From Simmondsia chinensis (Eukaryota; Streptophyta; Magnoliopsida; Caryophyllales; Simmondsiaceae): DNA of 64,000 nt. The position numbers were made by a program, and so were the translations under genes. Positions 1 through 64,000 of this stretch are shown here, piece after piece. Position 1 is the stretch's first letter, and each line of letters begins with the position of its first letter. The notes beneath the pieces were generated by a model. That model was given only the letters and a program-made list of their open reading frames with translations, was not told the origin of the DNA and did no database searches. The stretch covers positions 30,459,131 through 30,523,130 of the forward strand of contig JAGTTD010000013.1 of assembly GCA_018398585.1 (NCBI GenBank), in the 5' to 3' direction.

Positions 1-1022
1 CGTGTATTATTAACGTGTTTGTAAGTCGAAGAACTAATATTTAATGAAAAAGGTCACTCAGTTAATTAAATGTGTAACTCACGGATTACCCGTTTAATAA
101 TTGTGTTGGGCGAGAGTCGAGAATTTCTAACCCGTTCAAAAGCGGGTTGGATTCAAATTAACTCTATTTCTAAACCCCTCGCATAATACGAACACGAATA
201 TGACACAAAATGACAAATTTGTTGGCCCTAATCGTATTCTTATTTAGATATGCTTTATAATAAAAGATAAAGAGAATTATAATTAAAATTGGATAAAAAT
301 AGTTTAATTTTTTTAAAAACTAATACCCACTCTCGGTTATCCCCAAATTAAAAGGTAAAGAAAACTGAAAGCAGTAAGAATTTAAAACTATTTGACAAAT
401 GGCCCATTATTCTTTAAAAATATTTACCAAATAAGAATAAATAGTTACCCGATTATTAATCATATTTTGAATTTGATTTAATTGTTTAATTTGGGTTTTT
501 CTCTTACTGTTGTTTTTTTTAGGGGGGAAGAATTCATACTTTAAAAATAATTTTTTTCCCTATTTTTTTAGTTTTCTTAATTTTAGAAAGCAATTAAAAA
601 TATAAAACCAAAGAGCGAAAAGACATTTTTAAAACTTATTTTTAAAGGGTCTTTGCACATGTTAATGTGTATTAATTATATTATTTTTTTACATTTAATT
701 GATCAGATATAATTAGTAATAATAATAAATTTTATATTAGTCAATCAAATACTAAAATATAGTGCATTTAATATATTTCAATATTTATCCAATAGACACA
801 TGTTAGAAAATTTTATTTTTAAAAAATCATAAATTATAAACAAAATCGATATTAAATAGTTTTTTTTTTTTTTTTTTTTTTTTGTGCTAATTATTTAATC
901 TCTTTTGGCACGCTAACTAATCGATTGTTACATAAACGTCGCTTTCGCATGGAGCTGGTGAAAATGCGGGTCAAAAAATTAACTTGATAAAAAAATAATA
1001 ATAATAATAATAACTTGTAGGT
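1..1022. other. AT-rich intergenic stretch, no gene seen
   Basis: No coding exon or recognisable repeat is visible. It holds a long T run (about 861-883) and an (AAT)n microsatellite (about 993-1013). Confidence 0.6.
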
Positions 1023-1330
1023 GAAATGTTAGAGTATAAGACTAATCCTGGGTCTTTACCCATCTGCTTAAGCTTTTGGGAAAGATGGTTCCTTGACATG
1101 GTAGCAGAGCCTTGATGACCAAGAGGTCAGGAGTTCGAATCCCAACAACCCCCACTTACAATATTAAAATAATTAAGCACAAGGTATGAAGTGGGCTTTA
1201 CATAGTCCATGCTTCAAGCCCAAATGGGCATTTTCGTGAGAGGGTATGTTAGAGTATAAAACCAATCCTGAGCCTTCACCCATCAGCTTAAGCTTTTGGG
1301 AAAGATGGTTCATTGACATAAAAAATTGTT
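1023..1330 (+). repeat. tRNA-like / LTR-leader relic, partly duplicated
   Basis: The phrase atgttagagtata occurs at 1026 and again at 1246, so the unit is partly duplicated with a 220-bp offset. The first unit has a primer-binding-like tggtagcagagcc (near 1099) and a pol III B-box-like ggagttcgaatcc (1130-1142). Similar decayed copies lie near 9890-10020 and 51700-51830. It could be a SINE head or an LTR-retroelement leader; I cannot decide which. Confidence 0.5.
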
Positions 1331-1354
1331 AAGGTGTCCAAATGTGAGTACTGT

Positions 1355-1775
1355 TAGGGGTGTCAATGAGTTGAGTCGAGTCGATAACTCTCTTATTCAA
1401 ACTCGAGGTTAAGCCAAGCTCTTATCGAGCTTTCGAATCCTTTGTTCGAGCTCGGTATGTTAAGATTTTGTTGTGTTTGGAGCTCGGCACGTTAGGCTAA
1501 TCGATCCCATTCGAGCTCCTTATTCAGCAGCCGAGAGCTCATAACCAACCTGAACTTATTATCGAGTCGAGCCCTTAAAAAGCTCTTATCAAATTGTTTA
1601 CAAACATTAATGAGCTAAGAACCCTCTTGTTTGAAATCGGCTCATTAAATTTATCAAACTTCCTCGAACTCTGCTCTATAAGTTATCGAGCTCCAATAAC
1701 GATCACGAAAGAGCCATAATAGAATTCAAACCCAAGTAGTTCATTGAACGCTCGATTCGTTTAAACCCCTAAGTA
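1355..1775. repeat. gagctcg-type dispersed repeat
   Basis: The stretch is rich in gagctcg/ctcgagc words. Its ends mirror each other imperfectly (taggggtgtcaatgag at the left, tcgtttaaacccctaa at the right), as in a terminal-inverted-repeat element. The same word composition returns at 6.6, 12.1, 27.1, 27.8, 30.2, 32.1, 40.0 and 58.7 kb. Confidence 0.55.
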
Positions 1776-1799
1776 TAGTATAATTCAATTTTGAAGTTG

Positions 1800-1968
1800 T
1801 GACAGAAAAAAAATATCAATACATAAGTCTAGTGGGCTAGTCATACTTATATCCAATTGGTTTTAGAATAGAACCTCACTTGAACTTAAATCTAGATCTC
1901 ATGTATGTCAACTCCGAAAATTAGGCCTTAGGGCACTGTGGAAATTTAACAAAAATGAAATAAATTAA
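1800..1968. repeat. relic of the 'ttaggatggaacc' repeat
   Basis: Words such as gtgggctagtc, ttggttttagaatagaacc and atgtatgtcaactccg recur in diverged form at 4740-4935, 7445-7530, 38640-38830 and 43620-43745. It is a decayed repeat with no coding potential. Confidence 0.4.
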
Positions 1969-2253
1969 AGAGTAAATTACATATTAGTACCTTGAGGTTT
2001 AACGTATTAATTTTTTAGTGCACAAACTTTATGAAATGCTTTTTTAGCCTAGAATTTTACATGTATATAATAAATAGTCGAAATAATAGTGTAAAAAATG
2101 AAAACGAGGCCTATTTTGCATTCTTGTGCACCACTTTTTAGACTATTCTATTAAATACATGCAACTTTCTGTACTAAAAAATTATTTCATAAAGTTTGTG
2201 AATTAAAAAAACTAATACATCAAACCTCAGAGTACTAATATGTGATTTACTCT
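1969..2253. mobile_element. MITE with about 30-bp inverted ends and 7-bp TSD
   Basis: The element starts agagtaaattacatattagt and ends with its imperfect inverse (actaatatgtgatttactct). It is flanked on both sides by aaattaa (1962-1968 and 2254-2260), a 7-bp target-site duplication. At 285 bp with no ORF it is a non-autonomous DNA transposon. The superfamily is not determined. Confidence 0.75.
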
Positions 2254-2929
2254 AAATTAAACTAAATGTTAAATTAAATATTTTTTTAAATATTTGTAAG
2301 AAGATTGCAAGATTTTCTTTCAGATGGACAATCATAACACAATTAATGAAAATAATTATAAAATCAAATTCAGTTACATGATGTATACAAAAAATAATAA
2401 TTGAAAAAACAAGTTTTTATTATTAAATTTATTAGAATATAAAGGCCTTTTGATTCCCACGTTAATTGAATCCCTGTAGAAAATTATATTTTTAAATAAT
2501 TTAATTTTTGTGTCTAACTTTTTAAAAAGTAGGCACAAAGTTTTAGATTAAGTAAGTTATTTGTTGCATTTTGAAATAACTGTCAATGTCCTGGCAACTA
2601 AGCAAGAGGCCAGATCTAAACTTCTCGTAAATTCGTATTTTCTGCGCCTATTTTCCGAGAACCAAATAAGGCCAAAGTACTTTTGTGTTCCCCTTTTTTT
2701 TTTTTTAAAGAAAACATGGGAAATAAAGGCCAATAATGTGTCCTAATTATTGGATTTCAATTAAATATATTTTAAATAGGTAGTTTAAGTGCTATACTAG
2801 GCGACCTACCCCAATTAATCAAACTTATCAGTGCATGTTTGGCAATAATATAAAAATTAGTTTTATCCTGTATAGAAGAGCACATATAACTCTGACATCG
2901 CATCAGTTTAATTCTACTATATGCATTAA

Positions 2930-3470
2930 GGTTATTTACATTTTAGTATTCTGACATTTTTTGAAAATAATAAATAGGATCCTGAGCTTTTTGAATTATT
3001 AAAAAGGCCCCTAAGTTTTTATCGTATCAATAGAAAAGCCCCTCTCAAGCGTGATGACATCATTTTTTATCGATAGAGTTGACGTGGCAATTGCTTTTTA
3101 TTAGTGCTACAATAAAATGACCTAAAGTACGCTTCAATGCCTTTTTTAGTACTTTATAAGCACAAAATTCGAGATAGTGAGTTATATAGAAGCTATCTAT
3201 TTTCGCTTAATTTGTTTTAAGATATAGTTATTAAAGGGTATTTTTGTCATTTTACTATTGTATTAATAAAAATACAGCTGTTACATTAACTCTGTCAGCT
3301 AAAAATGACATTGTCAAGTTAGAAAGAAGACTTTTTATTAATGCAACAAAAACTCAGGGGCCTTTTTATTAATATGACAAAAAATAAGGGACTTTTTTAA
3401 TAATTCAAAAAAGTCAGGGTCCTTTTTATTGTTTTTAAAAACGTCAAGGTACTTAAATGTAAATAACCCT
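2930..3470. mobile_element. Long-palindrome MITE, copy 1
   Basis: The left arm (gttatttacattttagta...) and right arm (...acttaaatgtaaataaccct) are inverted versions of each other over most of the ~540 bp, so the strand could fold into one long hairpin. Related copies are at 3918-4414, 13075-13590 and 51125-51540. Internal words such as aaaggcccctaagtttttat are shared. No ORF is present. Confidence 0.75.
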
Positions 3471-3917
3471 ATTCATTATCTATGTTTTATTTCTTACGTT
3501 GCGTTTTAAAAGTTACTATATTTATCTCTATTTTTTTTTTCTCTCCGATCATATTTTAAATCCAAAAACACAATTAGGATGTAAAACGTCAAACATATTG
3601 AAATTTATTGGAATGTAGAATGTCTTTTTTTAAATTGCATGATTCGAGAATTAGTGTGTTTTGGGAAAAGATAAACTTGACCATAATATATGTAATAAAG
3701 ATATAACTTTATTAAAATTACTTTATCATTAATTACCTTTTAGAATTAATATTTTTAAATTATGATATGAGTAAGGATCAACGGATCATACTTCGTACAT
3801 TATTAAGATAATGTTATTATTATGGCAAAATTTTTATTGTCAAATTTTTCAAAGCAATTTTGCGTCTCTCATTATTTTTAAGTCTTATCATTGCTCTTTT
3901 TGTCTTGATAATAATAA

Positions 3918-4414
3918 GGGTTATTTATATTTTAGTATCCTAATATTTTTGCAAATAATAAAAGGACTCTAATCTTTTTGAAATTATTAAAAATGCCCCT
4001 AAGTTTTTATTGCATTAATAAAAAGGCCCATCTCCGATGTGATGATGCAATTTTTAGTCGACAGAGCTGATGTGACAGCTCCGTTTTAATTAATGCTACA
4101 ATAAAATGACAAAACTATCCTTTAATAACTATATTTTGAAACAAATTAAGCGAAAACAGATAGTTTCTATATAATATAAAATCTCAAATTTTGTACTTAT
4201 AAAATTAGATAAAGAGTGTTGCAATATACTTCAGGTTATTTTATTGTAGCATTAATAAAAAATCAATTGTCATATCACCTCTATCAATAAAAAATAACGT
4301 CATCACACTTTTATTAATACGATAAAAATTTATGAGCCTTTTTAATAATTCTAAAAGATCAGGATTATTTTTCTTATTAATAAAAATATTAAAATACTAA
4401 AATATAAATAACTC
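3918..4414. mobile_element. Long-palindrome MITE, copy 2
   Basis: Same family as 2930-3470: starts ggttatttatattttagtat and ends with the inverse atactaaaatataaataact. The centre carries the same block (cgaaaacagatagttt) as the 13.1-kb copy. Confidence 0.72.
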
Positions 4415-4544
4415 TAATAACAACTCCGTAATTATAATAAGTTGTGGGTATAAGAAAATCAAAAAAGTAGGTGAATCTTTTGACCCTATTGGTCCTACTC
4501 ACTTTAATTTTTTTTTCCACGTTAGGGCCCTCAGGTAGCTATTG

Positions 4545-4740
4545 TTGCATTTTAAGCACCATTTTTTTTTAATAATTGGAGTACAGACCCTAAAATATAC
4601 AAAAATGCAGAACAAGACCCGATAGCTAATAACAAATCAAAATAGAATCCACCATGTACATGAAACAGAACTACCCGAAAACAACAAATGGCAACCAAAA
4701 GGACACTACAGCAAGAAATAAACAAAAAAAGCATTAACTG
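4545..4740 (-). mobile_element. Possible LINE 3'-end fragment
   Basis: Read on the minus strand, a purine-poor, T/G-rich 3' region ends near ...ctccaattatt followed by A-rich sequence. This resembles the recurring 3' end ctaattatc-An found at 39050-39450, 61730-61985 and 62010-62195. The match is weak here, and the encoded hydrophobic ORF is a by-product of base composition. Confidence 0.3.
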
Positions 4741-6590
4741 TTAAGAACTCCACGTGTGAGACAAATGTGAATTCCACGTAAGAGTTGTAGTTAAGAAGAG
4801 ACCAGCATATAAGCCTTGTGGGTTACTCCACCTAATGCCAGTTGGTTTTTTGGGATGGAAACCTACTTGTGCCTACATATAAATCGCATATGTGCTAACT
4901 ATATAGGTCGGGTCTAAAGGCCTTAAAAAGAGTATACTGCCGCATTCCAAACTCTAAAGGCAAAACGCCTAATCAGAGACTAGTACAACTCTTATTTGAG
5001 GCACTACATTCCTTCTACAATTATTGGAGGCCAATGTTGTCGGGGCAAAATTGCTATCACCGGAGCTATTTAGTGGAATCTTACGGTTATAATTTACTGT
5101 AAATATATTATTTCTCTGGTAGTAATACTTACTATCCCGATAATACGAACCTATTTATTTAAGTGTGGTTATTGATCGCACAAAAAGCATAATATTATTT
5201 AAAATGTTTTACTGTAATATAGTAAGGGTAATGTTATTATTAAAGCAAAATTATTATTATTAGAGCAATATTGTTATTTTGAAGATAATCTTATAGTTCT
5301 TATTTTTTATAAGTTATATTATTACTTTAATAATAATAATTTTTATCATGATAATAATATCTTGATTAAAAAAGTAACATTATGGGGTGTGGGTGGGAGT
5401 AAATGCACTTGTTGCCGACATTGTGTCATTGGAGTGGGTCCATTATGCATCTACTTTGAATCATTTATATGCTTAATTTCATCACCTATAAAGTAGAATA
5501 TGGTTATATCGATAAATTTTATCAATTAAGTATCTTTTTTGTAAATCTTACAAATATGTTTGACTAATATCGATTGACATTAGATGGATTAATCGCCAAA
5601 TAGATAATTGCGTCGTTTTGACTCTTGATATACAAGATTACATTTTTATGACCTTAAAATTAGAGTGTTTATTATAAAAATTTCAAGCCTTGAAATATAT
5701 AATATTTAATTTTAACGAGCACCCTCGTCCTTCCCCTCCAAATTTGGGGTTAGTGTCAAATGCCGTAAAACTTTTCAAATCATGTCAATTTTTTCTTCAG
5801 AAAAAGGTGTTTGCATGTTCATTGAACGAAAGAATGATCGATCACACAGAAAAGCACAAAAAAGTGAGCAGCTATTAACTTCAAGCAACCGCTTAGGACC
5901 TAAAGTTTAGAATTGTGTTTTTAATATCTCAATTGTTAATACTATTAAGTTTTATGATTACAATTTTTATAATTTATTGTATTAATATTATATTAGTAAA
6001 ATAAATTTTATTATATATGAAGAACGGCATTTCAAATATTCGTTTACGGCCCCAAAAATATCAGAACCAATCTCATCAAAAATTTAGCCGTGAAATGCTC
6101 CTAAGAATAAGGGAAATTAAAGAAGAAACTAAAAAGGAGTACAAATACAAGACAGACAAGATAAAGAGTCATCAAAAGCAACCAAAGAATCTTTAAGCAA
6201 TAAAAAAAAGTGGAGTTACTGACGATACTTTCGATAGACTCTTTTAAGAACGTGAGAGATAGGAGGGTGAATTTTGAGTCGTATAGTGTCTATTAAATAT
6301 GACATAAAGTACTTAATCCGGTAAAATATTTTCCACCTGAGGTTGGAATCCTCTTTCAAACCGCCCTCGAGATGAAATCTACGTGGGGATGACGGAAGGG
6401 TGAATGCTTTGTGAACTTGAGAAGTTTCTTCTCGTACTTCATATGCACTCAAAAAACAAAAAAAATGTTAAAGTTAAAATCCGTGTGGAAATCACGTATA
6501 TTTTGTAGATAGCTAAGAATTTAATTTAAAGTGATTGATTGGAAAAGTTTTGGAATTTTGGATGTGATTTTCTGAAGTTCAAAAAATACA
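4741..6590. other. Intergenic, repeat relics, no gene seen
   Basis: 4740-4935 holds a copy of the ttaggatggaacc relic. The remainder is AT-rich, with aataataa words and no exon-like block. A minus-strand 78-codon ORF at 6216-6452 matches nothing I recognise and has no gene context. Confidence 0.45.
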
Positions 6591-6594
6591 GTAC

Positions 6595-6930
6595 TAAAGC
6601 TCGAAAGGCTAGGCTCGTTTTAAGCTCAAGCTGAGCCGAGACAGCTTGTTTAGTTTATCGAGCTGAGCCCAAACCTAATGAAGCTCAAGCACGTAGACTC
6701 ACGAGCCTAAATGAGCCTAAGCATGTCCAATGAAACCAAATTTGAGCCCAAATAAGCAGAGTCCAAGCTTAAATGAGCCAAAACGAGCCTATATTGAACT
6801 TAAATGAGCAGAAATATTGCAAGGTTAATTCAAAGCTTACCGAGTTTAGATTGAGCTGAGCCAAGTTCGAGCTTTTCACAAGCCAAGCTTGGCAGACACA
6901 GGCTCTGCTCGGCTCAAATACACCCCTAAC
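6595..6930. repeat. gagctcg-type dispersed repeat
   Basis: Repeated gagcc/aagctcgag words end in ggctcaaatacacccctaac, matching the end seen at 32.4 kb. Non-coding. Confidence 0.5.
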
Positions 6931-7150
6931 TCTAATCTTATATACAGCCAAATGAGTGGTCTAATCTCACCCTCTCATAAGAATTATGCCATATATGTTC
7001 CCAATTACAAGTTTGCCTCCGCACCCATGGGTCGAAAATTTAAATTTACAAACCTTTTTTTTATCGAATCTTTGTTATTAGTTTCTCACTAGACCAACGC
7101 CTCTTGTTACAGTGTACACTGGTTATTGAATAATACTATGGTGTGTGTAG

Positions 7151-9672
7151 GATGAGAGAGAATACCCCATCCTTCCTCCCTTGCCGTCCTACGGCAAAGG
7201 TCGAGATGCTCCCGCTGGTCGCTATACTAGCCTCATCTTCGGGTCCAACCTCACCGATGTCGTCATTACAGGTAAATTTGATAAGGATTTTGTATGTGAC
7301 TAAAATTCTACACGTCTGTCTTTACCCATGATGCGCTTCTAAATTAGCTTAGGGGTTTCAATCTTGTATTGGAGGACATCTCTTATATGCTATTGAGGAT
7401 CTTGTCCGCTTAATTATTGTTTCAAAAACAGAGAGATATCACTTTGTAAGCACGGGGGCTAATCTACCTAATGCGAATTAGTTTTAAAATGGAATCCCTT
7501 ATATGTGGATCTTATGTATGCCAAATCTGTGAGTCGAACCCATTCAACATAAAAGCATTGGAAAATGCTTTACGACGTTCAATTTTGAGTATTCGGTTGA
7601 ATATTCACTGGGTCGGTGATGATGTCGACGATGATGATCAGGAGCGAATGGGACGATCGATGGGCAAGGAGCATCGTGGTGGAACAAGTACAAGAAGAAC
7701 GAGTTGAAAGAGACGCGTCCGTACTTAATAGAGTTGATGTACTCGAACGGGCTTCAAATCTCCAACCTCACTTTATTGAACTCTCCCAATTGGAATGTTC
7801 ACCCTATTTATTCCAGGTCTTCCCCGAGTTCCTTTTTTTCCCATACGTTGTGTATTTAATATTTATTGAAGGAAATTTATCACTTAAATATCACGAGATT
7901 TAAATATTTATCATCAGCATATTTTAATATTTTAATAAATATAATGAGTTATTTTAAGGTTTAAAAATTATATCACTTAAATATGTTAAAAGTTTAAAAA
8001 TTTTTGTTTTAACCTCCTTATGTACATTTTTTTTTATTGGGCTTAATTGTGTATTGCTTTTGTTTTAGGGCTATTTACACTAAAGGTCCTTGTACTTTTC
8101 TCATTCTGTCAGTTTAGTCTTTGTACTTTTAATTATGTTAGTTTAGTCCTTATATTATTTGTATTGTATCAATTTAGTCTTTTAACCAACATGATTTTTA
8201 ATGCACAATCACATTAGATGCAAGTAGTCCACTACATATCCACCTATTTGACTAAATTTAACCCAATTTATGGTCGAACCATTAAAACTTTTATTAGCAA
8301 TTTAATATAAATTTTACTATAAGGACCAAATTTACAAACATCAATTGTAAAGGGACTAAATTGACACAATTAAAAGTATAAGTTCTAAATTAAGTACATG
8401 GAGCTTTAGCATAAGTAACACATTGTTTTGTTAAAAATTATTTTTTTGGACAATTTTATTAAAATAAATTGCTTAACTATTTTTTTGTAACATTAATTCA
8501 TTGTTGCAACAGATCTAATAATAATTTTGTTCTGATAATAACATTATTCTTGTTGTAACTGCTGGCAGGGATGTAATTATTCAAGGTCTAACCATTCTTG
8601 CTCCAACCCGCTCTCCCAACACCGACGGGATCGATCCAGGTTAGCTTCCCCTGTTTTTTTTCTTTTCACATCAATTATCTCTGTACTTTATTTATTGTAT
8701 AATTTTAATTTTTTTACTTTTATTTATAACAATTTACTCACTGTAAAATTTACACGGCATCGGTTCTAGAAAGAAATTAAAGTTAAGTTAATGACGTAAT
8801 TTTTAATTAATGAGTCCCGCCAGTGACCGAATATGCCATCCCTTGATCGAATTTACGCCACACGTCATGCAACTATTAATTCATAGCTAACTTAACGTCA
8901 ATTTTACGAAACAACTAAATTGACACAACTAAAAGTAAAAGAATCGAATTGATATATACTAAAGCATTTGCATGCAGATTCATGCACGAACGTTCGCATA
9001 GAAGACAACTACATCGTCTCCGGCGACGATTGCATCTCCGTCAAGAGCGGGTGGGACGAGTATGGCATTCGCTTCGGCATGCCCTCTATGCACGTGTCCA
9101 TCCGCCGCCTCACATGCATCTCTCCCACCAGCGCCGCCATCGCCCTCGGTAGCGAAATGTCCGGCGGTATCAGTGACGTCCGTGCCGAGGACATCACAGC
9201 TGTCAATACTGAGTCTGGCGTCCGCGTCAAAACTGCCCCGGGTCGCGGGGCCTACGTAAGGGACATTTTCGTCCGTAAGATGACCATGAAGACCATGAAA
9301 TATGCGTTCTGGATGACGGGTTACTACCATTCTGAACATGTCCACCCAGACCCGAACTTCGACCCCAGGGCTCTGCCTGTGGTCGAGGGGATCAATTACC
9401 GGGACATTGTGGCGGATGATGTTATGATGACTGCAAATCTCGAGGGGATAAGCAAAGATGCGTTTAGAGGGATCTGCATGTCGAATGTGACTATTGGATT
9501 GGCCCTGAAACCAAAGGACTTGCAGTGGAACTGCACCAATGTTCAGGGCGTGACGAGCAAGGTTAGCCCTCGAGCATGTGGCTCGTTAAGGGACAGCAAC
9601 ATTGTTGAATGTCCTTATCCCGTAGCGAGGTTGCCTATTGAAGATGTTCAACTAAGGGTTTGCTCGGCTTAA
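7151..9672 (+). CDS. Polygalacturonase-like protein (GH28), 5' exon not found
   Basis: Exons 7151-7271, 7642-7816, 8569-8639 and 8978-9672 join in frame with GT-AG introns, giving 353 codons and a TAA stop. The product is a pectin-degrading glycoside hydrolase family 28 protein of the plant cell-wall type. Visible landmarks: LPSYGKGRDAPAGRY, GTIDGQGASWW, SPNTDGID, GDDC (about residues 138-141), LGSEMSGG and GVRVKT (203-208). The canonical GHG motif is replaced by a serine/alanine segment (SPTSAAIALG), which I recall for this plant clade. Family members run about 440-470 residues and begin with a signal peptide in a first exon. No such exon is visible in 1-7150, so either intron 1 exceeds 7 kb or the gene is a 5'-truncated pseudogene. 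The exons present carry no frameshift or stop. Two MITEs sit in the introns. Confidence 0.85.
8070..8425. mobile_element. 'gtcaatttagtcc' MITE in a polygalacturonase intron
   Basis: The left arm has aaggtccttgtacttt and tcagtttagtct; the right arm has the inverse, aaattgacacaattaaaagt. It lies between exons 7642-7816 and 8569-8639. The same family is at 10990-11372, 37125-37730 and 62355-62745, with a relic at 8680-8960. Confidence 0.65.
8680..8960. mobile_element. Decayed 'gtcaatttagtcc' MITE in the next intron
   Basis: It ends aaattgacacaactaaaagta, and the left side (ctctgtactttatttattgt) mirrors it loosely. It occupies most of the intron before exon 8978-9672. Confidence 0.45.
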
Positions 9673-10989
9673 TAATTTATCTTTTTACATAGATCGAGCA
9701 ATACTTAATATTTAACTTTCCGAGAAAGAAAAAAACATGTATCGGGAGTTATAGTGACAAACGTGTGACAATATGTAATAATACTACTACTCGTATGTAT
9801 GGACGTGGTATCTGTACTCCAGAACGACTTTGAAATAGTAAGGTGAAGTTCTTTTTAGACTACACTGTCATGCGTCTTTCGCTTGGCTATTGCCAGAGTA
9901 TAAAATTTTTTCTAGGTTTTCACCCATCAATTTAAATTCTCGGGACAATTGATTCCTTGATGACCCATTAGAGCCTTATCAACTAAAAAGTTGCAAGTTC
10001 AAATATCAAATCATATTTTAATATCAATATAATTTTAGCATAAGGTTAGGTGTCATAAACCTTGGGCCTTGCAGTATTAAAATGTTGACCCATTTCCGCC
10101 TTGTGGGCTCCAAGAATGCCTCAAGGAGTGGTTGGGATGGGCTGGGCCTAAGCCCTGCATGAGTACTTGGGCTAATTCGTTGGGCTGGCCCACTAAAGGC
10201 ACATATATGCTTATGTGCAATAATGTACTTTCTAGTCAAAAATATAACTTAATTTTTATTTCTCCAAAACTAGAAAAATAATTAATTATAAAGCTATATT
10301 TATAAATTAAAAAAAAAAAAAAAAGCTAACTTCCATAGGATAATCAAAGAGATTAATATAAAATAAACTAAGAAACTACTTCTCTAAATAAAAAGAACTA
10401 ACAGTAACTAAAATATCTAAAAATCAAATAAAATATCAAATCTTTTATAATTAATGATCCTCTTTTTTTGTGTTGCACCAAATTCGCATTTGTTTAAAAT
10501 ACAGTTAACTGGTTTAAATTTTGTTCGTTATTTTGGGATGATTACAAATCATGATTTTGTCCATTTTGGATAAAAATACTAAAATACTACATATATATTA
10601 TCTTTTTTTACAAAAAAAAAAAAAAAAATCTATTTTTAGTAGGTTCAATTGTTAGTTCAAATATTCCATTTTGATTCATTATAGTTGTTCCAAATTTGAA
10701 TCTCACTTGCTTTAGTTTTTTACTACACAATAATTCTATTAATTTATTTTTTTCCTAATAAATTAGGTATTCTTCAAAATTCAGATAATAAATAAAATTC
10801 TATCAGGCAACAAACAAGTCAAACAAAAATTGAACAGTCACGACTTTCTTGTCGACACATCAATTTCTTATCGATGAAAAATTGGTACTCAAGTCATAGG
10901 CATAAAATTATCTTTTGTACCTGATGTGTAACATTCTTTACTGACTTGTGCTAACATATTAATGAGTGATCTAATATCTGGGTAAAATT
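9673..10989. other. Intergenic, repeat relics
   Basis: 9890-10020 is a decayed copy of the 1023-1330 repeat (agagtataaa, cacccatcaatttaaa, gttgcaagttcaaatatc). The rest is AT-rich with A-runs near 10308-10324 and 10611-10628. No gene is seen. Confidence 0.45.
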
Positions 10990-11372
10990 TAATTTATGGG
11001 TTATTTATGTCAGTAGTCCTTCTACTTATTGTGTCAATTTAGTCCAACACCTTTGAATGGGGCCAATATAATCCATGTACAATTGTGATTATCTCAATCA
11101 AGTCTAGTATAAGAAATTAACATTAGTTTTTAATTGAAGTCGTAATGTCAATTTGCATTTCAAGGCATGTTCACTGTATATGAACGATGTCGGTGACCCA
11201 AAACCTCTTAATGTGAAAAGTATATCCAAGTGTTGATTAATGTTACGATTTCAATCAGAAAATAATGTTAATTTTAACCCCAGACTTAATTGAAAATTTT
11301 TAGCTGTACAAGGACAAAATTGACCCAATTAAAATTAGAGGCCGAATTGACACTAGTGGCGTAAATTATAAC
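10990..11372. mobile_element. 'gtcaatttagtcc' MITE
   Basis: The left end gggttatttatgtcagtagtc with tgtcaatttagtcc is mirrored by aaattgacccaatta and taaattataacccc at the right. No ORF is present. Confidence 0.6.
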
Positions 11373-11639
11373 CCCTAATTTATTCGTAAAAAATTATTGT
11401 AAGTAATTAGTTATTATTGAAAGCTTTTATTACTAAGAAATTTATCGACTATCTTTCATGTATCATTCTGAAGTTATTTACGATTTCTATGAATTTTTCT
11501 ACGTGGTTAAGGTTAATTGGTATTAACCGAAGCGAATTGCCGACTTACCAAAAAGTAGTTAATCAATCTATTCGATAACATTTATTGTTTGAATATTTGA
11601 GCATCTTAATTACAATTAACCAAACTGAAATATTTTTCT

Positions 11640-11905
11640 ATTTGGTTAACCAAACTGTGAATAAGCCCAATAATTACTAGAGGTGGCTAGTGGGCCGAAC
11701 CCAGCCCGTCCTTCACCCGGGCCGGGCTCCGCCCCCACCCCCATCCCCCCCCCCCCCCCCCAAAAAAAAAAAAAAAGGGAGGCCAGAGCCCGCGCCCCGT
11801 GGGGGTAGAAACCCCACAAAATTAAGGTGAAAAACATGAGAGTGTGAGGATTTAAACCTCGGACCTCTTGCATGTTAAGCCAAGCCCCCACCATATGAGC
11901 TACAA
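11640..11905 (-). mobile_element. tRNA-like SINE or head, with C/A homopolymers
   Basis: On the minus strand gtagctcatatggtgggg (A-box-like) is followed by gaggtccgaggtttaaatcc (B-box-like). This spacing fits a tRNA-derived pol III promoter. The 3' part contains a C-run followed by an A-run on the plus strand (about 11747-11777). It does not fold into a clear tRNA by eye, so I call it SINE-like. Confidence 0.5.
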
Positions 11906-12044
11906 CTTTTTCATAATATATTAGGGTAAAAAAATATTAAATTATATATATCTCAAAAAAAGCGGGAGTGACCGTCCTGGCCTTATATAGCTTGTTTATA
12001 AAAAATATTTTGAGATATATATATTTATAAAAAATATTAAATTA

Positions 12045-12270
12045 AATACAGGCTCGAGGTACGACTCATTCGCATTAAGCTCATCTCTGGCTTTCATTGA
12101 AGCTCGCCGAGTTCAAAAAGTTCAAGCTTGAGCTCGACTTGTCAAAAGCTCGGGCTCGACTCGTCTCGATCTAAGCTCATCTACTTTTAAATTAAGGTTG
12201 CAATATTTTGGCTCATTTAAGCTCAATTTAGGCTCGTTTAGGCTCATTTAAACTCGGGCTTGATGTTTCA
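12045..12270. repeat. gagctcg-type dispersed repeat
   Basis: Repeated aagctcg, gctcgactc and ggctcatttaagctc words. Non-coding. Confidence 0.5.
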
Positions 12271-12654
12271 ATTAAAATTTTAATCACTTTTTATTCTTTA
12301 ATTTAAAAAATATACAGTTCAGAGCATACTAAATCTAAATCCCCCTTGCATAAATTATATTATCTAATTTGAAAAAAATAATAGCCTCCTAAATTATAAT
12401 ATTATACACAACTCACTCTTTACGAATTTAAATTAAAAAATAGTAATATAAACTGTATTACTATACACAAATCACTCTTTTTAATCAAATTTAATGTTAA
12501 ATTATATATAATTCATTTCTTATTATGTAATTTAGAAATAATAGCCTCTTAAATTTTGATATTAGACAACTTTTTATCCTTTCACATTCAATTTAAAAAT
12601 TAACTCTTGAAATTATGTTATTAATTAAACTTAAATTATCTCTATACATCAAAC

Positions 12655-12850
12655 TTTTTTTATTTTGATAATTAGTGACAAAGTTACAATACATAATAGG
12701 CGAGTCGAACAAGCAAGATCTAAGAGAATCTGAATAAATTCGGAAAAAAGAAACATAAAGTAGTAGACACCCAAAAAAACAGAAAAGTGAGGCAAAAACG
12801 ACAATCAAGCAAAAAGGAAAAAAAACAGGCACTGCATGGTTATATCCTCC
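12655..12850 (-). mobile_element. LINE 3'-end-like fragment
   Basis: The plus strand begins tttttttattttgataattagtgacaaag in pieces. Read in reverse it is ...ctttgtcactaattatc-A(n), the same terminal phrase as at 39050-39450 and 62010-62195. It is interpreted as the 3' end of a poly(A) retroelement. Confidence 0.45.
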
Positions 12851-13074
12851 TAAACTTTGATAAGACATAAATAACAAATGCATATTCAATTTTAAAAATG
12901 ACTCTAAAACTTTGTTATTAAACTTAAACAAATCTGGGCGTCTTCATGTTAAAAAAAAAAAAAAAAAACTTAAACCAATCTTACAAATTAAATTTAACAT
13001 TTAAATTAAACAACTACTTAATTTTTATTATCAAAATAAAAATATTAAAAATAATATAATTTATAGGGTTATTT

Positions 13075-13590
13075 TTAGGATTATTTATATTTTAATACCA
13101 GACATTTCTAAAAATAATAAAAAGAACTCTAACCGTTTTGAATTAATAAAAAAGATCCATAAGTTTTTCTCATATTAATAAAAAGTTCACTCCCCAAAGT
13201 GATGATGTTGTTTTCTATTCACTAAGATGTAGTAACAATGCTTTTTTAATAATACTATAGTAAAATGATAAAAATATCTTTCAATAACCATATTTTAATA
13301 AGAAAATAAACGAAAACAGATAGTTTGTATATAATATAATATCTTTAATTTTACACTTATAAAGTAAGAATAAGAGTATTGAAGTTGCTTTTGTTATTTT
13401 ACAATAGCATTGATTAAAAAAAGTAATTGTCATATCAGCTCTTTCTATAAAAAATGACATTATCATACTAAAGATTAATTTTTTTATTAATATAAAAAAA
13501 ATTTTAAAAAATTTTATTAATTTAAAATATCAGAGGCCCTTTTTATTAGTTCAAAAAAGTCAGGATACAAAAATATAAATTATTGATATT
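13075..13590. mobile_element. Long-palindrome MITE, copy 3
   Basis: It shares ttatttatattttaata..., gatccataagtttttct and the central cgaaaacagatagttt with the copies at 2.9 and 3.9 kb; the arms are inverted. Confidence 0.7.
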
Positions 13591-13616
13591 TTTAAACAAT
13601 GGGATTTACATGATTT

Positions 13617-13823
13617 GTGTATAATGGACCAATCCCACGCTCTCCGGCGCACGATTTTTTAACGTTCAACAACCGAACATTCCGGATTGACCGGCTGGCT
13701 GGAACCTTCTCGAAATTTGAAAAACGGCGTCGTTTCATATTTCTCAAACGGCAAACGTCGTCGTATCGTCTCTTAACAAAGCGAGACTCCGCCGTTTCGC
13801 GCCGTGCGATGCTGACCTCATAA
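13617..13823 (+). other. Isolated CpG-rich block with short ORF
   Basis: About 200 bp with many CpGs stand out from AT-rich surroundings. They contain aaacggcgtcgtttcat and aacgtcgtcgtatcg, palindromic CGTCG words. A 68-codon ORF spans it but matches no family I know. It may be a promoter or first-exon remnant of a lost gene, or a fragment of an unidentified repeat. Confidence 0.35.
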
Positions 13824-13904
13824 ACCTGGTAATATCAAAGAATTAAATTAATATAGAAAATAGAAAATTAATGTTTAAAAAAATTGCATAAGAAAATTTA
13901 TTTT

Positions 13905-14086
13905 AATATTAAGACAAGTGACCTCCTAAAAAGTCCTTATGTTGCCAATACTATAAGGTTGAAGGTTTTCAGGAACAACTTCTCAGTAGGGTTACACCCT
14001 GAAAGGGTAAGGCTGTGTACATCCACCCCTCCCAGACTCCGCTTATAAAGAAGTCCTTGAAACACTAGACTTGTTGTTATTGTTGC
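13905..14086 (+). mobile_element. 5S-derived SINE, 5'-truncated
   Basis: It starts inside the 5S box C region (gtgacctcctaaaaagtcct) and continues with the common tail (ggtaaggctgtgtacatcc, ending in ttgttgttattgttg). Near-identical 19-bp direct repeats (13885-13903 and 14087-14105, one mismatch) mark the target-site duplication, so truncation happened at insertion. Confidence 0.8.
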
Positions 14087-14159
14087 TGCATAAGAAAATT
14101 CATTTAGTGAAAAAAATATATTATTCTACATTTTATACCTATTTGATTATCTAAGTTGT

Positions 14160-14425
14160 TTAGGCTGTGTTTGGCAAGCAGCTTTTTATCTTAAGCGTTT
14201 TGACTAGACAAATAGTTAATAGTGTTATTTGGTAAAAAATTTGTTATGAACGTTTTTTATAACGTTCTTTTCAGAAGCTAAACAATTTAGCTTTTAACTT
14301 TTCGGACAATATATAATCAAATTCTATTTATCATTTTACAATAATTCACCAACTTCAACATCTAATTTTATCAAACGTATTACCCATCAACTAACAGCTA
14401 ACAGCTACAGCCAAACATAGCCTTA
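14160..14425. mobile_element. hAT-like MITE
   Basis: Terminal inverted repeats aggctgtgtttggca / agccaaacatagcct, with the 'gtgtttggca' signature typical of plant hAT-type MITEs. Internal tails mirror each other (cagctttttatct / ctaacagctacag). The 8-bp TSD is not clear. Confidence 0.6.
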
Positions 14426-14429
14426 CTTG

Positions 14430-16158
14430 TTAATATTTAATATTTATAAGTTTATTTGAATTAATTACTTATTTATTCTCTTTTTTTTAAGACTGTTCAT
14501 AATATTTATTTGTTTCAACTTAATCTCTTCTTTCAGGTTAAATTATATATTTGTATACTAAGACTTAATGCGATAATTTTGTAGTCTATAAATTATGTAA
14601 TAATTTTTTAATACAAAAGTTATATATATTTATGAAAATTTTTAAAATACTTTTATTTTTTGAATTTATATAATATTATTATAATTAATTAAAATAATTA
14701 AATTTTTATAAATATAGAAAATTTTCTTAATTCTTTTGCTAAAAATATAAAATTTTTAATTTTTGTCTAATAATATAAAACCCTTTTCTAAAAACAAAAT
14801 TAAATATTAGGGGTAAAATAGTCAAAAATAAGTTGCATGGGATTAAGTGATACATTTTTAGAAGTGAGAGAATTTTGTGAGTGCTTTTATTTGTGAAGGA
14901 AGTTTTTCGTTTTTGAAGCAAAAAATAGAAAATTTTCTGTAATTTATCCTTTTTTTATTGTGTTTATGTGTTCGTAGTTTACTCTATTGCTCTTATATAA
15001 ACTAATAGTGAGCGAGATTTGTTAATGTACTGGTTACGGCTTCCCATTCCAAGCACAAGGTCTCGGATTCGAGCAGGCCCTATTTAAGACAACTACTAGA
15101 CTTTATATAATATACAATGAGTGCAATTCGTATGAATTAAAACATACATAAAATTATTCAAACACCATAATTATTAAGAAAATTAATTAGGCTAAGAGAA
15201 ATATTTTTTTTCATCTGGTTCCTTTTTTTACGTAACTTTGTTATAATGACTATTAACACGAAAAATATTTCTATTAATTAAGAAAAAAATTGACCTTTCT
15301 TTGACGAACAGGGAAAAATTGTTGATTTTTAGTGTGGAATACTTTTTTACGTTAATAATATTCTTGCATCATAAGTAACTTAATCTTAATTTGGTGAAAC
15401 ATGAATCTCGTAAAAATTTATTTAAGAGAATTTTTTAAATATTTGGAGAAGAAAAATAGTTTCTAAAATAATATTTTCTTGAAACACATGGAGTTTTAAG
15501 GGTTTATTTGATATAATTTTCTATTTATAATTTTTGTTGGTTAACTAAAGTTTTCCAACTTGATACACAATGTATGATTAAATTTTATATAATTATAGTT
15601 ATATATTATAATTAATAAATTATATTATTAACATAAAAAATATAGTTTGTTGTGTAATTATTTATGAACAATTAAATTAAGATAAGCAAATGTATTTTAT
15701 TATAAATTAAAACTCACATGTATACAAAGACCGGGAGGGAACATGTAAGAAAAGGAAAATGAAACAATAATCTAAAATTTTAAAAAGAATGAAGGATTTT
15801 TAAAGCTAAAATTTTTAACTAACATATCGACCACGTCTAGTATACGAGAAGTAGACAAAAAAAGTTTTAATTTATGAAAAGTGTCATTTTTAGGTATTAT
15901 TTGGCATGTAAGAAGTACGTAGGATGTAAAAAGTTAAAATTTCTAAGTAAGTTTCAATTATTTCAAAATTAGGGAAGTAACTTACCTAGCCCTCTATATA
16001 AGTTCTACTTCCTTCAAGACTTTTAATCCATATGACAATTTTATTCCTTCTAATTTGTGATGATGATAAGTTTATCAATTACTTCCTCTATTAATGATGT
16101 TAGAAGATTAGACATAGACATAATAATTATTTTAATTGTATTTTATAAGAGGTATTAT
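14430..16158. other. AT-rich intergenic, no gene seen
   Basis: Mostly A/T words. A tRNA-like B-box (tctcggattcgagcag) lies near 15061-15076. No exon-like block is present. Confidence 0.5.
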
Positions 16159-16200
16159 CATTACAACAAAAAAGAGTAATTCTCGGCGCCTTTTTTGGAA
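16159..16200. repeat. CACTA left terminal inverted repeat (altered CATTA)
   Basis: cattacaacaaaaaagagta then attctcggcgcc. It matches the inverse of the right end except for several substitutions, including the third terminal base. Confidence 0.85.
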
Positions 16201-16397
16201 TTCTCGGCCCAAAAAAGAGCCGAGAAAGAAAACGCCGAAAAATAAAAGCGCTGAGAATCTCGGCGCTTATAAGTGCCGATATTTTTCGGCGTTTTTTATT
16301 GTCGAGATTTTTCGAGTTTTTTAAATACCCTATTTTTACTTCTTGGCATGGACATTTTACAAACAGCCTGTATTGCCTATTTATTTGTGCATATTTT

Positions 16398-16398
<1 letters not shown>

Positions 16399-16451
<53 letters not shown>

Positions 16452-16460
16452 TTATATATA
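16399..16460. repeat. (CA)n(TA)n microsatellite
   Basis: A compound dinucleotide repeat: CA units up to about 16430 followed by TA units. It lies inside the CACTA element. Confidence 0.95.
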
Positions 16461-16680
16461 CAAAATTACTTAATAAAAAAATATCAACTAAACTGATAAA
16501 TTTTTCATAAGATTCCGAATTTGACAATCAAAATATTACAACATTGTCAACGTACTTTGATAGTTCAATACAAAATTTGAGATTTTTTCCACTCCAAATA
16601 TCAACATAATTAATCTAATAACCGAAAAAAAAAATATACAATGCTAACTTAGTCAAGTACATTCTTCACAAATATATCAA

Positions 16681-19278
16681 TCAACTGAATGAGCTTGGCG
16701 TGCTTGGAGATGCAAAAAAATTTGAGGGTTCACCGTCACCTGATCTCGATTCATCTCTACCCTGTACAGACAACACAATAATAACATTACTTATGTACAA
16801 AATATCAATCTACCAGTTTACTATCACATAAATCAATAACAATGAGCACATGAAATCATTTATCGGAACCCGTCAACCCTCAAGTGTCCACAATCCCTTT
16901 TGGAAAGGAAGTAGGAGTAGATAGAGGGAGGCCTTGGTTGTGCTGCATCTCATGACTTACATATCATGTGATTGCCACCTATTTAGCTTGCCCTCCATTC
17001 TCATTTCTATCTAGTATGTGCTTGAAGCAAATGAAGAGTCTGCAACATCTTAAGGCAATAATATAGCACATGAGATTCCACTCTCTACCACATCTTGCAA
17101 AGCACAACACACATGATTCAAATTATATCTTGTTGTCTAAAGTTAGGCTATTCCTCATATAGGAAAATTGAAAGAGGATTATCAATGAAGATATTAGAGA
17201 AAAGATTTAGTAGAAGAAGTGTCAAAACATCCAAAAACCAAACCATCTTATCAAGCAGCAAGACAAGCATATCTGATCCAAAATTTTGCTTCACATGGTA
17301 AATTCATATAGTTTCCCATAAGTACCAACCCCAATGCCGCCTTTTGTCTCAATCATTCACATCATCAATTTCATTATTTACAAAGGATTAGAAAGGCAAT
17401 TATTTACATTATAGTACAAACAAATACAAATTAAATAGATTATCTTACCGGATCAGCAATCGCAGTAATAATTGCTCGACCTTCTGCTATCATTTCATAT
17501 GATGCTTGGCCAGAAGAAACAGCATCATAGATGGGTAGGAGCCTTCTCATTTGCTTCTTTACATTGGCCAATTCTATTTTCATATTTTGTAATTCGACAT
17601 GATCACCGGTACTGTCGAGTCCCTTTTTCTTTAGTTCACCCCTGACTCCGTATATATCACTCCTCTTCACGCCAAATCCATAGCCTACCGCTCGATAGCC
17701 CGGATTTTTCTGTTCATACATTAGCTCTACAAATACTTCCTCCTCGATTTCTGATCGAGGTCTGGAAGAAGATCCAAGTCGAGCCTCAACTATTTCTCTA
17801 GCTGTATCCTACAAAGAAGAGAAAAAGACAATAAATACATTTAAATTAAAAGAAATGTGAGATAATAATAAAACCCACCATAAATTCTTGTGAAACCGTG
17901 TTCTCAAAAAAGCCACCACTTTTCCTGGTATGAGTTTCCTGGTAAAACTCTATACTGGTGGGCTTCCTCCCTTTGTTAATTTCCTACAATCAACACGTCA
18001 ATATAAGTATTAACTAATTTAACAGGTAGATAGTAATAATACACTAAACATATACTGAAGTCCTTACAAACTATCTCTTTTATTCGCATAACTTGTTGAA
18101 CCAGTCGTGTGAAACTGATTCTGCTTGGCACGTGCTTCTTTGCCGCATTTACTCTTCTCCTGAAATTGGAAATCAACATCAATCCAAGAAAAACTTTACA
18201 TTTATAATCAATATCAATCTGCTTCCCCCTTTTTGACCAATCAAAAATTACTTAAAAAGAAATTGTTTTACCTTGCCTTGTGGAGAAAACCAAAAATGTA
18301 CCAAAGTTATCCATTGGTCACAATTAACTCCTCGTGGCACTGTTGCAATAACTTCAGCCTCAGTTTTGTTCCCTTGGCAATATTGCGCTTTCAAGCTCGT
18401 CTTATAACCCCTCCACATTTTGCCAAGATGCTGTAGTATTGATTTATCAATCAATACATCATTGGGCATTGAAAATTTCCCCTAAAACATAAAATCCAAC
18501 AATAATGTCACAAAAAGGCAAGGGAATAGTAAGAAGGCTAAAGCAGTAGTTGTACTAGTAAGAGAGCAACCACATTTCAGTGCTATATCTAAATTTCACT
18601 CGAACAGTAAAATTTGATAGAAGAACCTATTACCAATTATACTATTGAATTAAATTAACACAATTAAGAGTATAAAACCTTAATTAATACAATGATAAAG
18701 TTCAAAAACTTCAGACATACATATTATATCATATATATAAAGTAAACTTTAGACATAAATAATACTACTCGAATAACCTCAATAGCTTCTGTTTTATATT
18801 GGTCATTCATCGTACGCCAATCTCTTACTCCGAGCGGACAAAACCGTCCCGTTTTTGCAACCTCTCCAATAAACCGGATCAACAAATCGCCACCCTTTCT
18901 AATTGGTTGGCGTAGGTCATTGAACCGCACAATAATTCTTACACCTTCAGGAAGATGCCATACTTCCTTAATTGGTATCGTCCTTAAGGTACTCAAGTTA
19001 CCTTGGCCATCTATTAATGATTAAGATATACCATTACTTTTCTAATTGATTAGAAAATTATTACCATAATTAATGCTATAAAATTGAAAACATTTACCGA
19101 TAAGTTGAAGTAGCTCCCTCTCATCAAATGGCACGTCAGTGGACCAAACACCAGCTTCCCTCATTGGTCCCTCTACTTGAGATGTTGACGGTCTTGGCTG
19201 ACTGTCATCACCTCCTTCATGTTCCGGTGTTGCTGTTGAGGACTGCACTGATTTGCCACTTCTAAAAAACCTCCTCAT
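16681..19278 (-). CDS. CACTA second-gene product (Transposase_24 / TNPA-like)
   Basis: Proposed minus-strand exons: 19278-19098, 19021-18769, 18471-18272 (approx.), 18159-18074 (approx.), 17983-17879, 17808-17449, 16761-16681. The ATG is at 19278 (MRRFFRSGKS), with the stop in a short Ser-rich last exon. Landmarks of the plant En/Spm second transposase protein: WHLPEGVRIIVRFND, GRFCPLGVRDW, LGKMWRGYKTSLK, HTTGSTSYANKRD, GRKPTSIEFYQETHT. In CACTA elements this partner binds subterminal repeats and assists excision. Joining the HTTGS exon to the next requires a frame that the visible donor (tttgtaagg) does not give; a 1-nt loss at that junction would explain it. The exact exon ends are therefore provisional. 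Confidence 0.75.
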
Positions 19279-19396
19279 TGTGAATCCACGCTTTTCCAAA
19301 AATAAAAGAATTAGTAGATGTATAATAGAACTTACAAAAATAAAATGAGAAGCAAATATGTTCCGTAAAACAAATAATCAATAATGAAACAAAGAT

Positions 19397-19509
19397 CATG
19401 GACAAAATGAAACAACACGTACAAAAGAAAACTAACATACATGGACAAAATGAAACAACACGTACAAAAGAAAACTAACATACATGGACAAAATGAAACA
19501 ACACGTAAC
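19397..19509. repeat. 43-bp tandem repeat, 2.6 copies
   Basis: The phrase atggacaaaatgaaacaaca recurs at 19398, 19441 and 19484 with almost no divergence. It lies between the two CACTA genes, just beyond the TNP2 stop codon. Confidence 0.92.
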
Positions 19510-19538
19510 ATTATTTCACAACTCTAAAAAAACAAAGA

Positions 19539-22500
19539 TCAAATCTCGCCTAGATCATACAAGTCCCTAGGTTTAGTCTTAATGACATGATACCATCCCT
19601 TTTGCATCTCATCTTGAATATAGAAAACTTGCTTTGCTTGAGATGAGATGACAAATGGATCATATTTCAACAATCGACTCGTATGCATCAACTTAGATAA
19701 GTTCACACAAGCACCATCATTTCTAGATGTTCTTAAGCCCCTATTTATATCTACCCAATCACAACGAAAAATGACAACTTTATAACTCCCATAATAGTCT
19801 AGTTCATATATGTCTGTCAATTTGCCATAGTAAACTTGTCCATCAGCTACGACCATGACCCCAGAATTTTGTGTCCTCATATAGCGTTCACGATCTTCTG
19901 TATGAAACTTGTATCCATTAAGGACAAAGCCCTTCATTCTTTTAGCATACTGATTTAGCCCACCAGCTAAAGCCCTTCTCAATCGGCCTTCTTCGGTAGT
20001 TGCATCAATTTTGTGCACCTTAATAGAATAAAAGGTAGTATCAAAATTAATGGTGAATATATAATATCAACTTCAACATCGACTAAAATATACTAACCTG
20101 GTTCTGAAGCCACTCAAAAAACTCTTCAACAATCCACTGATTTTCTAATGTTGCATTAGATCGACCTCTATGGAAATATGCTCGTCGTTTTTCACTTAAA
20201 AATTCACTATAATAAGGAAATTATTAGCAGGTTGAACAAAAATAGTTAATATTGACAAAGTTGCTTCTATTAACACTTACTCACGAAGTTCCTTGATTTC
20301 ATCTAGCTGGAGTAGCACATAACGATGCACTTGTTCCTTACTTCTCATATCAAGGCGAACAATTTTCTCTTTTCCAATTGCACGACCCCCAGACTTTAAC
20401 AAGTATTTACCCATACTTGAACCATTATCATCATTTCTTTTGGGTCTATTAAAAATGGTCGTAGCACCTTCTAAGTATCTAGAACAAAATGTAATAGTCT
20501 CCTCTATGATGTAGCCTTCAGCAATGGACCCTTCTGGCCGCGCCTGGTTACTTACGTATGCTTTCAAATGGGACAAATACCTTTATTACATAAATATAAA
20601 TAACACGTGAGATCAATTACTGGATGCCAAATATGAGAGATAAAAGTAAATGAAGCATTAGCGGCTAATCTTTCAATCGGATACATGCATCTATAGTGAA
20701 CAGGCCCACCAAGCTTAGACTCCTCTACTAAATGAATTAGTAGATGAACCATAACTGTGAAAAATATAGGTAGAAATTCCATCTCCATCTCACAAAGTGT
20801 AAGAATAATGTTCGATTGTTGAAGATCGAGCATATTTGGGTCAAGGGTCATAGAACACAAGTATTTGAAAAAGGAAGACAAGTCTGAAAGCAACTCAATG
20901 ACTTGTGTGGCATTGGATGCTCGTAAAGCTACAGGAAGAATATCTTGCATAAGAACATGGTTGTCATGACTCTTAAGGTTTAAGAGTTTTCTTTGTTTCG
21001 ACTTCATACATCTAGAGATGTTAGATCCATATCCATCTGGGACCCTAAGTTTCTGTAGAACTCTTAGAAACCGTTCTTTATCATTTGAAGACATATAGTA
21101 AGAAGCTGGAGGCATGTACGGATCTCTATTAGGATGAGGTCGTAGCCAAAGATATGGCTTTATGTTCCTTTCTTCAAGGGCCCTTCTTGCCTTTTCATCA
21201 TCTCTAGTCTTTCTCTCTATATGTAATAGCGTCCCTAGAACATTATCACACACATTTTTCTCTATGTGCATGACATCTAGATTATGTCGAAGGAGATTGT
21301 ACTCCCAATATGGCAAATCAAAAAATATGCTTTTTTTCTTCCAAAATACTTCTTCATTGTCCACTCTTTCTATTGAACTATCTATCTGGTGCCTTTCTCT
21401 TTTCTTCTTACTAGTCTTTTGGGTTTTTCCGTACTTGTAACGAACTTGTTCTTGTGCTTTCAAGATATCAGTCCCTGATGCCGGAGTAGGAGCACAAGCA
21501 TACTCCATTGTCCCATCAAACAATTGACTCTGAGATCGAAAAGGGTGATTATTAGGTAACCATTTGCGGTGTCCATTTTAGCAAATCTTGCCCCCAAACT
21601 TATAAGAATGTGTATGTTCAGTGCAATAAGGACAAGCTGTGTAGCCCTTTGTACTCCAACCAGACAACATAGCATATGCAGGAAAGTCATTGATAGTCCA
21701 CATTATAGCCCCTTGCATCCTAAAGTTTTGTCCACTATAGGCATCATATGCATCAATACCTTCCCATAACAATTTCAACTCATGCAGCAATGGTTGTAGC
21801 TACACATCAATGTCAAGTCCAGGGCCCGATTTCCCAGGAATAATCGAAGAAAGAATGAATGACGATTGCTTCATACATAGCCATGGGGGCAAGCTGTACG
21901 GGATCAACACCACTGGCCATGTACTATAAGTAATATTCATAAGACGGTACGGATTGAAGCCGTCACTAGCAAGACCAAGCCTAACACTACGAGGATCTGA
22001 AGAAAACTCCGGATACCGAGCATCAAATGCCCTCCAAGCTAAGCCATCTGCAGGATGCCTTAATTTCCCATCCTTCAAACGGTCTATCTCATGCCATCTC
22101 ATATCTTCGGCTGTTTTAGATGACATGTATAATCTTTTGAGCCTTGAAATCAAAGAAAAATACCGCATAACCTTAGCGGGCTCTCCTTTCTTGGTTGACA
22201 TAGTTTCATCACTACAACTGTCATCTTCCTTATCCTTCACTGTCTTCCATCTTGAGGTACCGCATGTATGACAACTCTCTTTTTCAGACATTTCACCCCA
22301 ATACAACATACAATTATTTGGACAAGCATGAATCTTTTCATATCCAAGACCCAACTCATTGATCATTTTCTGAGCTTCATAATAAGATGATGGAAATACC
22401 ATAATTTGGGGAAATGCATCAACAAGAAGTCTTAGCAACATCGTGAAGGACTCAGCAGACCAACTATGCATACATTTCAAGTGAAACAAGTGCAAAAGAA

Positions 22501-23011
22501 ATGACAATTTGGAGAATGCGCTACAGCCTGGATATAGTTCTTCATTAGAAGCTTCCAATATCTTCTTATACTTGGCTTTCTCCTCAGGAGATTGGTTGGG
22601 TTGTTCAAGAGGAACTTGGTCCGACCAATCATGTTCATCAGACAAATGGGGTTGACTTGTGGAGGGAGGAATATCAACTCCGATACTTTCTCGTAGTAAT
22701 CCACCAATATCATCTCGACCTATGGCCCTTCCCTCATTATTATTGGTAGATGTTTGACTATTGCATCTCAATTGTTGAACAATGTCTTCTTTTCCATGAA
22801 AAATCCATTTCTTATACTTTGGCCAAAAACCCTTAAAAAGGATATGATATTCCACATCTTCTAATGAGAACCATTTGGCTACTTTGCATTTATTACATGG
22901 ACATCGAGTTTTTCCTTCTATAAGGTTTTCTTTAGCCAACTTAATGAATTCAATGACACCATCAATATAAGCTTGACTAATCCTTGGTTGCGTGATCCAA
23001 CTCGTATCCAT
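19539..23011 (-). pseudogene. CACTA TNP2-type transposase, two in-frame stops
   Basis: Exons on the minus strand are 23011-20670, 20580-20281, 20206-20098 and 20018-19539, phased together over 1077 codons. The ATG at 23011 starts MDTSWITQPR, the usual transposase-associated domain start, with Cys residues in CPCNKC (37-42). The TNP2 core follows (IHACPNNCMLYW, MWTINDFPAYAMLSGW, CPYC, LDVMHIEKNV), then a DUF4218-type segment (GPVHYRCMYPIER) and a DUF4216-type C-terminus (RCDWVDINRG). In the TNP2 core TAG (21800-21802) and TAA (21578-21580) interrupt the frame, both where Tyr is expected. The first intron's donor reads AT instead of GT after GAAAG. The protein is therefore not made in full; the rest is well preserved, suggesting recent inactivation. 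Confidence 0.88.
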
Positions 23012-23599
23012 ATCTCTAAATATTAAGTAGTGCAATCAAATTACCTAAAAATTAAAAAAAGATAGAGTTCATAAGACAAATATTTAATCAACCAATCAAA
23101 ATATATACAAATACAAAAATAAATAATTAATGGGACTTAGGAGAAGTTAGAAATTAAAGTAAAATACATGAGTTCCTTATAATCAATTTTAATCCTCTAA
23201 TGTGAAGGATCCATCTAAGCAAGGGATACAGCAACAAAGTTTTATTTTTCCAAATTTAAAAATTATGAAATCGATATCTAATCTCCCTGACATTAACAAA
23301 TTGAACTCACAAGCGCCACCAACACATAATTTTAAACATCAATCAAACACAGTAACACAAGAATTTCGTCAAAACAATAATTTTTTGTATTAATCAATTC
23401 AAATGATGAGATGCTACTATAGAATCATTCGAACCATAGCATTAAGGATGCGCATGAAGCAGGGAAAAGTGTGAAACGGCGATAATACAAAACTATAATA
23501 AAACTATTTCAACCAACTCAAATGATATAACACTTGTAGAAGAATAAGCAGTCCAATAAAAATAAAAACCGAAACTAGGGCAAGGACATCACATACTAA

Positions 23600-23880
23600 C
23601 CGCAAAGCAAGAGCAACTGTGAAATCGGAAGGTGAGGGTGAGAGACGAACGCTGGCGGCGACGGTGAGAGGTGAACGCGGGCGGCGACGGTGAGAGGAGA
23701 ACGCCGGCGGCGACGGTGAGAGGCGACGCGGTTGGAAATCGGGTGGTGAGGGTGAGAGACGAACGTGCTTTGCGAGGGTGAGGGTGAGAGACGAGGGTTA
23801 GGGTTTGCGGGAGGTGAGGGTGAGAGACGACGGTGAGAGCGCGAGAAAATGAGGGTTAGGGTTTGTTCGGGGTATATATA
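23600..23880. repeat. GC-rich repeats at the CACTA 5' (promoter) end, including 26-bp x3
   Basis: Three 26-bp units, each containing ggcggcgacggtgagagg, run 23648-23725. Further ggtgagggtgagagacga words follow to about 23860. The block lies upstream of the TNP2 start, next to the subterminal repeats, and is strikingly GC-rich against the window. Confidence 0.85.
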
Positions 23881-24000
23881 CCCGGCGAGAATCTCGGCGC
23901 TTATAAACGCCGATATTTTTTGCGTCGTTTAAAATAGCCGAGAATTTTCGACGCTTTGTCTCGACGCATTAAAACCCCGAGATTTCTCGATATTTGTATA

Positions 24001-24046
24001 AACGACGATAATTATGCACCGAGAATTGTCCTTTTTTGTTGTAGTG
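24001..24046. repeat. CACTA right terminal inverted repeat
   Basis: The plus strand ends ttttttgttgtagtg, i.e. CACTACAACAAAAAA inward. It is followed by the target triplet TAT. Confidence 0.92.
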
Positions 24047-24271
24047 TATGTCAAAAAAAAGACATAGGAATCGAATTCCTAGTAACTTCCCTAACAATTT
24101 TTTTTACTACTTCATAAAAAGTTAATAAGAAAAATAAACTCTTAAAAAGTATAATTTTTTGTAAAAATTTAATTTCTTCGATAACCAAATGAGGCTACAG
24201 TATAGATTTGAATTTACATAGCCGTAGCACTTAATAATGCGGAAATGAAAAACTGATGCGGAAAAAAAAAA

Positions 24272-24343
24272 TTCAAATCGCGAAGAGAGTAGAACACTCC
24301 AGAACCCCTCTCTCTCTCTCTCTCTCTCTCTCCCGCTATAAAT
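24272..24343 (+). promoter_or_regulatory. HSP90 core promoter: HSE-like array and TATA box
   Basis: GAA triplets at 24282, 24292 and 24302 lie exactly 10 bp apart, with TTC at 24272 and CTC at 24297 in the same 5-bp register. This gives an imperfect heat shock element (GAAcaCTCcaGAA). TATAAAT is at 24337-24343, about 35 bp downstream, and a (CT)n tract (24308-24332) fills the space. Binding by heat shock factors is inferred from the pattern. Confidence 0.6.
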
Positions 24344-24486
24344 TCTCTCTCTGCTATCTTCTTCACCTCATCTCCCAAATTCTCTCTCACAAAGCAATCA
24401 GATTCTCTCTCTTTCTCTGCAAGGAAATTCATCTGTGGTGTCTTGTTGTTGGAAATTTAGGGTTTTGAGTTGCTTGAGGATCATCA

Positions 24487-27400
24487 ATGGCGGACGTGCA
24501 AATGGCAGAGGCTGAGACATTTGCATTCCAGGCGGAGATCAACCAGCTGTTGAGTCTCATTATCAATACTTTCTACAGCAACAAGGAGATCTTTCTTCGT
24601 GAGCTCATTAGCAATGCCTCTGATGTGCGTATTCATCTCTCTCTCTCTCTCTCTTTCTCTCTCTATCCTCCTCTTGTTATTCTGATCAGATGAATCGTGA
24701 ATGTCTTACATTTGTTCGATATCAAAATGTTTTGGTTTGTTTTAACGAATTTTCAAGTGTTGGCTTGTATTGTATTGGTCAATTCTATATCTTGACATTT
24801 AATATATATAATGAGCTATATTGATTTTTAAATAATTTATCATTTATATAGTCTGAAGTTCTAGAATTTTATCAATGATATATGTTTTTGTCAAATTTAA
24901 TAAATTTTTATAGAAAAATGCAAAAAATTAAATATAATTTCAACTATATGCTAGTATTTTTATGATAAGTTGATGAATTTTTTGCCCAAAATGAAAAAAA
25001 ATGACACTTGATTGTACTAGTGTTTAGATAATTTATATTAACATTGGCGAATATTTTATGATAATTTACTAAATATTTAATAAAAATATTGGCACTGACT
25101 TATATAAATTGTCATAATTATATATTATATTAGTATTTTACATTAATTTGCTGAGATTCTAAATTTTAATATAAGGTATCTACACGATAAATTTTTCAAA
25201 TCTTAATAATATTTAAGTGATAAATGTTAATAACTTTTGGACATCTGAACGATAATTTGTTTTACTTTATTTAACATGTTCTTTAGAATATAAAAACAAA
25301 TCTTAAACTTCTACGAATTAACTTAAAACTTTTGGAAAAAAAAATACTTACTGTATAATGTCAACTATCAACACTTTTGTGGATATATATATGATGTGAT
25401 GTAAAAGTTCTAATAAAAGTTGAATGATGCGTGGATAATTTTGGTTGGTGATCAAATTAAAAATTTGATTTTATGGTGGCTCTAAATGATACAAATTGGT
25501 AGACTAAAGGAATATGTTTTGAGAGTTCTTTAATTGGTCAATATTATTTGCTTAAAATAGTCTTTAATATTAGTAAATCAATTTGGTCAAAAACAAATAG
25601 TAAATTAATTCAAATTAGTTCTCTTTTCCTAAAACTTTTCAGGGTTATTTATGGCAAATATCACATTATTTTGTTCACTATATTAATTTAATTATGTGCA
25701 GTTAAATTTAGTGCTTAACTGAAATTTAGCAATGAAATTTTTTATGTTTCGGTCACTGGCTCATTTAAATTGGGACACCCGGTGGGTTTTTATTAAGTTA
25801 CATGTACCTAATGTGTTGTGTCGCCTCATCAAAATAATATCATTAGCTTTACTTTAATTTGATTATTTTGGACTAAATTGACAATAATGTAAATTCTATA
25901 TAGACTAAATAGACAATATTATAAATATGAGGATTGAAATTGATTTAATGAATAACGTATAATGAGTTTCAGTGTAAATAAGCTTTTATTTTATAATTTT
26001 TTAAATTTTTATTTAATATTGGTCGCTAAAATGGAAATTAGTTTTATATAAGGTATAAGAATTAATTTGAATAAATTTATAAATATTAAAAGTTATTTAT
26101 TTTATTCGTCCATAAGGTTTATAAATTCCTCGCTTTTCTTTTATTTATAATAGTTTCTATTGATTATAGTTTATTTAAATTAGTTTTTTTTTTTTTTTTA
26201 AAGATAGTTCTTTATTTTCTATTTCTTACAAAATTGATCCTTCCATCTTATTAATTTTTACTTAATTTCGTCACTTGATAAGGTTCTAATTTTGTCGACA
26301 AAACAAAATATTCGATATTATTTTGCACAAAAGAGAAGGTGAAACATCAAGCCGAATAAACTTGTAAGTATTGTAAACTAATCTACATAAAATAAAATAT
26401 GAGGGGCCAATTCCACAAACATATGAACTTTAGGGACCAACAGGATCTAAATATTACGGCTGATGTCTAGATAAGTAAGAAATGAACATTAGAGATTAAA
26501 GGTGTATATAACTACAAGTGTTGAATTTAGAAGTGGAGGGGCTACTTTCATTTTAAGATATAGTGTTGTGTTCCTTTCTGATTTCTTTGTAAACCTTTGG
26601 GAGTGATATGTAGGCATTGGACAAGATTCGATTCGAGAGTTTGACAGACAAGAGCAAGCTCGATGCGCAGCCGGAGCTGTTCATCAGGCTTGTTCCTGAC
26701 AAGGCTAACAAGACCCTCTCTATCATTGACAGCGGTATTGGTATGACCAAAGCAGGTAAGGAAGCACCTTTTAGTTCTTGTGTGTGTGTTTGGGTAATTG
26801 AAAAATTTAACTTTTTGGTGATGAATTCTGTCTGATGTACATGTGACATCAGGAGATTAAACAATTGTTTTAGAAACTCATATTGTTATTTATTCTACTA
26901 GCGCTTAATATTTGTAAGTTTGTTCAACTATGAGGGTAAACAAACTGAATTTTTTTATAAGCTATTGCATTTGAAATCAATTATAGCCTTTTGTGTTTGT
27001 TATGGGAGCTCAATAGCTTATCACTTCCAAGGAGAGGAGGCTGATATGCTTAACAAGTTGAATTTAAATAGGAGGTGTTTGGTTCATTAATGTTCATAAA
27101 TAGGTTAATAACGGCTCATTAACAGTTGATATTAGCTCAAAAGTGGTTCAATAATAGCTTAATAGTAACTCAAGTAGTTAGCATGGTAGTGAGTTTGGCT
27201 CGGTTATGAGCTCGATTTGATTCAATAACTAGCTTGGCTCGATCCGATAATGAGCTCGAACCGCTCGATTAAGGTAATGAGTCAAGTCAAGTATCAACCG
27301 CACTTAAACTTTATAGAACACATCTTGAACAATGGTTTTAAAGATAAGGGATTAATTTTGTTAGTTTTCGTGTTCTGAGAGCCCATTATGAAAGTTAATT

Positions 27401-29889
27401 AACAATGTCATGATCCTTCTATTCTGCAGATTTGGTGAACAACCTGGGCACCATAGCCAGATCAGGAACAAAGGAGTTTATGGAGGCGTTGCAAGCTGGA
27501 GCAGATGTGAGTATGATAGGACAATTCGGTGTCGGTTTCTACTCTGCTTATCTCGTGGCGGAGAAGGTGATAGTGACCACCAAGCACAATGACGATGAAC
27601 AGTACATATGGGAGTCACAAGCTGGGGGTTCATTCACTGTCACAAGGGATACTAGTGGTGAGCCTCTTGGTAGGGGTACCAAGATCACCCTCTTCCTCAA
27701 AGAGGACCAGGTAATTGTAATGTGATTATGAAGTGAGCATGTAATGTAGTGGATTTTGAGTTAACTATGACTTAGTCTTTGATTATGTTATATATGAGAG
27801 AGGTGTTCATATTATGTGTCTATGTGAGCCATGCTGAGCTCGATCTTGTTAGGCTTGACGTTTGCCAAGCTTGGGAATGTCAAGCTCAAGTTGAGATCAT
27901 CATGGCTTGAGCTTGGCTTGGATCCATTGGGTCCCGACCTAATTGAGGGAATTTTGAGCTCAACTTGCCTTAATTAGGCTTATTTAAGCTCAATTTGAAG
28001 GTGCCACTAGCTCAATTGGTATTTGGTAGAATCTCAGGCGGGTGACAAATCCTACCTTGTATTAGTAGGAGAAGGAATGTTGCCCTTTTATGTAGCCCGT
28101 GTGGCTTCCTTACTACTAAAATAAAAGAAAGGTTAATCTAGGCTCATTTAGGCTTTATCAGTATTTAAGTTAATAAATTGAATTAAATTTACTCAATTAG
28201 ACTCGTTTAGACTTAGATTGGCTCATTTATACTCTTAGTTCCTATATTGGAAAATGACTAGAAGAGATTTGGAATTGTGTAATCACAAACTATAATTTAA
28301 TTTGGTAGCAGTGATAAAATCTATGAATTTGTTTGCAGTTGGAGTACTTGGAGGAGAGGAGGATCAAGGACCTTGTGAAGAAGCATTCCGAATTCATTAG
28401 CTACCCCATCTACCTATGGACCGAGAAAACAACCGAGAAGGAGATAAGCGATGATGAGGATGACGAACCCAAAAAAGAAGAAGAGGGGGATGTTGAGGAG
28501 GTCGATGAGGAGAAAGAGAAGGATGCCAAGAAGAAGAAGAAGATCAAGGAGGTCTCTCATGAATGGCAACTAATCAACAAGCAAAAACCTATTTGGCTGC
28601 GCAAACCCGAGGAGATTACCAAGGAAGAATATGCTTCGTTCTACAAGAGTTTGACGAACGATTGGGAGGATCACCTTGCTGTCAAACACTTCTCGGTTGA
28701 AGGTCAGCTTGAATTCAAGGCGATACTTTTTGTCCCGAGGAGGGCACCGTTTGACCTCTTTGACACTCGAAAGAAATTGAACAATATCAAGTTGTATGTG
28801 AGGAGGGTGTTCATCATGGACAACTGCGAGGAGCTCATCCCGGAATACCTCAGTTTCGTAAAGGGAGTTGTCGATTCCGATGACTTGCCCCTGAACATTT
28901 CTCGTGAAATGCTTCAACAGAACAAGATCTTGAAGGTTATTCGGAAGAACCTTGTGAAGAAGTGTATTGAGATGTTCAATGAGATTGCGGAGAACAAAGA
29001 GGATTATAACAAGTTCTACGAGGCATTCTCGAAGAACATCAAATTGGGTATCCACGAGGACAGTCAGAATCGGGCAAAGTTGGCGGAGCTTCTTAGATAC
29101 CACTCGACAAAGAGCGGTGATGAGGTGACGAGCTTGAAGGACTATGTGACCCGGATGAAGGAGGGGCAGAAGGACATCTACTACATCACTGGTGAGAGCA
29201 AGAAGGCAGTTGAGAACTCTCCGTTCTTGGAGAGGCTCAAAAAGAAGGGCTATGAAGTTCTCTTCATGGTCGATGCCATTGACGAGTACGCTGTTGGGCA
29301 GTTGAAGGAATATGATGGGAAGAAGCTCGTTTCGGCTACTAAAGAAGGGCTGAAGCTTGAGGATGAAACCGAGGAAGAGAAGAAGAAAAAGGAGGAGAAA
29401 AAGAAGTCGTTCGAGAACCTCTGCAAAGTCATCAAAGAAATACTTGGTGACAAAGTAGAGAAAGTCGTCGTTTCTGATAGAATTGTTGATTCCCCATGTT
29501 GTTTAGTAACGGGTGAGTATGGATGGACCGCAAACATGGAGAGGATCATGAAGGCACAGGCATTACGAGACAGCAGTATGAGCTCGTACATGTCGAGCAA
29601 GAAGACAATGGAGATCAACCCGGATAACGGTATAATGGAGGAGCTAAGGAAAAGAGCAGAGGCGGATAAGAACGACAAGTCAGTGAAGGATCTTGTGATG
29701 CTGCTCTTTGAAACTGCACTTCTGACATCTGGGTTTAGCTTGGATGACCCTAACACATTCGCTGCTCGAATTCATCGGATGCTGAAGCTAGGCTTGAGTA
29801 TCGAAGAGGAAGAGGGGGCTGAGGATGCCGATATGCCGGCTCTGGAGGAAGAAGGAGCTGAAGAGAGCAAGATGGAGGAAGTTGATTAA
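24487..29889 (+). CDS. HSP90: Cytosolic heat shock protein 90
   Basis: Exons 24487-24624, 26614-26755, 27430-27710 and 28339-29889 join in frame to 703 codons, the usual length for plant cytosolic HSP90. This ATP-driven dimeric chaperone matures client proteins such as kinases and receptors in the cytosol. Visible: the N-terminal GHKL ATPase with catalytic Glu in [11 protein letters not shown] (E39), nucleotide-binding Asp in [10 protein letters not shown] (D85) and [12 protein letters not shown] charged linker follows ([13 protein letters not shown], then KKKKK). The middle-domain Arg lies in [11 protein letters not shown], and the C-terminus is MEEVD, the docking tail for TPR co-chaperones. 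The absence of a signal peptide and of KDEL excludes the ER form. Intron 1 is about 2 kb. The promoter has an HSE-like array, and a CACTA element ends 440 bp upstream. Confidence 0.97.
24625..26613. other. HSP90 intron 1, AT-rich
   Basis: A (CT)n tract begins the intron. The remainder is AT-rich, with a degenerate 'actaaattgacaa' patch (about 25680-25930) resembling the gtcaatttagtcc MITEs. No exon or RNA gene is seen. Confidence 0.5.
27060..27305. repeat. gagctcg-type repeat in HSP90 intron 2
   Basis: Contains gctcggttatgagctcg, taatgagctcgaaccgctcg and related words. Confidence 0.5.
27820..28250. repeat. gagctcg-type repeat with tRNA-like SINE insertion, HSP90 intron 3
   Basis: The flanks (gagctcgatcttgttagg; aggctcatttaggc) are the gagctcg repeat. 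At about 28008-28125 they are interrupted by gtgccactagctcaattggta, a tRNA-type A-box region, running to cccgtgtggcttccttact and A-rich sequence. This is typical of a plant tRNA-derived SINE. Confidence 0.5.
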
Positions 29890-30194
29890 GGAGTTTGTTG
29901 GTTTAAGGGACCTACAATTTGGTCATTTTGTCTCATGAGTGTTAATGTTAAGTGTAATGTGTGTGGGTCATCAGGAGAGGTAACTCTCCTGAGTGAGTAT
30001 GTTGTGTTCGTGTTCGTGTTCGTGTCGTGTCTTTGTTTTGAGTCTTGGTTATGAATTGGCTGCAATGTTTGTGTTGTCAGTTGTGACTAAGTGGTATAGT
30101 TCAATGGAAAATGTCCCTTGAAAATCTGGCTGTCGTTATTGTGTTTGTTTTAGCATGCTAAATATTGAGGAGTCTTGATATCTTCCAAAATAAA
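29890..30194 (+). other. HSP90 3' flank / probable 3' UTR
   Basis: Transcribed-looking GT-rich sequence with a small ttcgtg repeat (30007-30024). No clear poly(A) signal could be assigned. Confidence 0.4.
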
Positions 30195-30880
30195 TCAGAA
30201 TTCGAGCCGTTCGCGAGCAGTTGGTCAGAAGCTCGAATAGAACTAGACTCAAACTTAAATTAACCGAGTTCAAGTTCTAGTATCAAAAGATATTTGATTA
30301 ATAAACGAGTACAAGTCAAGTAGTGAACTACTCAGCTCGATATTCAATTAAATACTCAATTGAATACTCGACTTCATATTTGAACTCGTACTTGACTCAA
30401 TACTCAACTCGTACAAAGTGGTTTTTGTATATTATTTTTTTTTGAAATGGAGGACTTGTGATATTAATAATAGAATGAAAGAAAGAAGATTGAATTCGTT
30501 GTAAAAGATGACATGTTATATTTATGGCGAAATAAAAGAACTTTTATTTAGATTGCTTATATAACTTAGGTTTTGAGGCATATTTGTCATTAATATATCG
30601 GTGATTTATGGTTGTATATGTTAAAATATAGTGTGGGCAATAATTGAGTATCCAAATTGAATATTACCAATGTTTGAGTATATAGAATAATATTATAAAG
30701 GAGCTAATTTGTTGACGTTCATATGCACAATAAATGAGTACTCGAGTCAAGTCGAGTACTCGAACAGCTAATCGATGTCAAGTTTGAGCAAAATTGAATC
30801 GAGTTCGAGTACGAGTTTAAGTACCTAAGTAGTTAATCAAGTACTAAGATACTTGGTTCGGCTCGACTCAATTACACTTA
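30195..30880. repeat. gagctcg-type dispersed repeat, interrupted
   Basis: Two blocks (30195-30420 and 30710-30880) of tcgagtactcgaa, actcgactt and tcaagtcgag words flank an AT-rich insert. It is probably one repeat split by later sequence. Confidence 0.45.
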
Positions 30881-31019
30881 TATTCAGAATGAAGGCTCTA
30901 CCGGTCTACCAAATGACAAAGGCTAAAACCCCATGAATTTTTTTTTTGGATAGTTAAATGAAAGCTCATTTACCTTCGTTTTCTCAAGGTGTTAGCTATG
31001 GTATTGGACTTCTTAGGAT

Positions 31020-31163
31020 ACAACAACATCAACTGCTCCATTGCTTCAAGGGCTCCCGCATATGTAAGGTTGGGAGTCGAATGTACGCAGCTTTACTCTT
31101 TAAAGTGCTACCCTAAAAGGGGGTTGTATTTAAAGGCCCCCCCCCCCCCCCCCCCCCCCAACT
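31020..31163 (-). mobile_element. SINE tail fragment with poly-C run
   Basis: Minus-strand copy of the common tail (ttcaagggctcccgcat, gtacgcag, gggttgtattt), 5'-truncated and ending in a run of about 20 C on the plus strand (about 31139-31159). Short imperfect repeats (gacttcttaggat / gagttcttaagat) may be the target duplication. Confidence 0.6.
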
Positions 31164-32084
31164 GGAGTTCTTAAGATGTTTACTTGATTACTTAACAATT
31201 CTGTTTTGTTCGATTTCTATCATATGATGATTCCAACCTAAAAAGATAATGAAATTGTACTGTGAATTGCAATTTTAATTTTACTCTCATGGAATTAGAA
31301 TGAAATTAAAATTTTATTATTTGGCTAATCAAAGAATCTAAAGATGGAATTGGAATTCCGTAAGAAGTCGTCTCGAGTTTTGAGTGAATTTAGCTAGATC
31401 ATTCCGGATTTTGGGTCAATTAGGGTTGGCTCTTGCTTGGGTTGTATCATCTTGGATTCGAGTTATTTCAACTTTTGAGTCAACTTCGGCTGGGTTTCCA
31501 GTGGATCAAATCATAGAGTGCTCAAGTTGAGTCAACTTTTGAGTGAATATTCAAGTCACATCGAGTTAGATAAGGTTGTTTTAGGTTTGGGTCATCTCAT
31601 ATTTCAAAGACTATCAATTTGGGTATTCCAACTTTGAGTTGGATCGAGTAATTTCAAGTAGGGTTAGATTAATTGGGATTCTTAGGATTCAAGTAGGGTC
31701 ATATTTGAGTTTCTAGTCAAATTCAAATGCAGCCATTTCATCTTGGGTTTCAAGTTAATTGAGTTAGATCATTTTAGGTTTCATGTTAGTAAAACTAATT
31801 GGAACATATGATTTACAATTAATACCTAATTTTATGAAAGTGGACAATGGAATTATAAGTTCAATTCTAGTAAATGAACCAAACAACAAAATCGAAATTT
31901 TGAACTCCAATTTCAAGCTCCAATTCTACGTGTCAAACAAAACCTAAGTTTGTTTGGAAGACAAATATATGACCGAGTAACGTTCCAATTTCTTTGATAG
32001 TTGCAAGAAATGACCATTTTGATACCTCTTTGATAGGTTTTGTTTCTAGTATTATAACAAGGACATTTTTTTTTTTTGTTAACG
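31164..32084. other. Degenerate repeat region, no gene
   Basis: Loose reiterations of 'gggtcatttt' and 'ttgagtcaacttttgagt' (about 31370-31780) sit between patches resembling the hAT-like element near 60.3 kb (ggaattagaatgaaatt). No coding sequence. Confidence 0.4.
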
Positions 32085-32435
32085 AGCCCAGTCTCGTAAA
32101 ACTCGGCTCATTTCAAGCTTAAGCCAAGCCGAGCCCACTCGTTTAGGTTGTCGAGCCAAGCTCGCTAGCCTAAACAAGCCAAAGTGAGCCTTTCTTAATG
32201 TATATTATTAGCTTAAATGTATCTAACCAAGCATGCTTTAACCTAAACGAGCCTAGATAAAGCTTAGATGAGACTAAAAATTGAAAGTTGAGTTCAGAAC
32301 TTATCAAGCGGGATTCAAGTTCAACCGAGCTGAGCTGAGTTCAAACTTAAAGTTTTTGAGCTCGGCGAGCTTTGAGCCAAGCTCGAGCTGAGCCTCGAGC
32401 CTGTCGAGCTCGAGCTCGGAAATACACTCCTAACA
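32085..32435. repeat. gagctcg-type dispersed repeat
   Basis: Dense gagccaagctcg and cgagctcgagctcg words ending aaatacactcctaac. It lies about 250 bp beyond the RPS10 stop codon. Confidence 0.55.
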
Positions 32436-32682
32436 TGTACACAAAGGATTCCGCAGGTGCATACGCATTTAGAGCAATTTCCAGCAACAAATTAAGATTT
32501 TCATTAAGACCTCAACAGCAAAAATCAATCATCTTCTTTAAGAGTATTAAACAAAAAGCTCAAAACAGGAAACAGAAGAAGTCATTGAACTTCATATAAC
32601 AAACTTAAAACTTGTGCTAATAAGTAGAGAGAACTACCATGACCCTCCTCGGTATCGGCATTTACGAGAAGAAACGTGAATC

Positions 32683-34020
32683 CTATGCAGCAAAACCTGA
32701 ACCAGCGCCAGGAGCTCCACCTCCATAACCTCCTGCTCCACGACCAAACCCAGGCCTCCTACCAGCCCCCTGCCATTAAAGGGTTTCGTTAATTTACATA
32801 TTAATACGAGGAATACATAAATCAATACACGCGGGATTGCAAACTTATTGCATCATATCAGTAAGTATACTGTGTATCATTGCAAACATGTCAATCATTT
32901 ATTTGCTTAAAATGCTTAACAATGTTGGGTTCATGTCAAAATTAAGGTTCGGTATGTCTTGAGGTTTCCCTCAATAACTTTGTCCTGTCAAACTTAGCTT
33001 TAGACCAAATTTAGCTTAAACCTATTAGGCTCAAGCAGTGCGAATCAATCTCTGGTTTTGCATACTATTTCTGTTCTTAACCAATAAAACAGTGATAAAA
33101 AAACGATTTCATTCAAAACCAACTGCATTCAGGATGAAAAACTGACTTTAAGTACATGAATTTACCATCACGCAATAAACATTACGCTTCCCAGATTGCT
33201 AAAGATCGAGTATCACGGTGTACAAGAAGTGCAGTATATGCCAAAATATATGTAACAACGAGAAAACATAAAGCAAGAATCAAGGTTGTAAGATTTCAAG
33301 CAACACATAGCCCCATCCTGACCATCTTCCGATATTCCAGCCACAAAAACGAAACAATCAAGGAATTTCATGTTTGCACCCCGGAAAAAAAAGACCTTAT
33401 GACGCTTTATTGTTCCTTGGGACTGACCTTGGGCCTTTCTTGCGCAGCTCAGGTGAAAGGCGAAGAAGACAACCACACTACTTGGTTCCAACTATATTAT
33501 TTCTTTGTCATGGCTATTCCTCAACCAAAGAGGTTTTAAGTTGGTAAGGAACAACAAGTGGAGTTCACTACGAAGCTAGCTGAATCATTCGTGACGGTAT
33601 GGAAAATACGATTTTTGGACTGCATATACAATTGTCACTTAACTAATAGTCTATACACAGTCAAAATGCAGAGTCAACTCTACCAAAGTTGGACGTCTAA
33701 CCCACATCAAAAAGAAGCCTTCTAATTCTCTGCCGATTTACAGTAGAAAAGAAGTATGCATGTCGAATGACAGAGAAGAACAAGTGTGAAAGCTTACACT
33801 AAATGATGGCTGATAGTCTGCAGGAGCTCCACCCTTTTCACCACCAAATTCACCAGGTGGTCCACGAGGTCCTCCACGGTACCCATCACGGTCACCAAAT
33901 CTGGGACGGTCGCCTTCAAATCGTGGCGGGCCACTGCAAATTCAAGGGAACAAAACAGTCACTATATATTGACCTTACCTCAAAACGGTCAAGATATTGT
34001 CTTATTTGCTATCAGTTAGG

Positions 34021-34070
<50 letters not shown>

Positions 34071-35995
34071 TTCTTACCGTGGGCCACCAGGCGGGCCACC
34101 CATGGGCCGACCAATAGGTTTTGATTGTTTCTTCAAGGTGGCAGGGACGATCTCGGATGGCAGATTAAGGTAGGTCCTCAAGAATTCGATACCATCATTG
34201 GTAAGGTACCAGTAGTAGTGCATCCAAGCAAATGTCTCCCGGACATACTCCTTTGACTTGAAGCTCTGCATCAGCTTAATCACCTGGAGATTTGGAACAT
34301 CAATCTCAGGATGCTTTGGAAGGTTGTAGTCCTTTTTGGCATAGCAGACACCCTCTGTAATCGCATGAGAAAACTCAAACTTCAGCTCTAGAAAACATAT
34401 CATATGCACATATGACTGCATATGTTTTGAGTCTACAATCGCAATCGTAACTTTAATGTAAACAAAGAAGAATCCCAACATTCTCTCCTTGAGAAGCAGT
34501 CAAAACTCAAAAGCACAAATTTACTGGTCCAACTCTCATTTCTATGATTACCCACATGTTGCATCACTATACTGGACATGAATCTATCTTCGAATACATC
34601 AAGTTCATATATGTATGGTTAATTATCCTTTCTCCTTGCTTTCCAGACAAGATTAACAAATGGCAGATCCATAAATTTAACTCAGCAAACATGATATCAT
34701 CAATAGTTACAAGAAGAAAAAGATAAAATCTGGAATAAAGGAATGAAGCATTATATAGCGAACAGTGGATATGCATAAGAAATTTAAATGCTAATTAGTC
34801 AGTAAAATCACACTACAAGATGACTACCATTCTGAATTAACATTTCAACATTAATTCCGTTCTCATAATGACACAAACAATAATTAACCGGCAGAGCCAA
34901 ATGATATAACATAAATGAGCACACAATAAATTGAAAAGAGAAGCACGATCATATTGGTCCCTCATCTTCTCTTTTGTTCAAATTTGGTCCTTCATCTTAG
35001 TAACTTTGTTCAAATTAGTCCCTCATCTTCTCTTTGTTCAAAATAGTCCATAATGTTATATTTAATGACAGAATTGGTCCCTTGTCTTCTTAATTTTAGC
35101 TAATTTTGGCTCACCATTTACAGGACCAAATTGTCATAAACTAAAACATAAGAAAAAACGAGGGACCAATTTGAACTTGGTCCTTCATCTTAGTAACTTT
35201 GTTCATATCAGTCCCTCATCTTCTCTTCGTTCAAAATAGTCCATAATGTTATGTTTAATGACAGAATTGGTCCCTCATCTTCTTTATTTTTAGCTAATTT
35301 TGGCTCACCATTCAGGGGACCAAAATTGTCATAAACTAAAACATCAGTTATCATTTTGAATAAAAGAAAAGACGAGGGACCAATTTCAAATTGGTCCTTC
35401 ATCTTAGTAACTTTATTCAAATTTGTCCCTCATCTTCCCTTTGTTCAAAATAGTCCCTAATGTTATATTTAATGATAGAATTGGTCCCTAGTCTTCTTAA
35501 TTTTTAGCTAATTTTTGCTCACCATTCACGGGACCAAATTGTCATAAATTAAAACATCAGGTATCATTTTGAACAAAAGAAAAGACGAGGGACCAATTTG
35601 AACAAAAATACACGAAAGACGAGGAACCAATTTGAACAAAAGAAGAAACAAGGAAAAAATCTGAGCAAATTTAGAAACATGACGGACAAACAGTGTAAAT
35701 ATATGTATAATCAACCGGTATAGCCAAGTCGATCGTATGAATAAGCACACCAGAAATTGAACATTCAAGGAACTAGGAACACACCCAGTGTCTCAAGGGC
35801 TCCCGCCTACGCAGGGTCTAGGGGGCGGATGTACGCAGCCTTCCCCTTCAAGGTGTTAACCTGAAGAGAGGCTGTTTCCCAGTGCCCCCAACCTGAGGGT
35901 AAGGACTTCCCAGGAGGTCACCCATCCTGGTACTACTCTCGCCCAAGCACGCTTAACTTTGGAGTTCTAATGGGAGCACGCTTGAACATTCAAGC

Positions 35996-36031
<36 letters not shown>

Positions 36032-36179
36032 CGATCAAGAGCGAAGAAAGAGAGAGAGAGAAAAGGAGGAACCTTGAAAGAGGTATTTGCAGATCTCTCT
36101 ACGATTCTTCTCTGGAATAATCTGATTACAGTAAAATAAAACCAAACTGTGAGACAATTAACTACGCAATTAGAGAGAG

Positions 36180-36225
<46 letters not shown>

Positions 36226-36231
36226 CACCAT
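32683..36231 (-). CDS. RPS10: 40S ribosomal protein eS10
   Basis: Coding exons on the minus strand are 36231-36229, 36121-36073, 34354-34078, 33933-33798 and 32769-32683. All junctions are GT-AG and in phase, giving 183 codons, typical for plant eS10. The small-subunit protein sits at the 40S beak. The N-terminal S10/plectin domain includes [52 protein letters not shown] and [14 protein letters not shown]. The C-terminus is the usual Gly/Arg/Pro-rich tail ([24 protein letters not shown]). The first coding exon contributes only the ATG; intron 1 starts directly after it and carries a (GA)n tract. Intron 2 (1.7 kb) holds a MITE array and a 5S-derived SINE. A telo box and TGGGC motifs upstream fit ribosomal-protein regulation. 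Confidence 0.95.
34022..34068. repeat. (TA)n microsatellite in RPS10 intron 3
   Basis: About 23 TA units next to the exon 3 donor site (exon ends at 34078). Confidence 0.95.
34940..35645. mobile_element. 'ggtccctcatctt' MITE with internal tandem units, RPS10 intron 2
   Basis: The left end ggtccctcatcttctc...gttcaaa is inverted at the right end (tttgaac...gacgaggaacc). Inside, units starting ggtccttcatcttagtaact begin at 34986, 35179 and 35393 (spacing 193 and 214 bp), so the interior has expanded in tandem. A related single copy is in RVE intron 1 (52810-53175). Confidence 0.7.
35770..35981 (-). mobile_element. 5S-derived SINE, type B, in RPS10 intron 2
   Basis: Perfect 13-bp target duplication ttgaacattcaag (35757-35769 and 35982-35994). 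On the minus strand the head is 5S rRNA from about the cccattagaactcc region through box A (aagttaagcgtgctt) and box C (gatgggtgacctcctggga). It continues to ccttaccctcaggttggggg and the common tail (ggaaggctgcgtacatcc, gcgggagcccttgag). The 5S part is close to intact. Confidence 0.92.
35999..36030. repeat. (TA)n microsatellite
   Basis: About 16 TA units immediately beyond the SINE target duplication. Confidence 0.95.
36184..36222. repeat. (GA)n tract in RPS10 intron 1
   Basis: On the transcribed minus strand this is a (CT)n tract just after the ATG and its adjacent donor site. Confidence 0.95.
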
Positions 36232-36306
36232 TGTTGATGGATCAAGCTGATGCGGAAGAACCCTAGCGATGAAGATGCAGCTGCAGAGGAGAGATGTGAG
36301 CTTCAA

Positions 36307-36430
36307 AAACCCTAATGCAACTTGCACCTTCAACTACGCAGGTTTTTGTTGATGGTATGTGGGCCTGGGCTTGGGCTTGGACTTGGACTTGGGCCTGATA
36401 TCTGACTGGGCTTCTGAGATTGGGCTTGAG
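36307..36430 (-). promoter_or_regulatory. RPS10 promoter: telo box and TGGGC (site II) cluster
   Basis: AAACCCTAA (36307-36315) is a telo box within or beside the 5' UTR. Several TGGGCC/TGGGCT motifs (36359-36425) cluster about 50 bp further upstream. Telo boxes with site II motifs are a known pairing in plant ribosomal-protein promoters. The function here is inferred. Confidence 0.65.
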
Positions 36431-36540
36431 TTATTATTTACAAGGTTGGTCCTATTGTTCATAAAGTTTATTTAAATTAAATTAAATTGGTCTTTTATTT
36501 TAACACCAAAGGTCCGCTTACTTTATTTATTATTTTAATT

Positions 36541-37112
36541 TAGGCTGCATTTGATTCAATTTTTTAATAATTTAAAACTGTAAAAAATATCTAGTTGACT
36601 ATATGGCTTCCATTTAGTTGGCAGAAAAAATCTTTTTACATCTTTTTTCACAGTTTAAATAAAAAGATAAAAAAATTATTTTATAACTAAGTAGAAAAGG
36701 ATATAAAACTGGATCTTTTTCACATCTTATTTTAGAATTTTTTTTTAAAAGGACTATTTTAATATCAAAATTTTTACCACTATGATCTACTTTTACTTGT
36801 TATTATCACCCCACCTACCACCTCTTTTTTACGCCCATGGGTCGCTACACTCATCACTCTCTACTAACATAACCAACTAATATCATGATTTTCTTGTACC
36901 GACTACTATTAATTAATTTATACTATTAAGTTATTTTGTGATTATAATATATAAGTTCTTTTTTTAAACATGTATCCAAACACTTTATTTTGTAAAAAGA
37001 TCTTTTTGCATAGCACAACCAAACACTTCACTATAAAAAGATACAGATCTTATTGAAACAGATAAGCTAAAAAACGCTAAGATAAAATAAGTTGAACCAA
37101 ACACACCTTTAG
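36541..37112. mobile_element. 'ggctgcatttg' MITE, copy 1
   Basis: Starts ttaggctgcatttgattcaa and ends aagttgaaccaaacacacctttag. Internal words aaaaatatctagttg, gatctttttgcatagcac and gatacagatctta are shared with 42889-43445. The ends form a short imperfect inverted repeat. Confidence 0.65.
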
Positions 37113-37124
37113 TCTTTATATTTC

Positions 37125-37730
37125 TGATTGTGTTAATTTAGTCCTTCTACTATCTATATTATGTCAATTTATTCCTATAATCAAATTAAAGTAAAGTTAA
37201 TAATGTAATTTTTAACCATACAATCATGTTAGATGTAAGTAATCTATTATAAATCTACCTATTAACTCAATTTCACCCAACTTATTACAGAACTATTAAA
37301 AATTTTATCAAAAACCTAGCATAAATTTTACTCCCTTGACCAACAACAACAACAATCCCAGTGCCTCAAGGGCTCCCACAAAAGAAGGGTCTAGGGGGGT
37401 TGATATACGCAGCCTTCCCCCTTCAGGGTGTCAACCTGAAGAGAGGCTGTTTCTGAGGACCCCCAACCTGAGAGATATGTCTTCATTGCATCATGGTGAC
37501 CTGTGAGCAATAGGGCATGAAAGCAAAAGAGTAAACCATAGCATAAAATAAGCAATACAAAGCATAACATCCTAGAGGAGACTACGAGGCAAAACCTTCC
37601 CTTCAAGGCAACTAGCAAGCAAATAGGCAAAACCTTCCCATGACCAAATTGACATAATATAAATAAGACAGAAGGATCAAATTAATACAGTAGTTAAAAT
37701 ACAGGAACATTTGGTATAAATAACCCTAAG
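37125..37730. mobile_element. 'gtcaatttagtcc' MITE split by a SINE
   Basis: The left part (tttagtctttatatttctg to aattttactcccttgacc) and the right part (gaccaaattgacataatat to ggtataaataaccctaa) are the halves of one MITE. The SINE at 37341-37638 interrupts it. Confidence 0.72.
37341..37638 (-). mobile_element. Common-tail SINE with unidentified head (type C)
   Basis: The minus strand ends in the common tail (gaaggctgcgtatatc... cactgggattgttgttg). The 5' part is not 5S: it carries gggaaggttttgcct twice, then CATG-rich sequence (ctttcatgccctattgc). Flanks cccttgacca / cccatgacca suggest a 10-bp duplication with one mismatch. Confidence 0.7.
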
Positions 37731-38129
37731 TTCTAATAATTACAAGTTCTTTTAAATTGGTGTATTATATATTTTTATTTTAAAATTGTCCATAGTAGTT
37801 GGGCTCGGTTTTGGGCCTGAAATCTAACTGGATTACGGAGATTGGGCTCAAAATTTATAAATTTATTCAAATCAAATATTTATTTTTTTTAAAAAAATAA
37901 CCTCTAATATTTATAAGTTTATTTAAAGCAGAACTCTGAATTGGCCCCTCAAATTGTAATTTATGGCAACATTCTTTCTTTATTTGGTGACCAATATTAA
38001 ATAAAAATAAAAAGATTAAAATTAATTTTGTTATAAAATAAAATAAAATAATATTAATTATTGATAGAGATTATTTTAAACCTAGAAAATGGGTGACCAT
38101 TTTTAACAAATGTATAAACATTAGGACCA

Positions 38130-38369
38130 ACATAATAAATGAGCCGACTCCGTGGGTCAGGCTTAAAGGCCCGATGAAATTTAACATGGTATTAGATTGG
38201 ATTGATGATCCTGAGCTCTTGTTTGACGCACCGTGTCATCGTGAAGAGGGGTGCATTTGAGTTTGTTGCTCCAAAGGTGTCTCCAATGGTTTGATCCAAT
38301 TGGATCGGAGCAGGCGCGTGGTGTGTCTGTCAAACTCACATGTGAGGAGGAGTGTTAAGAGTAAAAACT
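38130..38369. repeat. LTR-leader / relic repeat
   Basis: Contains catggtattagattggat (primer-binding-like), followed by gttcgaa-poor decayed sequence to agtgttaagagtaaaaactc. The end provides one SINE target duplication. Confidence 0.35.
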
Positions 38370-38621
38370 CCACAACAACAACATATCCAATGTCTCAAGG
38401 GCTCCCGCCTAAGGGGGGGTCTGGGGGTGTGGATATACGCAGCCTTATCCCTTCAAGGTGTAACCCTACCGATAGGCTATTTCCAAGGACCCCCAATCTT
38501 ATAGGATTAGCAACACGAGAACTTCCCAGGAGTTCACCCATCCTGGTACTAATTTCGCCCATGCACGCTTAACTTCGGAGTTCTAATGGGATCCTTGCAT
38601 TAGTGCCTGGTAAATGAACCC
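38370..38621 (-). mobile_element. 5S-derived SINE, type A, full length
   Basis: Flanked by a perfect 14-bp duplication taagagtaaaaact (38356-38369 and 38622-38635). On the minus strand it begins ttcatttaccaggcactaat, then 5S sequence (ggatcccattagaactcc, aagttaagcgtgc, aggatgggtgaactcctggg, ctcgtgttgc). A linker (taatcctataagattggggg) leads to the common tail ending tgttgttgttgt. The 5' end matches the copies at 54.6 and 60.5 kb. Confidence 0.93.
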
Positions 38622-38840
38622 TAAGAGTAAAAACTTTACATGTGAGTAAAAATATCAATCTTACCTATGAGTTGTAGAAAAGAAGAGACCTACATATAAG
38701 CATAGTGGGTTACTCCACCTAATGTCAATTAGTCTTAGAATGGAACCCCTATTATGCTTATATATGAATCTCAAGTTTTTCCTAACAGTGTGGGTTGAGC
38801 CTAAATACCCAGTAAAATTTAACATATCTTGTTTTACCTG
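38622..38840. repeat. relic of the 'ttaggatggaacc' repeat
   Basis: Shares gagttgtagaaaagaagaga, gtgggttactccacctaatg and ttagaatggaacccct with 4740-4935 and 42805-42900. Confidence 0.5.
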
Positions 38841-39049
38841 ATATTTTTACCAATTGGACATTGGTCCCCAGCCCTTTTTTCGCCCCTAAATTAAACCTTT
38901 CTTTTTTACTTTGTATCCAAATTAGAAGCAAAACCAAATTTGTCATAATAAAATATACCGGATTATTCTTGAAAAAAATCTTAATTTAAATAAATGTATA
39001 AATGTAAATTACATAAATAAGAAGCTGTCCAAGTAATTGAGATGGGAAA

Positions 39050-39460
39050 AAGATTAGGTTTGGAATTTGAGGGCGTCAAGCGGACTAGGATGAGTGCTAT
39101 TCTAGATAGAAGGCGGTGATGTATGTTTCTGGCTATTGATGCACCGCTAAGAATTTTCAGTTGAGAGTGTCTTGTTCTTGAGCAAGAGCTGTGATCCTTC
39201 TTTCCTGAGTCCTGGTATCCAGCAAGTTTCTGAGTGACGTTTGCTCCTTATTCCTGCCGTTTGATTGGTTTTGTTGCTTTCGTTTGCATTGTGTTTTGTG
39301 TTTGTGGGTCATAATCTTCTTGTTTTTTATTGTCTTTTTGTTTTGATTTGTTTTGGTGTCTCTTGTTTCCCAGCTCTTATACGAGTGGTCTCACGTCTCG
39401 CTTTGTCAGGTGGCCTGCTTTATTCCACGACTTTGTTGCTAATTATCGGGAAAAAAAAAA
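39050..39460 (+). mobile_element. LINE 3'-end fragment
   Basis: A G-rich then T-rich region ends ctttgttgctaattatcggg followed by A(9). The same terminal phrase occurs in both orientations elsewhere in the window (12.7, 41.9, 61.7 and 62.2 kb). No reverse transcriptase remains. Confidence 0.5.
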
Positions 39461-39548
39461 TTGGGTCAGAAGGAGTACGTAACTTCTATTGGCATTTGAG
39501 AGTCGGCTTGGAGATCTATCATATGGGCCTTTCTATATATTTACCTTG

Positions 39549-40010
39549 TGTTAGGTAAATGTCTTAAAATTCCTTGGCGCATTAAGGAGAAGGGTCGTGG
39601 AGAGCCCGATCGATCGGGTGGAGCTCGATCAATCCGGAATGTTACGTAAAAGAGGGACGCATCCAGAGAGCGGGCCAATCGATCGGGAAACAGGGTTTCC
39701 GCTCATCTATAAATACGGACGTAGGGTACGTCATAATGTATCCAAAAAAGTCAAAGTGAGGTTTTCCCTATTGCGGCGCCGCACCAATCAAATTGAGAGT
39801 GTGAGAGAATATTGTAATTCTTCTTCTTCTTTTGTTTCAATAATAAAAGCTCCGATCTTCGCCCGTGGTTTTCTCCGCTTTCGATTGTAAAGGGGTTTCC
39901 ACGTAAATCATTGTGTCTATTGTTTTGTTTCTCTTTTAGTCCGATTGTTTCTCGTTATTGTTGTGGTATTTGATTCATTGAGATCCGAGTAAATTGTTTA
40001 TTTCCGCACA
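39549..40010 (+). mobile_element. Solo LTR (Copia-like) with 5-bp TSD
   Basis: The unit begins TGTTAGG and ends CCGCACA (TG...CA) and is flanked by ccttg on both sides (39544-39548 and 40011-40015). TATAAATA is at 39708-39715, and CCGATCGATCGGG (39606-39618) lies upstream in U3. The R/U5 region (gcccgtggttttctcc, ggggtttccacgtaaatc) matches the LTRs of the Copia element at 45.9 kb. The internal region was lost by LTR-LTR recombination. Confidence 0.92.
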
Positions 40011-40039
40011 CCTTGGATTGTAAATTAGTCAAGCCGGTT

Positions 40040-40360
40040 TGAAAAAAAAAATATTGTTATTTAGCTCAAAAAGCTTGATTTAGTTTGAGCTTGAGTTCAA
40101 TGAAACTAGCTTGATTAGCTAAATGACTTAGGAAAGAGTTTGGTACGATTGAGCTCGATAACTTGCAAGCCTAAGCGGTAATCTTGAGCTTAATCATGAG
40201 TCCCAATATGTCCACTCGAGCAAATTTGAGCCTAAATGAATCAATTTCTAACCAAATGGAGTCCAAAATGGATTAAGCCTAAACAACGCAAGTCTAGAGC
40301 TCGTTCAGCAAAGTTCCAACTTAACCGAGAGATTAAGGTTAAGCAATCTTAAATAATGTT
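40040..40360. repeat. gagctcg-type dispersed repeat
   Basis: Contains gagcttgagttcaatg, ttgagctcgataact and agctcgttcagc words. Confidence 0.45.
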
Positions 40361-40649
40361 GTTTTTTATATAATAAATACTATAAAATTGTCTCAAGAGC
40401 TGCCTGATCACGAGTTCTATACCTGGTCACTATTTTCAAGTCTCAAGGTATCAAGTACATAACAAAGTAGCAATACAAGCAATTTAGAATAATGAAATGC
40501 ACCACAAACAAGAAAATAGTTTCTATCGGTGGCATCTACATGTGATTTGGTTCTTGATCGCTCAATTTATCTCATAGATAAGACACGTATAATATCTCCT
40601 TCAACCGTACTTCTTGCATATACCTCGTCATCACACAAGACCCTCATGG
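40361..40649. other. Unassigned intergenic sequence
   Basis: More balanced base composition than its surroundings, but no frame is open. It may be the 3' part of the element giving the RNase H-like fragment next to it. Confidence 0.3.
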
Positions 40650-41018
40650 TCAAGCATCTGATTGACATAGACTAACCAAAGTTGATTGAATGACATTCAT
40701 ATCGCTAGGTCTGCATTGCAACCTCTTTGTTGGGAAAGGATTTTCCCAATACATCAGCATACAAGTTATCAAGTAGTTTACCCTATGGGCAAGACTGTAA
40801 ACAAAAGAGATAGAACGACTTAACGTGACCATCCAATCTAATTGCGTTATGATCTTCACTATAAATATGATTAATTTTAAATTCAAAACACAAAAGAAGA
40901 AACGATTTGACATCCTGAACAATGTTTCGGATCTTTCATGGAGCAGAGATGTCTCTATAAGAGCTCGAGTGATTATACTATTATCACATTCAACATGAAT
41001 CCCACTTAGGGATTGCAA
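40650..41018 (-). pseudogene. Possible RNase H-like (RVT_3) fragment of a retroelement
   Basis: A minus-strand frame carries GIHVECDNSIITRALIE and ISFVYSLAHRVNYLIT. These resemble the 'VE-D---V--A' strand and the 'V-R-AN-VAH-LA' end of RNase H-like domains found at the C-terminus of plant LINE reverse transcriptases. The middle is AT-rich and decayed and there is no upstream reverse transcriptase. The assignment is tentative. Confidence 0.3.
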
Positions 41019-41039
41019 TGAGATAGGTTAAATTTGTCA

Positions 41040-41470
41040 CCAACGGGTGTCTGCCCCTTTTTGGGCGGGTATGGGTACAAGTGAGTTAGTAGTGGATACG
41101 GATAAGGTACATGTGGAAAATGCCCACCACAGATATGTAATAGTATAATATCGTATTGGTCTCGCCCCACTTACCCTCTATACCTACCTTATATCCACAA
41201 TGTGTCACACTACCCAAGAAAATGAAAAAAAAAATGTATTACTCAATTTGTTCATCGATTAATATGATCAAATATAAATTGGATTACAAAAATAAAGTTT
41301 ATAGAATTACACATAGAGGATACGGATAATCATAACTATCGGGTATACAAAATTGGGGTGAGTATGGGGTAGGTATGGGTCAAGTAATAAATGAAGTATG
41401 AGTATAGGCTTGTACCCAATCAAAGTAGGTATAAGTATTCAGTTCATACTCATGATGGGTAATGAAGCAG
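41040..41470. repeat. 'gggtatggg' dispersed repeat
   Basis: Repeated gggtatgggtac, ggtgagtatggggta and atactcatgatggg words, rich at both ends. Related sequence flanks the Copia element at 45655-45800 and 48950-49095. Confidence 0.5.
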
Positions 41471-41919
41471 ATGGCACATATAAGTACAAGGGAGGCAACC
41501 TGTACTTGCCTCGTTACATTATTGTTCCTAATCTGAAATCCCACACTTTGTAGATATCATATGTATCCAGTAGCCGTGGTTTTAGCTACAAGAATAAGTG
41601 AAGAAACTATATTAGATGATATTTCCAAAACGGTCTCAACAAACATAACTTGAAACAATATGTATCGGAAAAAAGACAAATAAAGGCAGATTTTAAAGAA
41701 AAACAGGGACATGAATCTCATCAACAGTTGTCATGTTATCCGTCATGTTATATGCCACATCATTTTTCTATATACCATTCGGTCAACTATAGTATAACCA
41801 GTGCCTATTCTAGCCCTTTTTTAAAAATACAATGACATTATTTTTATATAATTAACATTATATTATTTTTTATTCTTTCTAGATTCTACGCAAACTTTAA
41901 GAATTTGGGAATTTTTTGC
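41471..41919. other. Unassigned intergenic sequence
   Basis: Balanced to AT-rich; a 61-codon ORF (41650-41835) matches nothing I know. No repeat is recognised. Confidence 0.35.
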
Positions 41920-42190
41920 TTAAAAATTAGCGACAAGGTTGTGATACAAAACATGTCACTCGACCAAAGCGAGGCCTACTCGTAAAGATACAGGGACCAG
42001 AAGAGGACAAGGAAAAACATCAGACCAAAATCCAGAAAACAGGAATGCAAATGAAATACAAACAGAGCCAACATGCGCTAGAAGATTACAAACCCTGAAA
42101 ATAAAACAGGGAGTGCTAGGATCAGGCTGGTACATGAAAGCACCGCAACATTGCCAGGGAGGATAGTAGGAAATCAAGTCAAGAATTACC
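41920..42190 (-). mobile_element. LINE 3'-end fragment, minus strand
   Basis: Starts aaaaattagcgacaaggttgt on the plus strand, the inverse of the ...cgctaatt-A(n) terminal phrase. It is followed by a region whose minus strand is T/G-rich. Confidence 0.45.
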
Positions 42191-42888
42191 CTAGTCCATC
42201 ATTGTAAATTGCTCGATCATAATAAATTCGTCACCATCAAAACTCAACCCGAGCTTCTTCCTAGTCTCCAATATACAAAATGAGGTACTATAATGTTCTA
42301 AAATTTTATCAATTAAGTACCCTATTTTAGAATTTGGTGAAATTTTGACAACATTTGACCATTTATCATAAGATGTTGATGTATTACATAATTTCAATAA
42401 TATGTATGAACTGTGTCAATATTTTCAGCAAAAGTCTATGCAAAAAATTTCATTAAATTATGACGGAGTATATCTATATATGAGTGAATTAATGATAGAA
42501 AAACACCTATATATTATTGCAATTGTGTTTCATGTCACCGATTTAATAAAAATCCATTGAACTTTAGCAAATGGTATTTAATCGATAAAACTTTTAAACT
42601 TTAAGGTAGTGAAATGATAAAGTTTTAAAATCTCACGGTATTGTATATTAAAATGTCAAATTACTTAAATGATAAATGCTTAAAGATATCGAAGCGATAA
42701 ATTATCATAAATTTTGAGAGTTGTTATTGCTAGGACAAAAATTGTTATTGTCATAGCAATGATGTGATTTGCAAATACTAAAAGCCATAAAATTGCCTTG
42801 AAAATTGTTAAGAACTCAACATGTGAGTCAAATATATGCGAATCCCGCATAAGAGTTGTAGAAAGTAAGAGACTAACATATAAATTTA
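42191..42888. other. Intergenic AT-rich, MITE-like patch and relic
   Basis: Words such as aatgaggtactataatgttc and tttagcaaatggtatttaatcg resemble a decayed element also seen in RVE intron 1 (53690-53960). 42805-42888 is a ttaggatggaacc relic. Confidence 0.4.
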
Positions 42889-43445
42889 GGCTGCAATTGG
42901 TTCACCTTTTTAAAAGCTTAAAGCTGTGAAAAATATCTAGTTGGCTGTAGGACTTGTGTCTGATTGATAGAAAAGATCTTTTTACATCTTTTTCACATCT
43001 TAAGTACAAAAATTAAAAAATTATTTTATAACTAAACAGAAAAATATGCAAATCTGGATCTTTTTCACAGCTTATTTCATAAAAATGCTTTAAAAAGACT
43101 ATATTAATATTAAATCTTCACCGTTGTAACTTACTTTTACTTGTTATCACCATTGCCATCTACCACAACCCTTTTTATGCCCATGGCACGTTACACTGAT
43201 TGCTCTCTTCTACCATGATCAACTATTTTTATGATTCTCTGATACGTACTATTATTAATTTATTTATATCATTAAATTATTTTTAAGATTATAATAGATA
43301 AGTTTGTTTTTTAAAAAGGATCTTTCTGCATAGCATAACCAAACACTTCACTATAAAAAAGATACAGATCTTAAATGAACAGATCTTATTAAAACAGATA
43401 AGCTGAAAAAGATAAGCTAAAATAAGCTGAACCAAAGGCATTCTT
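42889..43445. mobile_element. 'ggctgcatttg' MITE, copy 2
   Basis: Starts ttaggctgcaattggttcac and ends agctgaaccaaaggcattctta. Internal words are shared with 36541-37112, and cagatctta is partly duplicated near 43360-43400. Confidence 0.65.
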
Positions 43446-43699
43446 AGTAGGTTACTCAAGGCCGGTCTTGACATTCTCTGGGCCTCAAGCAAAATTTTCG
43501 AAATGGGGCCCTTCATTAAAACTTTTTAATATTAACAATTGTTACTTCAAAAACTACAACTTCTATAATTTGGAGACCTAAAATTCGGGGACCCTAAGCT
43601 GTTTTTTGGATTGCTTGGGTTATATTAGATCCTGAGTTTACTTCACCTAATGACAATTGATTTAGGATGGAACCCAGTTGAATTTGTATGTAGATTCAT

Positions 43700-45130
43700 G
43701 AGTGCCAACTCCGCATATCGGGCCTAAAAGCCCGTTTGAAATTTAACAAAAACTACAATCTTGCTATGACGATAACAATTTTACCATAAGAATAACATTA
43801 TTATAAAATATCAACAAAGAGAATCTACAACCCAAATAAGGTCAAATTGTTGAATGGACCTAACAAGACCTAAAAAGGAGCCACCACAAAAATTAAAAAC
43901 CCCACATGGGTTTATACGTGAATCTTATGTGTGTCAATTCCGTGAGTCGGATCTAAAGTTTCGTTTAAAGTTTAACAAAAACGGCAATCTTACTTTAACA
44001 GTGACAATTTTATCTTAACAATAGCATTATCGTAAATTATTAACAAAGAGAATCTGCAACACAAATAAGGTCAAATTGTTGAATGGGCCTAACAAGACCT
44101 AAAAAGGAACCAACACAAAAATTAAAACCCTCACTTGTGGGTTTGTACGTGAATCTCATGTGTGTCAACTCTGTGAATCGGGCCTAAAGTTCCGTTTAAA
44201 ATTAACAAAAACTATAATCTTATTTTAACAGTGACAAGTTTATCTTGACAATAATATTACTGTGAATTTTTAACAAACAGAATCTACAACAAAAATAACG
44301 TCAAAATTTGAATGGGCCTAACAAGACCTTAAAAAGGAGCCAACACAAAAATTAAGAACCTCACATGGGTTTATACGTGAATCTCATATGTATCAACTCC
44401 ATAGGCCGTACCTAAAGTTCCATTTAAAATTAACAAAAACTATAATCTTATTTTAACAGTGACAAGTTTATCTTGACAATAATATTACTGTGAATTTTTA
44501 ACAAACAGAATCTACAACAAAAATAACGTCAAAATTTTGAATGGGCCTAACAAGACCTTAAAAAGGAGCCAACACAAAAATTAAGAACCTCATATGGGTT
44601 TATACGTGAATCTCATATGTATCAACTCCATAGGCCGTACCTAAAGTTCCATTTAAAATTTAACAAAAACTACAATCTTACTTTAACAATAACAATTTTA
44701 CCATCATAAAAACATTACCATAAATTATTAACAAAGAGAATCTTCCACCCAAATAAGGTCAAATTGTTGAATGGGCTTAACAAGACCTAAAAACGAACCA
44801 ACACGGAAATTAAAAACCTCACTTGGATTTGTACGTGAATCTTATGTGTGTCAACTTCTTAGGTCGGCCCTAAAGTTCCATTTAAAATTTAACAAAAACT
44901 ATAATCTTACTTTAACGGTCACAATTTTATCTTGACAATAGCATTACTATAAATGTTTAACAAACTCATGACTTATCTGCTCATAGAGATTATAGACTTT
45001 CTCATGAGTTGAAGTTAATTGAGTCAACCCAGTCTTCCGTTAAAAAATAATAATAATAATAATAATAAAAATAACGTCAAAATATGTGAATGGGCCTAAC
45101 AAAGACCTAAAAAAGGACCCAACACAAAAA
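43700..45130. repeat. Tandem array, about 229-bp unit, five full copies plus remnants
   Basis: The anchor gaatctacaac or close variants occurs at 43821, 44050, 44280, 44508 and 44738, a spacing of 228-230 bp. Each unit holds gggcctaacaagacc, gtttatacgtgaatctca and atttaacaaaaactacaatct. The third and fourth units are almost identical, showing a recent duplication. The last unit is interrupted near 44968-45060 and ends in (AAT)n. No ORF spans a unit. Confidence 0.9.
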
Positions 45131-45542
45131 ATGCAATCAAAAAGTTGCATTTTCATGACGCCACCTCGGATGTGCCAAAAGATTTTTCGTAGGACACGCG
45201 TCGAAATCCTATTGGTCACTTGACACCTTTCTCTAAACCTACTATTCGCCTTATATCTTGCGTGCCCCCACAATTTTAGGAAACTAGAAGTGACACGTCA
45301 CTGGTACCTTTAGATATTTTAACACGACGTCGTGTCACATGTCTATCGGTGCATATTACCATTAGAGAATTGTACAATTTAGCATTTCGACGGCTATGCT
45401 AGCGTAGGGGTGACCTTCTGAGAAATTCTTGTATTACATCTTTTAAATTAAAGGTTTTCGGTCTTTCTCTTTCTACTGAAAGCTTAATAGAATAGCTCTT
45501 TAGCATTATCTGTTTGCACGGGACTTAAAGTGATTTGATCTT
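45131..45542. other. Unassigned intergenic sequence
   Basis: Contains several short palindromic CG words (gacacgcgtcg, acacgacgtcgtgtc) in a moderately GC-rich patch. No gene is recognised. Confidence 0.35.
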
Positions 45543-45640
45543 TTATTGTATTGACCTGAAAGGGGAAAGCCGTGAATATCCACCCCCAGACCTTACTTAA
45601 ACGGGAGCCATTAGGGCATTGAGAATATTGTTGCTTTGCT
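45543..45640 (+). mobile_element. SINE tail fragment
   Basis: cctgaaaggggaaagccgtg, atccacccccagacc, gggagccattagggcattg: the 3' half of the common tail, ending near attgttgc. Confidence 0.65.
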
Positions 45641-45654
45641 CACGTGGGGATAGC

Positions 45655-45800
45655 AAGGGGGCAGGTAAATCGCGTTATCCACCAGTACCCATCTCGTTTG
45701 GAGCAAGTATGGGTATAAACAAAGTGGGTAGCGGGTATGCAGCGGATACAAGTATGGTTTTGCATCCACCTCACCCCGTTTTATACCCATCATATCTGCT
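45655..45800. repeat. 'gggtatggg' repeat, left of the Copia element
   Basis: Words atgggtataaacaaagtggg and gttttatacccatcat match 41040-41470. Confidence 0.45.
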
Positions 45801-45910
45801 TCATTTTGTATCTAATAACTTTAAAATTAAAAAACATGCGTTTAAATTTAATTACCTAAATTATTTATCAATATTATAAAAAATGTGTTTGAATTTTTAT
45901 AAATAGTATT

Positions 45911-46417
45911 TGTTAGGAATATGCCTCAAATTTAAGTAATTTAGTTATAAGTCTCGCCGTGAGCACGCCGATCGATCGGGTGCAGTGCTGGAGCATGGGA
46001 GCAGCAAAGGGGGTGCCGATCGATCGGGAGCGCAATTACGCGTGACCTAATTCGCTCAGTATAAATAGACCTTCAGGGCTTCTGTTTTAGGTATCCAATC
46101 AAAGTGAGCCGCCGTCATACTTAAGTTTGAGAGTGCTACGAGAGTTTAGAGGGAGTGATTCAATAATTCTCCATAGATCTCGTTCAGAGGAAGTGTCGTT
46201 GTAATTCTTCTATTATTCATACTCAATAAAGAATATCCATCTCCGCCCGTGGTTTTCTTCCCTCTCGATTGAAAAGGGGTTTCCACGTAAATCTCTGTAT
46301 TTTTCGTTTGTTCTCTTTTACCTCTTTTGATTACTTCTCTTGTTTGTTATAGTATTTGAATCGAATCAAGTTCTGGGGTATTAAGTTCCACATTAAAGAG
46401 GTATTAATTTCCTAACA
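45911..46417 (+). repeat. Copia 5' LTR
   Basis: TG...CA ends. CCGATCGATCGGG occurs at 45968-45980 and 46016-46028, TATAAATA at 46060-46067, and aataaag near 46225. Confidence 0.9.
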
Positions 46418-46566
46418 AATTGATATCCAAGTATATCAAGTTTGTTGAAGATTTTCCCTCACAAATTGGTATCATAGTATATCAGATTTGTCCAGATTAC
46501 CTCAACAATTGGTATTAGAGCCTTAACAATTGGCATCAGAGCATAACAATTGGTATCAGAGCCCGT
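46418..46566 (+). promoter_or_regulatory. Reiterated primer-binding sequences of the Copia element
   Basis: Five versions of the initiator-Met-type primer site occur: ttgatatcc (46420), ttggtatcatag (46466), ttggtattagagcc (46509), ttggcatcagagc (46530) and ttggtatcagagccc (46550). The last three are 20-21 bp apart. Confidence 0.75.
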
Positions 46567-46586
46567 GTTTATTTCGATTTGGTACT

Positions 46587-47936
46587 ATGACATCTGTAGT
46601 TAAATTTGAATTTGAGAAGTTTGGTGGTTAAGGGAGTTTCAGTTTATGGTAGGTTCACGCTAAGGGCCTCTTGACTCAGAGTGGCTTGAAGAAATCTTTA
46701 GACGGGAAAGAGAAGAAACCTGAGAGTTTATCCAAAGCACAGTGGGAGGAGTTAGACGAAAGGGCTCTTACGGCAATTCAGATGTGTCATACCGATGACG
46801 TTTTGACAGAAGTTCTGGAAGTGAAAACCGCTAAGGAGTTGTGGGAGAAATTGTTGGCTATGTTCTGTTTCAAGTCCGTCTCCAACAAACTCACAGTTAA
46901 GCGTCAGTTGTTCATATTTCGTATGTCAGAACTTAAGAATCATATTAATGAATTTAATTCGTTAATTCAAGAATTAAAGGAGCTTGATGATGCTTCTAAG
47001 GATGAAGATCAAGCTATGTTATTGTTATGTTCACTCTCTACTTCATATAAAGGCTTTGTAGAAAGCATGATTTATGATGGTAGGTCAACTATCACAGTTG
47101 ATGAGGTTAAGAGAAACCTACTGAGTAAAGAAAGAGTAGATAAGGAGTTATCAGACTCCGTTCAGAACTCAAGTACTGGTTTATTTGTGTGAGAAATAAT
47201 TGAGAATAAAGAATCTGATCATGGTAGAAACAAGTCTAGGTCTAAGTTTAGACATCAAGACCTATCTTGTAATTACTGTCATAAGAAAGGGCACATTAAG
47301 AGAGATTGTTACAAGTTTAAGAGAAAATTAGAAGCAGATAACAGGTCTGATCAGAGAACCGTAGTAGCTCGTGTTGTTGTTGAAGATGAGAACGATGGTG
47401 ATATATTGCCTGTGTATGAACCTCAGTCCAGTTTTAGAAACAGTTGGATTTTGGATTCGGGTTGCTCCTATCATGTTTGTCTCAATCAAGATTGGTTTTC
47501 CACGTACGATTCAATTGAAGGTGGAGTTGCTTTGATGGGCAATGATGCTACATGCAAAGTTTTTAGTATAGGAACAATTTGTATTAACATGTTCGATGGC
47601 ACTATCAGGACGTTGAGCGATGTTCGTCACATTCTAGATTTGAAGAAGAATCTCATCTCTTTAGGTACTCTTGAGTCACATTGGTATAAGTACACAGCTG
47701 AAGGTGGAGTTATGAAGATCGTTAAGGGTGCTTTAGTTGTGATTAAGGGCAGAAGGGTAGGAACACTGTATGAACTTATCGGTTCCACAGTTGCAAGATC
47801 AGTGAAGATATCTTCATCATCATTGTTGACGGAACCAGGTATCACAAAGTCAAGGCATTTGAGATTGGATTATTCAGGTGATAAAGGTCTGTCTGAGCAC
47901 AGTAAAAGGGGCTCGTTGTGTGGTCAGTCTAAATGA
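46587..47936 (+). pseudogene. Copia gag-protease remnant
   Basis: The frame starts MTSVVKFEFEKFGG and carries TAA and TAG within the next 45 codons. It is then open through the retrotransposon gag (UBN2-like) region to TGA at 47190-47192. Beyond this the same frame has the zinc knuckle CNYCHKKGHIKRDC, the aspartic protease motif WILDSGCSYHVC (usually DSGAT/S) and the pre-integrase segment. Gag would coat element RNA and the protease would cut the polyprotein; the stops and deletion show neither is made properly. Confidence 0.85.
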
Positions 47937-48350
47937 CTAAAATATTGTGAACACAATATTTATGGAAAGCAGAAAAGAGTTCACTTTAAGAAATTTCTGA
48001 AGAGTAGAGATGTCACGTTTGATGAGTCTTCATTGCTATCTCTACAGAAGATGTCATCAGTTTGTTGTGATTCAGGTTAGGTGAATAAACTGGAGGAAGT
48101 TCAGTTTCAGTTAAGTAACACAGATCAGCAGCAGGTGGTTGTTTCAAAAGATGTGTCAAGAGCCAATTCAAAGAAGAAGAAAATTGGCATTGCTGATAAC
48201 CTCTCAGATATGTTCACTTCAGTGCTACCTAGCAGGAAGTTCAAGCATCGCTCGGACTCGATTAGGTTTTCTATTTTGTTTAGATAACCCCTTTTGTGGA
48301 GTAGGTGGAGAAATTTTGCTTAAGTGTAAATTTGAGTCAAGGTGGAGGTT

Positions 48351-48895
48351 TGTTAGGAATATGCCTCAAACTTAAGTAATTTAGTTATAAGTCTAGCCGT
48401 GAGCAAGCCGATTGATCGGGGGAATGTTCGATCGATCGGGTGCAACGCTGGAGCATGAGAGCAGTAGAGGGGATGCCAATCGATAGGGGGGAACAGATCG
48501 ATTGGGAGCCTAATTACGCATGACCTAATTTGCTCAGTATAAATAGACCCTTAGGGCTTCTGTTTTAGGTATCCAATCAAAATGAGCCGCCGTCATCATT
48601 AAGTTTGAGAGCGTTACGAGAGTTTAGAGAGAGTGATTCAGTAATTCTCCATAGATCTCATTAAGAGGAAGTGTCGTTGTAATTCTTTCATTATTCATAC
48701 TCAATAAAGAATCTCCATCTCTGCCCGTGGTTTTCTCCCCTCTCGATTGAAGAGGAGTTTCCACGTAAATCTCTGTATTCTTCGTTTGTTCTCTTTTACC
48801 TCTTTTGATTACTTCTCTTGTTTGTTATAGTATTTGAATCGAATTAAGTTCTGGGGTATTAAGTTTCGCATTAAGGAGGTATTAATTTCCTAACA
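48351..48895 (+). repeat. Copia 3' LTR
   Basis: Matches the 5' LTR closely but carries extra U3 sequence, including another gttcgatcgatcggg motif, so it is 38 bp longer. Confidence 0.9.
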
Positions 48896-48955
48896 AATTG
48901 ATATCCGAGTATATCAAATTTGTTCAAGATTTTTCCTCACAAATTGGTATATCAA
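48896..48955 (+). repeat. Extra copy of the Copia leader after the 3' LTR
   Basis: aattgatatccgagtatatc and cacaaattggtat repeat the sequence that follows the 5' LTR (46418-46470). A 3' LTR should be followed by host DNA, so this implies a former tandem or recombined element. Confidence 0.8.
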
Positions 48956-49820
48956 ACGGGTATGGGTAATGGATAAACACGAGTAATGAAATGGGTATGG
49001 GTATCTAATTCATACCCGTGATGGATATGGATATGAATTTGGATGACGGGTATGAGTTTGGAGGACGCACCCCCCGTACCTGCCCCGCCACATTGCCATC
49101 CTTATGCTCACACGGTAACACCACGGCAATATGACAAAAAATATAGCTAGTTTGGATCAGTAATCTTAGAACTGATTTAAATCTTGTTCACTTTTTTAGT
49201 ATATTTAATGACGCAGCGTGTCTAAAGGTCGCATTGTAGCTCGAAGATGCATGGTAGGAATGATGGAGCTCCTCTAACTCGTTGATTGTATCCAACAATG
49301 CCGGATTTAGAGGAGTCGGTTGAAATTTATTGATTCTGCAAATATTCGAGCAATAACCTAAAAAGGAGTTGTATAATTTTTATTGAACTCTTTCAAATAA
49401 AACTACAAAGATCAACTCAAATATAAAACTTATCAAATATTTCAAATAATCTAAAGCTTCCTAAAATAAACAAGTAACGGCCAATCTATAAGCACCCTCC
49501 TACTACTATTTCAAATTAAAGTTTAAATATAATTATATTTTAATTATAACTCCATTTATTTCTAATTCAAATTAAATTCTAAAATAATCCTATCATAACC
49601 CTACTCTAACTATAATTAAGCAAAATATTTAAAAATCCCAATTTAAATTAAGTTCTAATTAATTTACTCTTCTTTTCTTGTCGTTAGTGCTGCATCATTT
49701 AAGTAATTGAATTAAATTTGGATTTGAGTTTAGTCAATCGGGTTTTTATTATGTTTAACCTATGTGTGTGTATATAAAATTAGGTAATTTAAAATATTTT
49801 TATTATATCAATTTGATAAT
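48956..49820. other. 'gggtatggg' repeat and AT-rich intergenic
   Basis: 48956-49095 is the right part of the gggtatggg repeat (ggtatgggtaatgg, tacctgccccgccac). 49100-49820 is AT-rich with no gene. Confidence 0.45.
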
Positions 49821-50059
49821 AGGAATATACCCAATGCCTCAAGGGTTCCCGCCTACGCAGGGTCTAGAGGGGGCGGATGTACGCAGCCTTTCCCCTTCAG
49901 GGTGTTAACCTAAAGAGAAGCTATTTTCCAGTGCCCCCAATCTGAGGGTGAGGACTTCCCAGAAGGTCATCCATCCTGGTATTACTCTCGCCCAAACACG
50001 CTTAATTTCAGACTTTTAATGGGATCCGTTGACGGCGGCGTGTTGGTGCCCTCTTTGGT
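49821..50059 (-). mobile_element. 5S-derived SINE, type B
   Basis: Perfect 15-bp duplication tatcaatttgataat (49806-49820 and 50060-50074). On the minus strand: 5S-like head (aacggatcccattaaaagtc, aaattaagcgtgtttggg, aggatggatgaccttctggg), linker ctcaccctcagattggggg, then the common tail (aaggctgcgtacatccg, ggcgggaacccttgaggc). Confidence 0.92.
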
Positions 50060-50074
50060 TATCAATTTGATAAT

Positions 50075-50665
50075 ATATTTTGATAATTATAAGTATACAA
50101 GAAATAAAAGATTATCGTATAATTAATAGTTATGAGTAATCCGATTGTTAATTAAACTGAATAAAAATTCGAAAATGGCGTGTTGTAGTGGTAAGACAAC
50201 AAATGTTATAACAAAGCAGTATTGCTGCTTAAAATGAATAATAATCATAATTTTGAAAAGTTATTCTGTTAAAACCAATTGGGGTTGTAACCTAGATTAA
50301 GATTAGGGGTGTGAGTTAGAGTGAGATGAGAAAGAGAATTAGAAGAAGGGGATGAGAAAAGTGTTACACCAAATCGGTGTAACGACCCTAGAATTAGGGT
50401 TTAGGGGAGTTAGAGTGAGATGAGAGAGAGAAATAGAAGAAGGAGATGAGAAGTAGAAGGAAGATGAGAAGCGTTAGTTTTTATTTGAATGAATGCAAAT
50501 GAAGGGAATACACCCCTATTTATACTTCCTCAACTAATTTCCACTAAGTACAATTTATTATGCTAATTGTATGTAACAAAAAGAGAGAAATAGATGAGAA
50601 AAGTGTTTGTTTGATCATTCTTGTTTATATCACAATTAATACAAGTATTTATAGCTAACAATCAT
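50075..50665. other. Intergenic with a short duplication
   Basis: gagttagagtgagatgagaa-type purine-rich sequence occurs twice (about 50312-50362 and 50406-50462). The rest is AT-rich without a gene. Confidence 0.45.
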
Positions 50666-50692
50666 TAACAAACTAATAATATCTCTAACTAC

Positions 50693-51002
50693 AACAACAA
50701 CAACAGTAGCAGCCCAGTGTCTCAAAGGGCTCCCGCATCAGCAGGGTCGGAGGAGGGGGGGGGGGGGGGTAGATGTACGCAGCCTTCCCCCTTCCAGGGC
50801 TACCCTAAAGGGAGGCTGTTTCCGAGGACCCCCAACCTGATATGCTTGTCGGCAGCAATGACGACTTGCAGCCCTATTTCACCTGAGGATGTGACATGAT
50901 GAAATCAACAGCCATGCTGATGGTGTTAATCTTGTCTGCTTCATTTTCAGGGATCTCAAACCTGAACTTTTCTTCAAGCGCCATTTCTATCTCCATTGTC
51001 TC
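50693..51002 (-). mobile_element. Chimeric retrocopy: SINE tail fused to mitochondrial ACP mRNA fragment
   Basis: A perfect 27-bp direct repeat flanks the insert (50666-50692 and 51003-51029). The minus strand opens at the insertion edge with mitochondrial acyl carrier protein codons (51002-50874), continues with about 38 nt of other sequence, then the common SINE tail (aggttgggggtcctcgg, ggctgcgtacatct, gcgggagccc) ending in ctgttgttgttgtt. The 5S head is absent. It has a single pair of target repeats and no intron, so it was inserted as one cDNA. Confidence 0.85.
50874..51002 (-). pseudogene. Mitochondrial acyl carrier protein fragment (last 42 codons)
   Basis: The reading frame gives MALEEKFRFEIPENEADKI and MAVDFIMSHPQVK then TAG, the C-terminal end of plant mitochondrial ACP. 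That protein carries the phosphopantetheine arm for organellar fatty-acid/lipoate synthesis. The fragment begins just after the conserved DSL(D) site, so the attachment serine and the transit peptide are missing and it cannot work. It is the 5' part of a SINE-tailed retrocopy. Confidence 0.85.
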
Positions 51003-51124
51003 TAACAAACTAATAATATCTCTAACTACTATTTTCCTATGTAAAGAATACTATCCCCTTTATTACATGCATCATATTCCGACATGAATATTTTTTACCA
51101 TAATAATGCTGCCAATTAAAAATT

Positions 51125-51540
51125 AGAGAGACTTATTTTTTAGTGTCCGACATTTGTAAAAATAATAAAAGGTTGCTGACCTTTTTTTATTTTTTTTTTA
51201 CTGCATTAGATTTCTCCCGAAATAGGGCTCTTTCCTACATGATAATGCCATATTTTGGGGTGAAAGTTGATATAATAGGTCACTTTAAATAATTATTTTA
51301 ATATATTGACAAAAAAACGGCAACTGACATGCCACCTTAAAAAACCTAGTGAAAGGATATTAACGATTGAGAATTAAAATTTTTCTTTTTTTGTAAAAAA
51401 GAGTCACGAGAGGTGTTTTTGTCTATTTCTTAACGTGAAAAAAAAAATTGATACACCAAAAAATAAATAAATAAGGTAAGAGACATTTTTATTATCTTCA
51501 AGAATGTCAAATATTAAAATGTAAATAACTCTAAAAATTA
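51125..51540. mobile_element. Long-palindrome MITE, copy 4
   Basis: Left agacttattttttagtgtccgac and right gtcaaatattaaaatgtaaata are inverted. The internal arrangement matches the 2.9- and 3.9-kb copies, but it is shorter. Confidence 0.55.
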
Positions 51541-51699
51541 TTAATATATTTAATAAATAAAATAGATTTCAGATACACCTTCTATCTAAAAGCAAAATCA
51601 ATTATTACTTTTAAGACAATTTCGTAACTCTCTTACTCCATAAACCACATTATTGTTCCAACAACAGCAATTTTTTACTTTGACAATAACGATTCCCTC

Positions 51700-51830
51700 C
51701 TACCCATCAAGGCCTTGCTTCAATGGTAGAAGGCAAGTTTTGGGATAGAGCGTTGCTTTAGGTCAAAAGGTCAGGAGTTCGATTCACCCATGAACCGCTC
51801 TCTAAGGACTTGATGCGGAATAGAAACGTA
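51700..51830 (+). repeat. tRNA-like promoter relic
   Basis: gcttcaatggtagaaggc (A-box-like) and ggtcaggagttcgattc (B-box-like) are spaced like a tRNA-derived SINE head. A full tRNA fold is not evident. Confidence 0.45.
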
Positions 51831-51989
51831 AAATTCAAATTGAGCACGTCAATTCGAAGAATAAATTCGGAATCCACCGAAGAGAGAGAATAATTAGGGT
51901 TTTCATATTATAAAATCCGTTGAATCAATCAAACAACAAAAATAGAAAGTATTTCTAGACAAACTAAAAATCCTAAAATACAAAATTAC

Positions 51990-52222
51990 GAACAACAATA
52001 ATAACATTTATAGTGCCCCAAGGGCTCTTGTCTGAGAGGGATTAGGGGTGAATGTACGCAGTCTTCCCCTTCAGGATGCTACCATAAATGGAGGCTGTTT
52101 CTGAAGACTCCCAACCTGAGATGCGAGGCAGCATGAAAACATGGTAGCATGGAATCTTTCCGTGGCAATCTCCTCTAAAAATTATGAAAGTATCATAGGA
52201 TATGAAATTACTAAAATGCCTC
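51990..52222 (-). mobile_element. Common-tail SINE, type C head
   Basis: The common tail is on the minus strand (gaagactgcgtacattc, gggcactataaatgttattatt). Upstream is a CATG-rich head (ccatgctaccatgttttcatg). Similar flanks (taaaatacaaaattac / taaaaatacaaaatcat) may be the target duplication. It lies about 270 bp upstream of the RVE ATG. Confidence 0.65.
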
Positions 52223-52445
52223 TAAAAATACAAAATCATGAAATTATTCTTTATCTTCTCGTCCTACATTAGAAATCTTTAACTTAATTGTCTCTTATTA
52301 TATATAAACTACTACCTGAACTAAAATTTACTGCCTCGTAAACAAACGTAAGAATTCCTATATGACACGACATTTACAGCACAGTACTCACCACCATAAA
52401 CCCATTCCCACCGTCTCACCCTGTGATCTAACCCTAGAATTCGAC

Positions 52446-52447
52446 CC

Positions 52448-52480
<33 letters not shown>
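52446..52480 (+). promoter_or_regulatory. (CT)n tract in RVE leader
   Basis: A pyrimidine repeat immediately upstream of the start codon, as in many plant 5' leaders. A TATA-like tatatataaa is near 52298-52307. Confidence 0.5.
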
Positions 52481-52491
52481 ACACCTCTCCA

Positions 52492-55400
52492 ATGGTGTCG
52501 TTGAATCCGACTTCCCCGGAAGGGTTCTACCTCGACGCCAATGGGGCGGCGCTGGCGGGGATAAACCCTTTTTCCACGGTTGCGGTCGCAGCCACCGGCA
52601 ATACGGCGTCGTCGCCGTCGGATGATTCGAGTAGGAAGGTTAGAAAGCCGTATACGATTACTAAGTCTAGAGAGAGTTGGACTGAGCCTGAGCACGATAA
52701 GTTCCTTGAAGCATTACATCTGTGAGTAATTAATGGCGATTTTTGATTGCTTTCTCTAGGTTTTAATTGTTCCTTGGGAATTTATGATTCTTGCCTTAAT
52801 TTGACAATTGGGTGAAAGGGGTTATTTACACTGTTAGTCTCTTATGTTTCTAATTTTGTTGAAATTAGTCCCACATCTTTTATTTTATTCAAATTGGCCT
52901 TTCATCTAGTCTCTTATCTTTTCTATTGGTCAAAATAGTCCCTTGTGTTCTATTTTATGATAAAATTGGTCCTTCTCCTTTTAATTTTTATCTAATTGTG
53001 GTCAGAATACGGGGAAGAATTTTATCATAAACAAAATATGAGGTATTATTTTGAACAAAAAAAAGATAAGAGACTGATTTGAACAAACTTAAAAGTAGTG
53101 GAATTTAAAGACAAAAGATTAGGGACTAATTTGAACAAATTTAGCAAGATAAGAGACCAATAGTGTAAAAAACTCAGAGGGTAAGGTATAATCCTAATTT
53201 GTTTGAATATCTTTAATAAAGAGGGATAGGGTTAGAGAGAAGTAAATGAGTTTACTTTGTCAGCAATTGGGTAAGGGGTAAGGATAGGAAGAACTATAGT
53301 TAAAATAAGAGTAAAATTGTTCAATTTTTTTAAAAAATTTGCCCTTCCCCACATTAAAATGACATTTTTGAGTGAATTCTAGGATTGGAAATAGACCGAA
53401 ACTAAAATTAAGTAGTAAAATACTGCAACTAAAGAGATATGAGAAAAAAAAGATAAATGATGACATTGATTTCGCTGCTTGCCTCTATTATATATAGAGT
53501 TGCACCTCCCGGGGTGTAAATGAGTTAAAATTGTTTGACAATTGGGTAGAGGAGTAAGGATAAAGAGAGTTACACTTAAAATATGGACAAAATTGTCCAA
53601 GATTGTTCAATAATTTACCCTCCCCCTAAAGGTTTAATGAAGGGTCTAAACCCCTTTTATCCTTCTTTATCTTGTTACCAATCAAGGAGCATATACCCTG
53701 AAGTTTGGACATTTATAATTTAAATACCTAATTACCTTGATATTTTAATATATATGATGAGGTAACCTAAGGTTTAGAACTTTTGTCACTTAGATATCCT
53801 AAAGTTTAAGAATTTTTTTAATTAGGTACCTTTTACCAAAGTTCGTTGAATTTTATCACTTAATAATGGTATTTCTTTTTCTATAAAAATATACTTATTT
53901 ATTGTTCATACATAGTAGAACATCAACTTAGTTATGATATGGTTACCCAAAATTGACAATTGCTTTAGGTAATCTGACATGTTGAGTGATATGCCTTCTG
54001 TTATCACATTTGTAAACGGATACTTACTCTATTGCCTCGGTGCTTATCAGCTTCGACCGTGATTGGAAAAAAATTGAGGCATTTGTCGGATCGAAAACTG
54101 TGATTCAGGTAATTTCCTTAGTTTCAACTCTGTAAACTGAAAATTCTCCAATATGTTTGAATACTTGTCCGTTCATGTTGTATGGTTTACTTTGTTCTTA
54201 ACCTTACCAGCATTTGCAGGGTAAATGACATGGTAAATTGGTGAGGATTGAGGATTCTAATTTCATCCCCGTTCTTTTCCCTTGGTGTCTTTTGCCTGCG
54301 AGACCATAAGTTGTATTGATGAATGCACCTGTGGATATAGCATTATTACATCCTCAAATCCTCTTGCTAATCCATAGTTTCCATGATTACTTAATTTATT
54401 TATTCTTCAATCTATTTACTCTGAATGAGGGCTTTCCTTTCTGGTAACAGTTTGGAAACAAGTGATGAATGGCGGTGAATTGACTTTCTAGAGACTTCTG
54501 TGAGGAATATCTATCAATATTGTCAAAGTTATCTTCATAATTTTAACAAGCATTTGAATCATGATCATAGATTGAATCATTATCATAGTCCTTGTAAAGT
54601 TCATTTACCAGGCATTAATGCACCGGATCTCATTAGAACTCTGAAGTTAAGCGTGCTTGGGCGAGAGTAGTACCAGGATGGGTGACCTCCTGGGAAGTCC
54701 TCGTGTTACCAACCCTATAAGGTTGAGGGTCCTCGGACACAGCCTCTCAGCAGGGTTACACGATAACGGGGTAAGGCTGCGTACATCTACCCCCTGATCC
54801 TGCTTAGGCGGGAGCCCTTGAGGCACTGGGTCTGTTAGTGTTGTTGTTGTATTTGAATCATGATCATAGTCTTTGTTATCAAATTTTTTTTTATAGTAAT
54901 CCTCAATTCAATAATTTGCATCAGATGGCATTAATATCCTTGGATATGTTCTTCAATTCTGATGACCCTAGCCATCAAGCTAGGAAATAAGTGATAGAAT
55001 GCGTTAATGGTGTTATTATCTCTTTTTCTAACATAATGAGAGTAACCTTCCTCATGACATACCAAGTTCACATCTTTTCTCTTGCCTGGTCATTGGTACT
55101 CAAGAAACCACTAAGTCTAGAATTGTTTCTTTAAACATGTCCTATTCAGTGTGAAGGATTTGAATTAGATACTTAATCTGATTGTAATTTAACTTTTTAT
55201 CTGGAATATTTGTGTTAAACCGAGTGGAGTTTTAGTCTTCAAGCTAGAAGACAACGGCTTTCCCCTTCATGGCTGTCTGCTCTTTTTGGGATGCATACAA
55301 TTAGGATTGGAAATTCAAGATGTGTCTATTGACTGTGTTGAGTTGTTGGCAAATCCATTTCTATTAGGTATCGGTTTGCAATATAACTGCAGTATAGTCT

Positions 55401-58400
55401 GAATAAAAGCCAATCTGCTTACTGTTTACCAGTACTTTTGTATTGATAACAAGAAGGTATTGGATATTTGGTGAGAAACATGGATCAGTTAGTTGACTTA
55501 GTGTTTGACTGTACTCTCATACTGCCTATAACGTATGCCATATCTATTTAATAATACATTGCATAGCCTTTATCTTCGAAGTTCTTGCTTTTAGGGTTGG
55601 GGGCCCTTAGACAAAGCATCCCTTTAGGGTAGTATCTTGAAGGGGTAAGGCTGCATACATTTCACCCCCCTCCCCCAACCCTACTTTAGCGGAAGCTCTT
55701 TTGGAACTGGGTTTTTTTTTTTTATTGTAGCCTTTATCTTTGAATGTGACCATGAAGATGTGAAGGTTGTGTGTGTAACATTTGATTGTGCCTTGCTTTC
55801 TTTTCTATGCCTCTCATGCGGCCCGGCAACCCGCTTCCCTCTAAGCTTTTTGCATGAGAAACATGTTGGGAATGTATTCTTTAGTAGCAAAAGTAGAATC
55901 AGAGTATATTTTGCAGATACGGAGTCATGCACAGAAGTACTTTTTGAAAGTTCAAAAGAGTGGCAGCTCTGAACATCTACCTCCTCCTCGACCAAAAAGG
56001 AAAGCAGCCCATCCGTATCCACAGAAAGCTCCGAAAAACGGTTAGTAGCTTTCTTTCACAGAAATTATTGCTTGTGAACATACATGGCATCTTTTTACTC
56101 GATATATTACTCTCATGCGTGACAGGCTCTTCCCATGCATCTTCTATCCTACTTGAGCGCGGGAGTCAAAGGACCGACTCTCCACAAGTGCTTAAAAATT
56201 CTAATAGAACTGGAGTTGTATCTTCTTGGGTTGCTAATTCTGAGACTAATGGAGTACTTAATGTGGCAAAAGGTGTAACTTGTATGTTAAACTTGCTTTT
56301 TTATGATGCAAATAACAATCAAAATTTTGCATAAATTTTGACCCATTAGACTGCGTTTTGCAGGTGATAAGAGACCAGCACCATCTGTTGTGAATAATTG
56401 TTCCAGTAGTACAGAGAGCATTGCAAGGCAAGGAATTAAAACGAATGAACAACCAATTCATGGCCCTCCACTAAGAGGTGAATGGAAAATTCTTTTATCG
56501 CTTTCATTTACTGATAGGATGGTGATAATATAGACATTGCAGTGGGTCAAGAATCGTCAGTACTTGAATAAGTATACACTTATGTTGCTAAGGTTACATA
56601 TTCATGTATTATGTCGCTTCATGAATATTCTTAGCAAAATCATTGATCTCCTTCATTTGGGACAGTCTCCCTCATTCATCAAAAGCTGCTTTTGAAAGGA
56701 ATATGACTTGCTATTTCTGATTACCAACTTAAAAAAAAAATAAAGTGGTGATCCTCACTTTATTATAGGAAAGATACAATTGATGGTGCCGAATGAGGAT
56801 AATCCGGGACAGGAGTAATATTCAAATTTGAGTGTCTGATTCTGTTCCTGAAAATGGCCCTAATCTGAAAGGCAGTGGCTATAACAAGTGAATACGAGAA
56901 ATTTGACATTTGAGGAACATTCCTTTACGGTTGGTTCCCTATAGTCCTTGAATACACATTGAGCAAGAACAATAGAACAAGGTGACCTTGAAAGCTACCT
57001 TTTCAAGTGTCACTAGCAGGATATTCTGTCAATTCAGAGCACTCAACCAAAAACAACAAACAACAATCTAGTGCCTAAAAGCTCTTGCCAAGGTAGGGTC
57101 TGATGAGTGAAATGTACATAGTCTTACCCCTGTAAGGTGCTACCATAAAGAAAAGTTGTTTCCAAGGGCCTCCAACCCTAAAAAAAGGCATCAAGCAATA
57201 AAATTCAATCAATTCAAAGTCAAACAAATAATGCAGTACCAGACATGGAGACATGCAAGCAATAATAAAGCATCAACAGTAATGAACATGGAAGCCTAAC
57301 GGCGTTGTGGATTGGCATCGCTGTGCTACTCACTCCTAATTGAGAGCACTCAACCATTTGGCCAAATTGTATTTTCATCTAGATCTTAAAGTTGTGGATG
57401 CTATGCGCATAGTCATGTTTCACTACAATTTAGTGTACTCCAATTTGGAGTTCTTATTTTATTTCAAACATGAATACTTCTCTTATCATGGTTTTGCTTC
57501 TTGTAGTTTTTCCGCATGCATTTACTTGTTCTTGCATATCATATGACCTCAGCTTGTTTCTTCATGCAGTTTTGCCTGATTTTGCCCAAGTATACAACTT
57601 CATTGGCAGTGTCTTTGATCCAGATGCTACCGATCACCTGCAGCGACTTAAAAAGATGGATCCTATTGATGTTGAAACGGTAATCTTCTTTTAACTTTTT
57701 TTCCCGAGGGCAGAGGCTGTTTGTAGCTGCTGACCAGTCTTTGGGGGCTGGGTGTTTTTACATGGAAATGGATGCAGTGTCGGGTCGAGAAGGTTTTTTT
57801 TTTCGTTGGCATAGTGGTAAGAAGGAAGAACAAACGATAAATGACATACTTAATATGACTTAGTTATTATGTTAAGATGACTAAAATTAAAATATGGGCA
57901 TATACGAAAACATGAAAATCAACACAATGAATATTTGAATAGGATGGTGAAGAAGCTACCCAAAAAAAAAAAAAATATATATATATATAATGGAACATTT
58001 AGAATACATTTTGTACATAACATCACAAAATACTTTCCGTCTGAGAGAAAATTCATAAAAATCACCTGGTGAAATCCCTTTTTTTTTTTGCTAAGTGGTA
58101 GAAATTAGTATTATCCTTAAAAAAATTTCAAGTCACTGGGGACACTTGCCCCTGTTCCAGAACACTGGCTCCACCAGTGAGTGCATATGTCTTCATGTGA
58201 CTTTTTGCAAATGGTCTTCCGCATCCCCGTTTCTGTTCCGGAGTGTATCAGATCTAAATTACTACAAAGTGACTTGACCTTTGGGTGCAGGTATTGTTGT
58301 TGATGAGGAACCTTTCTATCAATCTGACTAGTCCCGATTTTGAGGATCATGTAAGCAATCATTCTCTCAGCATCTGCGTTCCCTTTCCTGAATTAGATTG

Positions 58401-59558
58401 TATTAATGTTTTTGCGGACAACTCCCCCGGACCCTGCTTTGGCAGGAGCCCTTGTGGCACTGGGTTTGTTGTTATTCTACTGTTTTTGTGGTGTATATTC
58501 TTTAAATGTTTCTTCTTTTGCATCTAAGTGGTTTGAGGGTATCGCTTATCTCAACACATTCTGTACATTCTTGGGTTAGAAAAATTCGTCCTAAGGAATA
58601 CGTTTTGATGTAGTTCAATGTTGGACGTAAAACATAATTGGAAGAATAGGGTATTTGAGCCATGTCTTATACAATTCCTCTTTCTTAAATGAGGTAAGCT
58701 GAGCCTAGCTTGTCATATGTGACACTCGGCTTACTTGCATTGTACTTGACTTGTAGCTCCAAGCTTTGAGACTTTGAGCTCAAGTTTGGCTCGCTAACTT
58801 GGAGAGTTTGAGCTCAATCTACTCATCATGAACTTGAGCTTGGTTCAGATCAGCTGTGCTCAAACCATCTTGGTGAGTTTTAATTTGAGATTAGCTATTA
58901 GGCTCATTTGCGCTCATTTAGGCTTAACTTTACTCATTTGCATAGACATCTACGAGATTGCCTGGTTTGGCATGCTTGGGCTTGCAGCACCCCGCGGGGG
59001 CCTGTTTGGTACTGTGTTTTATTACTATTTTTGATTTTTGAGAAACTATAATCTAGATTTTGTGAACAGTTTATTCTGGTTTTTAAGTTTTGATGTAAGT
59101 GTTTACTCAAACTAGGAAACAAAAACTGAAAATATAAAACCAAAACAAGAAAACTCATTTTCAAAATCAGACTTTTAAAGAAACAAAAAACTACAAACAA
59201 AAAACGATACCAAACTGGCTAAAAATTATATGTTTTGTACGACATCAGATAACATTTGCCCTCTGATAGTATTTTACTTGTTTGAAATGAGGGTATCCTT
59301 TTTCCTCGTCATCATAACCCTTTAACCCCAAACTCGCACAAACTCAACACAAGAAACGCCCAAAAATTGCAACTGATATCGAAAATTTGCTTACAAACAG
59401 AATATCAGCCAGCATCTGGTTTATTCTGTTCTCGTGCGCTATCCTAAAATTTTTCCTTTCCTTGTTTGCTGAGACAGAGAAGGCTACTTGCTTCTTATGA
59501 GTTGGAATCAGACAAGTCCAATTTCGATGAAGCAACTAACATAGTCTTTGATGAGTGA
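52492..59558 (+). CDS. REVEILLE6/8-like MYB-related transcription factor
   Basis: Exons 52492-52721, 54051-54108, 55917-56040, 56126-56272, 56364-56477, 57570-57679, 58291-58350 and 59478-59558 join in frame to 307 codons. The single MYB-like repeat (about residues 59-108) has [35 protein letters not shown] and the class signature SHAQKYF (99-105), followed by [19 protein letters not shown]. The C-terminal LCL-type block is also present ([36 protein letters not shown]). Such proteins bind the evening element (AAAATATCT) and act in the circadian clock as activators. The start is the first ATG after the CT tract. The exact paralogue (RVE6 rather than RVE8) is not settled. Five introns are shown below to hold mobile elements. 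Confidence 0.93.
52810..53175. mobile_element. 'ggtccctcatctt' MITE, RVE intron 1
   Basis: Left tagtctcttatgtttctaat and agtcccacatctttta are mirrored by aagataagagaccaatagtg at the right. Related to 34940-35645 but without internal tandem expansion. Confidence 0.6.
54596..54852 (+). mobile_element. 5S-derived SINE, type A, best-preserved copy, RVE intron 2
   Basis: The head starts ttcatttaccaggcattaat and follows 5S rRNA almost base for base through gcaccggatctcattag, box A (aagttaagcgtgcttggg), aggatgggtgacctcctggg and aagtcctcgtgtt. A linker (ccaaccctataaggttgagg) and the tail (gggtaaggctgcgtacatc, ggcgggagcccttgaggcac) end in gttgttgttgt. Similar 24-bp flanks (54572-54595 and 54853-54876, two mismatches) are the target duplication. 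Confidence 0.93.
55581..55727 (+). mobile_element. 5'-truncated SINE tail with T-rich end, RVE intron 2
   Basis: It starts at the linker (tttagggttgggggccc) and ends gggttttttttttttattg. Flanks tagcctttatcttcgaa / tagcctttatctttgaa (55564-55580 and 55728-55744) form a 17-bp duplication with one mismatch. Confidence 0.82.
57050..57337 (-). mobile_element. Common-tail SINE, type C, RVE intron 5
   Basis: Flanked by a 19-bp duplication with one mismatch (57031-57049 and 57338-57356). The minus-strand tail is present (taagactatgtacatttc, tagattgttgtttgttg). The head is CATG-rich (ttgcttgcatgtctccatg), starts aggagtgagtagcacagc and is not 5S-derived. Confidence 0.8.
58418..58480 (+). mobile_element. 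63-bp SINE tail stub, RVE intron 7
   Basis: accctgctttggcaggagcc and cactgggtttgttgttattc are the last part of the tail. Flanks tgtttttgcgg / tgtttttgtgg (58407-58417 and 58481-58491) suggest insertion as a short stub. Confidence 0.7.
58690..58960. repeat. gagctcg-type repeat in RVE intron 7
   Basis: Contains tttgagctcaagtttggctcg, ttgagctcaatct and ggctcatttgcgctc words. Confidence 0.5.
58998..59222. mobile_element. hAT-like MITE in RVE intron 7
   Basis: Ends ggcctgtttggtactgtg and gataccaaactggct are inverted. The interior mirrors itself (ttttgagaaac / gtttctttaaaa). Confidence 0.6.
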
Positions 59559-59679
59559 TCTGAGAACGCATCCCGACGCGAAAGGGGTAAGCTTATCTTT
59601 TTCGAGCTTAGTCTTTGATGACCTGTGGGCATCTCTCATCTTGGCGCCAGTTTCATGGTGGCATGCTTTTCATGTACAT

Positions 59680-59728
<49 letters not shown>

Positions 59729-60452
59729 AATGTCTGCTTATAGCCATTGAAAAAGGTGAGTGTACAGAGGCGCTATGTATATACTGAGTTCTTTTTACCA
59801 TCTCTGTAATTATGTGCATCAAAACATGCTTGTGCATGCTCTCTGTTTCTAATGTCACTTGGGTTCTCTTGAGAGTTCCATATGCTGCTAACTCTGTTTT
59901 CTTTTTGGATAATTTTGGTGAAATATGAAGAAATTCGTTAATCAATCCGCTGATTTGGTACGTAAGCAGGACTAGGGTGGAGGTTATCGGAAAATCTGCG
60001 ATTCGTACTCCTCATCTTATCCACTCTGTGGGTTTAAGTTTGCGTATGCATTACCCTCCTAGACCTTATTTTCACGAGAGCCTCGTTAAAGCACTGGACC
60101 GTTGTTTACTCATCCTTGTAATAAAGCTGGGAATGTTGTTTTAATTGATGCATGTATTGCCAGGTGTTGAAACTTATAGTGTTTTAAGGTTTAATTATTT
60201 ACACTATAGGTATGCATTCTGTCTGTTATGTTAATTGTGTTAATGTAACTCTAGTTGTATCAGCAATATAGTTTTAGATCCTGTTTGATGTATGGTATTG
60301 GAGCCTGTAATTGAGACTGAAATTGGAATTGGGATTTAAAATTCTAATTTTGTTATTTGGTTTGTAATTGGAATTACAGTTCTATTATTCAAGTCCATGA
60401 ATTGGGCTTTAATTAGAAGTCTTTTATTTCTATTGTTTAGGATCAAGAAATT
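59559..60452. other. RVE 3' flank, (GA)n and repeat relics
   Basis: A (GA)n tract is at 59684-59723. A very decayed SINE tail (59965-60113: gggtttaagtttgcgtatgc, gagcctcgttaaagcactgg) and a ggaattggaatt patch (60300-60420) follow. No gene. Confidence 0.5.
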
Positions 60453-60713
60453 AGGGTTTATTTATTAGGCACCAATGCAATCGGGTTTCATTAGAACTTC
60501 AAAGTTAAGCGTGCTTAGACGAGAGTTGTATTAGGATGGATGAACTCTTGGAAAGTTCTCGTGTTGCTAACTCTATAAGTTTGGAGGTCCTTGGAAACGG
60601 CCTCTTGGTAGGATTACACTTTGAAGGGGTAAGGTTGCGTACGTCCACCCCTTTCCGACCCCTCTTATGCGGGAGCCCTGAAGGCATTGGATATGTTGTT
60701 TGTTTGTTTGTTG
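60453..60713 (+). mobile_element. 5S-derived SINE, type A, diverged
   Basis: Starts tttatttattaggcaccaat, then caaagttaagcgtgcttaga, aggatggatgaactcttgg, tctcgtgttgctaactctat, the common tail, and ends ttgtttgtttgttg. Imperfect flanks (ttaggatcaagaaatt / ttaggatgaagaagaaatt) may be the duplication. Box A is still readable. Confidence 0.88.
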
Positions 60714-61127
60714 TTAGGATGAAGAAGAAATTGTAATTTTATTTTAACTCCACTTACTTGAAAACCAAAATGATCCAACTTGATTTTCGATTCAAAATCT
60801 AGGGACATTTTCAATTGAATATTGTGTGGACGAGATCGGACATAACTCCAAGTAACTAAAGCAACTGTTTGAGGTTCCAAATTTTAAGGGGCCTCGAAAT
60901 TTTTGAGTTATGGTTTTTAAATTATCAATTTTTAATATTAATAAAGTTTTATAATTAAAATTTTTTAATTTATTCTATATAAAAGGTTTTATTTAAAATT
61001 TTTGTTTGAGGTTTTGAAAATGTCAGGGCCTTGTGTCTCAATATAGAAATATTGTATTATAAAACTACAACAACAGACTTGTTGGCAATAATTTGAAATG
61101 ATTGTTTTCTAGACTTACTATTTTTAA

Positions 61128-61370
61128 AGGTAATACCTAAGCATTGGATTTTAGTAGAATTTCGAAGTTAAGTATGCTTCGGCGAGAGTAATAATAAGAT
61201 GGGTGACCTTTTAGGAAGTTCTCGTGTTGTACTCCTTAAGTTGGGGGTACTTAGAAACAGCCTTTCTTTGGGGGTAGCATCCTGAAGGGAGAAGATTGTG
61301 TACATCCACCCTCGAGACCATGCTTAGGCGGGAACCCTTGGAACACTGGGAATATTGCTGTTAAATTTTT
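61128..61370 (+). mobile_element. 5S-derived SINE, type A, old copy
   Basis: cctaagcattggattttag, gaagttaagtatgcttcgg, agatgggtgaccttttagg, gttctcgtgttgt, then the tail (agattgtgtacatccacc, aggcgggaacccttgg). Many substitutions; duplications are not recognisable. Confidence 0.85.
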
Positions 61371-61729
61371 TTTTTTTTTATAACTAAATGTCATGGTATT
61401 TTGTAGTAAGAAGTTATAACTATGATATTAATTTGTTTGAAAGTAGACACTAGTTTCTACTTTCCTGTAAAAGGTCGAAATTTTTTTTTTTTTTTTTTTT
61501 TTTACTTAAAAGTGTTTACATGTTCGCTAAACTCCAGGGTAACTCAGCTTTTTTTTTGGGACACAAACTCGGTGCGTATTTGATATTGTCTTTTATTTGT
61601 AATTTTTAATTTTTAAGAAATTAAATATCAAAATTTGAAAATTATTTTTCTTATATTAATTTTTTACTTTGAATTTTTCATTAAAAAACCCTTTTTTTTT
61701 TTAATTAATAAAAAGGTAAAGACAAGGAT
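61371..61729. other. Homopolymer-rich intergenic
   Basis: T runs at about 61366-61379 and 61480-61503, then a short gcgtatttgatattgtc patch that may be a hAT-type MITE relic. No gene. Confidence 0.4.
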
Positions 61730-61985
61730 TGGGGCCCCCCCGATAATTAGCAGCAGAGTCGCGTTATATAACAAGCAGCTTGAGTAAGCGAGTTCTAAGT
61801 CAACCATATAAGGACGGGGATCAAAATAACAAAAAATAATACAAACAAAAATGCAAGTAAAAATAGGTAAACACTAAAAGCCTTAAACACCACTAGGAAG
61901 GATTGAGCAAGAATAGTAAAAAAGAGAGTCCTTTGCATGGGGGAGCCAGACAAGGATATCTCAAAACCCTCAATGTCCAATACTT
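61730..61985 (-). mobile_element. LINE 3'-end fragment, minus strand
   Basis: The plus strand reads ccccgataattagcagcagag, the inverse of the ...ctgctaattatc-terminal phrase, followed by sequence whose minus strand is T-rich. It sits near an opposite-strand copy at 62010-62195. Confidence 0.45.
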
Positions 61986-62009
61986 GCTAATCAATTAGTT
62001 GCTCTGTTT

Positions 62010-62195
62010 GCTTCTGTATGACAATGATGGGACAAGAACATGAATGAATTGAGATGTAATTACTTTGATATCCTCTACAATAGTAACAATCGAGGCAGAA
62101 GAGAATACACACCATCAATATCCTTGATCACGATTCCATTGTCCCAGGATTATTTTGTATTGCGAGCTTATCCTCGCTAATTATCGAAAAAAAAT
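62010..62195 (+). mobile_element. LINE 3'-end fragment
   Basis: Ends tatcctcgctaattatcg followed by A(8), the same terminal phrase as 39050-39460. Confidence 0.45.
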
Positions 62196-62354
62196 TGTCC
62201 CCTTTAAGGATTATTTTCGATATTCCCAGTTATCGCGCATGCAATTGCACATCTCTTGTTGTAACTGCTTCTACCACAATAACAAAAGCATTCAAAAAGA
62301 AAAAATTGAAAGCAGAAACTAATTTCAAATCTAATTTTAGTTTTATTATTAAAA

Positions 62355-62745
62355 AATATTATTTATGCCAAATGTCCTCGTATTTTATTCATTGTATTAA
62401 TTTAGCCATTGTGCATTTAATTATGTCAATTTAGTCCCTACACAATTTGAAATGTGTTAATTTGGTCTTTAGGGAAAATATTATGTTAACTTTTTAAAAA
62501 AAATTTTAATGGTCCAAGCATAAATTGGGTTAACTTAAGTAAACAGCTGAATTTATAATAAGTTACTTACATTTAACGTAATTTCACCATTCAAAATTAC
62601 ATTATTAACTTAACTTAAATTTGACTAAAGGACTAAATTAACACATTTTTGACTTGTTTAGGGACGAAATTGACATAATTAAAAGTACAAGGATTAAATT
62701 GACACAATGGGCAAAGTAAATGAACCTTTGTCGTAAATAACCCTA
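62355..62745. mobile_element. 'gtcaatttagtcc' MITE
   Basis: Left gccaaatgtcctcgtatttta and tgtcaatttagtccctac are mirrored by aaattgacataattaaaag, aaattgacacaatggg and gtcgtaaataaccc. The internal taacttaacttaaatt block is shared with the 8.1-kb and 37.2-kb copies. Confidence 0.7.
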
Positions 62746-62819
62746 AAAAAAAAAATAGAAAGGCTGTCAATAAAGTATTTTATTATCAAGAAAAAAAGTT
62801 CCCTGTTTTATGGCTTGCA

Positions 62820-64000
62820 TAATGTCGTAGAGGAGGTGTCCATTTTCATTGATGGCTTGCCTGGAAGGACATCTAACTCATGGCTCTGAGCCATCTTTTG
62901 AGAATTCAAGTCAATTTATGATGCTTTTGTCCCTGCAAAGAAAAGATTGAGGTCTAGATACTCTTATGGATTCGTTCGATTTCATGATCCGCGTGAAGCT
63001 GAATGGGCAATTTCATCCATGGATGGAGGAAGGGTGGTGGGTGTTAAGCTCCGGTTTGAATGGGCTGACCCTAACAGAAGACCAACTAAGTTACCCATTT
63101 GGAATGAACTTAGATCGTGAGAGCTACAGCAACCCAGATCTACTGCGGAAAACTAGGATCAGGGTAATCCTACTCCCGAGGGACCTGTGGCTTCTAACAT
63201 ACCGAAGATTATAGTTTCTAACGCCAATAAGAGCGTGGAGGCTTGGCTCAATCGATCTATAATTGCGCACTCGTCTGATAAGGTTAATCTGGATGATATC
63301 CTCACTTTTGTTACAGAGAACGACCTTCAAGGTTATCTCCTAGAGGGTTGAACACCAATACCTTTATCCTGGTTTGTGATTCGGCTGAGACTTTGGAGTC
63401 CCACCTCGAGCCGCACAAAGGGATTTTACTTCAGAAATTTAGAGAGGTATATAAATACTCCGGAAAGACTCTTGGTTCTCTAAACAAAAGAGTATGGATC
63501 GAGGTATTTGGACTGCCTGTACAATGTTGGACCAAGGAATGCTTTACGGATCTCGCTAAAATATGGGGGAAGTTCCTCAGGATGGATCCAAGGACATCTG
63601 CTATGAGATGTATTGACGTCGCCAGGGTCCTCATCAAAACCTACTCCCCTACATTTATTCATTAGACGGTTCAAGTCTAGTTTAAAGGGGGGTTCCCGCC
63701 TGGTCCTTGTCAAGGAGGGTAGTTCAGAGCTAATCCCCGATTACTCACGCAGAGTTGCTGCTCTTGCGGCTTCAACCTGATTAGTAAGGGAGCAGGCCGC
63801 ATGCTACACGCACCCACATCGTGACGGTCAGTGCACCACCCAGACGCGATTTAACACACAGTTTTAGCTTTCTCCTGTACAGACGACGGTTATCATGAGT
63901 GATTGTGGGGATTCTGGAAGTCGTATCATAAGGTCAAGGAATGAAGGAGTGCGTGACTTAGACATGTCACTGGGTCAACTTGCTATCCGTATTGACGATC
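62820..64000 (+). pseudogene. LINE ORF1 remnant with RRM, runs off the window
   Basis: One frame shows IFIDGLPGRT (RNP2-like) and YGFVRFHDPREAEWAI (RNP1) followed by FEWADPNRRPTKLPIWNELRS, interrupted by stop codons (TGA within the first 30 codons, another after ELRS). After a break it continues with LNKRVWIEVFGLPVQCW and FTDLAKIWGKFLRMD, a DUF4283-like stretch. Plant L1-type LINEs can carry such an RNA-binding ORF1. Stops show it is dead. The endonuclease/reverse transcriptase part, if present, is beyond 64000. The end of the window (63670-64000) has no clear frame. Confidence 0.7.

What the first reader, a model, noticed from the sequence alone, without database searches (positions are those of the whole stretch)
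50693..51002. Mitochondrial ACP mRNA fused to a SINE tail with a 27-bp target duplication
The insert has perfect 27-bp flanking repeats and, on the minus strand, 42 codons of mitochondrial acyl carrier protein plus stop, then the SINE tail. The 5S head is missing. This looks like LINE machinery starting on a SINE RNA and switching template to a host mRNA, which creates a new head for a retroelement and shows how this tail gains unrelated 5' parts.
Basis: partly seen in the sequence, partly recalled or inferred. Interest (0 to 1): 0.9.

Follow-up and report, generated by a model that had tools for sequence, protein, structure and literature searches.

The report
Host exon spliced to LINE tail
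A piece of a plant mitochondrial acyl carrier protein message, apparently joined by RNA splicing to the end of a jumping element's RNA, was copied back into the genome, which suggests a way for mobile elements to pick up new front parts.

Summary
The insert (50693-51002), its perfect 27-bp duplication and 42 codons plus stop of a plant mitochondrial acyl carrier protein (mtACP) are confirmed. The tail is not from the 5S SINE. It is the last 180 nt of an RTE-type LINE, which also accounts for 50836-50872. The likely parent gene is on contig C4 (119 of 131 bases identical). The junction falls at ACP AAATAGG|GTAACA, a donor-like site just after the stop codon, and at the LINE acceptor CCAG|GCTGC. 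The same acceptor is joined to the LINE's presumed 5'UTR exon, whose unspliced form reads CCCAG|GTAAGT (L092, with a 17-nt duplication; L097 and others). In L108 it is joined to a 54-nt stretch that, in a second host gene, lies between acceptor-like TTTACAG| and donor-like |GTAGTC. I read the insert as a spliced host::LINE RNA, retrotransposed with 5' truncation, rather than an RT template switch. There are no RNA data. The ACP donor is weak, 2 nt of junction homology remain, and no LINE was found in the stretches searched beside either source gene, so trans-splicing or a lost LINE copy must be assumed. No other ACP-headed copy was found. Spliced L1s and mRNA/L1 chimeras are known in mammals; here the acceptor hands a host exon only the 3' recognition tail.

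The parts
50666..50692 (.). target-site duplication, copy 1 (27 nt)
   Evidence: the repeat finder, 27/27 identical
51003..51029 (.). target-site duplication, copy 2 (27 nt)
   Evidence: the repeat finder
50693..50872 (-). last 180 nt of an RTE-type LINE (3' recognition tail), from splice acceptor |GCTGC to the end
   Evidence: 87-92% to seven LINE copies; one LINE copy carries RT and endonuclease-like reading frames upstream
50693..50706 (-). terminal (TTG)n repeat of the LINE tail
   Evidence: sequence; same end in the LINE copies
50755..50769 (-). run of 15 C (G on + strand), shared with LINE copies
50873..51002 (-). mtACP exon 2, 3' part, up to AAATAGG| (5' truncated)
   Evidence: 119 of 131 bases as parent C4:1908644-1908774
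50877..51002 (-). 42 codons of mtACP
50874..50876 (-). mtACP stop codon TAG
50872..50873 (-). inferred splice junction AAATAGG|GCTGCAAG
   Evidence: parent AAATAGG|GTAACA, LINE CCAG|GCTGC

Best explanation
The insert is a retrotransposed spliced RNA. An mtACP transcript used a donor-like site one base after its stop codon (TAGG|GTAACA). It was joined, by trans-splicing or by cis-splicing to a LINE copy no longer near the gene, to a 3' splice acceptor 180 nt before the end of an RTE-type LINE. The chimeric RNA thus gained the LINE's (TTG)n recognition tail. LINE machinery primed on that tail, copied 180 nt of LINE and 130 nt of ACP exon, stopped (5' truncation, with TTA shared with the target), and left a 27-bp duplication. 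Shown: anatomy, duplication, probable parent gene, both splice-site sequences, and the same acceptor joined to the LINE's presumed 5'UTR exon and to a second host exon. Inferred: that splicing made the join, that it was in trans, and that this LINE's enzyme did the work.
For: (1) The insert reads AAATAGGGCTGCAAG = ACP AAATAGG (parent continues GTAACA) + LINE GCTGCAAG (LINE reads ..TTTGCTCTCTTGATGCCAG|GCTGC). Of 50 unspliced LINE copies readable there, 42 keep AG at the acceptor. (2) The presumed LINE 5'UTR ends CCCAG|GTAAGTATTT; this donor pattern occurs at 119 places, reversed control 0. In L092 and L097 that exon is joined CAG|G and CAA|G to the acceptor; the L092 head is 80-82% to the 5'UTR over about 600 of its 743 nt, and L092 has a perfect 17-nt TSD outside it. 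L032 and L021 keep about 15 nt of the exon, L110 and L111 about 70-80 nt. (3) L108: 55 nt identical to C32:7106227-7106281, where a 54-nt stretch lies between TTTACAG| and |GTAGTC, here joined AAAG|GCTGC. Just before it the insert reads AGA, like the inferred upstream exon end (AGAGA|GTAAGA), not the intron end (ACAG). (4) Chance that the ACP break fits both a GT and the acceptor: about 0.001 if breaks are uniform over 181 nt.
Against: There are no RNA data and no gene annotation; exons are inferred from reading frames and splice-like flanks. The ACP donor is weak (6 of 9 positions of the plant consensus that I recall). The join has 2 nt (GG) of ambiguity, so a template switch is not excluded. 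In 29.7 kb downstream of the ACP gene the LINE matches are short tail or C-run pieces that lack the acceptor, and none was found in 6.5 kb after the C32 exon, so trans-splicing or a lost LINE copy must be assumed. L108 was found by searching at the acceptor, so only its host side is independent evidence. Its TSD is unsure: the longest repeat found (17 nt) ends 151 nt before the junction among local repeats, and the 13-nt repeat that I prefer was picked by eye. The TTA and AGA overlaps are 3 nt each. About 140 nt of the L092 head have no match in the C1 LINE.
Confidence: 0.75

Rival explanations
1. Template switch: RT copying LINE RNA from its (TTG)n end jumped at base ~180 onto mtACP mRNA at the stop codon, using GG homology.
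For: A 2-nt overlap at the join. Jumps seem to occur in this family: L021 and L032 carry LINE pieces joined to the 5'UTR exon end, and L031 has a ~97-nt foreign head inside an imperfect TSD (by eye). The process is proposed for fungi and mammals (PMC2104539, PMC13174262, passages read) and for 19-bp heads of Arabidopsis Sadhu elements (PMC2848041, passages read).
Against: The LINE break equals the acceptor used by 5'UTR-headed copies, and the ACP break equals a GT. The second host head ends exactly at a donor-like site.
Confidence: 0.2
2. Filler DNA: a 5'-truncated LINE insertion whose 5' end was joined to a copied piece of genomic ACP DNA during repair.
For: The ACP piece lies in one exon, so DNA origin is not excluded by introns. 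Short overlaps at both ends.
Against: Both identified host heads end at GT; the L108 head abuts AGA of the inferred upstream exon rather than its intron.
Confidence: 0.04
3. The ACP gene carried a SINE or LINE tail in its 3'UTR and that unspliced mRNA was retroposed.
For: A 5S SINE with a (TTG)n tail lies ~308 nt after the stop codon (by eye).
Against: That SINE's tail is of the 5S type, lacks the first ~33 nt of the insert's tail, and the 308 nt in between are absent.
Confidence: 0.01

Closest known systems
Spliced integrated retrotransposed elements (SpIREs) of human L1 (PMC5860796, abstract and section list read)
   Same: Spliced LINE RNA retrotransposed; cf. L092 and L097 here
   Different: RTE-type LINE in a plant; the removed stretch (5,533 nt in one copy) holds the readable ORF pieces and leaves 5'UTR plus a 180-nt tail
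mRNA/L1 chimeras, 17 in human (PMC13174262, passages read)
   Same: Host exon on the 5' side of a LINE, splice sites at the join, trans-splicing proposed
   Different: There most carry first exons on L1 that can be full-length; here internal or last exons on the 3' recognition tail alone, so the product is SINE-sized
MINE / template-switch chimeras of Magnaporthe (PMC2104539, abstract and part 1 of the results read)
   Same: Cellular RNA directly fused to a 5'-truncated LINE inside one TSD
   Different: Explained there by template jumps at specific sites; here the preferred site is a splice acceptor
Partial Sadhu elements of Arabidopsis (PMC2848041, passages read)
   Same: Plant non-LTR copies with a foreign 5' piece inside a TSD
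   Different: 19-bp foreign piece, ascribed to template switching; no splice site discussed (term 'splic' absent from the text)
Tobacco TS SINE and RTE tails (PMC3747384, passages read)
   Same: (TTG)n end; ~100-nt 3' part shared with an RTE LINE
   Different: Here the head is a host coding exon, single copy

Membership tests
LINE-mediated chimeric retroposon | one TSD around the whole chimera, none between its parts | tested here: met
   27/27 TSD, no other direct repeat family of 12 nt or more in 50500-51200
LINE-mediated chimeric retroposon | 3' part ends at the LINE 3' end | tested here: met
   (TTG)n end as in the LINE copies
RTE-clade LINE (source of tail) | RT and AP-type endonuclease, (TTG)n end | tested here: inconclusive
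   RVT_1 E 2.9e-22; endonuclease hit E 4.5e-4, below the curated cut-off; (TTG)n met; no clade tree made
Processed pseudogene | introns of the parent absent | not testable with these tools
   captured piece lies within exon 2
Processed pseudogene | poly(A) tail | tested here: not met
   ends in a LINE (TTG)n tail
SINE (multi-copy) | further copies with the same head | tested here: not met
   3 matches to the ACP part: itself, parent, paralogue
SINE (multi-copy) | Pol III promoter head (5S, tRNA, 7SL) | tested here: not met
   no Rfam family at gathering score within 50693-51002; the three 5S hits lie elsewhere in the window
Spliced LINE chimera | break at 5' donor in host and 3' acceptor in LINE | tested here: met
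   AAATAGG|GTAACA (weak donor) and CCAG|GCTGC
Spliced LINE chimera | spliced RNA observed | not tested
   no transcript data held

The most novel reading that the evidence does not exclude
This plant LINE carries a conserved 3' splice acceptor just before its 3' recognition tail. By splicing, it can turn host exons or its own 5'UTR into short RNAs that the LINE enzyme copies, so exon trapping by a LINE tail would be a route by which SINE-sized elements gain new heads.
Probability: 0.45. Interest if true: 0.85.

Novelty: new variant of a known kind. Interest (0 to 1): 0.7.

Why it matters
How SINEs obtain a LINE tail is an open question usually answered by template switching (my recollection of the field). 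Here the joins in one plant genome point to ordinary splicing: the LINE end behaves as a mobile terminal exon. If true, the model makes sequence predictions that can be tested across plants with RTE LINEs and in RNA data: breaks at GT donors, a fixed LINE acceptor, and exon-exon junctions inside heads.

Tried and rejected
ACP 3'UTR as the origin of 50836-50873: rejected. Intron absence as a test: not usable. Protein search in the large database: no candidate. Viral contigs pattern: none. Template switching as the general cause: kept as a rival. The sources of the L031 head (~97 nt) and of the 'ATAAAAAACACGAGTCTAG' head shared by L033 and L112 were not found, because those searches did not complete (and 117, 121, 124, 126, 129, 131, 133, 136, 139). 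Unresolved: L109; six of the nine places and eight of the 15 were not read.

Full report
What is there. On the minus strand the insert reads 42 codons of mitochondrial acyl carrier protein, TAG, then a tail ending in (TTG)n, inside a perfect 27-bp duplication. The protein piece matches plant mitochondrial ACP2 in solved structures at E 3e-14. The window lies at C30:30459131-30523130 of an unnamed 831-Mb assembly; the full insert matches only there. That the host is a flowering plant is my inference from such matches.

The tail. In one search, 40 of 3,311 candidates were scored; the 39 besides the insert itself match it from base 1-9 to base 176-182 at 83-92%. Upstream of base 181 the copies L003, L004, L006 and L008 continue with a shared sequence. 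In the L003 copy on C1 this carries a reverse transcriptase (RVT_1, E 2.9e-22) and an endonuclease-like piece (E 4.5e-4, below the curated cut-off), in frames broken by stops. (TTG)n or (TTGATG)n ends are reported for all 7 RTE-clade families of flowering plants listed in PMC3747384 (passages read); I made no clade tree. The 5S-derived SINEs in the window (three Rfam hits) have a related but distinct tail. So the tail is a LINE end, and 50836-50872 belongs to it.

The parent. The ACP part has three matches in the genome: itself; C4:1908644-1908774 (119 of 131 bases); and a paralogue on C6 (80%). The C4 gene reads as two coding exons, and the piece lies inside the second. Its product matches PP-binding, E 6.5e-14. 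Of 12 differences, 9 are G>A or C>T, 5 of these at CpG, as expected of a methylated, decaying copy. The C4 gene has a 5S SINE ~308 nt after its stop codon, but that tail is not the source. The LINE matches in 29.7 kb downstream are short tail or C-run pieces that start at least ~30 nt inside the tail.

The junction. Parent: GAAATAGG|GTAACAAAAG. Insert: GAAATAGG|GCTGCAAG. LINE: TTATTTGCTCTCTTGATGCCAG|GCTGCAAG. The break is thus where a donor and an acceptor would be joined, with GG shared. At the 5' end TTA is shared by target and parent. The chance of a break fitting both a GT and the acceptor is about 0.001 under a uniform model. The donor is weak: 6 of 9 positions of the plant consensus that I recall.

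Other copies. I surveyed 95 LINE 3' ends: the 70 places of a 29-base pattern, the insert's own included, and 25 more (two further places were not taken). These are the copies closest to the query, not a random sample. could read the acceptor region in 64; with L092, missed by that filter because of an indel, 65. By my classification 52 are unspliced LINE (50 by score, L077 and L101 by eye). Five carry the LINE 5'UTR exon end (L092, L097, L032, L021, and weakly L049 with about 6 nt). One is the ACP copy, one (L033) has an unidentified head, and six are truncated or deleted near there (L020, L023, L024, L062, L071, L098). The 743-nt head of L092 is 80-82% identical, over about 600 nt, to the presumed 5'UTR of the C1 LINE, where the sequence after the head's last base is GTAAGTATTT. 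L092 is enclosed by a perfect 17-nt duplication; for L097 one search found no duplication of more than 8 nt. In the C1 LINE the stretch from donor to acceptor is 5,533 nt and holds the readable ORF pieces. The donor pattern occurs 119 times, control 0; the spliced-junction pattern 9 times with up to 2 mismatches, control 0, of which 3 were already known and 6 were not read.

A second host exon. A pattern for tail copies not preceded by LINE sequence gave 15 places, reversed control 10, so several are chance. About eight look like LINE tails by eye; of these, two were already held (L032, L021), five were fetched and one was not; the other seven were not fetched. One, at C9 (L108), has a short head with an open frame. 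It is identical over 55 nt to C32:7106227-7106281; two weaker matches lie on C2 (89%) and C29 (87%). At C32 it is a 54-nt stretch between TTTACAG| and |GTAGTC, and an upstream exon in the same frame ends AGAGA|GTAAGA. The insert has AGA before the exon, as the mRNA would, not the intron end. The translation (..VIHFDRETR E FEVLDEEPGDDEDGGGQ) resembles SGF29; that name is recalled and comes from no call. No LINE match lies in the 1.5 kb before or the 6.5 kb after that exon. Its duplication is uncertain: CTAAAATTAATTT (13 nt, by eye) next to the exon, or a 17-nt repeat ending 151 nt before the junction.

Mechanism. Splicing explains the fixed LINE break, the GT at each identified host head, and, if it acts in trans, the absence of LINE in the stretches searched near the source genes. 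Template switching is known (PMC2104539; PMC13174262; PMC2848041) and seems to occur in this family too: L021 and L032 carry LINE pieces joined to the 5'UTR exon end, and L031 has a foreign head joined elsewhere. For the ACP insert splicing is the better fit, not proven.

Known or new. Human SpIREs (PMC5860796, abstract read) and mRNA/L1 chimeras with splice sites (PMC13174262, passages read) are the closest. In plants, searches listed a paper on Arabidopsis Sadhu elements, whose passages ascribe 19-bp foreign heads to template switching (PMC2848041), and one on rice chimeric retrogenes, in whose main text the terms splic, template switch, RTE and SINE do not occur (PMC6881317). I saw no paper describing spliced or host-exon chimeras of a plant RTE LINE in the listings of searches. 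Most listed papers were not opened, and only the held open library was searched.

Noticed in passing
54599-54850, 38370-38625, 35775-35998; also L010:1937-2187 and 2683-2885: A 5S-rRNA-derived SINE family with an RTE-like (TTG)n tail in what looks like a flowering plant (Rfam RF00001 at the three window places; the L010 copies by eye). Listings of searches of the held library showed no title or abstract on plant 5S SINEs.
   Followed up: partly
L092, L097, L110, L111: Short elements made of the LINE 5'UTR exon (whole or its end) and the 180-nt tail, with the ORF apparently spliced out; L092 has a perfect 17-nt TSD.
   Followed up: partly
L033 and L112: Two copies share the head end ATAAAAAACACGAGTCTAG before the acceptor; its source was not found because the searches did not complete.
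   Followed up: no
L031: LINE copy with a ~97-nt AT-rich foreign head inside an imperfect ~28-nt TSD, joined upstream of the acceptor; a possible true template switch.
   Followed up: no
57054-57342, 51991-52224, 37341-37624: Other tail copies with heads that match neither 5S nor this LINE; they may be 3'UTRs of other RTE subfamilies.
   Followed up: partly
5S-SINE tails, e.g. 35899 and 49948 (minus): The 5S head meets the tail at ..CTCAG|GTTGGGGG or TATAAG|GTTG, ~35 nt inside the LINE tail; a second acceptor-like boundary.
   Followed up: no
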